This document shows positions 1 to 64,000 of a stretch of 64,000 nt of DNA, piece after piece (position 1 is the stretch's first letter; each line of letters begins with the position of its first letter). Below the pieces are notes generated by a model. The model ran no database searches. It was not told the origin of the DNA and saw only the letters and a list, made by a program, of their open reading frames with translations. The translations under genes and the position numbers were made by a program. This stretch comes from Bugula neritina. Taxonomy: Eukaryota > Bryozoa > Gymnolaemata > Cheilostomatida > Bugulidae. The stretch covers positions 12,533,722 to 12,597,721 of the forward strand of contig OZ037766.1 in NCBI GenBank assembly GCA_964035545.1, written 5' to 3'.

Positions 1-1440
1 TGAAAAAATATTTTGGTAATAAGTATTTATTAAAAGTAATGTATATTATTAATGTATTACTGTTTTTTGCCCCATAAAATTTATAAAAAGTGGGCTATTA
101 TTCCAGATACTTTATAGTAGCTATTATAGCTATAATTGGCATAATTTATATTAGCTATTTATAGTTATATATATACATTATTATGGTACCAAAATAAAAA
201 ATAGCGTCTAACTGGGAAGTGTCTATCTGGGATGAAACCACACAAAACCCTGGTTTTCAGTCAAATCAGTTGAAGTATAAGAAGTATTTGAAAATGCCTA
301 ACTCTTTTACTTTGAGACAACTACCCACACCCTAACTCCAATAGCATGTGTTCTCTAATTGTTTTTATAAATTCTGGTTTTGGGTGTAGATGAGAATTCT
401 ACAACGAATGTAACTTTTTCGTTATACTTATAATGTAGGCTTTTCAAACTTCTCCACAATTGCACGAGCTATAAGTGCAGTAATGGAAAGGTTGTAGATT
501 GAAAATTTAGCAAAGGAAGTGATATTCTCTTGAAAATTTTAACCTCGCCATCATAAATGTATTAAGAAAATTAAAGAACTTACCTTTCACAATAATATAA
601 TATTACCAGCATGCATAATGGTGAGCAGGTTTATAAAAATAAGAAAAACCAAACAGAGGTATTTTATCACATTTCTTTTAACCTAATCAGTAGGCAAATA
701 AATGTTGCAGCCTATACAGGTTTTTGCATGGTACAGTAGGAATAGAGTCAGTGGATTGTCTGCACTTTCTTCATCTACTCTGGCTGAACAACATGTAGCG
801 TTGACATTGAGACTATAGCTGCTGAAACTTGCATACAGCATAGAGTTTTAATGGAACTATAGAAAGTACACAGGTGTAAACCTATAATGGCTTATTAGTA
901 ATTACAATAAATATACTTGTTACAAGGTAAGTTGTAAAAGCAAAATGAAACCCAGATATACAATGTTGTGGCAGCAATATAGCAGTAGCATCAACTGCAG
1001 TAAAAGTAGTAGTAACATAAGCAGTGGTAATAGTAGTAGCAGTAGCACCAGCACATGGTAAACATCTTGAAATACTTGAAATAGCTTTTTGAAGTGAGTG
1101 ATTGTTTTCAAATGGGTATTTTGTTGAAATGAATTGTTTTACAAATAAAAATTTTCAAGTCCTCTCAACTGCATATTAAGCATTTCTTGGTTCTCTGCTT
1201 TGGTTGAGAAATGAGCAGCTGATAATAATAATGCTATTTGGCTTTAATCGTAACTGCCATTTTTCCCATCTACGTGAGTTAATTGTTCACCACAGCACTA
1301 GCTAAGGGTAAAATTGCAGTGGAGCTCAGCTTACAAACATTTAGGATCTATTGTAATGGCCAGCGGAAGTATAACCCTCTGTGTCCCCTGCTAAACATGA
1401 TGCGATAGTTTATGGCCAGGAACGTTTCAGCATGCGGCAG
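1..1440. other. Intergenic, no gene seen
   Basis: AT-rich sequence with only short incidental ORFs. A degenerate AGT/AGC trinucleotide patch lies around 975-1055. The 63-aa leucine-rich ORF on the minus strand here is that trinucleotide patch translated and has no other support. Confidence 0.6.
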
Positions 1441-1484
1441 CGCAGTCAGCTAAGGCGGTCAGGATGGCGTGATATTAATGCCAA

Positions 1485-1560
1485 CCAATCAGGGGCGAGC
1501 TCTAATGTATAAACTGCACCTTCCGGCGTCCACTGACGCACTCGGACTGTACTAGCAACT
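1485..1560 (+). promoter_or_regulatory. Putative core promoter (CCAAT, TATA, ETS-like)
   Basis: CCAATCAG at 1485-1492 is followed by TATAAA at 1508-1513 and an ETS-type TTCCGG at 1521-1526, in a local GC-rich stretch. Spacing between CCAAT and TATA is short but plausible. The nearest downstream gene is the bZIP gene starting at 2294, so this may drive a long 5' leader or a non-coding first exon of that gene. This is inference from motif clustering; no transcript data are available. Confidence 0.45.
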
Positions 1561-2293
1561 AGCAGGATAACTCATGTAATTACTTGGACTCTTGTATACT
1601 CTTTTTTTGACTGATGTACATTATTTTTACTCGCATGTTGTTTACTTACATATAATTCTCATGTTACTGATCAACTTGTTCGGTTCCCTATATAGCACAC
1701 AACAAGACCCACTAACTAGTAGTGCAAAAAACTACAACACTATTGCAATTTCTATCTTTTATAGTTACATTTTTGCGTGTCTTTATTCTGTTTTTGTTAA
1801 TATTCAATTGCTGCGGGAAATGCACACCACATAGAAGTTTAAATAACGTGTTTTTCTATAAGCTAACCTATACTATCATTCTCAAAATTATCTCCGTTCG
1901 CTCACTACATTTAGACAAAGAGTTATCGTCTCTCTACGACGCTATTGGCGAAAACTTTACGCCCTCGCGCGTTTACCGAGATATTACCACGCAGCAATGG
2001 AAAGTTCCAGTTCAATTTACTTATTGGAATTTCCATTTTCCTATATAGTATGATAATATAATAGGCGTATATAATTATATCTCCGCGCGCAAAGGCTAGT
2101 ACTAGTAGCAATGAGTAATAGTTTTTACTGGGATTTTTACAAGTCATCAGCACAAATCATTTACGCAAGTTCTACTAAATGTAATAGTTAAGTCAAAGAT
2201 TAACCAATTTCATTTTTCAAGTGTGTGGTTTCTCTCAAAGTCAAACTTACAGCGTTTGTCTTTGAGTTTCGAAAAGACGTAAATTAAAAATAA

Positions 2294-3502
2294 ATGGCTA
2301 GTACTAGCACAACCACTAGGCCAGCGACAATTGCTAGTACTAGTAGTACTAGTAGTAGCCGTTCGATCAATCGTCGTGGAACAGCAACAAGCACAAAAAG
2401 CAAGCTGAGTAAGAATACTAACAGTAACAGTGACAACAACATTAAACGTCTAAGAGTAAGTTATAAGCTCGTAGAACCAGACCTAGATTTAGAAACTGAA
2501 GTCGTGGATCATAATCGTACTCGTAGCGGTAGTGATACTCATACTGATATCAAGTTTCGTAATCTTCCTCCTACTCCTAATCAAAGTGAATGTGATGATC
2601 ACAATCATAGTGATACGTCTCTTTGTAAAAAGTATAGAAGTGAATCTATGGATTCAGAGCTTGACTCTCAGCAGTTACAAATAGTATTACCAGACGAAGA
2701 TCAAAATGAAAATGTATATCAAGATGATCGTCGAACACAGCTTGAAGTACAATCAGAATCTGGGCATGGTGATGGTTCTGAAATAGATCACCCTTATGAT
2801 TCTGGGTATGATCCAAAACCGTTGACATTTGATAGCTCATCATCTGAAGACATGATGCCCAATGAATATGAGGAGGATGATGAAGGAAGTACTAGTAGCG
2901 CCAAAGCTAAAAAAAGATTGAAAAGAAGCAGTGGCAAAGGTTTTAAAGGTGGAAATAGTGATGAACAGGGCGAAGAACAAGATGAAAGGGCCGAAAAAAA
3001 TAGACTCAGTGCCAAAGAGTGCCGTATTCGTAAAAAACTTAGATACCAGTATTTAACAGAGTTGATAGCTCACAGTGAAGATGCAGTTTTCAAATTACGG
3101 AATGAATTGCAAGAGGTTTGTTCAATTTCTGTACATAAACGTGTTTTCTAATTTTATTCTTTAGTAGGGACATGCTAAGACATCTTTGAGTAATCTAGAG
3201 TGATATTTGCTATGGCTATAATTCACTGCTGTTGGTGTAGCTTTTGTATACTTTGCATTGCACATAGTTAGTATCACTTAAGTGTAGATACCCGTTTTTT
3301 AATTTCTTTCTTTGCATATAGGCACTGGTTAAATTGCTTTTACTCTTTGCCGTGTTGTTTTATCTTCGCACACTATATGTTTACTTAATAACTGAGGAAA
3401 TGTAATTGCATGTGTGTTTATCCTTTTCACTCAATCCTGTTGCAGCTTGAGAAACAGTGTACAGAAATAGATAGACGGAATATGGAATCTGTAGATGATT
3501 AA
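2294..3502 (+). CDS. CREBL2: CREBL2/REPTOR-BP-like bZIP transcription factor
   Basis: Two coding exons are inferred: 2294-3115 and 3446-3502. The donor is GAG|GTTTGT, the acceptor TGTTGCAG|CTT, phase 0, giving 292 aa. Residues 1-232 are Ser/Thr-, Asp/Glu-rich and look disordered. The bZIP starts near residue 233: a basic region with the core NRLSAKECRIRKKLRYQYL, then a short zipper with leucines continuing across the splice junction into exon 2. The spacing and the KKLRYQYL signature are characteristic of CREBL2, which in vertebrates is about 120 aa and acts as a nuclear CREB-family partner in metabolic gene control (REPTOR-BP in flies). This protein is more than twice that length because of its N-terminal region. 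Reading through the donor would give a 285-aa form ending in intron sequence. Family assignment is firm; strict orthology is inferred. Confidence 0.85.
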
Positions 3503-6500
3503 CACCAACTAATATTATCACACAAGGTTCAATCATATAGTAACACAAGACTTTATTAGCTTGTTGAAGAGTACAAAAATTTGATATTTCAACTAGTGGG
3601 AACTATGGCAAATCAAAAACTGGACTAGGGATTATGAAAAAATAATATTGAAACTATGTTATATTTGTAAACCTGACTGCAGTGTAGGCTTTTTTGGAAA
3701 ACTCCTAGTAATTAAATGCCCGTAATTTTTATTGTTCTACTAACTAGCCATATTTCTTAACAACTGAAATATAAGTTAGAATGTGGGGAGTCACGCCAAC
3801 TTTAAATACTTGTTTTGTTATTTCAAGGTTTTTTAATTGCATTTCTATAAATGAGCCTAAGTCATTGGTTATCATTTTTTGGAAAGCAAAATATATATGG
3901 GGCATGCAGTTTAACTCTTTTGCTATACAGAATGCTATTGTCATTTTATGAAGTACCACTCTTCTTATCATGGAGCAGTATATTTCAGTCTGTAGTTTGT
4001 AGTTTGAAATACTATTTTAACTTCCATTTTGTAGCTATTTTCAATAAATAGTATCAGTTTATGATTACGAAGGCCAGTTTCTCTTCAAGTCCATTATTAG
4101 GCTAATCATTAGCTATTTGTGTTCATTGCATTTATATAATATTTTGGGTTAGTTTATACCTTATTGGTGAAAGCTCTTTTTATGTTATTGAGATAATAAA
4201 CACGTTCATCTTTCTTAAAGTTAAATTTTTATTTTCATTCTCTTTTGGTACCAGCAGTAGTAGTTCACAGATTGCTATTAGTAATAACTCAATGCCAATC
4301 GAAAAAAAATTGCTATAATTTTTACATTCAATGTTGTTATGATCTATTTCCATTCTTCCCATCCTTTGCAATAGCAAAAAGTAAACTATAATTTATAGCA
4401 TTGTCATAATTACTTGTAAAAGTTCACACGTTATATATTGAAATGATAATATTTCATCAAAATCCTCCAATAATTTCAATAGGTTTTGACTTATGCAGTC
4501 ATGCCTGTGATGTAGCATCTAAAACATACTGGCTTGCACATTATCTTTTTACAACTGACCACATTGAGTTTTGTATCAAGGAGGTAACATACTTTGATTT
4601 CTTTTTTTTTATATTGATAAGACCAACTCATTCAGAAATGAGCTTTAACTTCAATAATTTTAATGAAATTTAAGGAGTTTTCAGCCATTAAACTGTATAT
4701 TCTCTTAATTTCTCTAAAACTTAAATTTCTGCCCTATTAGTCCCATTTTTATTGCTGTCTTTTTGCATTACATCAAAATTACTTTGATGCTTCTTCAACC
4801 TCACTGAAACTAAAAGGTAACTTCTAATGCTTAGGATGTGACTTAGAAAATGCAATTGCCATTTATATTAAGTATTGAATACAGTACTCACGAAAGTAAA
4901 AAATGTAGCTAGTAGCATTTGAAGTTGTCTAATCATTTGATATATAGATATTGAATTCTATGCACCCATGCAAATGAAAATCCCAAAAACTGCAACTCAA
5001 TGGTGACCAAAAGGTTTACATGTTGACATTAACAACTGTTGCCTTACAGTACGTATCTAACATAGATTATAAACAAAAAGTTTCCTTTTTAGATACAACA
5101 CGTATTTGAATAGCACAAGCCATACCAACCATGGGAAATTTTTGCTAGTTCCTTATTTACAATGAGATATTTGCAATATTTACAATAAGATTGATCTTAA
5201 CGTGTAACTGCTTTATTATGCTGTGAAGCATTGCACTATATGTATTTGCGCAGTATTAGTATTATTTGAGATGTTGGAGATTGTATGAAATCATTTTTGT
5301 GGTCAAAATTCTTAAGAGAAAGTCAGCCACTACTTGAAGTTATAAAAAAGTTGACTTGATTGACAAAAAACTGCTGTAAATTAAAGTCATTTTTATTTAG
5401 AAGGCTATGAGCAATAAATGTTGCATAATATGTCAAGTGCAACAAATAGATATAATTTTGAAATGCATAAATAAATGGGGATATTATCAATTCCAATATA
5501 GGCACAAGTTGTCAATAGTAACTAAAGTGTTGGAAAAATTGTATGCAGGCAGTTTATTTGAATTAGCTTGCCTAATTTCACTCTTCTGTTTGCACCACTA
5601 TTCAAATAAAGCTTTGAGATATAGTTAGTTGAAGCTAGCTGATGGCAGGTAATGTTTTCATAGCACATTATGGAGTTATCTACCCTTAACTTGTGTAAAT
5701 AACTCTGGATTTTGTCCTTTCTACAAGGTTTGGCCTTTGTCAAAATTGAGATTATAAATATTACAAGGAATTTAAGTGGTGCAAGGACAACGAGTTCATT
5801 ACACTTATCGCCAATTAGAGATCATGGCAAACAAGGACTCAATCAAAAGTTCTGGAACTTGCTTGAGAGAAAATTTGAAGCTCTTGGTCTAAATTACCAT
5901 TGTAAAGGCTTGAACAGTTCAGTTTTTTTTTACTAATTTAGCAATTTAAGTTTTCTTTACCACCAAAGCATACATATACTTTCAGCATATTGTATATTGT
6001 TTGAAAACAACTTCTAAAATTTTTAAACAGCATTATGTAGTTTAGAATGCTAATGGTGCTGCATACTTCAATACAAATTAGATTATGATTGCTTCAATTA
6101 TTTAGTAATGAACTTTGACTGTATTTGAATAATTTTGATATATTTATGAAATCGAGCTGGCAAAGTAAAAAATAAAACATGACAACGGTGGTTGGAGATC
6201 TGATTAATATCTGAAAATAATTTATATACAAACTAAGTTTTCTATTAATAATGGATGAAGTATTCTGTGCAAGCAATGACTAGAAGAAATAAAAGATAAT
6301 GGTTTTAATTATTCAAAAATTTATTGGCCAATACAGATACTATAGAATTCTTATTTATTTTGAGAAAAAATTTTCTCTTCAATTAGCATTAATTTTCAAT
6401 CATTATTTATATAAGTTTTTATTTGTATTTAATATTTTCTTTAGAAATAGTCATGAAAGCTTTATTACTAGAACAAATAGCAAATATAAATGTTGTGTAT

Positions 6501-6590
6501 AACAGTATAATATGTTGTATTATACACACATTTCTTTCTCGTGCAATGCTTTGTAGTAAATGTTATTTTCACTGATATTCTGTGATACTA
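3503..6590. other. Intergenic, no supported gene
   Basis: AT-rich. Short ORFs on both strands lack family motifs or splice context. An open stretch at about 5712-5936 (+) has protein-like composition but no recognisable domain and no paired exons, so it is not called. Confidence 0.55.
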
Positions 6591-6597
6591 TGTGAAC

Positions 6598-7612
6598 AGA
6601 GTTCACGTTGGTCCTTGTAGAAAGGAATGCCGTTTCTTCATATAAGTGTGAAACATGCAATCAGCACGAAGTAACTAGGATGTTACTTCAAAGAGGTGCG
6701 AAGACTGATATGCAGGATAAAAATAGATTAAAATGTAAAGATTTATTTATATGATTACTTGTGTTTGCAGAATGATTACACACCATTGCATGGACATAGA
6801 ATGGATATCACCACAGCCTTGATCGAGTATGAGGTGCGAGCAAGAAATGGATTCACACCCTTACATGTTGCGGCTAGAGAGGGACACAACGACATGGTGT
6901 CACTATTGTTGAGAAATGGAGCAAATATTGCAACAAATCTGTCATAGTAATACTATTGCTTGATAAGTATAATGCCTCGAGCCTCTCACTACAAAGCTAA
7001 AGAATTGGAGTTACTCTGCTAAAATTGTGATAGCCAAGCAACATCACATATTATATAAATTCAGGTCAGCTCACTGTGTTGTACCTTCTTTAATTCATTT
7101 TTGATGACAGATCTACCAAAGTGAGTGAGGACTTGGTTTACTATTTTAGAAATGGGTTGCAGACTTGCAGTGTACTTTAACTTTTGGTTTCATCATCATT
7201 GCTAAGAGAATCTGTTACAGCATATGGTGCTGATATTCAGGCTGCAAATAAGAGCAGCTGTACTCTGTTACACACTGCAGCTAAAGAAGGAAACGAACAA
7301 GTGATAAGTTTACTTCTCGATCATTCAGGACCACTTGATTATGTCACCAAGGCAGCAGTTTAGTGCATTCAGTGTCTAAATTTACTGTCTATTATGTTCA
7401 ACATGCATGCTTGATGATGAAGTATCTTGCAAAATAGTTTCTTGAACTCCTGCATTATGTATTACAGTGTGGAAACAGTTCATGCTGGTGGTTGCCGAAG
7501 GGACAACTCTCCTTCATACAAGTGCTAAATATGGTCAGCACGGAGTGACGAGGCTGTTGTTACAAAATAGCGCCATGCATGATATCCAGGATGCAGATAG
7601 ATGAAGAACGTG
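6598..7612 (+). pseudogene. Decayed ankyrin-repeat locus
   Basis: At least four ankyrin-like units lie in different frames separated by stops. Unit 6620-6740 has a repeat C-half (VTRMLLQRGAKTDMQDKNR). Unit 6759-6945 has FTPLHVAAREGHNDMVSLLL. Unit 7215-7360 has TLLHTAAKEGNEQVISLLL. Unit 7495-7605 has TTLLHTSAKYGQHGVTRLLL and ends in TGA. The first and last units are related at DNA level, suggesting descent from an array of exons or a tandem duplication. No continuous reading frame or convincing set of donors and acceptors joins them. A highly interrupted live gene with missed introns is the alternative. Confidence 0.65.
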
Positions 7613-7619
7613 GAGCTGG

Positions 7620-8830
7620 TATTTCTAGAGTTATCACTCTGAACTTGCATTAGTGTCACTGTTTTCTTGAGAAGATGAGACAGTCGTATTTAAAAAAGGT
7701 GAGACAAGTGAAATTAACGGTATTAAACTTTGCTAAGAAACAGTCTATCATTTATAGTGAGTAGAATGCAGTATATATAGTCTGAGCTCCCATTTTATGT
7801 TGCATTTTTATCTTTCATTGTTCTGGGTAAGTAGGCTAGAATAACTCCAAACAGACCTGAGAATAAAGGCAAACTATTTTAAAATTACAACATGTACATA
7901 ATATGTACATTTAAAAAATTTGAACTTAAAAGTAAATAAGAATGCTTAATAAATCACCTTACAAGGAATAAATTTTTTAATTTGTATTTCTTTTTTGAGA
8001 ACTTTTGACCAACGTTGTAAATAAACTTATGTAGCCATAAAAAAGCTGTATTAGAATATTTTTCTACTTCAAGGAATAATAAAGATACATAATTTGTATT
8101 CAACGCTTCTTCAATAACGCAATATAATTGAATGGCCATTTGAGCTGAAAGTATTTTAGAAAAACATATTATTTCTGCACAAATTTTGCCAAGCAATAGT
8201 TATTATACTAATTTACTAAAAGCAATAGAAACAAATTTAAAGTCAAAACTATAATCTGTTTGAAAACTTTAAGATTTATTATAATAATATAGTTTTTCTT
8301 AACTTCAATCTACTACAAAGATGGTATATAATTATTATAATTTATATGTATATAAATAATAGACTGATGAAATTTAGGAAATGTAGACTACCTATAAAGA
8401 ATTTAACTTATTGTGTCAGGAAAATAATACTTTTGAATGACACATCAGTTTCAGTTTTAGAACCTTACCTTTAGAGTTTATGAAAATATTTGAGCCAACT
8501 GTTGTAAATTTGCTTCAGTGGAAGCTTCAAAATTTTGAATTGTAATGGACTTAAGCATTACTTAATGTAATTAGTTACTCATGGCAGAACGTAAATATTT
8601 CCTGTTTCAGTTTAATATGATAATAAGAGAAGAGCAAACCTAAAGTTTTGCAAACTTCAAAGCTGTTTTCATTTTACAATAGGTTGTTTCCAGAACAATA
8701 AAGTTTAAAATACTTACGAAGATCAGCCAAAATACTAAGAAAACTGTTTACAAGAACACATAATATGTATAGCTTGCTGAACGGAAACTTCAATTTTCTT
8801 AAAGCTTATGCAGAACTAACAAAGCAAGAC
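7620..8830. other. Intergenic, nothing recognised
   Basis: AT-rich sequence without motif-bearing ORFs, RNA genes or clear repeats. Confidence 0.55.
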
Positions 8831-8832
8831 AG

Positions 8833-8835
<3 letters not shown>

Positions 8836-8871
<36 letters not shown>
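8836..8871. repeat. (TA)n microsatellite
   Basis: Uninterrupted alternating AT directly upstream of the GA repeat region. Confidence 0.9.
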
Positions 8872-8873
<2 letters not shown>

Positions 8874-8962
8874 TGCACACAAGAACTTGAGTAAGGCTAG
8901 GGCCACACGGTGCGTAATTTCGCATGCGAAAATTGAAATCACAAGTAGCAAAGGTGTCCACT

Positions 8963-9262
<300 letters not shown>

Positions 9263-9735
9263 TTCTATGACTAAAATCAAAGCTGAAGATGTCAGCAAGA
9301 GCTGCAATCAAGGTAATCTTATATATCTACAGACTACATATAGAAAGTCAGCTAATTTACTAATGGCAGTGAATTGGTTGACACTATAGGCCTACAACTC
9401 TACAACTGTCATTATTTGTGCTGTTTTGCTTTTAGTAACATTGTCAAAGTAATTGAATGATAAAAATTAAATTCGAAGTTTGAAAGGCTTAGTAAGCTTT
9501 AGGAACACCACACCAGCACTTTTATTGTGATAAATCATAATATTATAATACTAACGATAGCTATGGGCAAATTTGGTTTAGTATTACCAAACTATACAAG
9601 TACAAACTCGCTTAAAACATTCAAACAGCATTAGCTATTATAGACATTAAATGTATATATGGGTATAGATTATAATTTATAAGACAAATTGTTTTACAAA
9701 TAGACAGCAAAAGTTTAAATAGATTAATTGTTGAA

Positions 9736-10725
9736 CTAATTAGTGTCTACCGGTCGAACTACTCTGTGAGCGCAAGTAGGTCTTCTTAAAATACGTTTTA
9801 CATGGTTAACATAATTTGGATGAAAATAAATAAACATAAAAATGTTCTCAACACCATACATTGAAAGCAAAATTTGAACTGCTGTTTCTACAGCAATGAT
9901 AATTGATGTGGATAAAAATTTAACGCTATGACAAATCAGAATTATAATAACAAACAAGAGGTTTACTTGGTAAACTATGAAACACCAAATAATATATTTA
10001 CTGGCCGATATAATAAGTTTATCTTCAGACAAATTTCTTTGGGTCATTATTTTCAATTCTTTCCATACTTTGACAAGCATTGCTGATATTATTTGCGAGA
10101 GAATGATATTTTGAATTCCAAATGAAATATACACTACATTGTATTCTAGAGTTTTATGCACCATTTGAGTTGCCAGGGGTGTCCAGCAAAACTTTATTTC
10201 TGGTATCATGATATGTGCAAGTGAGCTCAGCAATCCTAAGAAATATATCAGTACTGATACAGACTTTATATTCCTTATAAAGAAGTGTGTGCTATACTCG
10301 TATGGCTTACACACTCCAATATACTTCTCAAAGCTTGAAACGAAAAATGCCAAGAATCTGAGGCAAGCCGCACATCCTATTGCTGCTAGTGCAAGCTTTG
10401 ACATCCAATAACTTGTTGGTCTAGGAAGCTGTAAAATAGCTTCTCTGGTCTCACAATTGTAAAATGCAATACTTGAAATGCTGTATAAAACATCAGAGAC
10501 ACCCAAGTTCATCAGAATCCAAAAGTAGTTGGCTTTAATCTCTTTTATCTGAGATAGTACAAGGAGATGCAGAATGTTGATAATTATGGATAGGCAGTTT
10601 ACCCCATCCGCAATCTTTGCAAATGGGTCGTAGCATTGACTAGTGTCATTGTAACAGGGTAATATTTCTGTATACGACAATCTGTAGTTTTCCATAGTCA
10701 TAAATATAACTGATTTGACATGCAT
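9736..10725 (-). CDS. Single-exon rhodopsin-like G-protein-coupled receptor
   Basis: 329 aa with seven hydrophobic segments at about 37-58, 67-89, 108-132, 153-174, 196-219, 241-265 and 275-300. TM2 carries the class-A-like LGVSD (D78). The DRY position at the end of TM3 reads EKY (133-135). TM7 lacks a clean NPxxY, having ENIFMFIY. A basic cytoplasmic helix, NHVKRILRRP, follows TM7. N26 is in an N-D-T glycosylation sequon in the short extracellular N-terminus. C91 and C180 are candidates for the extracellular disulfide. Start codons at residues 1, 9 and 11 are all possible; Met11 gives a more typical N-terminus. The ligand cannot be inferred. An intronless ORF flanked by repeats is common for lineage-expanded receptors. 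Confidence 0.8.
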   Translation of the reverse strand: MHVKSVIFMTMENYRLSYTEILPCYNDTSQCYDPFAKIADGVNCLSIIINILHLLVLSQIKEIKANYFWILMNLGVSDVLYSISSIAFYNCETREAILQLPRPTSYWMSKLALAAIGCAACLRFLAFFVSSFEKYIGVCKPYEYSTHFFIRNIKSVSVLIYFLGLLSSLAHIMIPEIKFCWTPLATQMVHKTLEYNVVYISFGIQNIILSQIISAMLVKVWKELKIMTQRNLSEDKLIISASKYIIWCFIVYQVNLLFVIIILICHSVKFLSTSIIIAVETAVQILLSMYGVENIFMFIYFHPNYVNHVKRILRRPTCAHRVVRPVDTN

Positions 10726-10760
10726 AAGTGTCTACTATACCACCCATGGACAGAGTAGAG

Positions 10761-11236
10761 CAGAGATTATAGGGGGGGGAGGGGGTGAGGAGTATTATAT
10801 TGGATTTACATGGTTAGGAATGTCTTTGTCTTCAGATGTAAATATATCACTTGTTTTGTCTTTTGCCTTTTCTTGTTTCTGTAAGTAAAATACGAAAGTT
10901 TACCACTTAAGGAAAAACTGTATGACACGTTCAGATGTAAAATGTGTTTAGTGATGTACCTGCATGCATCAATGTATTACTGAGATTTTCACTTCAAGCA
11001 GAGATTATAGGGGGGGGAGGGGGTGAGGAGTATTATATTGGATTTACATGGTTAGGAATGTCTTTGTCTTCAGATGTAAATATATCACTTGTTTTGTCTT
11101 TTGCCTTTTCTTGTTTCTGTAAGTAAAATACGAAAGTTTACCACTTAAGGAAAAACTGTATGACACGTTCAGATGTAAAATGTGTTTAGTGATGTACCTG
11201 CATGCATCAATGTATTACTGAGATTTTCACTTCATG
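10761..11236. repeat. Tandem duplication of a 238-bp unit
   Basis: Two nearly identical copies (10761-10998 and 10999-11236), each beginning CAGAGATTATAGGGG. They are followed by two copies of a 28-bp unit (from 11236 and 11264) that leads into the AC repeat. Confidence 0.92.
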
Positions 11237-11303
11237 CAGTTTCAGTCAGCTGCATATGGCTATGCAGTTTCAGTCAGCTGCATATGGCTATAGTTTATAT
11301 ATG

Positions 11304-12546
<1,243 letters not shown>

Positions 12547-12618
12547 GTACACACACATATGTACACATATGTACAGGCAGATACATCTAGATATATATTC
12601 ATATTATAAAATGACAAC

Positions 12619-13078
12619 ACTAATGTTGCCTTTACTTTTACATATAGTATGTTAAGAAAACCATTTTTTTTAATTACTTATATAGGCAGGGTGCATGGCC
12701 TCATTTATATAATGTGTTTCCATTTCTATGAAAACACTATAAAGCATAAGACAGCACATGTTTATATCACACTAATGTTGCCTTTACTTTTACATATAGT
12801 ATGCTAAGAAAACCAATTTTTTTTAATTACTTATATAGGCAGGGTGCATGGCCTCATTTATATAATGTGTTTCCATTTCTATGAAAACACTATAAAGCAT
12901 AAGACAGCACATGTTTATATCACACTAATGTTGCCTTTACTTTTACATATTATAGTATGCTAAGAAAACCAATTTTTTTTAATTACTTATATAGGCAGGG
13001 TGCATAGCCTCATTTATATAATGTGTTTCCATTTCTATGAAAACACTATAAAGCATAAGACAGCACATGGTTATATCA
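12619..13078. repeat. Tandem repeat, three copies of a ~152-bp unit
   Basis: The segment starting TAATGTTGCCTTTAC recurs at 12621, 12773 and 12926, each ending near ACAGCACATG(T/G)TTATATCAC. Copies differ at only a few positions, so the duplication is recent. Confidence 0.92.
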
Positions 13079-13393
13079 CGTTTGTCTTGTTAGTAACCAG
13101 TGGCAAACATACAGTTCATTCACTGAAAGTCATAATGATGATATAAAAGGTTTTGTCAATAAATTGTAACTGCAGTGTTTAATGATGTATATTTTTGGGC
13201 AGCTTACAAAGTTTAACCATACTAATACATTATTTATATAATAGATGCTAACCAACAATTTAAAATTATTAATTGATTAAAGCCGCAGCCACTAAAAGAT
13301 AATTGGGGTAGTGGGTCATTTTACTTAACTTAGTACACACTCGAAATCTCCAGTTTTAGCTATTTTTCCCAATTTAGCTGCTAATAATATAAA

Positions 13394-13740
13394 GATGGGT
13401 TTTTGCCTAAAACTAAATAGTCAAGGTTAGTTTTGATTCTGCTTAATTTCCAATGCATTTTTCTAATTATATATAATATACATGGTATATTTAGGTGCTG
13501 ATTCTCATTATGCTTAACAGAAAAGGCTAGCAGGGGATTCCCTAACATTAAAGCGCACGTCATTGTCATATGCACTTGATAATATAAATTTGCAACCATT
13601 ACGAAAAAACCTAGCAGTCTGAAAATCCAAATTAGCTAAATAATTAGAAAAATGCATTGGAAATTAAGCAGAATCAAAACTAACCTTGACTATTTAGTTG
13701 TATTTATTGATATGCTATTAGTTTTAGGCAAAAACCCATA
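13394..13740. repeat. Long inverted repeat (hairpin-forming)
   Basis: The left arm (about 13394-13470) is the reverse complement of the right arm (about 13640-13740) over roughly 75 bp. The cores are GTCAAGGTTAGTTTTG and CAAAACTAACCTTGAC. The right arm carries an extra insertion of about 20 bp. A shorter inverted pair (CTAACATTAAAG near 13542 and CTTTAATGTTAG near 13770) lies nearby. It may be a MITE or foldback element; no target duplication was identified. Confidence 0.75.
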
Positions 13741-13802
13741 TAGTGAAATTCAATGGATTTTGAGCAAACTTTAATGTTAGGTCATAATTTGCGTAGATGT
13801 AA

Positions 13803-15107
13803 GGGGGGGGGGGGGCACAACGGCTGAATTTTGCATTTGTTGCTCACAATTGTCTGTTTTTCAAGTTACTAGTTCAATAATCTCTAGTCCCAATGCTGAA
13901 TCTGTTGTCTATTACAGCTACCAGTTTGTTGTTTCTATCTCTCTCACAACTTTCAGAATAATGAAATTTTCATGACGAAAAAAATTGGCTCATTGTGCCC
14001 CGGTACCGGGGTAGAATGAGCCACTGGGTGGGACACAACAAATATATTGAAATTTTGCGTATTTTGTTACATTTGATCTTTATTTATTTAATATTACAAA
14101 TAAATAGAGATACTCTTTCAGATCTACAGCAAAATCCATGTTTTAGCTGTACAGTTTGTGCCACCACGGATAGCAGAGGAAGGCAAAATCAAACGCACGT
14201 CACTCGTTTCTGCAGTGCCATTATCATTACTGTTTAGAACTAAATATGTTCTGTTATTTTCACCTCAGAGGAACGTTTATTAAAAAAAACTTTAGTAACA
14301 TGTACTACAAAATTCCAAGTGGACTTTTTTTTCTGAACTGTAGCTAAGGTGCATGGCTGAGGTTTGTGACTGGAGTACGGAAGAGAGAGGGGGAGCAAAT
14401 GAGCAAATCACAATTTATTTCAGTCAAATACATGTATATCCCCTCAATGGTGTAATATATAATGATTATCATGACTATCTACTAGTAGCAACAGCAGAGT
14501 GTTTTGTATTATGTATAAAATGGCATAAAGCTTTAACCTCACCAGATATATATATTAGGGGAGCTTCAACTTGTAGTTTTGTAGTCTTACCATGATGTCT
14601 TTGATATTTTACAAAAAGGTCAGAAATGGCTATATCTATAGATTTTAGTAACATTTCAACCAAATTTCTGGGCAAACAAACTAATAACAGTGATCAGAGT
14701 GCAATAATCAGGTGGCCCATTGTGCCCCGGTCAGCGTGGCCCATTGTGCCCCGTGTGGCCGAATTGCAAATAAACGTGCCTCAAGGAAAATTTATTCCAG
14801 TGTTTGCTGTTATACTAGTTAAGCATTGTAGAGACAAGCAAAGGCAACAATATTAGTAAAATCTAGGCTTCTTGCTTTTGAGTGTAAAAAGTTATAAGGC
14901 TTTATCAACGACATCCTAAACAATTTACAAAAGTAGGTAAAAACAGTTTTTTACTCGCCTTTTCAATACGTATGTTCTGCAAGTGTTGAAACTACAAAGG
15001 CTGAATAATTATGTCAATATCTTTTAATGAAAAAAAATCAATGATTAAGTTCTCTCATAATTTGGCCGGCTTTTTGTACCCCTATGACCGTTGTGCCCCC
15101 TCCCCCC
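13803..15107. mobile_element. Putative non-autonomous TIR DNA element (GGGGCACAACGG ends)
   Basis: The left end is thirteen G followed by CACAACGG. The right end is the inverted CCGTTGTG followed by C5-T-C6. The direct 4-bp sequence GTAA flanks both sides (13799-13802 and 15108-15111), consistent with a target-site duplication. The interior repeats the motif CATTGTGCCCC several times, including a near-perfect 38-bp palindrome around 13988-14026 and two direct copies at about 14717-14755. No transposase ORF is seen. The superfamily is not assigned. The G-run makes exact end placement uncertain by a base or two. Confidence 0.55.
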
Positions 15108-15111
15108 GTAA

Positions 15112-16437
15112 CCCCTATGGTGTGTACTAAATGAAGTAAACTGACTCGTCTACAACCAGATGATATGGTGAATTTATAAATTAGGCTTGGGCGAGAATAA
15201 AGTTGTTGCTGTGACTATTTATGCATATACAACATACATGTTTAATTCAATTTTAAAAAACATTATAGTCCACATGTAAGATGTATGTATAGTTATTGGC
15301 CAATCTAATTCCTAAATTATTATGGTTAAAAATGGCTTTTTATTGTATGTCTCTCTTTTTCTTTTTATATATTACCATTAAGCTTCAAAACATGACAGTT
15401 CTCAAAATACTTTGGAATTTGCTTTTTCGAGCCTAAAAGGTATTAAGCTCATTTTACCTTCTTTAGTGGACACTCAAAAGTTTCTAGTTCCTATATAGCC
15501 ATTTTTCACATGTTTTATAGCCGTGAATGTATGTAGTTTGTGCTCTAAAAATGTTAACTATTAACAAAAACAAATAAATAATCAATTTTAGTCTTTTAAA
15601 TTTGACTTGACTCACTATATGTTTTATATTTCAGTGAATTGGGATATATTGAAAGTGACAAATTTTTTTTATTATAACTGTCTGTAGACACACCCACACA
15701 CACACCCACACACCCACACACACACTTACACACACAAACACCCACATGCCTATGCTGTGCATGGTTAGAATTATATAAGAAGATAAAACAGTTCTGTATA
15801 AGATTATAACAACTCACCAGATTGTCTTCATAGTGAGGGGCTCTTTAACAGTTGTACCTCAGGCTCTAGGATATTTGGCTAAAAAACACGGTTGAAACAA
15901 AAAATTTGCTCTGAATAGTAAATAGATGTGAAGGATATATTATAATATAACGACCTACTCCGTTATGGAATGCTGTAAGGTATAAAAACCTGACTGAAAT
16001 AGCACATAGTTCCATTCCAGCGAACAGTTAGATATAACCTGTATAAGTTCAAGTTCAAGGTCATTTAATCAAATAAAATTAGCACAGTGCTCATGCAGTA
16101 TGTGAACCACATACTTTTTCTTGATACTAATAAGATAATTGTATCTTCATGCTTATAGCCTATAATATTACACAGCGGCAATAAAACATGATAGTTTTTT
16201 AAATTATATATATTTTTAAATTCCATCAAGTAGGTTAACATAAAAAACAAAGAAACCAAAACAAATCATTAGAAAATAAAAATAAAATACCTCTGTGACT
16301 GAGCCATGCTATATAGATAAGCTAGACTGCTATAAAAGATATTGCAAACTGATAGCAGGGACTGTTGGCCAATGGAGAACAATGTTAAGCTGATGGGAGG
16401 AGCTTAAAGCTAACTGACCAATTTATAATTCAAGCAG

Positions 16438-16440
<3 letters not shown>
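15112..16440. other. Intergenic, short (CA)n variant microsatellite only
   Basis: A CACACCCA-type simple repeat occupies about 15688-15745. The rest is AT-rich with no supported gene. Confidence 0.55.
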
Positions 16441-16501
<61 letters not shown>

Positions 16502-16523
16502 TTATATTTATATATATAAATAT

Positions 16524-16566
<43 letters not shown>
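16441..16566. repeat. (AT)n microsatellite
   Basis: Long alternating AT tract with TATTTATA-type interruptions. Confidence 0.93.
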
Positions 16567-16575
<9 letters not shown>

Positions 16576-17507
16576 GTATATTATACATGCCAAATATTTA
16601 CTACAAATTTCAAAAATAGCATAACTTAAATTGTATTACCGTGCCTATTTGCATCCAATTTACTAGTCTTACATTTATAGCAACTGTAACGTATTTTGTG
16701 TAAAATGGTTATTGCAAGCATTATTCAATTCATATTCACATTTAATCACAGCGAAGCTTAAACTTTATAGCTTTGTATTTATGTCCATGATTGAGTTTTA
16801 ATTTTTTTTAAAATTTTATATGCATTGAAAATATGTTTCCTTTATAACTTATATAAACTCGCAGTACCAATAGCGGCATAATAATTTTTAATGGTTTAAA
16901 GTCAACACTCCTAAATATACCACACTGGTATTTATATTATTACTTCAATAAAACTGGGTGCATGCAAGTGGGAGTTAAAGCATTTGGAAATTCCTAGATT
17001 CTAGGTGTCATTGAGATCAGTGTTGGTATAGTGATTTGTGTTCGAATTTCTAATCTTCAACTTTAACCTCCTCACTCCACCAATGAACTGGCAAACTCTA
17101 GTGACTCCCACCATCGCCCTTTAAACGACTTTTTTTATGACCACAACTTTGTGCTTCAAGCGATTTATAGATTATTTCATTTTTGTGTTTGAGTCGCCGA
17201 CTTTCACGTTAGCTACGCTTGTCAGTTAACTGCGCCCATTATTATTTACACTGCCGCTTGTGCAAACCGTTCTTAAAGTTTAGTGTCACTTTGCATAGTC
17301 ATAGTCATACTCCGTCACTTATCACTCATCATCTTTATGATTACCAGATCATAATTGAAATTTCCGTATAGCTGTATATTAAAATCCTTGTAAGAAGCTA
17401 TCTTACCATTGCTTAAATGTTGCTGATTTTTAAAGTTTAAGTTAAATTAATTCAGACTGATACCTGAATTGAAACTAACTAGAGTCTAGTACTACTACTA
17501 GTGCTAT
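16567..17507. other. Intergenic, left flank of LTR element
   Basis: No gene recognised. The last part (about 17417-17507) resembles sequence on the far side of the LTR insertion near 26270-26300 (ATGTTGCTGATTT followed by AAAGTT). Confidence 0.5.
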
Positions 17508-18223
17508 TGTGGTAAAATTGTGTATAGTATAACTAAGGCTGTATTTCCCTTATTCTTATTAACTTCATTCCCATGGAATGCGTGTTTTCCTAGATATACA
17601 TCATTACATAGCTATAGTATTGTAACAGCTAAGTGTTAGTTGGCAATGATAGGATTAGCTATTATTCCCAGCTACTTATTACTACTGACGTGACTGGATT
17701 AGCTATTGTTTCTGACGGCTCACAGGAACACTTATATAATCAAGATAACCGGGATTTCCCTGCGAAGTTCGCTCGATTCGAGCGATTCCTTTATTCTAGC
17801 CCTGCGAATCCCTGCGATTCGAGCGAATTCCCTCGAATTCGCTCGGAACATTCTAGTGGAAATGTTTCCCAACGTATAAAAGGAGGCCCTCAACACAGTA
17901 GAGTCAGTCTTCAGCCAGCAGCACAACAGGACACATCTCGGAGCTACCAAGCCAGGACAATAACACACTTAGTTAATTATCTTATACTTTGTTTACCAGT
18001 TTACTAGTAAGTTCTCCATACATGTAAGGAGTTGTCCTCCCTAACTGCTATTTTTGGATATATATATATTATGGAGTAAATAAAGGGGATTGTGAGTATT
18101 ACATTTCTTATTTATTGTGCATAAATACCCTCCTACAAAGAGTCACTGTGTTCAATCAGCTAACAACCCACACCAATAATTGCATGCAGCGAATCATAAC
18201 ATTCTACGCATAAAATTATTACA
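17508..18223 (+). repeat. 5' LTR
   Basis: 716 bp, begins TGTGGTAAAATTG and ends AAATTATTACA. It contains a TATA box (17875-17882) and AATAAA (18079-18084), marking the likely U3-R-U5 layout. The 124-aa ORF within it is present unchanged in both LTRs and is not thought to be coding. Confidence 0.97.
17751..17882 (+). promoter_or_regulatory. LTR promoter/enhancer region
   Basis: TATAAAAG lies at 17875-17882. Upstream are GGGATTTCCC at 17751-17760, a perfect match to the NF-kappaB site consensus, and a set of GATTCGAGCGA and inverted CTCGAATTCGCTCG units at about 17770-17845. A heat-shock-element-like CTAGAATGTTC lies on the minus strand at 17842-17856. The same array recurs in the 3' LTR, 7,939 bp downstream. 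Motif matches are seen; use by host factors is inference. Confidence 0.5.
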
Positions 18224-18224
18224 C

Positions 18225-18242
18225 TGGTGGCAGCGGTGGGAT
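18225..18242 (+). other. Primer-binding site of the LTR element
   Basis: TGGTGGCAGCGGTGGGAT begins two bases after the 5' LTR. It starts with TGG, the complement of a tRNA 3' CCA end. The primer tRNA was not identified. Confidence 0.65.
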
Positions 18243-18292
18243 AATCGTCTGGTACAGACTAAGCTGATGCTCCCCTACGGGGAGAGACAACA

Positions 18293-19393
18293 ATGGATCC
18301 ATTGAGGCCAGCGCCAGAGCTCGGGCCTGATGATGAACCAGCAGGAGGACGCTTCACCCTAGAGACATTGATTCGGACTCTCTGGGAAGACAGGGCAGCT
18401 GTACAGGCTCCACCTGGTGACAGGTTCCGCCTTAAAGCGCCAGTCTTCGACGGTGAAGGAAATGTAGAACAATTTCTACAGGAATTCCGCGAGGTGGCCG
18501 TGGCCTCCCAGTGGCCGGCCCAGGTGGAATTACTGCAACTACGGTCCTGCCTGACAGGTCGAGCCAAACCCTATGCGGTAGGCCCGAATAGGGACTACAT
18601 CATTGAGGCTCTGCGCGGCCGCTTCGGACTTACCGTCCGGGACGCGAGAGCCCGCCTACAAGGACTCCGACGAGACCCTAAGGTCTCACTACAGGATCAC
18701 GCCAACAAAGTGGAGCAGCTAGTCCAGGTAGCCTACGGTAACGTAGACCTGGAGTCACGCCAGGCCATCACCTTTGATATCTTCCTGCAATCGCTCAATA
18801 ACCTGAGCCTGCAACGGTATCTCTTGGCAGCTGGGGTCGACACCATTGAGGCTGCTCTGACCAGAGGAAAGGCGTACTACCAGATCGGCGGGAGTCAGGA
18901 CTGTGACAGCAGTGCCCGACGAGTCGAGTCAGACTGGGGAGAGGCTGCCGAAGACATTCGGCTGAGGCCTCAAGTAGCGGCCTCCGCCACTACACCCCCA
19001 ACCCCACCCGAACTCTCCATGGTATTGGAGGTGGTGGACAAACTGCAAGAAGAGATCGCAACATTGCGACGGGCCCAAACTACTGACAGACCGGATCGGT
19101 CATACGGTAGTCAGCCCAACAAGGACGCTCAGTTAGAGCCTAGGGTAGCAGCTACTGCACCTACCCCATCGACCTCAGCCGAAGTCTCCATGGTACTGGA
19201 GGTGGTGCGAGATCTACAGGCCGAAGTTAAGGCCCTGAGACGGGCCCAAACTACTAACCGGCCGAATCAGCCACGTAGTAGTCGCCCCGAAGGGTCTTCT
19301 CTCACGTGTTGGAAGTGTGGGACAACAGGTCATGTGCAACGAGACTGTCCCCGAGGACGCAGCGGTCCGTTAAACACCCAAGGCCTGCGGTAA
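18293..19393 (+). CDS. gag: Gag polyprotein of the LTR element
   Basis: 366 aa. A capsid-like region (about 40-215) contains the retrotransposon-gag pattern VEQFLQEFREVA and LRSCLTGRAKPYA. It is followed by a linker and one CCHC zinc knuckle, CWKCGTTGHVQRDC (residues 339-352), which binds RNA. The linker contains a 57-aa direct duplication (starts near residues 228 and 285), each copy with SMVLEVV and a coiled-coil-like L-x6-L stretch ending LRRAQTT. The first ATG in the leader is taken as the start. The stop at 19391-19393 lies inside the loop of a frameshift hairpin, so a fraction of ribosomes should continue into pol. Confidence 0.93.
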   Translation: MDPLRPAPELGPDDEPAGGRFTLETLIRTLWEDRAAVQAPPGDRFRLKAPVFDGEGNVEQFLQEFREVAVASQWPAQVELLQLRSCLTGRAKPYAVGPNRDYIIEALRGRFGLTVRDARARLQGLRRDPKVSLQDHANKVEQLVQVAYGNVDLESRQAITFDIFLQSLNNLSLQRYLLAAGVDTIEAALTRGKAYYQIGGSQDCDSSARRVESDWGEAAEDIRLRPQVAASATTPPTPPELSMVLEVVDKLQEEIATLRRAQTTDRPDRSYGSQPNKDAQLEPRVAATAPTPSTSAEVSMVLEVVRDLQAEVKALRRAQTTNRPNQPRSSRPEGSSLTCWKCGTTGHVQRDCPRGRSGPLNTQGLR

Positions 19394-22300
19394 TCTCCGC
19401 CACCCGCAGGCCGAGTCTCCAGACTCACCCGAGGAGGGTTTACTCTGCACCCAGGGAGGCGCAGACGAAACCCCCCTCATCCGAATGGCAAGCTCCCCGG
19501 AGAACTTGGAGGCCGAAAGGCCTGCCCGAACCTCCAGCTTGGCCACTCAACAACCGGTTCGCGGGGTTACCCGAGGAGGTTGTGGAGGAGGATACTGATT
19601 CCGACCGGGATTTCCCCCGACTGCCCCCCAAACCTCAGAAAACCCCCGTGGTCCCTAGGACGTGTAAGAGGCCTACCGTCCAGACCCAGGAAGTGTCTCC
19701 CCCAGAGACAGACTACTCGAAGCACACCCAACCATACGGAAGCAGCTATTTCCTGCCCGGCAAGATTGCGGGCAAAGCTGCCACCTTCCTGTTGGACACT
19801 GGGTGCACCACAAACCTTCTGAGTAGGCGTCTCTTCGACACTCTTGGCGCTCGGGAGCGGGAAAGCCTCAAGCCGTATAATGGTGAGCACGGTACGTTGG
19901 CGGACGGATCGAGCATACCATTTTACGGCCTCATCTCACTACCCGGAAGAGTTCGGGATCTCGTAATCCACGAGACCTTCATAGTGAGTCACCTGAAGGA
20001 GGATGCTATTCTTGGCATGCCCTTCCTTGAGGAGCACCAATGCCACATGGACTTCAACAAGTCAGCAATAGTGGTGGATGGCAAGGAACTTACCTGCGTG
20101 GATAAGTTCGGCAGGCCTCTGGTAGGAGGCGTACAGGTGGTCCGGGACAGCCTAATTCCCGGGCGCTCTCAGGCTACACTCCTGTGCAGGGTCAACTGCA
20201 AGGAGATCTCTGAGCTAGGGGTTGTGGAGGGCATGCACGGAAAGGTACAATTGGCAAACAGCCTGAATCGGCTAGACTGCCGTGGAGAGTTCCTGGTGCA
20301 GTGCATCAACCCCTACGCGGAGCCGGTGAAGTTATCGGCTGGTTCACTGGTGGGCAGGTATCACTCGGTTCAGGAGACTGATGTTGGGCCCACACTCGAT
20401 GCGACGTCGGAGACACCGAGTCGCCCCCTGGAGTCTGGCATGGGACCAGTCCCAGAGCATGTGGCGGAATTATACAAGGGAGCCTGTGGTGGTTGTGGAA
20501 GTAACGTGGAGCGCCAACGGATGGCCCAGTTACTTCGAGAGTACCAAGATGTATTCAGCCAAGGAGACGAGGACATGGGGTTGACTAACGTAGTGCGGCA
20601 CGAGATACCCCTAGTAACCGGGACTGCCCCCATACGACAACCCACTCGACGGCTGGGCCCGGAAAAGGAGAGGGAGGTTAGCCGGCAAGTCCAGGACTTG
20701 CTTGATCGGGACCTGATTGAGCCAGCCCACGGTGCGTGGAGCTCACCAGTCGTTCTGGTCAAAAAGAAGGATGGGAGCTGGAGATTCTGCGTTGATTACC
20801 GCAAGTTGAACAGCGTCACCATCCAGGATGCCTACCCCCTCCCCCGGATAGACGAGTCGCTAGATGCCCTCGCGGGAAGTAGATACTTCAGCACGCTGGA
20901 CCTACTGAGTGGATACTGGCAAGTACCCCTCAGTCCTGATGCACAGGACAAGGCCGCGTTCATCACCCGCGATGGCCTCTGGAGATGGAAGGTGTTGCCA
21001 TTCGGGCTGACATCCGCCCCGGCCACCTTTCAGCGGCTCATGGAGCAGGTCCTCAGTGGGTTACACTGGAAGACGCTGCTAGTCTATCTGGACGACGTCA
21101 TTGTTATCTCGCCAGACTTTTCGACTCATGTCAGTCGTCTGCGCGAGGTCTTTGACCGTCTCCGGGCCGCCGGGCTAAAGCTTAAACCCTCGAAATGTGC
21201 TCTCCTGCAGCAGGAAGTCAAATATCTCGGACATGTGGTCAGCCGGGACGGCGTTGCCACCGACCCCGAGAAAGTACGGGCCGTACAAGACTGGACTGTT
21301 CCCCAAGATATCCATGAACTGAGAGCGTTCCTAGGACTGGTGGGATATTACCGGCAGTATATCCCTGAATTCGCAGGTATGGCACAGCCATTAAATCGGC
21401 TAACCGCCAAAGGAGTCCGGTGGCGTTGGACTCAGGAAGAACAACAGGCTTTTGATCATCTCAAGGCCCGGCTAGTGGAGGCACCCATCCTGGCTTACCC
21501 CGACCCGACCAAACAGTATATCTTGGATACAGACGCTAGCGACCACAGTATGGGGGCTGTGTTGTCCCAGGTACAAGGAGGTACCGAGGTAGTGGTGGCG
21601 TACTACAGCAAGGCCCTCTCCTCCGCCGAAAGAAACTACTGCACGACCAGGAAGGAACTCCTAGCAGTAGTTAAGGCGGTGAAGCATTTCCGGCCATATC
21701 TATATGGTAGAACGTTCAGATTACGAACTGACCATGCATCACTGATATGGCTGTGCAAACGGGCCGAACCCTCCAGCCAGGTCGCCAGGTGGCTCGAAAT
21801 ACTTGCAGAATTCTCATATCGGATTGAACATCGCGCCGGCCGGAAGCATGGAAATGCTGATGGTCTGAGCCGTCGTCCAGAGAGAGACTGCAAGCAATGC
21901 CTCCATATAGAGAAGCGGGACGGGGGACCCGCCCGCTCGGAAGTCGAGACACAACTGAAGGAAACAGAAGCCTACAGGTGGGAACAAGGCCGACTGCAAT
22001 CCGATGTCCATTCAGATGCTGTCCAGGCCCTTCGGGTCAACCCCACCTTAGCCAGAAATGTCCAGGACTTGTGCCGATTACAGGAAACCCTGCCGGGGGT
22101 AGTGGGAGAGATATTCAGGGCCAAGAAGGAGGGGCGCCGGCCAGGTGAGGAGGAGCAGCGGCAGAAGGGCGTTGAATTCCAACAGTTCTGCCACCGCTGG
22201 GACTCCCTCAAATTCAACTCAGACGGATTGCTAACCATCTCCTTGGCAGCAGACAGGCAACACCAGGAACGGGAGCGGGTTGTGTGCCCACACCCCCTCC

Positions 22301-25227
22301 GGAGAGAGCTCATCTGGGAGACTCACAAGCAAGCCCATGCGGGGACCAGTAGAGTGATTCGGTGCCTACAGATGCGGTGGTACTGGCCTGGGATGACAAG
22401 GGATGTGAGGCTACAGATCCGGCAATGTGAAATCTGCCAGGCGAGTAAGCATGGCCGTTCTACCGAGACCACGGGACGGCGCAGGCTGTACGCCGGTCGC
22501 CCGTGGCAGACAGTGGCAGTCGACTTGGTGGGTCCCATGCCGACGTCCGCTCGTGGAAACAACTGGATTCTGGTACTAACGGATCATTTTACTAGGTGGG
22601 CAGATGCCTTGGCAATCCCGGACGCCTCCGCCCCGACGGTAGCCCGAGCTTTAGATCAGCACGTTTTCTGCTATTTCGGGCTACCGGAGCAGATCCACAC
22701 AGATCAAGGGGCACAGTTCCAATCACAGCTGATGAGGGACCTCTGTCGGGTATGGGGGGTCAACCAAAGTAGGACCACCCCCTACCACCCCCAAGGAAAT
22801 GGCGTAGTGGAACGCAACAACAGGATGTTGGGGGACGCCCTGAGAAGTCTACTACTAGGGAAAAGCCAAGAAGAATGGGACGCCGTGCTACCCCAGATCA
22901 TGCGTGCATATCGCAGTACTCCCCACTCTAGCACCCAGGAGACACCCAATTTCCTAATGCTAGGCCGGGAAACGCGGGTCCCGGATCATCTCACGTACCA
23001 CGTCCCCCTCCCAGAGGGACCTGTCCATGAATACGTGAGAGAGCTGGTTGATAGGATGCGGACGGCCCATGAGGTCTTAAGGGAAAAACAATGGCAAGTG
23101 CGAGGGGAAGACTCGGACGAGCCCCCACTCTACCAGGCTGGCGATTGGGTATGGATGATTAGTTACAGGAGGAAGCGCGGACAGTCGGCTAAATTACAGC
23201 CCAAGTTCGTGGGACCATACTGCATCATCGAAGTACTACCCAATCACACGTACCGCGTAGAACGCTCCGGACAGATTTCCGTCCAAAGCGAGAAACGCTT
23301 AAAACCGTACTGGGCCAGCCCTGGGGCAGTAGGACAAGCACCACCACTCCTGGAGCCAGCACGACGACCCACCGGGGGAGGAAGGGCGCCCCCCACCCGA
23401 GAGTGGGAACTCCCCTATAACATACCAGAGAGAAACCCCGAAGCACAAGAACCACCCCCCACTGTGCAAGAGCCCCCCGAGCAACCGGCACCTCAGGCGC
23501 CCCCACCAGTAAGACCACCCCCCGCCATACCAGAGAGGTTAGACCCACCTACCCTGGAAGTAGGAGAGAGTAGAGCCACCAACCCTGGGGGACAGGCCAC
23601 TTTGCCAGACACAGAAGGCCTAAGGCGTAGCCAGAGGACTCGAAGACCTCCTGGGTACTTAGGGGAATATTACTGTGGCCAGATAGGGAAAGGATACCTT
23701 AGCTCGGAGGACGAAGGGCCCCCCTTGTATTACAACTATTCACCACCTAACCACACCACCGGGGAGGCTCGATATCGGCAGGGGATCACTTCGAGGTTCC
23801 TCACCCAGATCGGACAAAAACCCGATCCCGAAGTTGGAAAAACCCAGGCGAGGGACTCTCGCGATAAACCACGAACGCATACTTCGTTCATTCCAATCGC
23901 AGCAAGCACACACGCCACACGGAATTTAATCTCTCGCCATCTAACAAATATGGATATTACACCCACTCACCTGAATGTTGAAGAAGAGTCCGGCGCACAC
24001 CCTGGTAAGTCCACTAGACTAGAATTACCTCCTATACCGGAGAATTGTCTAGGTGGTGATGACCGTAGGAACTCGAACTCTGATTCCCAGAGTAAGTTCG
24101 AGATGTGGAGAACTCACACTTGGAACTCTGGAGGGTCAGAGTCACCCAACAGAGATTACCTACTTGACCAGGACATCCAGAGTGTCACTCTACCCCCACC
24201 TCGGCAGCTCGCAGTATCGCGACGAGTGCCATATAAGGATATCACTAATAATAGAGTGAGTCAGCCATCACGAGTTGGAGATATCGGTCAGACTCGACCA
24301 GCTCAACTCTCTATTTCTGTTGTAGACACCGACAAAGTCGTAGAGCCTGCCTCTACGACTCTCACCTCATTCGGAAGATCCTCCGAAATCGCGACACCCC
24401 AGGAGCAAGTAATGGAGGGAGATACGGAGACCCCTGCCACTGTCGTCGATATTGGACTAGATGAAGGGGAGGAACAGTCTATCCTGTCCTCATCTGAGAC
24501 CACAGACCCTCCTCAAGGACTAGGAGGAGCTGGAGAGCTAGGATTACCACGCGTTTTCAGCACCCGGTCTCACTGGACCAGCACCAAGACGCGGATCCTG
24601 ATAGCTGAGGCCTGCGGGGAGCCTAGCAACACCAAGTGCCCCACCTGTGGGCGGAGCTTTACCTCACACAGGCGACTACGGATACACGTCCAACAACATT
24701 ACGTCAACTCATTCTGTCCGTGTGGGGAGTTTAGCTTCCAGCGTGACTACGTGCTCAAGCACCAACGTATCGGCCGCTGCCACACGGGCAGAATTTTTGA
24801 TGTAGATGCGGACAATTACCTAGAATTCAGGGACCTGATTCTCCCCCACATCAGCGATCCCAAGAAGAGGGAGCTGTTGTCCCAAGGGTTCCCGGCCTGT
24901 CGACCCACTAGTCAGACGCAACCGCCAGAAGACCCCCCAAGTTGTGAGTTGCCACCCACCCAGCCTCTCCGGGTAGTGGTAACTCGAGCCGAAGCTACTG
25001 CAGAAGGAGACCGCTGGACGCCACGAGAAACGGCCCGAACTAGAAGAGAACGGCGTAGACAGGGCGCACCGAGGCCGCGTAGTACCACTCCCTATGCTAC
25101 TAGGCACACACACCGTGGGCCCCCGGAGAGTCTAGAGGATGTATATCGTGGCCTGGACAGGATCTCTGAGGAACTAGGACGCATACGACGCAGACTGCAG
25201 GACCTGGAGCAGCCCGCTCGACCCTAA
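19306..25227 (+). CDS. pol: Pol polyprotein (PR-RT-RH-IN) with zinc-finger C-terminal extension
   Basis: The frame is -1 relative to gag and overlaps it. The ATG at 19306 is probably not used; expression is expected through the shift at 19369-19375. Numbered from that ATG: protease LLDTG (D164) and ILG near 235; reverse transcriptase with WRFCVDYRKLN and YLDD (594-597); RNase H with DTDAS (743) and TDHASL; integrase with an H-H-C-C zinc-binding domain (about 1007-1044) and D1073, D1133, E1169, an exact DD35E spacing; and a GPY/F module near 1302. About 630 further residues follow. They are Pro-rich at first, then carry a C2H2 finger (1778-1798, C-x2-C-x12-H-x3-H), a second Cys/His cluster to about 1826, and a heptad-like C-terminus. 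No internal stop was seen. Such a finger-bearing tail is unusual for gypsy Pol and its role is unknown. Confidence 0.95.
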   Translation: MLEVWDNRSCATRLSPRTQRSVKHPRPAVISATRRPSLQTHPRRVYSAPREAQTKPPSSEWQAPRRTWRPKGLPEPPAWPLNNRFAGLPEEVVEEDTDSDRDFPRLPPKPQKTPVVPRTCKRPTVQTQEVSPPETDYSKHTQPYGSSYFLPGKIAGKAATFLLDTGCTTNLLSRRLFDTLGARERESLKPYNGEHGTLADGSSIPFYGLISLPGRVRDLVIHETFIVSHLKEDAILGMPFLEEHQCHMDFNKSAIVVDGKELTCVDKFGRPLVGGVQVVRDSLIPGRSQATLLCRVNCKEISELGVVEGMHGKVQLANSLNRLDCRGEFLVQCINPYAEPVKLSAGSLVGRYHSVQETDVGPTLDATSETPSRPLESGMGPVPEHVAELYKGACGGCGSNVERQRMAQLLREYQDVFSQGDEDMGLTNVVRHEIPLVTGTAPIRQPTRRLGPEKEREVSRQVQDLLDRDLIEPAHGAWSSPVVLVKKKDGSWRFCVDYRKLNSVTIQDAYPLPRIDESLDALAGSRYFSTLDLLSGYWQVPLSPDAQDKAAFITRDGLWRWKVLPFGLTSAPATFQRLMEQVLSGLHWKTLLVYLDDVIVISPDFSTHVSRLREVFDRLRAAGLKLKPSKCALLQQEVKYLGHVVSRDGVATDPEKVRAVQDWTVPQDIHELRAFLGLVGYYRQYIPEFAGMAQPLNRLTAKGVRWRWTQEEQQAFDHLKARLVEAPILAYPDPTKQYILDTDASDHSMGAVLSQVQGGTEVVVAYYSKALSSAERNYCTTRKELLAVVKAVKHFRPYLYGRTFRLRTDHASLIWLCKRAEPSSQVARWLEILAEFSYRIEHRAGRKHGNADGLSRRPERDCKQCLHIEKRDGGPARSEVETQLKETEAYRWEQGRLQSDVHSDAVQALRVNPTLARNVQDLCRLQETLPGVVGEIFRAKKEGRRPGEEEQRQKGVEFQQFCHRWDSLKFNSDGLLTISLAADRQHQERERVVCPHPLRRELIWETHKQAHAGTSRVIRCLQMRWYWPGMTRDVRLQIRQCEICQASKHGRSTETTGRRRLYAGRPWQTVAVDLVGPMPTSARGNNWILVLTDHFTRWADALAIPDASAPTVARALDQHVFCYFGLPEQIHTDQGAQFQSQLMRDLCRVWGVNQSRTTPYHPQGNGVVERNNRMLGDALRSLLLGKSQEEWDAVLPQIMRAYRSTPHSSTQETPNFLMLGRETRVPDHLTYHVPLPEGPVHEYVRELVDRMRTAHEVLREKQWQVRGEDSDEPPLYQAGDWVWMISYRRKRGQSAKLQPKFVGPYCIIEVLPNHTYRVERSGQISVQSEKRLKPYWASPGAVGQAPPLLEPARRPTGGGRAPPTREWELPYNIPERNPEAQEPPPTVQEPPEQPAPQAPPPVRPPPAIPERLDPPTLEVGESRATNPGGQATLPDTEGLRRSQRTRRPPGYLGEYYCGQIGKGYLSSEDEGPPLYYNYSPPNHTTGEARYRQGITSRFLTQIGQKPDPEVGKTQARDSRDKPRTHTSFIPIAASTHATRNLISRHLTNMDITPTHLNVEEESGAHPGKSTRLELPPIPENCLGGDDRRNSNSDSQSKFEMWRTHTWNSGGSESPNRDYLLDQDIQSVTLPPPRQLAVSRRVPYKDITNNRVSQPSRVGDIGQTRPAQLSISVVDTDKVVEPASTTLTSFGRSSEIATPQEQVMEGDTETPATVVDIGLDEGEEQSILSSSETTDPPQGLGGAGELGLPRVFSTRSHWTSTKTRILIAEACGEPSNTKCPTCGRSFTSHRRLRIHVQQHYVNSFCPCGEFSFQRDYVLKHQRIGRCHTGRIFDVDADNYLEFRDLILPHISDPKKRELLSQGFPACRPTSQTQPPEDPPSCELPPTQPLRVVVTRAEATAEGDRWTPRETARTRRERRRQGAPRPRSTTPYATRHTHRGPPESLEDVYRGLDRISEELGRIRRRLQDLEQPARP
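19369..19412 (+). promoter_or_regulatory. -1 programmed ribosomal frameshift signal
   Basis: The slippery heptamer G_TTA_AAC (19369-19375) is in the correct gag register. A 6-nt spacer follows, then a hairpin whose 9-bp arms GGCCTGCGG (19382-19390) and CCGCAGGCC (19404-19412) are perfectly complementary. The 13-nt loop contains the gag stop. Heptamer type, spacer length and stem strength match established -1 frameshift signals; the same heptamer is known from an arterivirus. Confidence 0.85.
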
Positions 25228-25434
25228 TGGTGACACTTCTCTTTATGTAAATATATATTCTTGTGTGTATTAATTCATTATCCCTTAACATTTTCTATCT
25301 TATATATTTTTGTTTGTGTGACTAAATTAGCCATTCCAGAACTCCCTTACATGTATTTTCTTTTATTTTCTTCCTTTTTTTTATTATTATATTATTTTTT
25401 TTTGATTATATCAGAAAGGGGTTGTACTTTCTGA

Positions 25435-25444
25435 TGGAGGGGAG
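25435..25444 (+). other. Polypurine tract
   Basis: Purine run (G)GGAGGGGAG two bases before the 3' LTR, the expected plus-strand primer site. Confidence 0.7.
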
Positions 25445-25446
25445 TG

Positions 25447-26162
25447 TGTGGTAAAATTGTGTATAGTATAACTAAGGCTGTATTTCCCTTATTCTTATTA
25501 ACTTCATTCCCATGGAATGCGTGTTTTCCTAGATATACATCATTACATAGCTATAGTATTGTAACAGCTAAGTGTTAGTTGGCAATGATAGGATTAGCTA
25601 TTATTCCCAGCTACTTATTACTACTGACGTGACTGGATTAGCTATTGTTTCTGACGGCTCACAGGAACACTTATATAATCAAGATAACCGGGATTTCCCT
25701 GCGAAGTTCGCTCGATTCGAGCGATTCCTTTATTCTAGCCCTGCGAATCCCTGCGATTCGAGCGAATTCCCTCGAATTCGCTCGGAACATTCTAGTGGAA
25801 ATGTTTCCCAACGTATAAAAGGAGGCCCTCAACACAGTAGAGTCAGTCTTCAGCCAGCAGCACAACAGGACACATCTCGGAGCTACCAAGCCAGGACAAT
25901 AACACACTTAGTTAATTATCTTATACTTTGTTTACCAGTTTACTAGTAAGTTCTCCATACATGTAAGGAGTTGTCCTCCCTAACTGCTATTTTTGGATAT
26001 ATATATATTATGGAGTAAATAAAGGGGATTGTGAGTATTACATTTCTTATTTATTGTGCATAAATACCCTCCTACAAAGAGTCACTGTGTTCAATCAGCT
26101 AACAACCCACACCAATAATTGCATGCAGCGAATCATAACATTCTACGCATAAAATTATTACA
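25447..26162 (+). repeat. 3' LTR
   Basis: 716 bp, matching the 5' LTR at every block compared by eye. It is followed by the target-site duplication CTAT. Confidence 0.97.
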
Positions 26163-26166
26163 CTAT

Positions 26167-26640
26167 TAGCCTATTACTATTAGTAGCAGCAGTAGCACTA
26201 CTAGTACTAGTACTACGTAGTGATACTGATAGTGATAGTCATACTGAAAGTGAATCTAATTCTCATGTTGCTGATTTAAAGTTAAACTTAAATTTATAGC
26301 TACGAGTATTACTATTAGTATTAGCGCTAGTACTAGTAGTCGTACTATGAGTCAACCATCACCATGCGACACTCACACTGAGGCATCTATTACTTTATTA
26401 CTATTACATTTACTGGATTTAGATTTACTATAACATCAAATAAGTGTTAGTAGCACGGACTATTAGTATTAGCATTACTAAACTATGATACTCTATCAGT
26501 ATCACTATGTGCATCTCAATCTGTAGTACCCACTCTGTATTCACTCTGTGTCGATAGAACATTAGATATCACAAAAATGTGTAAGTTAAATGCCTCGTTT
26601 ATAACAGTGTGTTACAGTGGGTAGGCGGTGAATCAGCATA
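26167..26640. repeat. Degenerate AGT/ACT simple-sequence region
   Basis: Rich in TAGTACTAG, AGTGATACT and AGTCATACT words, with no open frame. The same vocabulary appears in the bZIP coding exon (2294-2600) and in the MRPS7 intron (61262-62060). Confidence 0.6.
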
Positions 26641-26656
26641 TCACTGATTTTTTTAA

Positions 26657-29035
26657 TTATTCATGAATATTTATTTTCAAATCCCGTATTGTTCGGGGAA
26701 GGAAGCTGTTGTGGTAGACACTAGTCTTTGCAAATATTGATGTTAACTGTCCTCTGCTCGCAGCTCTAGTGGTCATAGTTGTATTTAATCGGTTGTTGAC
26801 GATCTCATCATAATTAGAAGATAAAGTATTATTGCTGGTTTCATTTTCTAGAATTTTGTGTAGTAATGTCATTCGATGGTTTCGTCTTCTGGATTCTAGT
26901 GGTACCAGTTCAAGAAGATTTCTGGCTTCAGTGACACTTTCCCGTCCTTTAACAGTACTTATGAAGCGGACAGCTTTCCGTTGGACACTTTCTATGAATT
27001 CAATGGTCTGTTTACTGGTGGGATCCCATAGAGTGTCCCCATACTCCAGTATCGGTCGACACAGGCTAGTGTATACCAATAATCGGCTTTTGGTAGGTGC
27101 AGAATGTAGTGTGTATTTAATAGCCCCAAGAATTTTGGTTGCTTTGCTGGTTTTTTGAGCGATGTGTTGGTCAAACTTTAGATCTTGCTGGAGCGTGATA
27201 CCAAGATAGCGAGTCTTGTCTGTCCAAGGTATGTCAGCATCACCTAGTTTATACGCGGGTGTTTGGCTTCTTTTGTTGAATGCTATTGCATGGCATTTGG
27301 ATGCGTTAAATGGCGTTTTCCATTTCTGCGACCATGCTTGTACAGCATCAATGTTTTTTTGAAATTCTACCGATTCCTCGTAGCAGTTGACTTCCTGGTA
27401 TAAGAGGGTATCATCTGCATAAAGGCTAACGTTACAAGTTACTACATCTGGTAGATCGTTGATATATACAAGGAAGAGTGTAGGCCCTAGAACTGAACCT
27501 TGAGGTACTCCGGATGTCACATCCCACACACTCGACATTTGATTCTTTAGAACTACTCTCTGTTTTCGCCCTGTCAGAAAGTCTTGAATCCAGTTTAAAA
27601 GGGAGTGGTCTAAATCAGGAATAGCTCTCAGTTTCTGCAGTAGCAAGCTATGTGGTACTTTGTCAAAAGCCTTTTTAAAGTCTAAGATAAGGGCATGTGT
27701 AATTTTGTTCTGTTCCATTGATTTAGCCAGATCATGGTAAGTGGCACATAGTTGGGTCTCGCAGGACATACCTCTCCGGAACCCATGTTGCCGATGGTGA
27801 AGGAAGACATCCAGTTTTTTGTTGAGGTGATGAAGGACAATATGTTCAAGAATCTTACATGGTATTGATGTTAGGGAAATAGGCCTGTAATTGAACACTT
27901 GGTTAGCCTCTCCTCCTTTGTGAATTGGGGTCACATTTGCCAGTTTCCATTGGTCAGGCAATCGGCCATATTTTATGGAGGCTCGATATATGTGACTGAG
28001 ACACTCAGCGGTGGTATGTATATCTATCATGAGGTCTGGTTTCCGGATCCCATCCGGTTCCGGAGACTTACCATTTTCTAGTGAGATAATCAGCTTAGCA
28101 ACACCATCTTCCGATATCTCTATTTTTTCATCGGGAGACTCCAATGGCGGGATACCATCAATACAGTGATCTTGGCAAAATTGCTGCTGAAAGAAATTAT
28201 TCAACATGTTTGCACACTCACTGGGGTCATCCGAGGATTGGCCGTTTGTTTGGAGGCTCATTGGTGGAGGACACTGCATTCTTGTGTTTCTCACGTGACG
28301 GTAGAAGGGCTTCGAGTTTCCTCGTGCGAGTGGGCCACATATTTTATCCACAAGGAAATTAGTTTTCATCCGTCGAACCTCTTTTTTAGTCGTCCTCCGC
28401 TCTTGCTTAAATTTTTTTAGGAAAAAGGAATCCCCAGTTTGTTTATATTTCTTATATGTTCTTCTTTGTTTAGAGACAAGTTTTTCAGCTGCTTTACCAA
28501 ACCACTCAGGTTGACTGGTCTTCTTGCGATTAAGCTCTTTTGTAGGAACACAATCCTCTATGTTTGCCTGTAGTTGACTGGTGAATAACAACCACATTTT
28601 GTTTAGATCCTCCATCCCTGCCAAGTTTTCACTGAGTTCCTGCATACGCTCACAAAAGGTCTCTTCATCAGCCTCTTTGTATCGTTTCACAATGAGTTTA
28701 GTGCTAGCTTTGTGCCGCTGGACCACAGGCTTTAATGTAGCACTTACAATGTAGTGATCACTCAAGCCAGGTTGAATGATGTCAGTATCCAAGACGTAGC
28801 CAGGTGTATTAATGCAGATGAGGTCTAATGTGTTTCCCTTGACATGAGTTGGCTCCAAAACCATCTGGCTCAGCATAAATTCATCCAGGATATTGATAAA
28901 CTCCCTGTGAATGTGCTTGTGTTGGCATTCAGTTATTTTAGCAGTTTTGCCTTTGGCTGATCTAGTATTTGCGAGAAAAAGTTTTAGCATGTTGTCTCCT
29001 TTGTTTGATTGAGAGCAGGGTTCAGCGGGCGCCAT
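26657..29035 (-). CDS. LINE ORF2 (reverse transcriptase, defective endonuclease)
   Basis: 792 aa without internal stops. The N-terminus keeps the opening strand of an APE endonuclease (LFLANTRSAKGKTAKI) and, shortly after, the end of that domain (NTLDLICINTPG, GLSDHYIVSATL, SDH near residue 93). The central part that normally carries the Glu and GDFN catalytic motifs is absent, so an internal deletion is inferred. The RT domain is complete: NVTPIHKGG, NYRPISLTS, HGFRRGMSCETQL, ALILDFKKAFDKVPH, TSGVPQGSVLGP and YADD (539-542). A thumb region and the C-terminal segment typical of this group follow. The copy is not expected to retrotranspose unaided. Confidence 0.88.
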   Translation of the reverse strand: MAPAEPCSQSNKGDNMLKLFLANTRSAKGKTAKITECQHKHIHREFINILDEFMLSQMVLEPTHVKGNTLDLICINTPGYVLDTDIIQPGLSDHYIVSATLKPVVQRHKASTKLIVKRYKEADEETFCERMQELSENLAGMEDLNKMWLLFTSQLQANIEDCVPTKELNRKKTSQPEWFGKAAEKLVSKQRRTYKKYKQTGDSFFLKKFKQERRTTKKEVRRMKTNFLVDKICGPLARGNSKPFYRHVRNTRMQCPPPMSLQTNGQSSDDPSECANMLNNFFQQQFCQDHCIDGIPPLESPDEKIEISEDGVAKLIISLENGKSPEPDGIRKPDLMIDIHTTAECLSHIYRASIKYGRLPDQWKLANVTPIHKGGEANQVFNYRPISLTSIPCKILEHIVLHHLNKKLDVFLHHRQHGFRRGMSCETQLCATYHDLAKSMEQNKITHALILDFKKAFDKVPHSLLLQKLRAIPDLDHSLLNWIQDFLTGRKQRVVLKNQMSSVWDVTSGVPQGSVLGPTLFLVYINDLPDVVTCNVSLYADDTLLYQEVNCYEESVEFQKNIDAVQAWSQKWKTPFNASKCHAIAFNKRSQTPAYKLGDADIPWTDKTRYLGITLQQDLKFDQHIAQKTSKATKILGAIKYTLHSAPTKSRLLVYTSLCRPILEYGDTLWDPTSKQTIEFIESVQRKAVRFISTVKGRESVTEARNLLELVPLESRRRNHRMTLLHKILENETSNNTLSSNYDEIVNNRLNTTMTTRAASRGQLTSIFAKTSVYHNSFLPRTIRDLKINIHE

Positions 29036-29043
29036 TCCCCCGA

Positions 29044-29199
29044 TTAGAGTCGCTCTTCTATTCCAACTTTCGTTTCCCGGGTTCTGATGCGGTACTGTCT
29101 GTTTGCATTTGCGTCATCTTCTTTAAGTCTGCGAATTTGATCACGGAGTTGAAATTCTTTATCACGCATTTCTTTACTGGTATCAAGCTTGCAGAAAAA
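29044..29199 (-). pseudogene. LINE ORF1 C-terminal remnant
   Basis: An in-frame stretch of about 51 codons with heptad-like charged sequence (KEFQLRDQIRRLKEDD, then QYRIRTRETKVGIEERL and stop). The stop lies 8 nt upstream of the ORF2 ATG, as expected for a two-ORF LINE. The upstream part of ORF1 is missing. Confidence 0.65.
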
Positions 29200-29362
29200 T
29201 TATTGACAACAATATCATCACCATTATGATTATGATTATGATAATAATCATGGTGTTATTGACTTATTCTAACTCAATTATGAATTCATATTGCCATTGG
29301 TATTAGCAATATAAGCAGTCACAAATTTCTAAAAATCTGAAAATAAAACAAAAATTGTTCGC

Positions 29363-29411
29363 GACACCCATTTTAGTCATAAGGGGGGGGGTTTTGACTA
29401 AATTGGGTGTC
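29363..29411. repeat. 17-bp inverted repeat around a G-run
   Basis: GACACCCATTTTAGTCA (29363-29379) pairs with TGACTAAATTGGGTGTC (29395-29411) with one mismatch. A run of nine G lies in the loop. A third, direct partial copy (ACCCATTTTAGTCACACC) follows near 29435-29452. Confidence 0.7.
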
Positions 29412-30295
29412 ACGGACCGCGACACCGGGTGGCCACCCATTTTAGTCACACCCACCCATGAGACATAATGAAGATCAATATACATGCTTTATTCATATTA
29501 TTGTTTAGGTTTTATAAGCCTAAAAATCAATGCTCATTGTGACAGACTCAGTAACTAATTCGAATTGATTTTAACAGTGAGTTACTGTATAAGCTTTCAT
29601 ATATCTGTCTCTATCTTAAGGGTCAAGTTGTAAAACTGAGTTCTTAAATGGCTATCACTATAAATCTGGGTAGCTTTGTAATTTTTTCCTTTATGTTTTA
29701 TACCTAGTTGAAAACTATAAAAAATATTTTTAAAGAAATTTTGAAATACTAATATTATCACTACCAAAATATCTATCTCCCAACAAAGCAATTATATAGC
29801 ACAGTTTCGATTTTATGCCACAGTCAAAATTGAAATTTTTAATAAGACTGCTTCATATAACAAGTGTGTACCTGCTAAGGGGCACAATTCTTAATTTTAA
29901 ATTGAGTATCAGAGATATTGAAAAATAGGTCTGTTTTAGTAGCTCTTTAATTGAATAGAATTTTGATAGCTGCTAGTAGTTAATGTTCAATGGAATTTAG
30001 AACTCAGTAATAATCAAAACTGCTGATACTCAGTCCAATCATTAGAACTCTCTCTTGTTATGTAGCTTTTATTAAAATTGATACTATTGAAATTACTGGC
30101 ACTTGAGTTTGCCCTTTTTTATTTTTGTTGCCAAAGTTATTTTTTATATGTTTAATTTTAAGTAAAAAATATTATGAAGTTTGCTATTTGGCCTTTAAAA
30201 TTAAATACATTTTGCAGTGTATCTGTTAGAATGGCTATGCTACATTTAACAGAAATCTCACCAGGTAATTTTTTTTATATTTTATAGCATTTAAT

Positions 30296-32809
<2,514 letters not shown>

Positions 32810-33963
32810 TAATTGCTTCTTTAAATATTTAATATCATTTTGTAATTGTTGTTCTTCAAATATGTTCTATAAATTGTCTGTGATATGTAATTGGTTATTA
32901 TTCGCTAGAATGGCAGCAGTGTTACTAGTGTTAGTACTGGCAGTATTATATTTTAGGAAGCTTTTATTTAATGCGCTAGCCTGATTTGAAATCACTTATC
33001 TAATTATATTGATGGCAAAAAAGTTTCATGTCGATAAGTTTTTTTTAATAAATTGGTTACATTTTGTTATTGCAGGTAGTTGTTTTGTATCAAACTTGCT
33101 TTTGTGAATATTAATAGCATGAAGCTTTAAGGTTGAGCAAAAATGAAATAACATTCATATTAACATTCCATATAACAGACTACAGTGTGATAGAATTATT
33201 TCACATTTAACATAAAATATTTTCTAAACTGAAGCCAGATAAGCCGTTAGCCAGTACATTATGAGTTGACCCTAATAAAATTATCTGATTAATTGTCATA
33301 CAGCATAAAATCATGTCTGGAAATCAAATTATAAAGATATTATTTATGCTTAGGTAGAATGAATCAATACTGGGTTAAATGTATGTCTCTTGGCATGCAT
33401 ATTGCAATGATTGCTCTTTTTCACAATCATTTTTGTTTGCTAAAGGTTAAAGTTAATTATATTTATATTATTTTGTTTACATTAATTTATTTTATGATTT
33501 TAGTAGTTATTGCTAGGTTTTGATCTTAAATTAATTCAGGTCTAAAATTATGATTTTTGATTTAGCATAACTAATATGGAGGAAGTCCTCATGAAATATC
33601 AATTTTTATTGTTTTTTATTGATTTTGTTATCACTCAACTGCAATAAATCAAAATTAAATATATCACTAAACATTATTTTTTGCCTGGAATATTGATTAT
33701 AAATGTTTAGGGTTGTGCAGAAAATTTAATATTCTGTAATAAAGTACCACTGCAATTCTATTAAGATATCAGTTAATTTACTTGTTTCTTTGGTGTGAAA
33801 CAAAACCTTTACATACACTGCATGAAACAGCATTTTCACCTGCTGCTTTATGCTGAAGTTAATGGCTCTACAACTTTGGCCAGTTTTACTTGTTTGGCAG
33901 AGTATACACAATGCGCAGGACATATTGTAGATATGACTTGAAAGAAAATTCTAAATGATGGCT
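32810..33963. other. Intergenic between convergent genes, nothing recognised
   Basis: AT-rich, with no domain-bearing ORF. It presumably holds the 3' UTRs of the two converging genes. Confidence 0.55.
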
Positions 33964-36900
33964 TCAGCTAGCTGAATTCCACATGGAGTAGGATAGGAAT
34001 TTATCTTGTTTTTGGTTGTAGTTGGTAATCTCTTGACTGAGTGAGTCTGGCACTTCTTCATATTGGCGCAAAGGTCCTATACCCGGTCCATATTCGAGAT
34101 TTCTAACGTAAAAGTTTATAGTAGGGCTATGACCTGTTTTATGTTTTACTTTTTCTTCCTTTAAAACGGCTTGCAGTGTTGGTGATAGCTTTATAGCTGG
34201 TCCGTACTTGCTAGGGCCCACAATCCTAGAAAGAGAATACACTGTCTTGTATTAAGTTAGTATGTAGAGTTAGTTTTGAAACGATCAGCTATATGGTGCT
34301 GATGTAAGCATCTAACTGAATGAAGACATAATATTGCTGGAATCTATAACTCATATTATAGTCAAACATGAATGTGTTACAACAAATTTACTGCTTCATA
34401 TCTACCAAAAAGGTATCCTACCTTTAGAAACACCTTGTCCTACAAAGAACCATGCTTCTAGAAGTCACTGATGTTATTATATCTACAATAACAAACAAGA
34501 CAAAGACTAGGAGGTAGCAAAGCATAATCTGACATGACATACTAACATTAAAAGTTTTGCAAGCATACTTAGTCAAACTTGTTAATTATCTGCTGTAATT
34601 TTTAAAAACCATTTGACACAATATATTGCTTTTCAAGTTTAATATTTAAAAACAATAATTTAAAAGAAATCTAGAATACTAATAAATCTTTATTATTAAA
34701 GCCATACATTTTTATAGCCCACTCATTCTCAATAGTCTTACCACCAGAATTTTGGCTGAATGTCTATCCCTGCAAACTTGCACAGGTTTTAGCAGAATGT
34801 TGGGTAATTTTTACTTGAATTTTAAATCAAGTTATAGCTTATGAACAGTGAAAGCTGAAAACTTGCAGGAAGCTCATCCCTAAAGAAGCAGCTAAAAGAT
34901 GCTGACAGGAAGGACAGTGCGTAAAACAAAAGGGGGTTCGTAGCTAACAAGCATGTCTGCTTACTGAAGAAGTTCAGAAGCTTCCTTATCTTTTTCTAGT
35001 GCTTCCTGGGCATTTTGTGAAGAATAGAGAGCCATAGGGGAGTTGAACTGTGTATGTGTCCCAGTTTTTCTTAATGAATTTTACAAAGAAATTAGAACCT
35101 AACTTATCATACAAAACCCAACTATCACAATATAAAATAAATTGGTAAACAAATGAAAATAATGTGCAAACTTTTATATGCAACAATATCTATATAGCTA
35201 TTTGTAATGTTTCAGCAAATAAGTGAGTCAAGGTAGGCCGATGGCTATTTTTGTTTATTTTGCTCATGTTGCAAAAATTAAAGGCCAAATAACATATTTA
35301 AAAGCATGAGTAATGAGGACATGAGAGCAAATTATAGATATGTTGAAGCTTTTCATGAGCATATGAGAAAAAATTGCATGACAAGACAATATATTGTTGT
35401 GAGCATATGAGATAAAATAACAAATTAGTTTTTTACCATTTGGCCTTCTATTCACACATAAAGCTCCTACTTCTACCAATTAAACACAATGTAAAACTTA
35501 TATAAAATTTAAGTTAGACTTACCCTGGATGAGTATTGCTAGGAGTATGTACAACCTGTGGACCACAAGCAACAGCTGGCTGTCTCCACGCACCACCCCC
35601 ATGTCTCTGTCTAACTGTTGTTGAAAAATATAATAGTGCTTATATATTTCTTACATTTATGAACTGAATAAATTTATATTGCAGCCTATTAAAAATATAC
35701 ACAAGCATTGGCACATTATATGTGAAAAGTAAAAATCGAATTTATCTATTATAATGTATATTAATCAGTTATTACAAATACATTACACATTTTACATATT
35801 AACATTCTGAATACTGCTCTATTTCAGGTACTTTTTGCGTGATTAATCAGGTGAATTGAAATTGGATTAATCTTTACATGCTAAAGTTGCAGGAAATTTT
35901 AAAATGGCACGTAACTGGTTAAAGTGTGGAGCACATGATGCTGCTATTATCACACTTGTGGTTATGCTACTACACACAGTACAATTTGTATTTTAAAATA
36001 ATTATGCCTACATTCAAGTTTTATCTGATAAAAAATATTACAAAAACCCTTCTAATTTACGTAAATTGATTTTATCAAAATAGCTTTTAACCAAAAGTTG
36101 TGAGCTTCATGTATAAAAGCAACAACTGACATAACATTGTAGCAGTTGGTGCTATAATATAACACCTATTTAGTGGATCATCTGGTATTACATGCTCTGG
36201 TACATTAAAGGACATAGGCCAACATGTAGTTAGACGTATTCACAGGACACCAGTCAGATACTCAAAGCATGGGCAGCAGAGAAAAACAAATTTATAACTA
36301 ACATAATATTCAGCACATTATTCATCAGCAATTAATACATACTTTGATGCATCAGATTTTTTCTGCAATGGAACAGCTATATAGCTTCAAAGTAATAGTA
36401 TTCTGTTTAGGCAGCATGTTCTTTGATTGAGGGTTAGTTTACTTTAAATGCCACATGTGTTATTTATATAGATAAATAAATACATAAATATGTAAACATA
36501 CAGAAGTATAAATATATAATTATATAAATATATAAATATATGAATATATAAATATATATATATATATATAATCACACATCGGCCAACTTATGTGGCAGAT
36601 ATTTAAGCCCAACTTGTGTGGCGCTTTCACTATCATTATATATACCAACTCAAGTGGCGATATATATAAATATGTAATGCCACTCAGTGGTGATGAAATA
36701 TAGATAACGATATACAACAAAATATGAAAAGACAACTCCAAGAAAATCACTTGCATTCATAAATCACATTTTTCATCAGATTTTTTCTGCAATGGAACAG
36801 CTATATAGCTTCAAAGTAATAGTATTCTGTTTAGGCAGCATGTTCTTTGATTGAGGGTTAGTTTACTTTAAATGCCACATGTGTTATTTATATAGATAAA

Positions 36901-38703
36901 TAAATACATAAATATGTAAACATACAGAAGTATAAATATATAATTATATAAATATATAAATATATGAATATATAAATATATATATATATATAAGTATACA
37001 TTGGGTATATGCATAAACGAATGTATAATATATACATGTATACTTGAGCTCAGCAACTTGAAGTTTTATGCTTCCAAGTAAAAACTAAATCAAATCAAAC
37101 AAGACTTACAGTGTGCATTCTGTGTGGTAGATGGATATAACATCTGATCGATAGTTGGATTTCGAATTTTTATTCCTGAGTATCTGTGATCTACGTCAGA
37201 AGAGCTAGACCACGTCGACTGGGTACTGCGATATGAGGATGTGGTATTGTGATGCTGTTTAAAAGATTCTTCGCGTTTCTTATAGTTACCAAGAGTGCTA
37301 TATTTTCTTTCATCAGAATAATACTTGACATCCTCCCTTGGCGATGTTTCACTGTGGGAGACTTGTGAAACAGCCCGTCTTATAGAGCCGCCTGGAGCCA
37401 GTGAAACACTTCTAGGTGGTGAGTTGCAAGTTATCAAGATTTCGCCATAACTTGCTCTTCTTCTCGGCTTGCTGTAACTGCTACTCCTTGTGGGGAGAGT
37501 GTTGGCACTGTATGCTGTGGGAGTTGTTCTCTCAAACCAACTATTTGACTGATCACTATCCGGTCTATAAATAGCCTTTTGGGGAGACAGTGGAGAGTTG
37601 CTTGTTATCACGACTCTTGGTGTTGGAGTATCGTAGTTATTATTGCTGTTGATTTCCAGCAAAGACAGTGGCCGTTGTCTAATCCCAGTTCTGTTTAGCT
37701 TGATATGATGCCAGGTAGGCTTCTTGTCATCCATGTGGTGAACAGGTATTTCCATCGTGCCACCATTGTGTGTAGTGTTGTTAATTAATGTCTTCCCTTT
37801 TACACTCTGGTCATTTCCAACACCGAATTCTCTCTTGTTAGGAGATTGTGAATTAGTAGGAGTAAAATCAGCAGCTGGTTTTAAAGCTTTTGGTTCCGAA
37901 AGGTTGAATTGCAAAAACGAATGTTGAGCTTTTTGGGGGAAACTATGGTGTGGCAACGTAGCTGGAGGCACAGTGGTGTGTTTTCTTACAGATTGCAGAG
38001 GCTTTTGTGGGACTAATGGCGGCTTATTTACCACTTTGGGTTTTTGAAAATTAGCAATTCTTTGTTCCGCTTCAGCTTTTCGTTGCTTTCTTAGAAATAC
38101 ATTTCTCAAGTCAGCATAACTTGGGAAGTTCTCATCAATGTCAGGATCTTCTCGAGTATTCTTAATAACTCGGTTGCCAGACTCAAAGTTACCAGGCACA
38201 ATAGACTCTGGTTGCTGCTGCTGATATTGTTGCTGTTGCTGCTGACAATAGTTTTCGTATTGTTGTGTTATTGGTTGTAATGGTTGTTGATATTGAATTG
38301 GTTGGTGATCATAATTTTCAAATTGCTGTATAAACGGAGATGTCTGTTGTTGTATCTCTGGTTTGTGTGTTTGTCCTACTTGCCAGTGCTCTTGGGAATT
38401 CTGGCTGTGTTCTTGAACTTGCTCAGGTGTAATAAATTGGCTTTCTCCATGCGAGGTCTGTTGCAGATCTAAAGGCTGTTTCTTGTAGAAGCTATTAACT
38501 TTGAATCTTGGAGGTGGATTAGATTGAGAATTTAAAGGTTCGGGATTTGTGGAATAAAAGGGTGCAGGGGAACGATTATATGATGGATAGGAAGACTGGA
38601 GACTGGGTTGATAGCACATGTGACTAGACAAGGGAGTAAAAGCATTTGTATTACTACCTATATCGGTGTAGTCAGTAGCAAATTGCTTCCATGGATGCTC
38701 CAT
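33964..38703 (-). CDS. Unrecognised Gln/Ser/Pro-rich protein with conserved-looking C-terminus
   Basis: Three coding exons on the minus strand: 38703-37110, 35614-35524 and 34225-33964, giving 648 aa. The start ATG (MEHPWKQF) lies 5 bases after a strong acceptor (TTTATTTTTCAG), so at least one upstream non-coding exon exists. Exon 1 is low complexity: a Gln-rich block near residues 100-180, then Ser/Pro/Arg-rich sequence with many SP and RxxS sites, suggesting a disordered phosphoprotein. The ordered-looking part is the C-terminus, including GPSKYGPAIKLSP, a lysine-rich helix, EYGPGIGPLRQYEEVPDSL and YNQKQDKF. The short Gly-Pro-Tyr motifs recall microtubule-inner or ciliary proteins, but I cannot name a family. 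Confidence 0.75.
36351..36992. repeat. Direct duplication of ~215 bp, period 424
   Basis: The segment beginning ATCAGATTTTTTCTGCAATG at 36351 recurs at 36775 and stays nearly identical through the (AT/AAT)n tail of each copy. It lies in intron 1 (coding numbering) of the minus-strand gene. Confidence 0.9.
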
Positions 38704-38708
38704 CACAG

Positions 38709-41700
38709 CTGAAAAATAAATATTTTCATTCATTCTTGTTATTTTAGACAAATTTTTATGCAACTACATCATTACATACAGATTAATATTAATCACCAAA
38801 ATTCTCTTGAATTATTATTAATGCAAATTGTTTGCAGTATAAATCATATAATAATATTGTCTCAAGCCAATTGCTTCATGTTCTATTTAAAAATATTATG
38901 TGGGTGCATGAAATGATAGAAATGAAATAATGATATATTTTAATAAAACTTCATTAAAGTAGGTGATGGTGCAAAGGCTCGTAATATATAATATATTATT
39001 CATAAAATGTTTGATAACATAATATAATTAATAACATCAAAATTATTAAAATCTCTTATTTTGGAAAAGTTATGTTAGTACAAAAAAGAATTTTACTAAA
39101 AATCGTCGCTTCGCCATATTTCAGCAAAACCTTGCACCATCATCAAAACAAATAAATTGTTATGCAGCAACAGATTATTAATAACATTATGTTACTTTTC
39201 AAGAGTTATCCTATCTTAATGTGTTATTGCAGTAGAATATATTATTCTTAGATTATATTATATTCTGCAGTATATTTTATAATTATTATTACAATTTTAT
39301 ATTTTTGCTGCTGCTATTTCTTATTTCTATTCCCAAGCTAATGCTCTGTAGTGGACACTGGACCTAGACCATGCCTTTCAACAATTTGTAATCTTCAGAA
39401 TATAAATATGTTGAATAAAGAATAGAAAGTATAATACAATGTTTTTATGACTTAAAATTGATTTTTATAAAGTTCAACTGAATAATATAGACTATAAAAA
39501 TAAAATTATTTTTGTGAAAGCAGCAAAACAACAATAAGCGACCTAGGTATTATGAATGTCTATTTAGTGTTAATTCTTGGCTCAGGTAGCTCAACATATA
39601 AGATTTCGAGAAAAATTTGTTATATGCCTGCATCTAAAAAAAACTTCTATACATGTCACAACACTTACAGAAGTAAGGCCACACTTAAGTAATCAGAGCA
39701 GAAAATTTGGAATACCAAAATACTAAAATTGCAGTTAACTTCACTACATTTTTGGTATTCTCAGCATTTTCGCAGAGCTAGTATTAGATTCAATACTTCA
39801 TGCGTATCTATCTAGTATACATATCTAATTTAATATGGTAATATAGTTTGAAAATTACAATATTCGAAGTTTACTATATTAATTCACTAGACTAAAGTTG
39901 TTGTGATAAATATATGTTAGATGTTAATATTTCATTTAGTTTAAATCAAATAGGAATAATTTACTGGCAGTTAGTCAGTACACAGTAATGAGGGTTGTAA
40001 AGGTTTTAAGTCGTGAAGTGGTTAAAGCAATGGCTGTTGAATATTATGTATATACTTCACCAGAAGTGTGCTATCCTCCTTCAGATGGCGAGAGTGCCTG
40101 TAGCACGGTGCTATTCAACTCTCCAGTATCCTATCTACTAGGACTCTGCAGTTAGAAAGTTCTGTTTGATATTCAACAGTTTAAGTGAGCGTCTATTAAG
40201 AGGATAAATTAAGTTCTGTTTCTTTTACATGTATATAGCGGGTGGTTACTGATCAACCCTATCCTTCTATTTTCTGTTGACTTATAGAGCAAAGCAACAG
40301 AAGCAGTCTGCTAAACAATTTTCTCATTATCAATATTTAAATATCAATGAAGCTGCAATAACATGATCTTTTATGGCTTAACTTACTTAGGATAATTTGC
40401 AATGTATACAGTATATATATTTTGCAACATACCTGAATAGAATTACCCACGCTCCATGCGGCTAGTTACTAATTACTAAAATTTTGCTTCTAATTCAAAC
40501 ATACCTTGCATTCTTTTACGTAATAGCAGCATATTTTTTTTTCTTTAGGTATGCTTCTATATATGGGTAGCTATACCAGTTTTAGTATTATGTTCGTGAA
40601 GACCATGCAAAAAATCTTGATCGTAAATTTTAGGTTTTTTCAAAGTAAGTGAATACTGCAAAATATTTTTGAAAATATTTAGGTGAATTTAAACATTTAT
40701 TTTACAAAAACTGTGGCCCTGCTTTCACAAAGTTCAAATACGTCTGACTGGGAACAAAAAGTTATAGAATACTTTTAAAAGGGAGTTTACATAATTACAC
40801 AGAATTCTTAATGATTTGCTTGCTTTCCTGTAATGAACTTGTAATTTTAACTAATCTTTGTATGAAAAGATGAGCACAAAAACTGCAGTAACTACAGCAA
40901 GCAGACTGTTTAAATACCACAATGCATTTAACTTGTCTGTCCTTTAATGAAAAAAGTAATTTAAATGCATATGTTATGGTTTATCAACCCAAAAAAACAT
41001 ATTCCTGCAATATCCATAGTGTCTCAATGCAGTCGCTTTAGTCCTTGCCAGGAATAGGAAAAAGTATAAACGTTAAAGTTAGCTAAGTGCGGTGCAACAG
41101 CTAAGAATAGTATGCAATGAAAGATATCAATAATTAGTATTAGTTCAATAGCACCACGAAAAGGAATCTCATCTGCAAGCGTCAGAAATCTCAGATTAAT
41201 TCTGGACATGTGGGGAAAAAGTTTATTATCAAACAAAATGGTTTAGCAATACAACCTTCCCCAACAGTCTTTCGTGATATAAACACTTTAATACTGCATA
41301 AATGTAACTGTCGGGTTTCAGTTTCAAAGTCCCTTGCAGTGTAGTATGAGTCTAGAAGTAAAGGAGTCTGTGATCTGTCACTGTGTTGATAAGGATAGTA
41401 GGTCACTAGTGCTGATGGCTTTTTCTGATATCTGGCAACAGCATTTGAGTACATACTCTTTTTTACTCAGACTTCAAATATTCTGTCGCCAGGAGAATTG
41501 CATCCCACGTAACAAGTTTTATCTGCTGTAGTGCAGTGTGACTCAATGCTTTTTAATCTGTGTCTCTCTTCAGTTTCAGTGCACAAATCTGAAGTCTTAT
41601 TCACCGGCACAATCTTGCCCTGATACTCATACACGTGGAATGAGTACTACACCACAGAGCGAAACTACAGTATATTATGATTCAACACAAAGGAATTCAC

Positions 41701-42900
41701 ATACCAACTTCTGACACACCCACCCACATGCAGGCTGCCGGGTTTTCTCCATAGCAATGGTAGGTGGGGTGAATATACAGCTGCCAAAGAAGTTGAAGAT
41801 AAATAACTATTTTGCTGACAACATAAAACATGAATTAACTAGCTGTCTGGTTTCTGCTTTCAATATTATTGGATCAACAAAGACCTCAGATGCTCAATTT
41901 TATGTACATTTGATAAGTCTGCATGCAAGTGCTGTTAATTCTTTATAACATGACTTACTACCTTGCTAGGTTTTCATGAGCTGTGTTATCTTTGGGCAAT
42001 TATATCAGGTCTGCAATATCTAAATTAGTTTTTGATTTCAAAGATCTTTGACTCATGATTTAAGCCAAAAACCATACATCCATTATGATTAACTATTACT
42101 TTCAGAGAGCACAATTTGATATGCTGAAAAACCATAACTTTTTGAAACCTTCTTTACAAAGAAAACACGTGTAGAGTTTGTACCTTAGGCAGGTGTATTC
42201 GTATAACACATGTACTATTTTATATTCAAACAGCTAGCTATTATGATGTAAGGATATTTTCATGTAGACATGTAGACTCTGTCCTTGGTAGGTGATATGA
42301 CCTGTAGCTGTATGAAGCAGTAGCTTTATTGTAAGATTATCCCAGAAAAGTCATAAACAAGTATTGAATATCATATCACCAGCTACTATAGATCTATTTT
42401 ATATTAATTGTCATTTCAATGTGTGAAATATATAGTGCCATTATAATGAGTATATAACAGTTTGCTATATAACAGTTTTATAGTTTGTAATCAAATTAAA
42501 GAAGTTAAGTACATTAAACTCAGAAAAATCTTGCTTATACAAGTAAGCAATCTCCTTATTAAAACTCTATTATTATTAGAAATAATGTAGATGTGAATGT
42601 AGGTTTATTGGTTTGAATGGGTGGAGTTCTTCAACCCGTTGCTACTAGGTCACTAATTTGGATGAACTCCAAACATCATCTTGAGGTATGTAACTACTAA
42701 CCCTGTCAAGGCATATTATGATATTACTCGATGGCTAATGTAAACACGACAGCAATGTGCGTGTGTAACCTCTATACGCATGAGTTACTTACAAGACTAG
42801 TGCACATGGGACTGACAAATACTGTCAACACTAGCTGCTGATCGTGACTGCTCTACTCCTATACAATGAGCTTCTCTTTCTATTTATAAAGCCTTCAACT
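38709..42900. other. Head-to-head intergenic region, unresolved 5' exons
   Basis: No coding exon is recognised. One or more non-coding 5' exons of the minus-strand gene must lie here; candidate donors on the minus strand include ATTCAG|GTATGT near 40435 and GCAAG|GTATGT near 40505, but none can be chosen. A pair of GATGGTGCAA words in inverted orientation (about 38965 and 39135) is noted only as a weak MITE candidate. Confidence 0.45.
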
Positions 42901-42907
42901 GCCAAGT

Positions 42908-43009
42908 ACCAGTATTTAATGTCAGTAAAAAGTGGCAGGGTTGGTGTGATTTGTGTTGACATTTAATACTGGTAGATTGACTAATTTCACAGAACCAGGG
43001 GTATAAAAA
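42908..43009 (+). promoter_or_regulatory. Putative promoter with TATA box and 17-bp inverted repeat
   Basis: TATAAAAA lies at 43002-43009, about 120 bp upstream of the inferred start codon at 43126. Just upstream, ACCAGTATTTAATGTCA (42908-42924) is repeated in inverted form as TGACATTTAATACTGGT (42957-42973) with one mismatch. This could be a dimeric transcription-factor site or hairpin. Confidence 0.5.
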
Positions 43010-43125
43010 CCTGTACATCCTATTTCATCAGTTTTGAAGCTTTCGAACACTGTAAAGCTAATTCCAGCTACATAGCACAGCTAGAAGCTATTGTTTTACT
43101 CCTTTAGAAGAGGTACTTGGAAACT

Positions 43126-46100
43126 ATGAGGTACGTACACGTATAACAATTTTTAATTTGTCTAACCTTTACTGTAAGTGTAAGTGCACTGAAGTCTGAA
43201 ATTGTCACTATGTTTCATAATCAAACTTATACTGAATTTCTTGTTGTTAATTAAATATTCTCTGATCAACGGTTTTTACTCTGAGCATTGTATAAGTGTA
43301 GTGCTGAGAGTGGACTGCTCAGGAATGTAGATTTTTTAGCGAAAATCTAGCTTTGGCTACCAATTAGTTTTTGTTTTACTTATTTTGGGGAGGGGGTTTG
43401 GGGAGGGGGTTTGAGCAATGACTGCTTTATTTCAAGCAGATTATTCAACTTATGTTACGTAGTTCAGCCAAATTTTGGCGTAAGGTGCAAATTAAATGGT
43501 ATGATTTAAAAAAGAGGAATGAATGCTCTTGATATGCCAAATAATACTAATAGCATTAACTTTATTTCAGAATTTATGTGGTAACTTATTGCAACAAAAC
43601 CAAGTGTTCAAATTTTAAAAACTTCAATCACATTTAATGTTATAGAATTAGCCTCACCTAAACAACATCATAATTAGGTGTGGAATAGTATAGTAAGCTT
43701 AATTTCTCTGCTAGAGAATTCTAGAGAATTTCATCTAATAATTATACTGAAAATTATTAATTGTTCCTTCAATTTCACCAAGCATTGTTTGGAAAAAAGC
43801 TAATTTGCTCTCAAAATTTGCATCCCAGAAGTAAATGGGCATAAAGTGTTAGGAGTTCTACAATGCACGTCTCATCTTGTAAAATACAACCTCCATCCTA
43901 CAAGGATGCTATTACCTGTGAGTATTATAATATTTAGTTAAAACAATGCAATGGAACTGCCTCAGTTTAGGTAGCCATCTTTTAATTTTAAAGTCACATG
44001 TTCAAACTTGCGCGAAATTTTATGGTCACTATCTCTCTGAGAACCCCTAATAGAAAGGATTTTTTTATTAAAACGAGCTAAGGACTTATTTATTTGTGGC
44101 ACAAGGCAATGCTCTTCCTGACACTACCAATGGCCTTTTACTGGGGTTCAAACCATTACTTCTGTTTACAAAACCAGCGCTTTAACCTGCATTCTTAAAT
44201 ACCATAAAAATATTAAATCAATGTCAAAGTTACTTGCATACATGTAGTTCATAACAATATGATAAATTATAAAACTGCTTCAATTCTCATATATAGATTC
44301 ATGTTTTGCTATCTAGAATACAGGTTGAAAACTATTAGCTGAATATAATTATTATGCGCCTTCTTGAATCTTCAAACAAGGGCCCAGGGCCGGATGTGGC
44401 CCCCAGCCTACATTTATGTGGCCTTCAAAGGCATAAAGCTAAAATTGGTTTTCACACATATACATGAATTAAAGTAAAAAACCGCCTTTTAAATGTTTTA
44501 TTTCTACACATGCTACAAAACATGCAGCCTTCAGTAACTATTGAGACTTGATTGTGTAATTATTCATAAGAATTTTGAATAAAATAATTTGAAAATGCTA
44601 AATTGCTGTGGTCCCCCAGAGTGAGCTGAAGCTTTCAATGTGGCTTTCGCCAAAAATATTTTCTTTCAGTGGCCTTTAGTCTGAAAAGGTTGGACACCCC
44701 GGCTTTAAAGAGTTCACATACCTCGTGCATTTTGTAAAGTTGATACATTACATATGGCAATATCCACACAAAACTAGGTCACCACTGCAAGCAAGTCCTG
44801 TTGAATTGTTTGCAGGTTTTCATCAGTTATTGGTCATGCAGTCTAGCTTCGAAGTCTCAGCTAGTCAGTGTTTAATTGCAATCTTTTAAACTCTAAAGTC
44901 TAAATTGAGTTCATAACCACAGTTTGACAGATAAATCTCAATATAGCAACAACCAGTCTGTAAAAGTAATACCCTTGGATCTTCACATATATAGAGTCTA
45001 GAATCTAGATGTTTTGCTAAAGTTTTTGAAGATGAGATTGGCAGCTGTTTTCTGACAAATATGAGTTATTTTGGATACAATTTTGTCAGTTTGGCATTGT
45101 CTTGGATCTTACATATTTTTCAACCTAGCTTAGTTTGACGGGAGGGGTATGGTAAACCTATTATAGCATTATAGCTAATAGAATTAGCCTAACTTTCACA
45201 GAACTCAATGTGAGTGGGAAGTTATGTCTGCTAGCATTCAACTTGTAAATAGTATATTGCCAACATGCAGCTGTTCCACTCATGTAATGTTTTACATAAC
45301 CAATGTGGCAATATATCATTATTTCTAAATAATAGAGGTCTGCAGCTATGTGAATAATATATACGAACAATTTTTCTACTTAAGCTAATATAATGCACAA
45401 AGTCTGTTTATGATTTCTGTTCATCAATAGGAATTGCAGAGAGCATTTTAAAACCAATAATATTGATTATATTATCAGTTCAGAAAACTCTTGCAATCGA
45501 TATCTGCACACCAGCAGTTTTCTCAATGCCTCATTCTACTAGTAAACAGAAGAGTGATTTTTCATTAGTTTCTGATTATCACAGGTCAAAAAGTATTTTC
45601 AAAAACTAGTTTCAATTATTTTAAGTAAAATATAAAATTTAATCAAATGCGCAGCTATAGTAGTGATGCTTAGCAGTACTCAACTCTTACTGTAGAAGTT
45701 ATTATCCTATAGGCTAAGAACTAGTAGCTCTGAACCACCCAAGATCGAGAGCGTAACTCCTGCCAAAATACTTCAAATAATATTATTATAGCATTGTGCC
45801 AAGGCTCGTCTATGGTAGCACCAATATGATTTACTAATGAGCTTCACTTTTCCAATGCTGGTTTGAAAGACGGTTAGTTGTTTCAAGGACAGACAACTTT
45901 CAATGCTACAATTGTAATATGCAACATAAATAACTGTTTGAAAGTTGTGTACTTAAGTATTTACATTTAGTACATGTTTTTCTTATAATATAAAACATGA
46001 AAGTTACTTAAGATAAAACTAGCAGTTTGATTAATATATTATTCAGTACTTCTTTTGAAACCGCTGATGTAACATCTGTAAAACATATCTAATATGCCTG

Positions 46101-49100
46101 CTTAGGTCTACCTTGACAGGTTTAAATATCCTAGTAAACATGAATCTGTTGTCTATAGTGCAAAATATTATATGTAAAAATATTGTCATATTTATTGACA
46201 TGCACATATATTATTTCAATTATAGTAATGACCACATTGCATAACGATTAATTCTCTTACTGAGAAACGTGAGAAATGTTATACCATAGAAACTGCCATT
46301 AAAGCAAAGCATCTTTGATGGGTCTTTTCTTAGTAACATAGCCTACATATCTGAAATTATAGTGCTTATTATCTAATTGCCCTTGAACTTATGTTGAGGG
46401 GAAATATAGCAATAAGTATAAATTAGGGTAGCTATTTGCAACTTGAAAATTATCTGAGAAATTCTTAGCAGAAATAACTCAGTTTAATTGATTAATGTAA
46501 TCTTGGCGTATATTCATATTGTCCATTTCAAAATATCTAAGATGCAATAGCACTGGGGATATAACATCAATTTTCAGAAAAAAAACACATTGTCCTTAGA
46601 TTTATCTAATAATAGACTTTACAGTGAGTTGTGGTATGATTTTAGTTTGGCCAGTTTCATTGTTACAGACAAAATTAAATTTTTGCTGAAATAATTGCCT
46701 ACTAATATTGTACACATAATTTTATTGCTAAGATTAATTAGAACTTGTTGAGGTTATTTGGTACATGACAGTTTGAAAATATTCTAAATGCCAACAGATT
46801 ATTTTAAATCTAGATGCCATAACAGAAAAGTTGAAAAAGTTACTGCAAAAAGCTGTTTATTTTATTTTACCCAGTATTTTAGTGTATGGCACTCCGCCAT
46901 TTCATGAATATTATGTTCTGCTTTACCCTGAGTCTTATATAAATGTAGACTTAATTTACTTATGTTGTGACTGCATTGACAGAGTTCTAGATGTCAACTG
47001 AGCAACAGTATGCAAATAGGTCAATACAATGAGATGTGCTACTAAATTCATACGAATATGAGGAATAAGTTACATGAACTGCAAGCTACAGCTATTTAGC
47101 TTTATACAGATACTTTATATGTAGCTAATTAGATATATTGTAAGATTTTTAAAAATTTGAAAATTTTTAAGTTATGCCTCTTAGTTGTATTATGTATTTG
47201 ATACAACACGTCGCAATGTTTAGTTTTCATGACTTATTATAGCTATTTTAGTTCAAGTTATAGGTTTTAACTTACTATCTTGGCTATCGAAATTATCTCA
47301 TACAGTGTGAAAAATGGTTCCATTCAATCAAAATATTATGTGTTTAAGCCGGTAAATTGATACTATTTTATAGTGCCTCATCATCAGCACAAAATAGGCC
47401 AAGCAGGCGACTAACACAGCTCCGACATGGATCTTTGCCTTCGAAGTTAAACAGAGCTGGAATACCAGATACGAGATTTGTTGAAAGCGAACCCGAATAC
47501 CTATACACTTCTCCTTTGTTGGAGATAGGCCCTATATATCATTATAGGGCTAGGCAGGTAGGTGGAAATCACAACTATGTTACCCTAATTTTAAAATAGT
47601 CAACAAAAATATGACAACTATATAAAGTTATTGTCAAATAATAAGTTTATAGGCAAGCAAGCTCAGTAGGGTAAAATGCAGACTAAAAGCTTGTTTTGTC
47701 TACTGCTGGTCAAAAAGCAAAATGATGTCACCTTTCTCTGTTTTAATGAAGATATTTCATGATGTTGTAGCTAAGTGATTTAGCAAATACTGAATCCTTT
47801 GTCTATAACTGTAGAACATTGAAAGTAAAAACAGAAGGCGGGCCAGTTCGGGAGACATGTCAAAGATTAGACAGTCTACACCGAATCTGCACAACCCTGG
47901 TTACCATAGACAACTCACTGAAAATCAAGTAGTGGCTTATGTTTTGCAACCAGATGGTACAATGGCTGCTGTCAGGTAATCTTACAGCAGGGTAGGGGCA
48001 GTACATCATACTATGTAGTACAAATATGGCTATTATAATTATTATGATCAATTATGGCTGCTGTGTCAAAACAAGATTAAATTTGAACTTGATATTTTAT
48101 TACAAAAAACCACTATCCCATGTTACTAGTAATTGTGTGGCTTGGCCTTATGGTATTTTGTATTAAATATAACCAATATAATATTTAGTATACAATATTA
48201 TTGCAAGGCTAAAGCCAGCCACACAATACTAGTAAGGTAGAATAGTGGCCATAACATGATGCCTAATATAAAGTTAATTTACCATCCAACAAAACCATGA
48301 TGCTTTAACCCAATGACTTGGTTAATTTTTAAGCTGTTTATGGTAAATACTTTTTAATCTCTATAGGCCTACTACATTCACATTTGTCTAGCCTCTTTCT
48401 GGTCTATGTAATAAAAAGGTCCAATCAGCATAGTTATGAGCAACTAGATGCCAAATGTTTTATAAAGCAAACTGTTGTAGCTCATACAATCTCTCAAATT
48501 GGTTTTTTATTTTAAGTTAATGGACATGCAGTCAAAAATGGAAGCTGCTATTATACAGCCTTACGTTATTAAGAGAAATTTGCAATAAAAATTTTCTATA
48601 CTTCAATTTAAAAGTTATACTTTTTCTTTATGTAATAAAGATAGGGTTATTTACAATATATTTTTATAACTTCAATTTTTGGTAAATGTTTAGTGAACAG
48701 GTCTACTATAATGTGAATACTCAACCACAAGGCTTTAAGTGTAAATTCATTTTTCTAATGGGTTATTTAGATGGGATGATAGAAGTGCATTGAGGAGCAA
48801 CTATTCTGTATTGACTGCCCTTCAGGATGAGCAGAAAGCAAACAAAGTAGGAAAGACAACTGGTAGAATACAAAGTGTGTCTAATCCTTCTGCAAGATTA
48901 CCACCAGATGTTCTCAAGTGGTTGACAGATTGTAAAAGTGATACCAACAGTGAGAGGATACTACCATGCTATCATAAATGAAATGAAAAAATTATTTTCT
49001 GTTAATTAGATTTACATAGTTTCTGATGCACACTAAACTAATCAAATAATTTTATTTGTTTTTTATACAGAGCTAGTAATCTTAACTGTAGCTTTTATCA

Positions 49101-50352
49101 TTAAACCTGTACATGATATTTTACAGATAATATGAAACCAGGGTTATCCATTAGCTTCAATCAGAAATCTAGAAGCCGCTCTGTGGGCCCAGTTACCAAC
49201 CGCCTAGTGGCTACATCACCACACCATTACACTCTTTTGACTAGCTCCAGTCAACAAAACCAAGTTAGATCAAACAATCAGAAGGTTGGGAAAGTCTCTA
49301 GATCTTCTTCACAAGACACCTGCTCTCCAGAGTCACCCAATTATTATCATACTTTAACCAACCCTGATGGTAACCATAGCCCACATTATCCAAATGGCAA
49401 AGGCAGAGTAGGTAGTCCAAGTTCTCCAAAAGAAAAAATATATGTATCTATAGTACCAAGCCACCCTCATCGCACTACAAGTAGTTTTAAAGAGCTTAAG
49501 CCAACTAATCAGGCCAGTCTCGCCAAAGTTTCGACCTCTAGTCAGCAGCTTTTCCCAAATAATTCTCCTAGTCAACATAGTTCAAGCAACTTGAAATCAA
49601 AAACAAATAGCTCGAATGATATGATAATTTTCGAAAACCAGTCTGACGAATGGGCACCAAAACCAACACATGGGAGAACACTCACTGCTCCTGATGTCCA
49701 GTTTCAGAGGAGAATATCAAGCATGAGGTCATCTCAGACTCCAAACAAACACGGAGTTGATTGTTCACCTGATGGCATAAAATATGCAAAAGGTATGAAC
49801 TGCTTTCAAGTAACCCAACACATATTCCTCTAGTATAAACACTGCTGATCATGTTAGCTACTTCATGTCATACATTTATGATTGCTCTACTGTAGCTACC
49901 ACCACTTGTGATTCTTTTGTTCATTTTATTTTGTTTCTCACGTTTATTTTTTAGATTGTGCCACTAACTTGAGCTCACAGCCTAATGATTTGAAGCCTGA
50001 GAAAGTCAGATCAAACTCATCATTATCTACCACTTCTGCTCACCCATCTTCACAAAACAACCAAATTTTCAATCAAAATGCTGACATGCTATACAATGGG
50101 CAACCAACCAAAGCTCATCCATCTCATTCCTTGAATCAGCAACCGCAGCCATTTCATTCATCTGACACATGCGCAGAACAAAGGCCCACCCATTCCCGAA
50201 GACACTCTGCTGGTACTCAGTCTAATGAATACTCAAAAAGAAGGGAAAGAATGTTTTCAGTACCAATGAAGGAAGAGTTCAAATCAACTGATGAAATCTC
50301 AGTTTGGGAATATTTCAAGCATTATAAGCAATGTCCTGTAACAGATTTCTAA
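43126..50352 (+). CDS. Unrecognised Ser/Asn-rich protein, six exons
   Basis: Exons by frame and splice consensus: 43126-43130 (only ATG AG), 47374-47557, 47815-47975, 48771-48949, 49127-49792 and 49955-50352, giving 530 aa. The tiny first coding segment ends at GTACGT, and its AG completes a Ser codon with the T that opens exon 2. This also places the TATA box at a sensible distance, but this first junction is the least certain. The N-terminal 180 residues look the most structured (PEYLYTSPLLEIGPIYHYR, ENQVVAYVLQPDGTMAAVRW, LPPDVLKWLTD). The remainder is Ser/Asn/Gln-rich with many SP motifs and probably disordered. The C-terminus is aromatic (SVWEYFKHYKQCP). No transmembrane segment or known catalytic motif was seen, and no family was recognised. 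Confidence 0.75.
44060..44205 (-). mobile_element. tRNA-derived SINE
   Basis: On the minus strand a box A-like GGTTAAAGCGCTGG (44174-44187) is followed by box B GGTTTGAACCC (44144-44154), as in tRNA-Leu/Ser-type promoters. Downstream is AGTGTCAGGAAGAGCAT, a core shared by SINEs in several invertebrates, and then an AAT-rich tail. It lies inside intron 1 of the six-exon gene. Confidence 0.65.
44381..44702. mobile_element. hAT transposon remnant
   Basis: The right end reads AAAAGGTTGGACACCCC, the inverse of the common hAT terminus GGGGTGTCCAACCTTTT. The left part has GGGCCGGATGTGGCCCCC, the usual subterminal companion of such ends, but its own terminus is missing. No transposase is present. 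Confidence 0.6.
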
Positions 50353-51652
50353 AATGCTCTACTTTCTCTCTATTGGTTTGCAAAAAGATTTCATTTCAAC
50401 TGTTAATCATTTGCTTCACAACCCACAAAACTTCAAGTATATAATATAATTTCTGAAAGATAAATAGTATTCTGAACATAAAAACAAAGAAAGGACCTGT
50501 GCATCACTCACTTGTGACAAGTTATGTGCTGAAGAAATTTAGCCTAAAGATTTTGCTGATTGAAACAAGTTTAGGCAGTCTCACCACTTAAAAATGTTCT
50601 GCTTTGTAAAAACTATATTGTATGTACATGTATACAAACTATTATATAACATATATTATTTAGAATTATAAATAGTGTTGCACAATATTCCTATAGTTCA
50701 CTGTTATTATATTTGAACACAAGTGTCACAGTTTTTTTTGAAAAAGGTGGGGGAGACGTACATAATTATGCTATTTTAGCTAGCTTGTATTTTGTTATCT
50801 CAAACATTTGAATTTAAAATTGGTAGCATATAGAAATTATGTCAAGCATAATCTTATTTCTGCAATAAATGAAATGCAAATTATGATTCGAACAGATGGG
50901 TTATTTTATTGTTATATAGGTAATAGATAAAACTGCACAGAGTATAAACTTTTCACAAATTATAGTAAGAGATTGAAAACATATACTTTACTAAAGTTCA
51001 TAGAACTGTCTCATTGGTTAGATTTGGGGGCTGCTTTAAGTAGGCTTTTGTCATAAAACTAGGCTAACAGATGGTTGCCAGTCTCAAGTGATAGCAGATG
51101 GTGAAAGTTGTTGCAACTTATAAAACTGGGCTATTAGACATATTTTTACTTGAGCTTTGGAATGCTAAAACTCCTTAGCCATAGTTTCTAAACAATGTTA
51201 CTCAAAAATCTCCCTATATTAGTTTTAGTAACAGCAGGTTAAAAATAGTTAGCATAACAGCAATTATTGAAGACAATAACTGCATTAGCATTTTTGCTCT
51301 AGCGGAAGCTTAAAGGGTGTAAATTTATACATGTCATACAATTGGTAATTTGATTGATAAGCTGTCAACATATCATCTAAATTCTAAGCTACTGAATAGA
51401 ACACAACATAAAAATAAGGTTGCTAATTTTTTAACGAAAAATTAGCAAAATATTATTTATTACAGGTATTTGGTTGTAGTAGGTAACCATGTATGAATAA
51501 AAATTATTCATTTCAATGTCTTGGCATTTATTACATTTTAATATGAAAGATGTAAAATCATCTTGGTGTTTCAAGTGAGGTGTTTAAGGAGTAGCCTGCA
51601 TGAATTATTCTAGTAATAAAGTTATTTACAAGTCTATCCTTGGTAAATGACT
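50353..51652. other. Intergenic between convergent genes, nothing recognised
   Basis: AT-rich with no supported ORF. It presumably contains 3' UTRs. Confidence 0.55.
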
Positions 51653-54600
51653 TTACTGTGCCATTTCGTCTTGAGGGCCTCGTTTTACTAGAGTAACAAA
51701 TGCATCGTAATCGAACAGTCCACCATGTGGCTTGGCCTCTTTCCACACTTGTCTAATCTCTTCTTCTTTGAACTGGTCACCAACATTCAATAGAAGATCT
51801 TTTACACTGTAAAATGAAATATCAAAATACTCAAGTGCTTCCCGCTGTCTAACAATTTTGTATACTATCAGAGAGCTTAATATTGATTTAATTTGGGTAA
51901 ATATAAATGCATAAAAAAAGAAATTCTATGTTTCAAAAAATCTGTACCATTTGCTTTATGTAAAGTCAAATAATATACTTTAAGAAATTTTGTTTTCCTA
52001 AACTGTAAAAACGTGTTGTATTTTCCATATGCACTAAACAGTCTACAAGTTAAAATCAGTAAGGCTACAGCTTATCAACAAACAGAAAGTACAACAGGTG
52101 ACAGAAAACCTTTGTATGCTGCTTTATGGATCAAAGTTACAACAATTATAATAAACCAATTAGCTTAAAATACAATGAGTTAACTTTTTATTTTTATAAT
52201 GTATGTTAGGAGTTATTGCAAATTTAAAAGCATTTGACCGAAAAAAGACTTTTATAGGTGTGAGAGCAAATTCATGGTTATATTCGCTATGAAAACCATT
52301 GCCCTTGAGTATGCCAGTGTTTGCTGCTGCAATATACTCACTATTCTTCAGATAACTTTCCTTTCTTTTCAGGGTCAAACTGTTCGAAAGCCTGTCTAAA
52401 TGTAGTTTCAGAATCAGTGCCTAAAATTGAGGAAAAAAATTTTCTACATAAAAACCAAACACACTAACAGCTGAATAGTTGTAGGTGATGCACCATAGAA
52501 AATTTGATGCTTTTATAATATATCGTTACCGTGCATTTTCTCTCCAAATAGTGTTAAAAATGCAGTAAAGTTGAGTTGACCAGGACATTCCTTTAGCATT
52601 TCATTGAGGTCTTTGTCTGAGGGGTTACGGCCAAGGTCGTTGTGGATTGCTTTCAAATCAGAAACATCAATGAAGCCATCTCTGTTTACATCCATCATCC
52701 CAAAAGCCTAAAATTTCAAATACAAACTTTAATTTTGTTTTTTCAATGCTATATATATAGGATATAATTTAGAATTCATTTATATAAAATTTATTACAAA
52801 TGTTATGCTTATTCAATTATATGGAATCAATAGAGAAAGTGAAATATTGATCACAATATACTAGGTATGTGTTGATCAAATGGGTTAATTAAAAATTGGA
52901 AACGTTACAGCACATGCAAAGTTCACAAACTCTAAGGAAACAGGGTCACTCAAAGTCTAAAAGTGTACATGCCACTTTATGTGTATTTGTTTATGTGTCA
53001 TCTGATTTATCTTTTTTTATTAAGTAATCTCCAAATCTTCAAATTATTTAAAAAATTGAGGTGGATCTACTGTTATGGCTATAATCACACTGTTGCTACA
53101 TAAAAATAAAGTTTAGTAGTGAAGGATAAATGAAACTAACATGCTAGCTAGGTTACAGAAAGTCTAGTTCAAACAATCTGTCATTGCTCAACCTCCTTAA
53201 ATTCTTGAATTTGATTCTGATTTAAAACTGCGAAAACATTAGAAGTAGTTCTTTGTGCCCTTTTAGGTTCTTTATCTTCTGCAGCAGCAGCAGCAGCAGG
53301 TGCAGGCTCTGCTTTCCGTGTTCTTCTATTAACTCTCTGTAATTTATTTAATGACATACAAAATATATGGGTAAACAGGGAAAGCATACAAGAACTGCAG
53401 GGTGCTTGTTATTGGTATGTGCAATAGCGGTTGCATCAGAGCCAGGGAGGGGTGCAAACTCAGCCAGCTGTTGTCTTGTCTTTTGTCTGTTGACACAAGT
53501 CTACTCAAGGGAGCAGAAATTATAAGATAGCTAGCAGCAGCATACCAATAGAATGAGAAACACATAAGGTGAATAATAAAGTCTAGCATGGCAGCAATTG
53601 AAATAAGGCTGCCCGGTTCGAAAGCAGGCTGGAGGGCAAACTTCAGCAAACCTCTTTAAATTCTTGTATTTGTGCTTGGGGAAACATTCCCAAGATATTG
53701 GTAGTTCCTTTCCTAGCCTTTTTCTGTAAACATTTGGTGTCAACTAATATTATAATTACAAATGTGTATCCATGCATTGTAGATAAGTGAGACAGAGACG
53801 ACTAAGGAGCAGTGCTCCGTAACATCCGTAGCAAGATAAACAGATAGTGGGTTGGACATTAAGCAAAGGTCTGTTTAGGTAATTTATACTCAAGTGTTGG
53901 GGGGTTTTTGGCTTCCCATACATAAAGGAATATTTGTGTAAGGCTTGCACATTGGTTATGTTTTCAAACCTCTTTAAACTCCTGGATTTGACTTTGAGGA
54001 AACATTCCCAAAACATTTCCAGATTTTCTAGCTGCCTTCTATAATTATGGATGAAATGGAGCATTTTAATATTGAAATATCGGTACTAGATTAAAATGGC
54101 AACATACTAAATTGTGTAAAACTATAGCATTATTCTAAGATTGAAATTTGGAAAAATAATTTCATGAAGAGTGCCTTGTTCGTGTAGCATTCTGCTATAG
54201 ATTGCAAAGCTCTACAATCTACATTATAGAATACAGGTATCTTATCTACAACAGTTATTGTAGAAATAATTAGGGATAGTGTATACACTAATCTAATTAT
54301 AATGCATATCCTACTAACCATCAAAATCCTGCATCTAAGCTTATGGCATCCTGCATATATGCAGAATTATAACAATATAACCTGCATGCTTAGTCTCAAC
54401 TCATGAATATAAGGCCAGTAATTGATTAGCCTGTGCTACCACATTATAGTTAGATTACAATATACTGAGAAAGTTATCAATGAGTATAGACATACTGCTA
54501 ATTTCTGTTTCTCCGAATTCTGCAATAACATAAATAATTTACTAAGTATGTTAGAATTAGTATGCAGGCATCTAGGCTCAAACAGCTGATAATTTGAAAA

Positions 54601-55373
54601 GCTTTCATGAATTTGAAAGTATATGCAGAAACTTAAAATACACATTTATTTACTTTATGAGACTTGAGAGCCGTGGTTTAGAAATGTTTCATTAGTATTT
54701 CGTATAGAAAAAAGTGATATGCATTTATTTTGTATACAAATCTGTCCTTGGTGTGGCTCATGTAATATACGTTTGTGCTTGTGCTTAATTTTCAGGCTAT
54801 AGCTGTTAATTTCCATCAAACGGGTTAGACTATGTAAATATCAATATTAGCTTAATATTTTCTAGCCAAAGCAATGTATGGACCAAAATATTGTAAAAAA
54901 AAAATCAGATTTCTATGTTATAGAATATAGAGAATGCATTGAATGCAGTGCTAAGCTACATGTTGAATTAGATATACCTGGTCAACTTATTGTTAGTAAA
55001 AACAGATGGTTAATGAAAAAATTCACCAAAAGTTTGTTCTAATATACACAGAATGAAAACGCCATAAGAGAAAATGGTTTATAACAAAAGCATAGGTATA
55101 TCAACTGAACGCATTGTAAGAAATTTGCCAGAGCATATGTGCTAACATAGGATATTATATCTTATCATATTGAATTATAGTAGGCTACAGCTGTTTATGA
55201 TTCTTAGGCCATGTTACTGGGACGCTACACCAGCCCCCCTACCCTTCTACCTATCACACTGATTTATAATATAGCAAACATTTCAATGCTCTGTAAAAAA
55301 ATATATACTAAAATTAGCAAAACTTTTAATGTTTGTATAATAAAATTTTAGGTTTACTTACATCTTCTGCCAT
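51653..55373 (-). CDS. Myosin II regulatory light chain with three alternative N-terminal exons
   Basis: Minus-strand coding exons: 55373-55362 (MAED), one of three alternative exons (54038-53970, 53723-53652 or 53336-53193), then common exons 52707-52530, 52420-52342 and 51806-51653. Predicted products are 163, 164 or 188 aa (human MYL9/MYL12 about 172). Common exon 1 gives EF-hand 1 with the loop DVNRDGFIDVSD, followed by LNFTAFLTLFGEKMHG, diagnostic of regulatory light chains. The C-lobe has FDPEKKGKLSEEY and KEAKPHGGLFDYDAF. The protein binds the IQ2 motif of myosin II heavy chain; phosphorylation of its N-terminus by MLCK or ROCK activates contraction. A non-coding first exon ends at 56278 (donor G|GTAAGT) and splices to the acceptor TTTTTTGTAG before 55378. 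All junction phases were checked and agree. Confidence 0.92.
53193..53336 (-). other. Alternative RLC exon C (long, canonical Thr-Ser phosphosite)
   Basis: 144 nt, phase 0-0, acceptor AATTACAG and donor GAG|GTTGAG. It encodes 48 residues: a basic start, an Ala-rich linker (APAAAAAAE), then KRAQRTTSNVFAVL and QIQEFKE. It preserves the canonical RxTSNVF kinase target of non-muscle/smooth-muscle RLC. Confidence 0.88.
53652..53723 (-). other. Alternative RLC exon B (Thr-Thr phosphosite)
   Basis: 72 nt, phase 0-0, acceptor TTTACAG and donor GAG|GTTTGC. It encodes 24 residues containing RKGTTNILGMF and ending QIQEFKE. Both phosphorylatable positions are Thr. It is closest to exon A in sequence. 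Confidence 0.85.
53970..54038 (-). other. Alternative RLC exon A (Ser-Gly phosphosite)
   Basis: 69 nt, phase 0-0, acceptor ATTATAG and donor GAG|GTTTGA. It encodes 23 residues containing RKSGNVLGMF and ending QIQEFKE. At the position of human Thr18-Ser19 it has Ser-Gly, so the principal Ser19-equivalent is absent. Confidence 0.85.
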
Positions 55374-56277
55374 TTTGCCTACAAAAAAGATTATATAAAT
55401 TGTAGAGGTGTATTTGCTGTGTGTATAGCAAACATATTACAGCGCAGTGTAGTTAAACATAGAATAGTATAATATAACTAAACAAAGAGAGGCATGGGCT
55501 TAATTATTGCATGATGCATTTCATTACATCTAAAGCCAGCTACTGACTTTAAAGCAAGTGGGTATGATATTTATCTACAGCTGCAGCTGCATTTAACCAC
55601 TCCACTATTTTCTGTAGTTTACAGAAAACAAAGCTTCTTAAATCAATTGAACTAAAGCAAATAAATACCTATTCAAAATAATTTTTAAAATTTATAGAAG
55701 AGATGTAGAAAATCACAGCCACAAAATATTTAGTTTATAATTACAAAATCAAGGAATTAGTTCCCTTGTTAACTGACAACTGATAACTGACAGTTTTACT
55801 GATGGATGCAATTAGTAATTACTGCATGCAGTAAAGCAGACCAACAACAACCTAAGAAACTGCTTGATTGAAAAAGTGTATTGAGTGATAGTTGACAAAA
55901 ATGCTAAAGATAAAAGGAGAAATTAAAGTTTGTCATATTAAAACTGAGTTAGTGTAAATATTGCTACTATAATCCTAAGTTTATAGTAATGATTAAATTG
56001 TAAAACTATAATATAATTGTAAAATATTCAAGTGATTTATATATGAAAAATAATAACTTAAAAGTTTTAGAAAAACTACAAAAAACCTATTCTATGTAAG
56101 CAATTTAAACACTGTAATTAATCTCTTAAAGCTTTAAAATTAGAGCTTATAGGCATAGGATATAACATGAATAAAATATTGAGTGATTAAATTTATTTAA
56201 TTTAAACAGCTTGTAAAAATATTACAATGCTATTTTTCCTATAAATTGTAAGATATGCTAATATAGACTAAACTTAC

Positions 56278-56500
56278 CAAGTGTAGTAGATATTAACAGA
56301 GGGAGAAAAAAGAAGAGTAAGGGTGTTGACTTGTGAGTGTTGTCAAGCTAAGCTACTGTCCAAGTGATTTGAGCAATCTACCTGTTTCCTGCAGTGCACA
56401 CAAGCTTGAGTTGTCCCTTAGCCGCTTAACCGCACCCACAAATGCTTGTAACTTATACCATTTAAGTCTACAAATGCCCATAAAATTACCTAATATGGAA
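56278..56500 (-). promoter_or_regulatory. RLC 5' non-coding exon and promoter with CArG box
   Basis: Read on the minus strand: CCATATTAGG (56489-56498) is a perfect CC(A/T)6GG CArG box. A one-mismatch CArG (ACTTAAATGG, 56458-56467) follows, overlapping a TATA-like TATAAG (56452-56457). Transcription would start near 56425, with a non-coding exon up to the GTAAGT donor at 56278. A GC box (GGCGGGGC) lies just beyond the CArG box. Serum response factor control of contractile genes through CArG boxes is established; its use here is inference. Confidence 0.55.
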
Positions 56501-56519
56501 AATAAAAGGCGGGGCTAAT

Positions 56520-58848
56520 CTCAAGGAATGAGTAGGATCCCTCAAACTAACGATACCTGCATGCACTAAGTAAGTGAATGGCCTACAGAGCTCTGTAATA
56601 GGATAATAACTGTAAGCCTACATAGTGGAGGTAGACAAATGTGCAACTGGTAATTACTAATTAGCAAATGCATCAAGAAGCTGGTAATTAGAAAAATTTG
56701 AGTACATTCTACAGACTATGAACTCAGCACTGCAGCTGAATATGATCTGTTTCTAATAGACTTAACGGGCAATATTGCTCAAGTGCTTTTCTAAAAAATC
56801 ATAAAGAAGTCATTATAAGGAAAAAATATCTAATAATTTACAAGCAGATGCAAAATTTAAATGTTGAGGGAGGAAATTTAAGGTTTTATTATATATTATC
56901 TCCAAATAGTAACCTACTAAAACTTTTTGTACGTTATAAGTTATGCATTGCGGAAAGGATTTCTCATTTTTGAAACTCAAGTATTATAGAAAATAAAATA
57001 TATTATTATCTTGTACCTCTTCAACAGCAAATGAATTTCTTGCACATGATGCATTGAGTTTTGATAAACAGTTGGGATCTATTATAACCGTCAAAACTCC
57101 TGGAATCCAGCATCATGTGAGTTATCGGTTTAACAAGAGCAGTAATAATTGTAATTTTACTATATATACACCTTGATATTTCTAATATACATAGATTAGA
57201 AACTTTACAAAGCTAAGAAACTGTGATCATAGCAGAGCTGTGTGATGAAAATAAATTTAAAAATACTAGAATTATTTGCACAAGTTACATAATATTTCAT
57301 AAAAGAATTTTAGACATTGTCATTTTGATTCTAATTTTATAGTCTGATCAATGTAGGGCAAAGTCTCGGACATGGTAATTGGTTGTTTTACCTGGTATAT
57401 TGATCATAAAATTTTAAAACGACTAAAAGTACAAATTTCAGAAACACATTTTATATTTTACAACGCGTCTAGCCATTAAATTACGTAACCTATTTATAAA
57501 AACTAATTAAAGTTAAAGCTAAGCACCTTTTCTTTCTCCTACTGCCAGTACCAGTTTTATTTAGTTCTAGCTTACGTTTACTCTTTCTGATGACATGCCT
57601 GTTGCTAGTTTCTCTAAAGGTTTCTCTTTCACTTCATGAACAAAACTTGCATGTGTTAACACATTAACATGTATTTTATGTGACTATAAATTTAAGTCAC
57701 GTGGTACATGCTGCCCTACTGCATTTATCAAAAGGTATATTTATTTAAATTAATAATTTTACATTATTTTCCAACATGTTGAAAGTATTCAATAAGGGAC
57801 TGTTCATAGAGTGATGATGTAAAATGCTTCAGCTTTAAAAACTTTAAGATTTATTCGTTATCTCTTATGACTAATTATTCCATACGCTGAGATTACAACT
57901 ACGGTGAAACTTCCATCATCATAGCATAAGTGTAGTGCAGCATGTGATAGTTCTAGATTACTTGGTGCTGCACAAACTCGAAAGAAATATAATTACTTTT
58001 ATTATGGAGAAGAAATTTCTGGTCATCATATGTGCATACACCTTAATTATAATGATTTATATATCACGTATTGCAAGTGAAAGCTATCCCATATTAATAA
58101 CAAAGCTTAATACAAACATTATAAACGAATATGCATAGGTATATTGCAAGAGCTATTCTATTGTGAGAACTTAAGCCTTATTGCAGGTAAACTGCTGCAT
58201 ATAATTAACAAAGGAATCATACTTTTATAACTGACGATATGAGGAATGATCGGATTAAGTGTTGTTGGTTAGTTGTAAAAACTCGGGCAACTTTCTAATT
58301 GATATTCAGAGCCTATCAAACATATTATCAATAAGTATTGACATGGGTATGTAGTATATTTTATTACACACACGCACACTAAGCTCAATATCTGCTGATT
58401 GAATTTGAACATTGGCTATGATTATGATGCATAAAATAATTGGTTTTACAAATGATTTTTTACATGCTTTTCCCCTTTATTGCCTTCCTTCATTGTCCTT
58501 TATTTGATTTGCATATTGCAAGTGTAACTGCACGTATATTTTATTCAGGCCTCACAGCTAACATTTATAACAGTTTATGCAAGCACCAGGTCTACTATAA
58601 CTGCTATATTTACTGTACAGATTAAAATAAGTAGCCGAGGAGCAGTATTGCTATATTAGTATAGGTACCTTACTAAAAATACTGAATTGAGATACAGCAA
58701 ACAACACACAGTAAAGACTCATGAGGCTTGAAGACTTGAAGAAACTGATCTTAGGCAAGAAAGCTGGAATTTCGACACTAAAGTGCTTAGACTTAATTCA
58801 GGCACAAGGGCGCATAAAGAACTATTGGAGTTAGGACTGAAACTTTGT
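56520..58848. other. Intergenic, nothing recognised
   Basis: AT-rich. ORFs are short with no family signal and no RNA gene was seen. Confidence 0.55.
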
Positions 58849-58856
58849 TATAAAAC

Positions 58857-60648
58857 CAGGGATGTAGTGGCAAAAATGTTCTTGGCCATACTCTCAGGCC
58901 GGGGGTCCAGGGGGCCGCCCAGGCCCCCGGCGGGGTCCGGGGCAGCGCCCCGGCCGCCGAAGCCCTCAGAGCGCTTCTGATGCAAATTTATGCAATTTAA
59001 AGCCATTGTGAATTCTAACTCTTTTGAAAAAAATCTGTGTTGAAATGTGCACCTCACTATTATTTTCATACCATATTAGCTACATGACGACTGGGCATTG
59101 CTGCAAACTGTATAAATATTCAGTATTGTCCCATACCTGTTGACTGTAATTTTAAATGTAGTCTTACTCAACTGACACTAAGTCCAACCTGTACAGAAAA
59201 ATTGCTGAAGATCTCAAAAAGATGGAAGGATAGAGACAGGTAACAAGTGCTCTCCAAATGTAACCTGATTACTTTAAATAACCAATACACTGCCGTGCAC
59301 AGAAAAAGAATAATAGAACAGAACAGAGGAAGATTGCAAATCAGAAAATGTGTGTTGGTTATTTATAAAGAGCAATTTGAATTGATAACTCATTGGCAAG
59401 CAGAAATTGGTTGAAAACCTAGTTGGAGTTTATTAGAGTATAGCCTACTAGTCTAATCCATAAGGAGATACCACCGCACCTCCTTGCACACAATAAAGCA
59501 CACCAAAGAAGAGTATGTTAACTTGGTTTTAAAGTAAAACCCCTGAGCTTCCACTAGACACATCAAGGAAATATACCCAAAAGAACAAATTTGACAGGTT
59601 CAATATGTGTTAACCTAGAAGATGATTAAATGTAAAGCCAGACGTTAGTACAATCAAACATAAAAGGTTACTTATGGTGGTGTATAGTTTGCAAAACCTC
59701 ATTGCATTGATAATTAACATGGAATAACGCAACCAAAATGTAGATATAGTACCTGTAGACCTCAGTGATAAATTTTCATTAACCTCTCCTACACACCTGG
59801 TATTGTTTCCTGAAGACATTTTGATTTTATTTCTGGATTTCATGTTGGTTTTTTTCCAAATTTCATTGCTTATTGACAAAATGCAAGTCCACACAAGATA
59901 AATAATGGCAACTTTCTAGCTGACACTGCCTTGCTGAGGCCACATTATTGGTATATTATAAGAATTCAGTCCCGCCAAATAAAACCATACTTAATTGTGC
60001 TAGAATTAAAATTTAAAAACTATGTTTTAGATCTTCCTGTTCCTCAGAGCACCTGATTTTTCGAATTTTCAATATTTTTTTTTGCAAGGTTATAGACAAA
60101 AATCTACTATTTTGGCCAATTTTACCTGAAAAGTTTATTTTTCAATCCCTGCCAAATATCTCAGCAGGAAAGCATAGTATTCGAATAAAACAAACACTGT
60201 CGAAAACCTGAGAAATTTATGCATAGCAAACTTTTTTATCTTTTCAATAGCCTTCATAGATTTTCTACAAATTAGTGATTTATACACTGAAAATGAAATA
60301 TTTTTTCCTTAGTAATCACTAATGCGCAGCACTTCGCGCTTCAATGAATACGTAGAGATGAGAAGATGGAATGTTGATAGCTGCTTATTATTCATAGTGT
60401 AATCTCAGGCTAAACAATCACAAGTAGGCAACACGCATGCCACCCACATAGCATTAACATAACAAGAACTTAAACTAGATTGTGAGCGAAATTTATGATG
60501 TTCTCAGTGAGGATGCCCTAACTATCCTGTGCACTAATCAGTAACACTTTCAAAAAATATATGCCCATACGGGCGTATGGCCAAGAACAGCCTATTTTCT
60601 TCTAGGCCATACGGCGTATGGGACCGTATGGGTACCACTACATCCCTG
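58857..60648. mobile_element. Non-autonomous hAT DNA transposon (1,792 bp)
   Basis: Both ends carry the terminal inverted repeat CAGGGATGTAGTGG (right copy reads CCACTACATCCCTG). Both flanks carry the exact 8-bp direct repeat TATAAAAC (58849-58856 and 60649-60656), the hAT hallmark. Subterminal inverted TTCTTGGCCATAC (left about 58879-58891, inverse on the right about 60574-60586) and several CCATACGGCGTATGG-like palindromes near the right end are possible transposase-binding repeats. A very GC-rich palindromic patch lies at about 58895-58975, unlike the AT-rich interior. No transposase frame was seen, so mobility would need a helper element. Confidence 0.9.
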
Positions 60649-60820
60649 TATAAAACCATTTTGTTTTTATGTAATAAATTAATTTAATGCATTTTGTTTC
60701 GGAGTTGTCTTCTTGTTTGCTTATTTATTCCTGTGAACGACCTGTAGACCTATTTATGCTTTAGCTAAATGAAAGTAACAAAAATCACTATAAATAGCAG
60801 TTAAAAGTGATTAGGTGCAG

Positions 60821-60905
60821 TGGTTGGGGTCCCGAGTCTGGAGTTGAGGGTTTGGAGTTCGGCCAATGATGTGTATACAAACACTGTAGGTTTCTCAGAC
60901 ACCTC
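60821..60905 (+). repeat. Possible tRNA-like SINE fragment
   Basis: The sequence GGTGCAGTGGTTGGGGT resembles a SINE/tRNA box A, and GAGTTCGGCC about 40 bp on is a weak box B. There is no clear tail or target duplication. Confidence 0.25.
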
Positions 60906-61099
60906 CAACTTGCTGCTTTTAGTGAGTCCTAGATGTAACACTATATTGCTATATTGCTCTTATTCACTCTCAATATTTAATACATTATAGTAGAAAGCTT
61001 CTGTTGTGCGGTTCTCAGATTGCATAAATAAAGTGCACGGAAAGAACTTTTGTTTGTAGAGTTGTCTGTTCACAGCAGATAATTTCTCGTAATTGCAAT

Positions 61100-64000
61100 A
61101 TGGCGGCGCCCATAAAATGCGTCAAGTTTTTGAAGCAACTTAACTCACCAATAATTTCTACTAGTTTAATTCACAGAGTAAATGCATTTGATTTTGTTCA
61201 CAGTCAAACTGCAGTTGGAAGGTAAATTCTAGTAATTTTTATTTCAGCCCAATTTACCAAAATGAAAAGCAACTATGCTATCACTATCACTATGACTATC
61301 ACTATCACTATCAGTATGAGTATCACTATCAGCATGAGTATCACTAAGACATTGACTAGTCACTATACTCTAAGTCTAACTCTAAGTCAGTCTATAAGTA
61401 TAAGTATAGACAATCACATTGAAATACTGATACTCATAAGTCTCATACTCATAAGTCTCATATTGATATTCATAGTCACAAACATAGCCATAGAGTGATA
61501 GTGATAGTCATAGTTAATGTGATAGTCATACTCATAGTCATAGTGATACTCATAGTCATACTGATAGTGATACTGATGGTTAAACCCAATGTTATGCAAA
61601 TACTTATAGTTATACTAATACTTATAGTACTAGTACTATGATTATCATTATCATAATGAATATGATATTCATATTGAATTTCAATTTGATAATCATAAAT
61701 AATGATGCTAAATACTGATGAGATAGTGATATTCATACTATGTCTGTATCATATTGAATAGAGTGAATACTGATACTCACCATCAGTATCACTATGACTG
61801 TATGACTATGACTATGAGAAAGGGTATCAGTATGGTTATTGTTATAGCTAACGTCAACGCTGAACACACTCACAGTAAGTGTAACACTGTGACTGTAACA
61901 CTAACAGTAACAGTATGACTAATAGTAATAGCAATACTATGGGTGCCAATAGCAGTATGAGATTGAGTATCAGTATTACTACCAGCAACTTATTAATATT
62001 ACCTATTGCTTATAGTTTATGGCTATTGTCATTACCATTATGATTATTATTATGCTACTTTAATTCAGTATTTAAATTTTAAATAAATGATAGATTAAAG
62101 TACAAGTTAGACTTGATAAATGTAATAGTCAAATTAGCAATTAAATAATCTCAATAAATTTGATGTAAAATAAATATAGGTATTTATATTTATAGTTGTT
62201 GAAAATAAGTTTAAAATATAGAAATAACAGATGTAGTGGATAAAAATGAATTAAAAGTTGAATAATTTGATGGCAATATTCATATTAATTAGTGTAATTA
62301 TATTATCAATGAAAATACTAAATATCAATTATAATATTATATTATTTATTATCATAATAATAATAATCAGGCAATCATGCCATAAATCTAATGAGAATGA
62401 CTAGACTCGCGTAAAATATTAATATGTAGCATCAAGTTCACATTTAACTCCGAAATTGCAAACAGAGTAACCTGTTTAGCTTTATTATTATTATGGTTAT
62501 CAAGAATAAATGTAGCATTAGTTACCGTTATAAATTATAAATTTTACATTGTAGTCATAATGCTAATTAAGAAAGAGTTTTTTAAGATTTAATAATAATG
62601 TATTATGCTATTGCTTGTTATTGTAAGTTAGTGTGGTAATTATTATCATCATTATGATTGCTGTCAATGTCCAACTTTGATTCTTAATTAGCCTTAGTCC
62701 TTACCAATATTATTATGTTTACTATGATCATATCAATTGTCATTGTGACTTCTACTAATAGCTAAATTTAGTGTGTAGGCTAAAGTGACTTGCAAGTTTT
62801 TAATCAACTTTTCAACTGATGTATGTAATGCTCATTTGAAATTACCAATTGATCGCAACTATAATAAACTAAATAAATATTTAAGTTTCATTCAAGCTAG
62901 TTTAAATTAATTATTTTATATAATTAATAAATAAGTAAGAATAGATAGAAAAGTTGCCAACATTTAGTTAAACTGATGATACACTTTGTCCTAATTACTC
63001 TAACAATTAATTTGCCTAATAACGAAACATAGTTAATTAGTTAACTACTAAGCTACTCTGTGGTATCATTGTATGCAGAAGTTTATTATAATTTATTTAA
63101 TTGTCGTCTTTGTAGTAATAGAACACTTACTACTTCTACCCCTGCCCACTCAGTGTATAACCCACGGTATGTTGAACCATTCACTGATAAAAGCAAGCTC
63201 CCTGCATCAATAGATGATTTCGGAGAAAGAGTTTTCTTACCTGTGAAGGCACTAGTTCCCAGTCACAAGATAACGCATTACCATGACCCTCTAGTGGAGT
63301 TAGTTATTATAATATTAATATTCAATCATAAATAATATAAAGACATATGTTGTGTTTATTAATGTATAATCCATATATTAGGATTGTTAATTGTTTTCCG
63401 GGTAAATCAATTTACTTTTTTTAATACTAATGTTATTGGTTCTGATAAAATTTATTAGTTACACTTATATTTTGACATCTGCAATGGGTGTAGTTGTGCT
63501 GCTGCTTTATTCATATTACTTGGTTGATAATTTTAGGCGATTCATTAATTGTTGTATGAGTCATGGGGAAAGAAACTTAGCAAAAGAGATAGTGGCGAAG
63601 GTAATTTAATGTCAGACTGATAAACTATTTAATGAGGTTGTTTAGACATTCAGATTTTAATAACATCTACAAATTTTCCATTTTAGTGTGATTAATCAAA
63701 TGCTCTTTGTATTTATCCTCTTCACCAATTTATTAAATATAGTAACAAATCATAACGTTTTTACTCTAAATTTGTATATTATTGTTGTGTAGCGGAGAGC
63801 CTCCAAACCCTCCTTTCTTTCTATTTGGAGTTTTTTCTTATTTTCAGGCTTTTGAACGCATCAAGTTGATTCAATTGGATAAGTACTATAAAGCCCAGAG
63901 TGATTTTGAAAGAGAGCAAATCATCTGTGATCCACTGAAAATCTTTCATCTAGCATTTGCTAATGTCAAGCCTGTGTTTAGGTTACTGCGGCACATTAAA
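61100..64000 (+). CDS. MRPS7: Mitochondrial small ribosomal subunit protein uS7m (partial, runs off right edge)
   Basis: Exons: 61100-61221, 63116-63298, 63537-63600 and 63848 to beyond 64000; phases agree at every junction, and 174 residues are visible. The start ATG precedes AAPIKCVKFLKQL, a basic, Ala-rich presequence fitting mitochondrial import. Exon 2 has HYHDPLVE and exon 3 RFINCCMSHGERNLAKEIVAK. Exon 4 has ERIKLIQLDKYYKAQ and CDPLKIFHLAFANVKP, matching the uS7m core that binds the 3' major domain of mitochondrial small-subunit rRNA in the head. The C-terminal third, with the decoding-region hairpin and tail, lies outside the window. Intron 1 (1.9 kb) contains the degenerate repeat at 61262-62060. 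Confidence 0.93.
61262..62060. repeat. Degenerate TATGACTATCAC-type repeat with inverted halves
   Basis: The first part (about 61275-61420) is made of ACTATCAC/TATGAGTATC words. The next part (about 61495-61640) is made of their complements (AGTGATAGTCATAG). Mixed words continue to about 62000. Met-Thr-Ile-rich ORFs here are repeat translations. Confidence 0.75.

Follow-up and report, generated by a model that had tools for sequence, protein, structure and literature searches.

How do the muscles of invertebrates combine thin-filament, direct-calcium and light-chain-kinase control? To our knowledge this is an open matter. Phosphorylation of the myosin regulatory light chain (RLC) at Thr18/Ser19 activates myosin II, and a locus of the bryozoan Bugula neritina, in a window of 64,000 nucleotides (the whole stretch of DNA that was analysed), raises the question of whether an animal can set the kinase response of its motors at the level of splicing. 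Our preferred answer, to which we assign a probability of about 0.7, is that the locus holds a striated-type RLC gene whose second coding exon, the one for the phosphorylation segment, is present in triplicate as a tandem array, one copy being picked at a time; the bryozoan can probably set by splicing the response of its muscle motors to kinases.

Read on the minus strand, the gene consists, in order, of the MAED exon, A, B, C and three common exons (Table 1). The alternative exons encode KAARKSGNVLGMFPQSQIQEFKE (A, 23 residues), KKARKGTTNILGMFPQAQIQEFKE (B, 24 residues) and RVNRRTRKAEPAPAAAAAAEDKEPKRAQRTTSNVFAVLNQNQIQEFKE (C, 48 residues). The initial annotation had described all three as bounded by intact splice sites in phase 0-0, as encoding the N-terminal RLC segment with its QIQEFKE end, and as feeding one shared downstream EF-hand exon; the re-checked coordinates, lengths and phases agree, as do the AG acceptors, the GT donors and the translations, and the locus has a single downstream body. 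Its account of the kinase site also holds: aligned on the vertebrate numbering Thr18-Ser19, the site reads Ser-Gly in A, Thr-Thr in B and Thr-Ser in C.

Table 1. Exons and the candidate control region of the window gene (positions in the window), and the alternative exons of its paralog.
Feature	Position	Strand	Splice sites and other support
First exon, coding part (MAED)	55362..55373	-	donor GTAAGT
Candidate exon NSEKQKLA, 24 nt, phase 0, between first exon and A	54496..54519	-	good splice sites
Alternative exon A, 69 nt, Ser-Gly at kinase site	53970..54038	-	donor GTTTGA; profile match
Alternative exon B, 72 nt, Thr-Thr at kinase site	53652..53723	-	donor GTTTGC; profile match
Alternative exon C, 144 nt, canonical RTTSNVF kinase motif	53193..53336	-	donor GTTGAG; profile match
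Intron from C to first EF-hand exon, candidate splicing-control region, three GCATG (one of them TGCATG)	52708..53192	-	motif counts
Common exon with EF-hand 1 (AFGMMDVNRDGFID...)	52530..52707	-	splice sites, Pfam
Common exon (TDSETTFRQAFEQFDPEKKGKLSEEY)	52342..52420	-	splice sites
Common last coding exon, DEMAQ-stop end	51653..51806	-	splice sites
Paralog exon alpha2, 153 nt, 51 residues, SKVKG...KKSSTNIFSMFDRAQIEELKE	L021:3075-3227		AG...GT, phase 0
Paralog exon B2, 78 nt, 26 residues, QKGKAQRATTNVLGMFPQSQLQEFKE	L021:2660-2737		AG...GT, phase 0
Paralog exon C2, 117 nt, 39 residues, KANRKKMAAAESDEPKRAQRTTSNVFAFFNQTQIQELKE	L021:2407-2523		AG...GT, phase 0

The encoded protein is a myosin II RLC: it has an EF-hand body with the first cation site and matches solved RLCs over the full length. 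Isoforms A and C both passed the cut-off for Pfam EF-hand_7 and EF-hand_6, and the best PDB matches are scallop RLCs, with E values of 1.1e-52 for isoform C and 5.8e-50 for isoform A. The main homolog searches listed the best 120 of 1432 and the best 120 of 1109 proteins; 149 homologs were retrieved in all, and 146 of these could be split between KE and AF, 10 being bryozoan-type and 136 others. A peptide resembling that of the 24-nt candidate exon occurs within the first 40 residues of 0/149 homologs, 10 of which are bryozoan-type rows with N-terminus. One homolog, P0006 ('mlc-4 [Bugula neritina]'), is identical to the encoded body over 132 residues; as returned it begins at MDVNRDG, inside the first EF-hand, and therefore comes without every N-terminal exon described here.

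Are all three alternative exons real? An 18-residue profile was made of 136 rows, which contain 44 distinct RLC N-termini and from which the bryozoan-type rows were excluded. In six frames of the 64-kb window, three matches exceeded 0 bits: C (63.5 bits), A (56.5 bits) and B (44.5 bits), each carrying a donor and an in-frame acceptor. The best scores in 12 first-order Markov sequences of equal length were -7.7 to -17.3 bits. A chance origin of A, B and C is ruled out by this comparison of only three window matches with a strongly negative null. Divergence among the exons is mostly synonymous, with uncorrected pN/pS values of 0.22-0.36 over 18 codons and few sites (9.8-10.0 synonymous): A and B differ with pS 0.66, pN 0.15 and pN/pS 0.22, and B and C with pS 0.70 and pN 0.25, all uncorrected and each on about 10 synonymous sites. 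The three are tandem homologous exons in the same phase and between the same neighbours, which is the arrangement of a mutually exclusive cluster, and a second case is present in the paralog.

Four clear RLC genes emerged from a protein search of the same genome, two of them with an exon triplet, and both triplet genes have an intron between EFKE and AF. The triplet of the paralog is located on a different contig from the window gene, at L021:2407-3227, equivalent to C1:27095906-27096726 of the genome, and the first exon of that gene reads MAEG. C2 corresponds to C: 14 of the last 18 residues agree, RAQRTTSNVFA is common to both, and pN/pS is 0.13. B2 resembles B and A equally (15/18 each; pN/pS 0.12 between B and B2), and alpha2 has no clear counterpart in the window (9/18 against A, 11/18 against B and 7/18 against C). 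Alpha2 also carries KKSSTNIFSMFD, a type absent from the window gene. Unlike the triplet genes, the RLC genes C4 and C5, of presumed smooth/non-muscle type, have a single N-terminus, with one profile match each in 8.0 and 6.7 kb of sequence that is continuous with the EF-hand and no intron at the corresponding junction. The nearest PDB structures to the first exon of C5 are MYL9 and MYL12B, and the PDB rankings of the window gene and of C5 point to the window gene being a striated-type RLC. A paralog with its own tandem N-terminal triplet, the last exon of which matches C, is new here and suggests that the triplet arrangement was kept through a gene duplication.

Relatives of the window gene provide a view of how its exons are joined. 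Among the nine closest bodies (P0001-P0009; from the best 120 of 1432 and 1109), eight have an N-terminus, and KSGNVLGMFPQ is found in six of these eight (P0002, P0003, P0004, P0005, P0007 and P0009); A-type was assigned by this string itself, so that its presence in all six is no independent test of constraint. MAED precedes the A-type segment in P0002, P0005, P0007 and P0009, P0004 has MAEE followed by the A-type, and P0003 is A-type and begins at MARK. P0001, from Watersipora subatra and labelled isoform X2, consists of MAED and a segment identical to exon B at 24/24 residues; P0008 is B-like (KGGTNVL); and P0010 and P0012 (W. subatra, another isoform X2) are B2-like. Exactly one segment is present in each of the 10 bryozoan-type rows with N-terminus (P0001-P0005, P0007-P0010 and P0012), none of which comes from B. 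neritina and none of which has C. No single named species among the retrieved relatives showed both A and B. We infer that the bryozoan-type rows other than those of Watersipora are spliced sequence, as short contigs read as one open frame. That relatives appear to join the first exon to the A-type segment or to B, one at a time, is also new here, and the predicted alternative use of A and B is well supported by these relatives.

Two segments in one protein occur, among all 149 homologs, in P0148 and P0149 only, and a query with C residues 1-52 singled out the same two rows and a weak third, P0028, from 35 candidates. In P0148 the B-like KKAKKGTNILGMFPQAQLQEFKE, 91 residues and the C-like RVNRRSKKTADTASTEEKEPRRAQRTTSNVFAVFNQSQIQEFKE follow one another in one open frame; P0149 is likewise an open frame with a B-like and then a C-like segment. 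P0148 and P0149, seen as protein frames alone, would represent unspliced DNA, P0148 with the B-then-C order of the window in another species and with the 91 residues corresponding to an intron. Comparison of C with P0148 shows that RAQRTTSNVFAV is conserved and that the linker is not (PAPAAAAAAED vs TADTASTEE); the Ala-rich linker of C was considered as a functional feature and rejected for this lack of conservation in P0148. Two further rows deserve mention. P0126, which is not bryozoan-type and has a body 63% identical, carries the A-like segment RKSKNVLGMFPQ, a hint that A-type segments may be older than bryozoans. P0022, an animal-type RLC sharing 64% identity with isoform C, is filed as a Clostridium perfringens hypothetical protein, the likeliest explanation being that host sequence contaminated a bacterial assembly.

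The difference at the kinase site recurs from gene to gene. The smooth-muscle kinase motif RXXSXBB, in the form given in PMC2674065, is present in C, C2, the C-like segment of P0148 and the C4 and C5 genes, and absent from A, B, alpha2 and B2; within each triplet, only the last exon (C or C2) keeps it. A Thr form of the site, with Lys or Arg at -3, survives in B, B2 and alpha2; A has neither. In B, Thr replaces Ser19 and Lys occupies -3; in A, Gly replaces Ser19. The motif is found in 0/10 bryozoan-type rows and in 85 of the 136 other splittable homologs; as the remaining 51 are without it, absence of the motif alone is common and not special to switched N-termini.

Several other explanations of the triplet have to be weighed against exon choice for kinase gating. 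Exons A, B and C could be pieces of separate genes, or starts from separate promoters, rather than internal alternative exons; the arrangement is known here from DNA and from relatives' sequences alone, which leaves some room for such a view. It is nevertheless very improbable: all three exons have acceptors and the locus has one body; no start codon stands ahead of the kinase site, the sole Met of A and of B coming after it (LGMF) and C having no Met; and MAED precedes both the A-type and B in relatives. The proviso of the initial annotation that A and B might belong to separate genes or be pseudoexons can be dismissed on the same body and MAED evidence together with the splice sites and the profile matches. 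It is also conceivable, if improbable, that not all of the exons are functional; C, for instance, might be rarely used or dying, which would leave a gene with two effective states, A and B. A transcript-like row with C was found neither among the best 120 of 1432 and 1109 proteins nor in a search limited to the N-terminus, and a C-containing row would be expected to rank first with the full C isoform as query, so that its absence counts against use of C. Against a dying C, a C-like exon is kept both in the paralog, at the similarity and pN/pS given above, and in P0148, the splice sites of C are intact, and retention of RTTSNVF would not be expected in a dying exon; on grounds of conservation, the predicted use of C is supported.

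A further alternative, which we consider rather unlikely but not negligible, accepts that exon choice is real and places its purpose outside phosphorylation: the length or charge of the N-terminus (23, 24 or 48 residues) would tune thick-filament packing or actin binding, which are the roles proposed for the N-terminal extensions of insects, and the kinase-site changes would be incidental. C is indeed twice as long as A and B, and C2 (39 residues) is longer than B2 (26 residues); LGMFPQ differs from FAVLNQ or FAFFNQ outside the kinase site as well; and the 51/136 other homologs that lack RXXSXBB have no known switching. N-terminal extensions are common in invertebrate RLCs according to PMC2674065. 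What speaks against length or charge as the purpose is that the linker of C varies where RAQRTTSNVFAV is conserved; that the longest paralog exon is alpha2, which lacks RXXSXBB, length being no mark of the canonical exon; and that the scallop pair discussed below differs in the RXXSXBB motif as well. Kinase gating is the likely function of the exon choice, judged by the encoded peptides. The proposal of the initial annotation, that exclusive splicing yields motors of different kinase responsiveness, is strengthened in part: one gene, three constrained exons, A and B found singly in relatives and a recurring kinase-site difference all favour it, and the responsiveness itself stands as a prediction.

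None of the known devices that enforce exclusivity (frame, steric block, spliceosome type, RNA pairing) was found to apply. The lengths of all alternative exons are multiples of three, and frame does not enforce exclusivity, as had been pointed out before. The introns between alternative exons measure 246 and 315 nt in the window gene and 337 and 136 nt in the paralog, all GT-AG; introns of 136-337 nt are too long for a simple steric block. Pairing between introns was tried as an exclusivity device and rejected, the duplex energies of nine pairings having z values of -1.1 to 1.1 against 30 simulated pairs each in a coarse whole-intron calculation. A blastn comparison with 7-base words gave no conserved intron block between the paralogs below E 0.04 among the matches listed. 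Because neither frame nor intron length provides exclusivity, control would likely rest on weak donors of the alternative exons together with trans-acting factors. Matches to GTRAGT number 3 (A), 3 (B), 2 (C), 3 (alpha2), 4 (B2) and 3 (C2) of 6 at the alternative exons, and 6, 4, 6, 6 and 5 of 6 at five common exons.

A candidate trans-acting factor comes from the introns that follow the last exon of each triplet. GCATG is the core of the Rbfox site, and Rbfox sites downstream of an exon usually favour its inclusion; C would therefore be the Rbfox-dependent form. GCATG occurs three times in the intron after C (485 nt) and five times in the intron after C2 (735 nt), and these eight occurrences, in an exploratory test for which six motif patterns had been counted beforehand, compare with 1.74 expected from dinucleotide shuffles (0/1000 reach 8) and with 1.16 expected from the window density (Poisson P 3e-5). 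In the nine remaining introns of the test, 4537 nt in all, GCATG occurs 3 times against 4.68 expected. The longer TGCATG is significant in gene 2, the paralog (4 seen vs 0.78 expected), and not in gene 1, the window gene (1 seen vs 0.14 expected, P 0.14). A scan of all hexamers returned others that are about equally skewed, such as ATGACA, with 4 in the two post-C introns together and 0 elsewhere. Totals of ACTAAY and of the YGCY-like pattern are near expectation in both genes; TCTT is below expectation in gene 1 (7 vs 13.6) and CELF-like motifs are somewhat above it in gene 2 (7 vs 4.0), both being otherwise near expectation, and the factor names attached to the counted motifs, CELF-like among them, are presumed.

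The preferred reading, one of three tandem phosphorylation segments picked at a time, can be put as a mechanism. Splicing would be mutually exclusive and controlled by cell type, and an Rbfox-type protein bound to GCATG downstream of C would perhaps promote C. Myosin containing C would be switched on by kinases of the myosin-light-chain-kinase type; B, with Thr for Ser19 and Lys at -3, would be a poorer or a different kinase substrate; and A, with Gly for Ser19 and hence without the main site, would rely on thin-filament or direct calcium control, the A-type myosin probably being poorly activated by kinase. The three myosins would differ solely in the switch segment, and a body that stays identical while its N-terminus is kinase-ready or kinase-poor offers a natural and clean comparison.

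The nearest precedent is found in scallops. The PDB chains 3pn7_B and 2os8_B are identical at 132/132 printed body residues and differ only before the junction of KE and AF, where one has RATSNVF and the other KAASGVL. Their muscle and species labels, beyond the title 'Myosin regulatory light chain', and their match to the two isoforms of a recent review are our assumption. That review (PMC12040844, 2025) reports two RLC isoforms in scallop catch muscle, one of which is catch-specific and phosphorylatable and has an unknown role, and it cites Morita and Kondo 1982 for the isoform work. The statement of the initial annotation that it knew of no such arrangement in this gene family was too strong, given a scallop pair that shares 132 body residues and swaps the segment, and given the isoforms in PMC12040844. 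The window gene is like the scallop catch and striated RLC isoforms in that one body, on the window side by conceptual splicing, is combined with alternative N-terminal segments that either have or lack the phosphorylation motif; scallop, however, has two states known at the protein level, whereas the bryozoan has three tandem exons, two paralogs and a change of Ser19 to Gly (A) or Thr (B). As a separate observation, 2os8_B and 1b7t_Y have the last 18 N-terminal residues in common and 21/132 body differences, the first 12 of them within positions 3-23; these may reflect different species or a further swapped exon.

Among the homologs, 90 pairs, which are not independent of one another, have a body identity of 95% or more, and 88 of them agree at 16-18 of 18 N-terminal residues. 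In the two exceptions, P0046/P0137 (8/18) and P0025/P0053 (12/18), RATSNVF or RGTSNVF gives way to a segment in which position 19 is Ile. Their bodies have 2 and 3 differences in 133, and one member of each pair is without Ser19. These pairs are possibly a second lineage with the same switch; that alternative splicing would produce it there is a guess. In the open-access literature searched, we found no RLC gene described with N-terminal exons in tandem, with three states of them or with the layout in two paralogs; the older scallop work is mostly in subscription journals. A wider reading, which we put forward tentatively and think possible though less than probable, is that control of a phosphorylation switch by splicing goes far back in striated-type RLC genes, among lophotrochozoans or marine animals more widely: a cell would pick kinase-gated or kinase-independent myosin by exon, the scallop catch isoform would be one outcome, bryozoans would have expanded the switch to three states in two paralogs, and an Rbfox-type protein would select the kinase-gated exon.

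Other known systems share single aspects of the triplet. The smooth and non-muscle RLCs (MYL9, MYL12), like C4 and C5, belong to the same family and have the same kinase motif as C, but differ in having a single N-terminus. Tarantula, as described in PMC2674065, has two RLCs whose N-terminal phosphorylation sites differ, a likeness to the bryozoan; the tarantula RLCs are 56% identical and so have different bodies, however, in contrast to the one body of the bryozoan isoforms. The muscle myosin heavy chain gene contains clusters of mutually exclusive exons (PMC3912159), and there, as proposed for the window gene, tandem homologous exons of one gene are picked to change motor properties by muscle type; heavy chain clusters alter the motor itself, whereas the bryozoan triplet would alter the phosphorylation segment of the light chain. 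The triplet is a variation on known things, mutually exclusive exon clusters on the one hand and the scallop RLC isoforms on the other, and the tandem-exon layout is the part for which the open-access literature searched gave no description.
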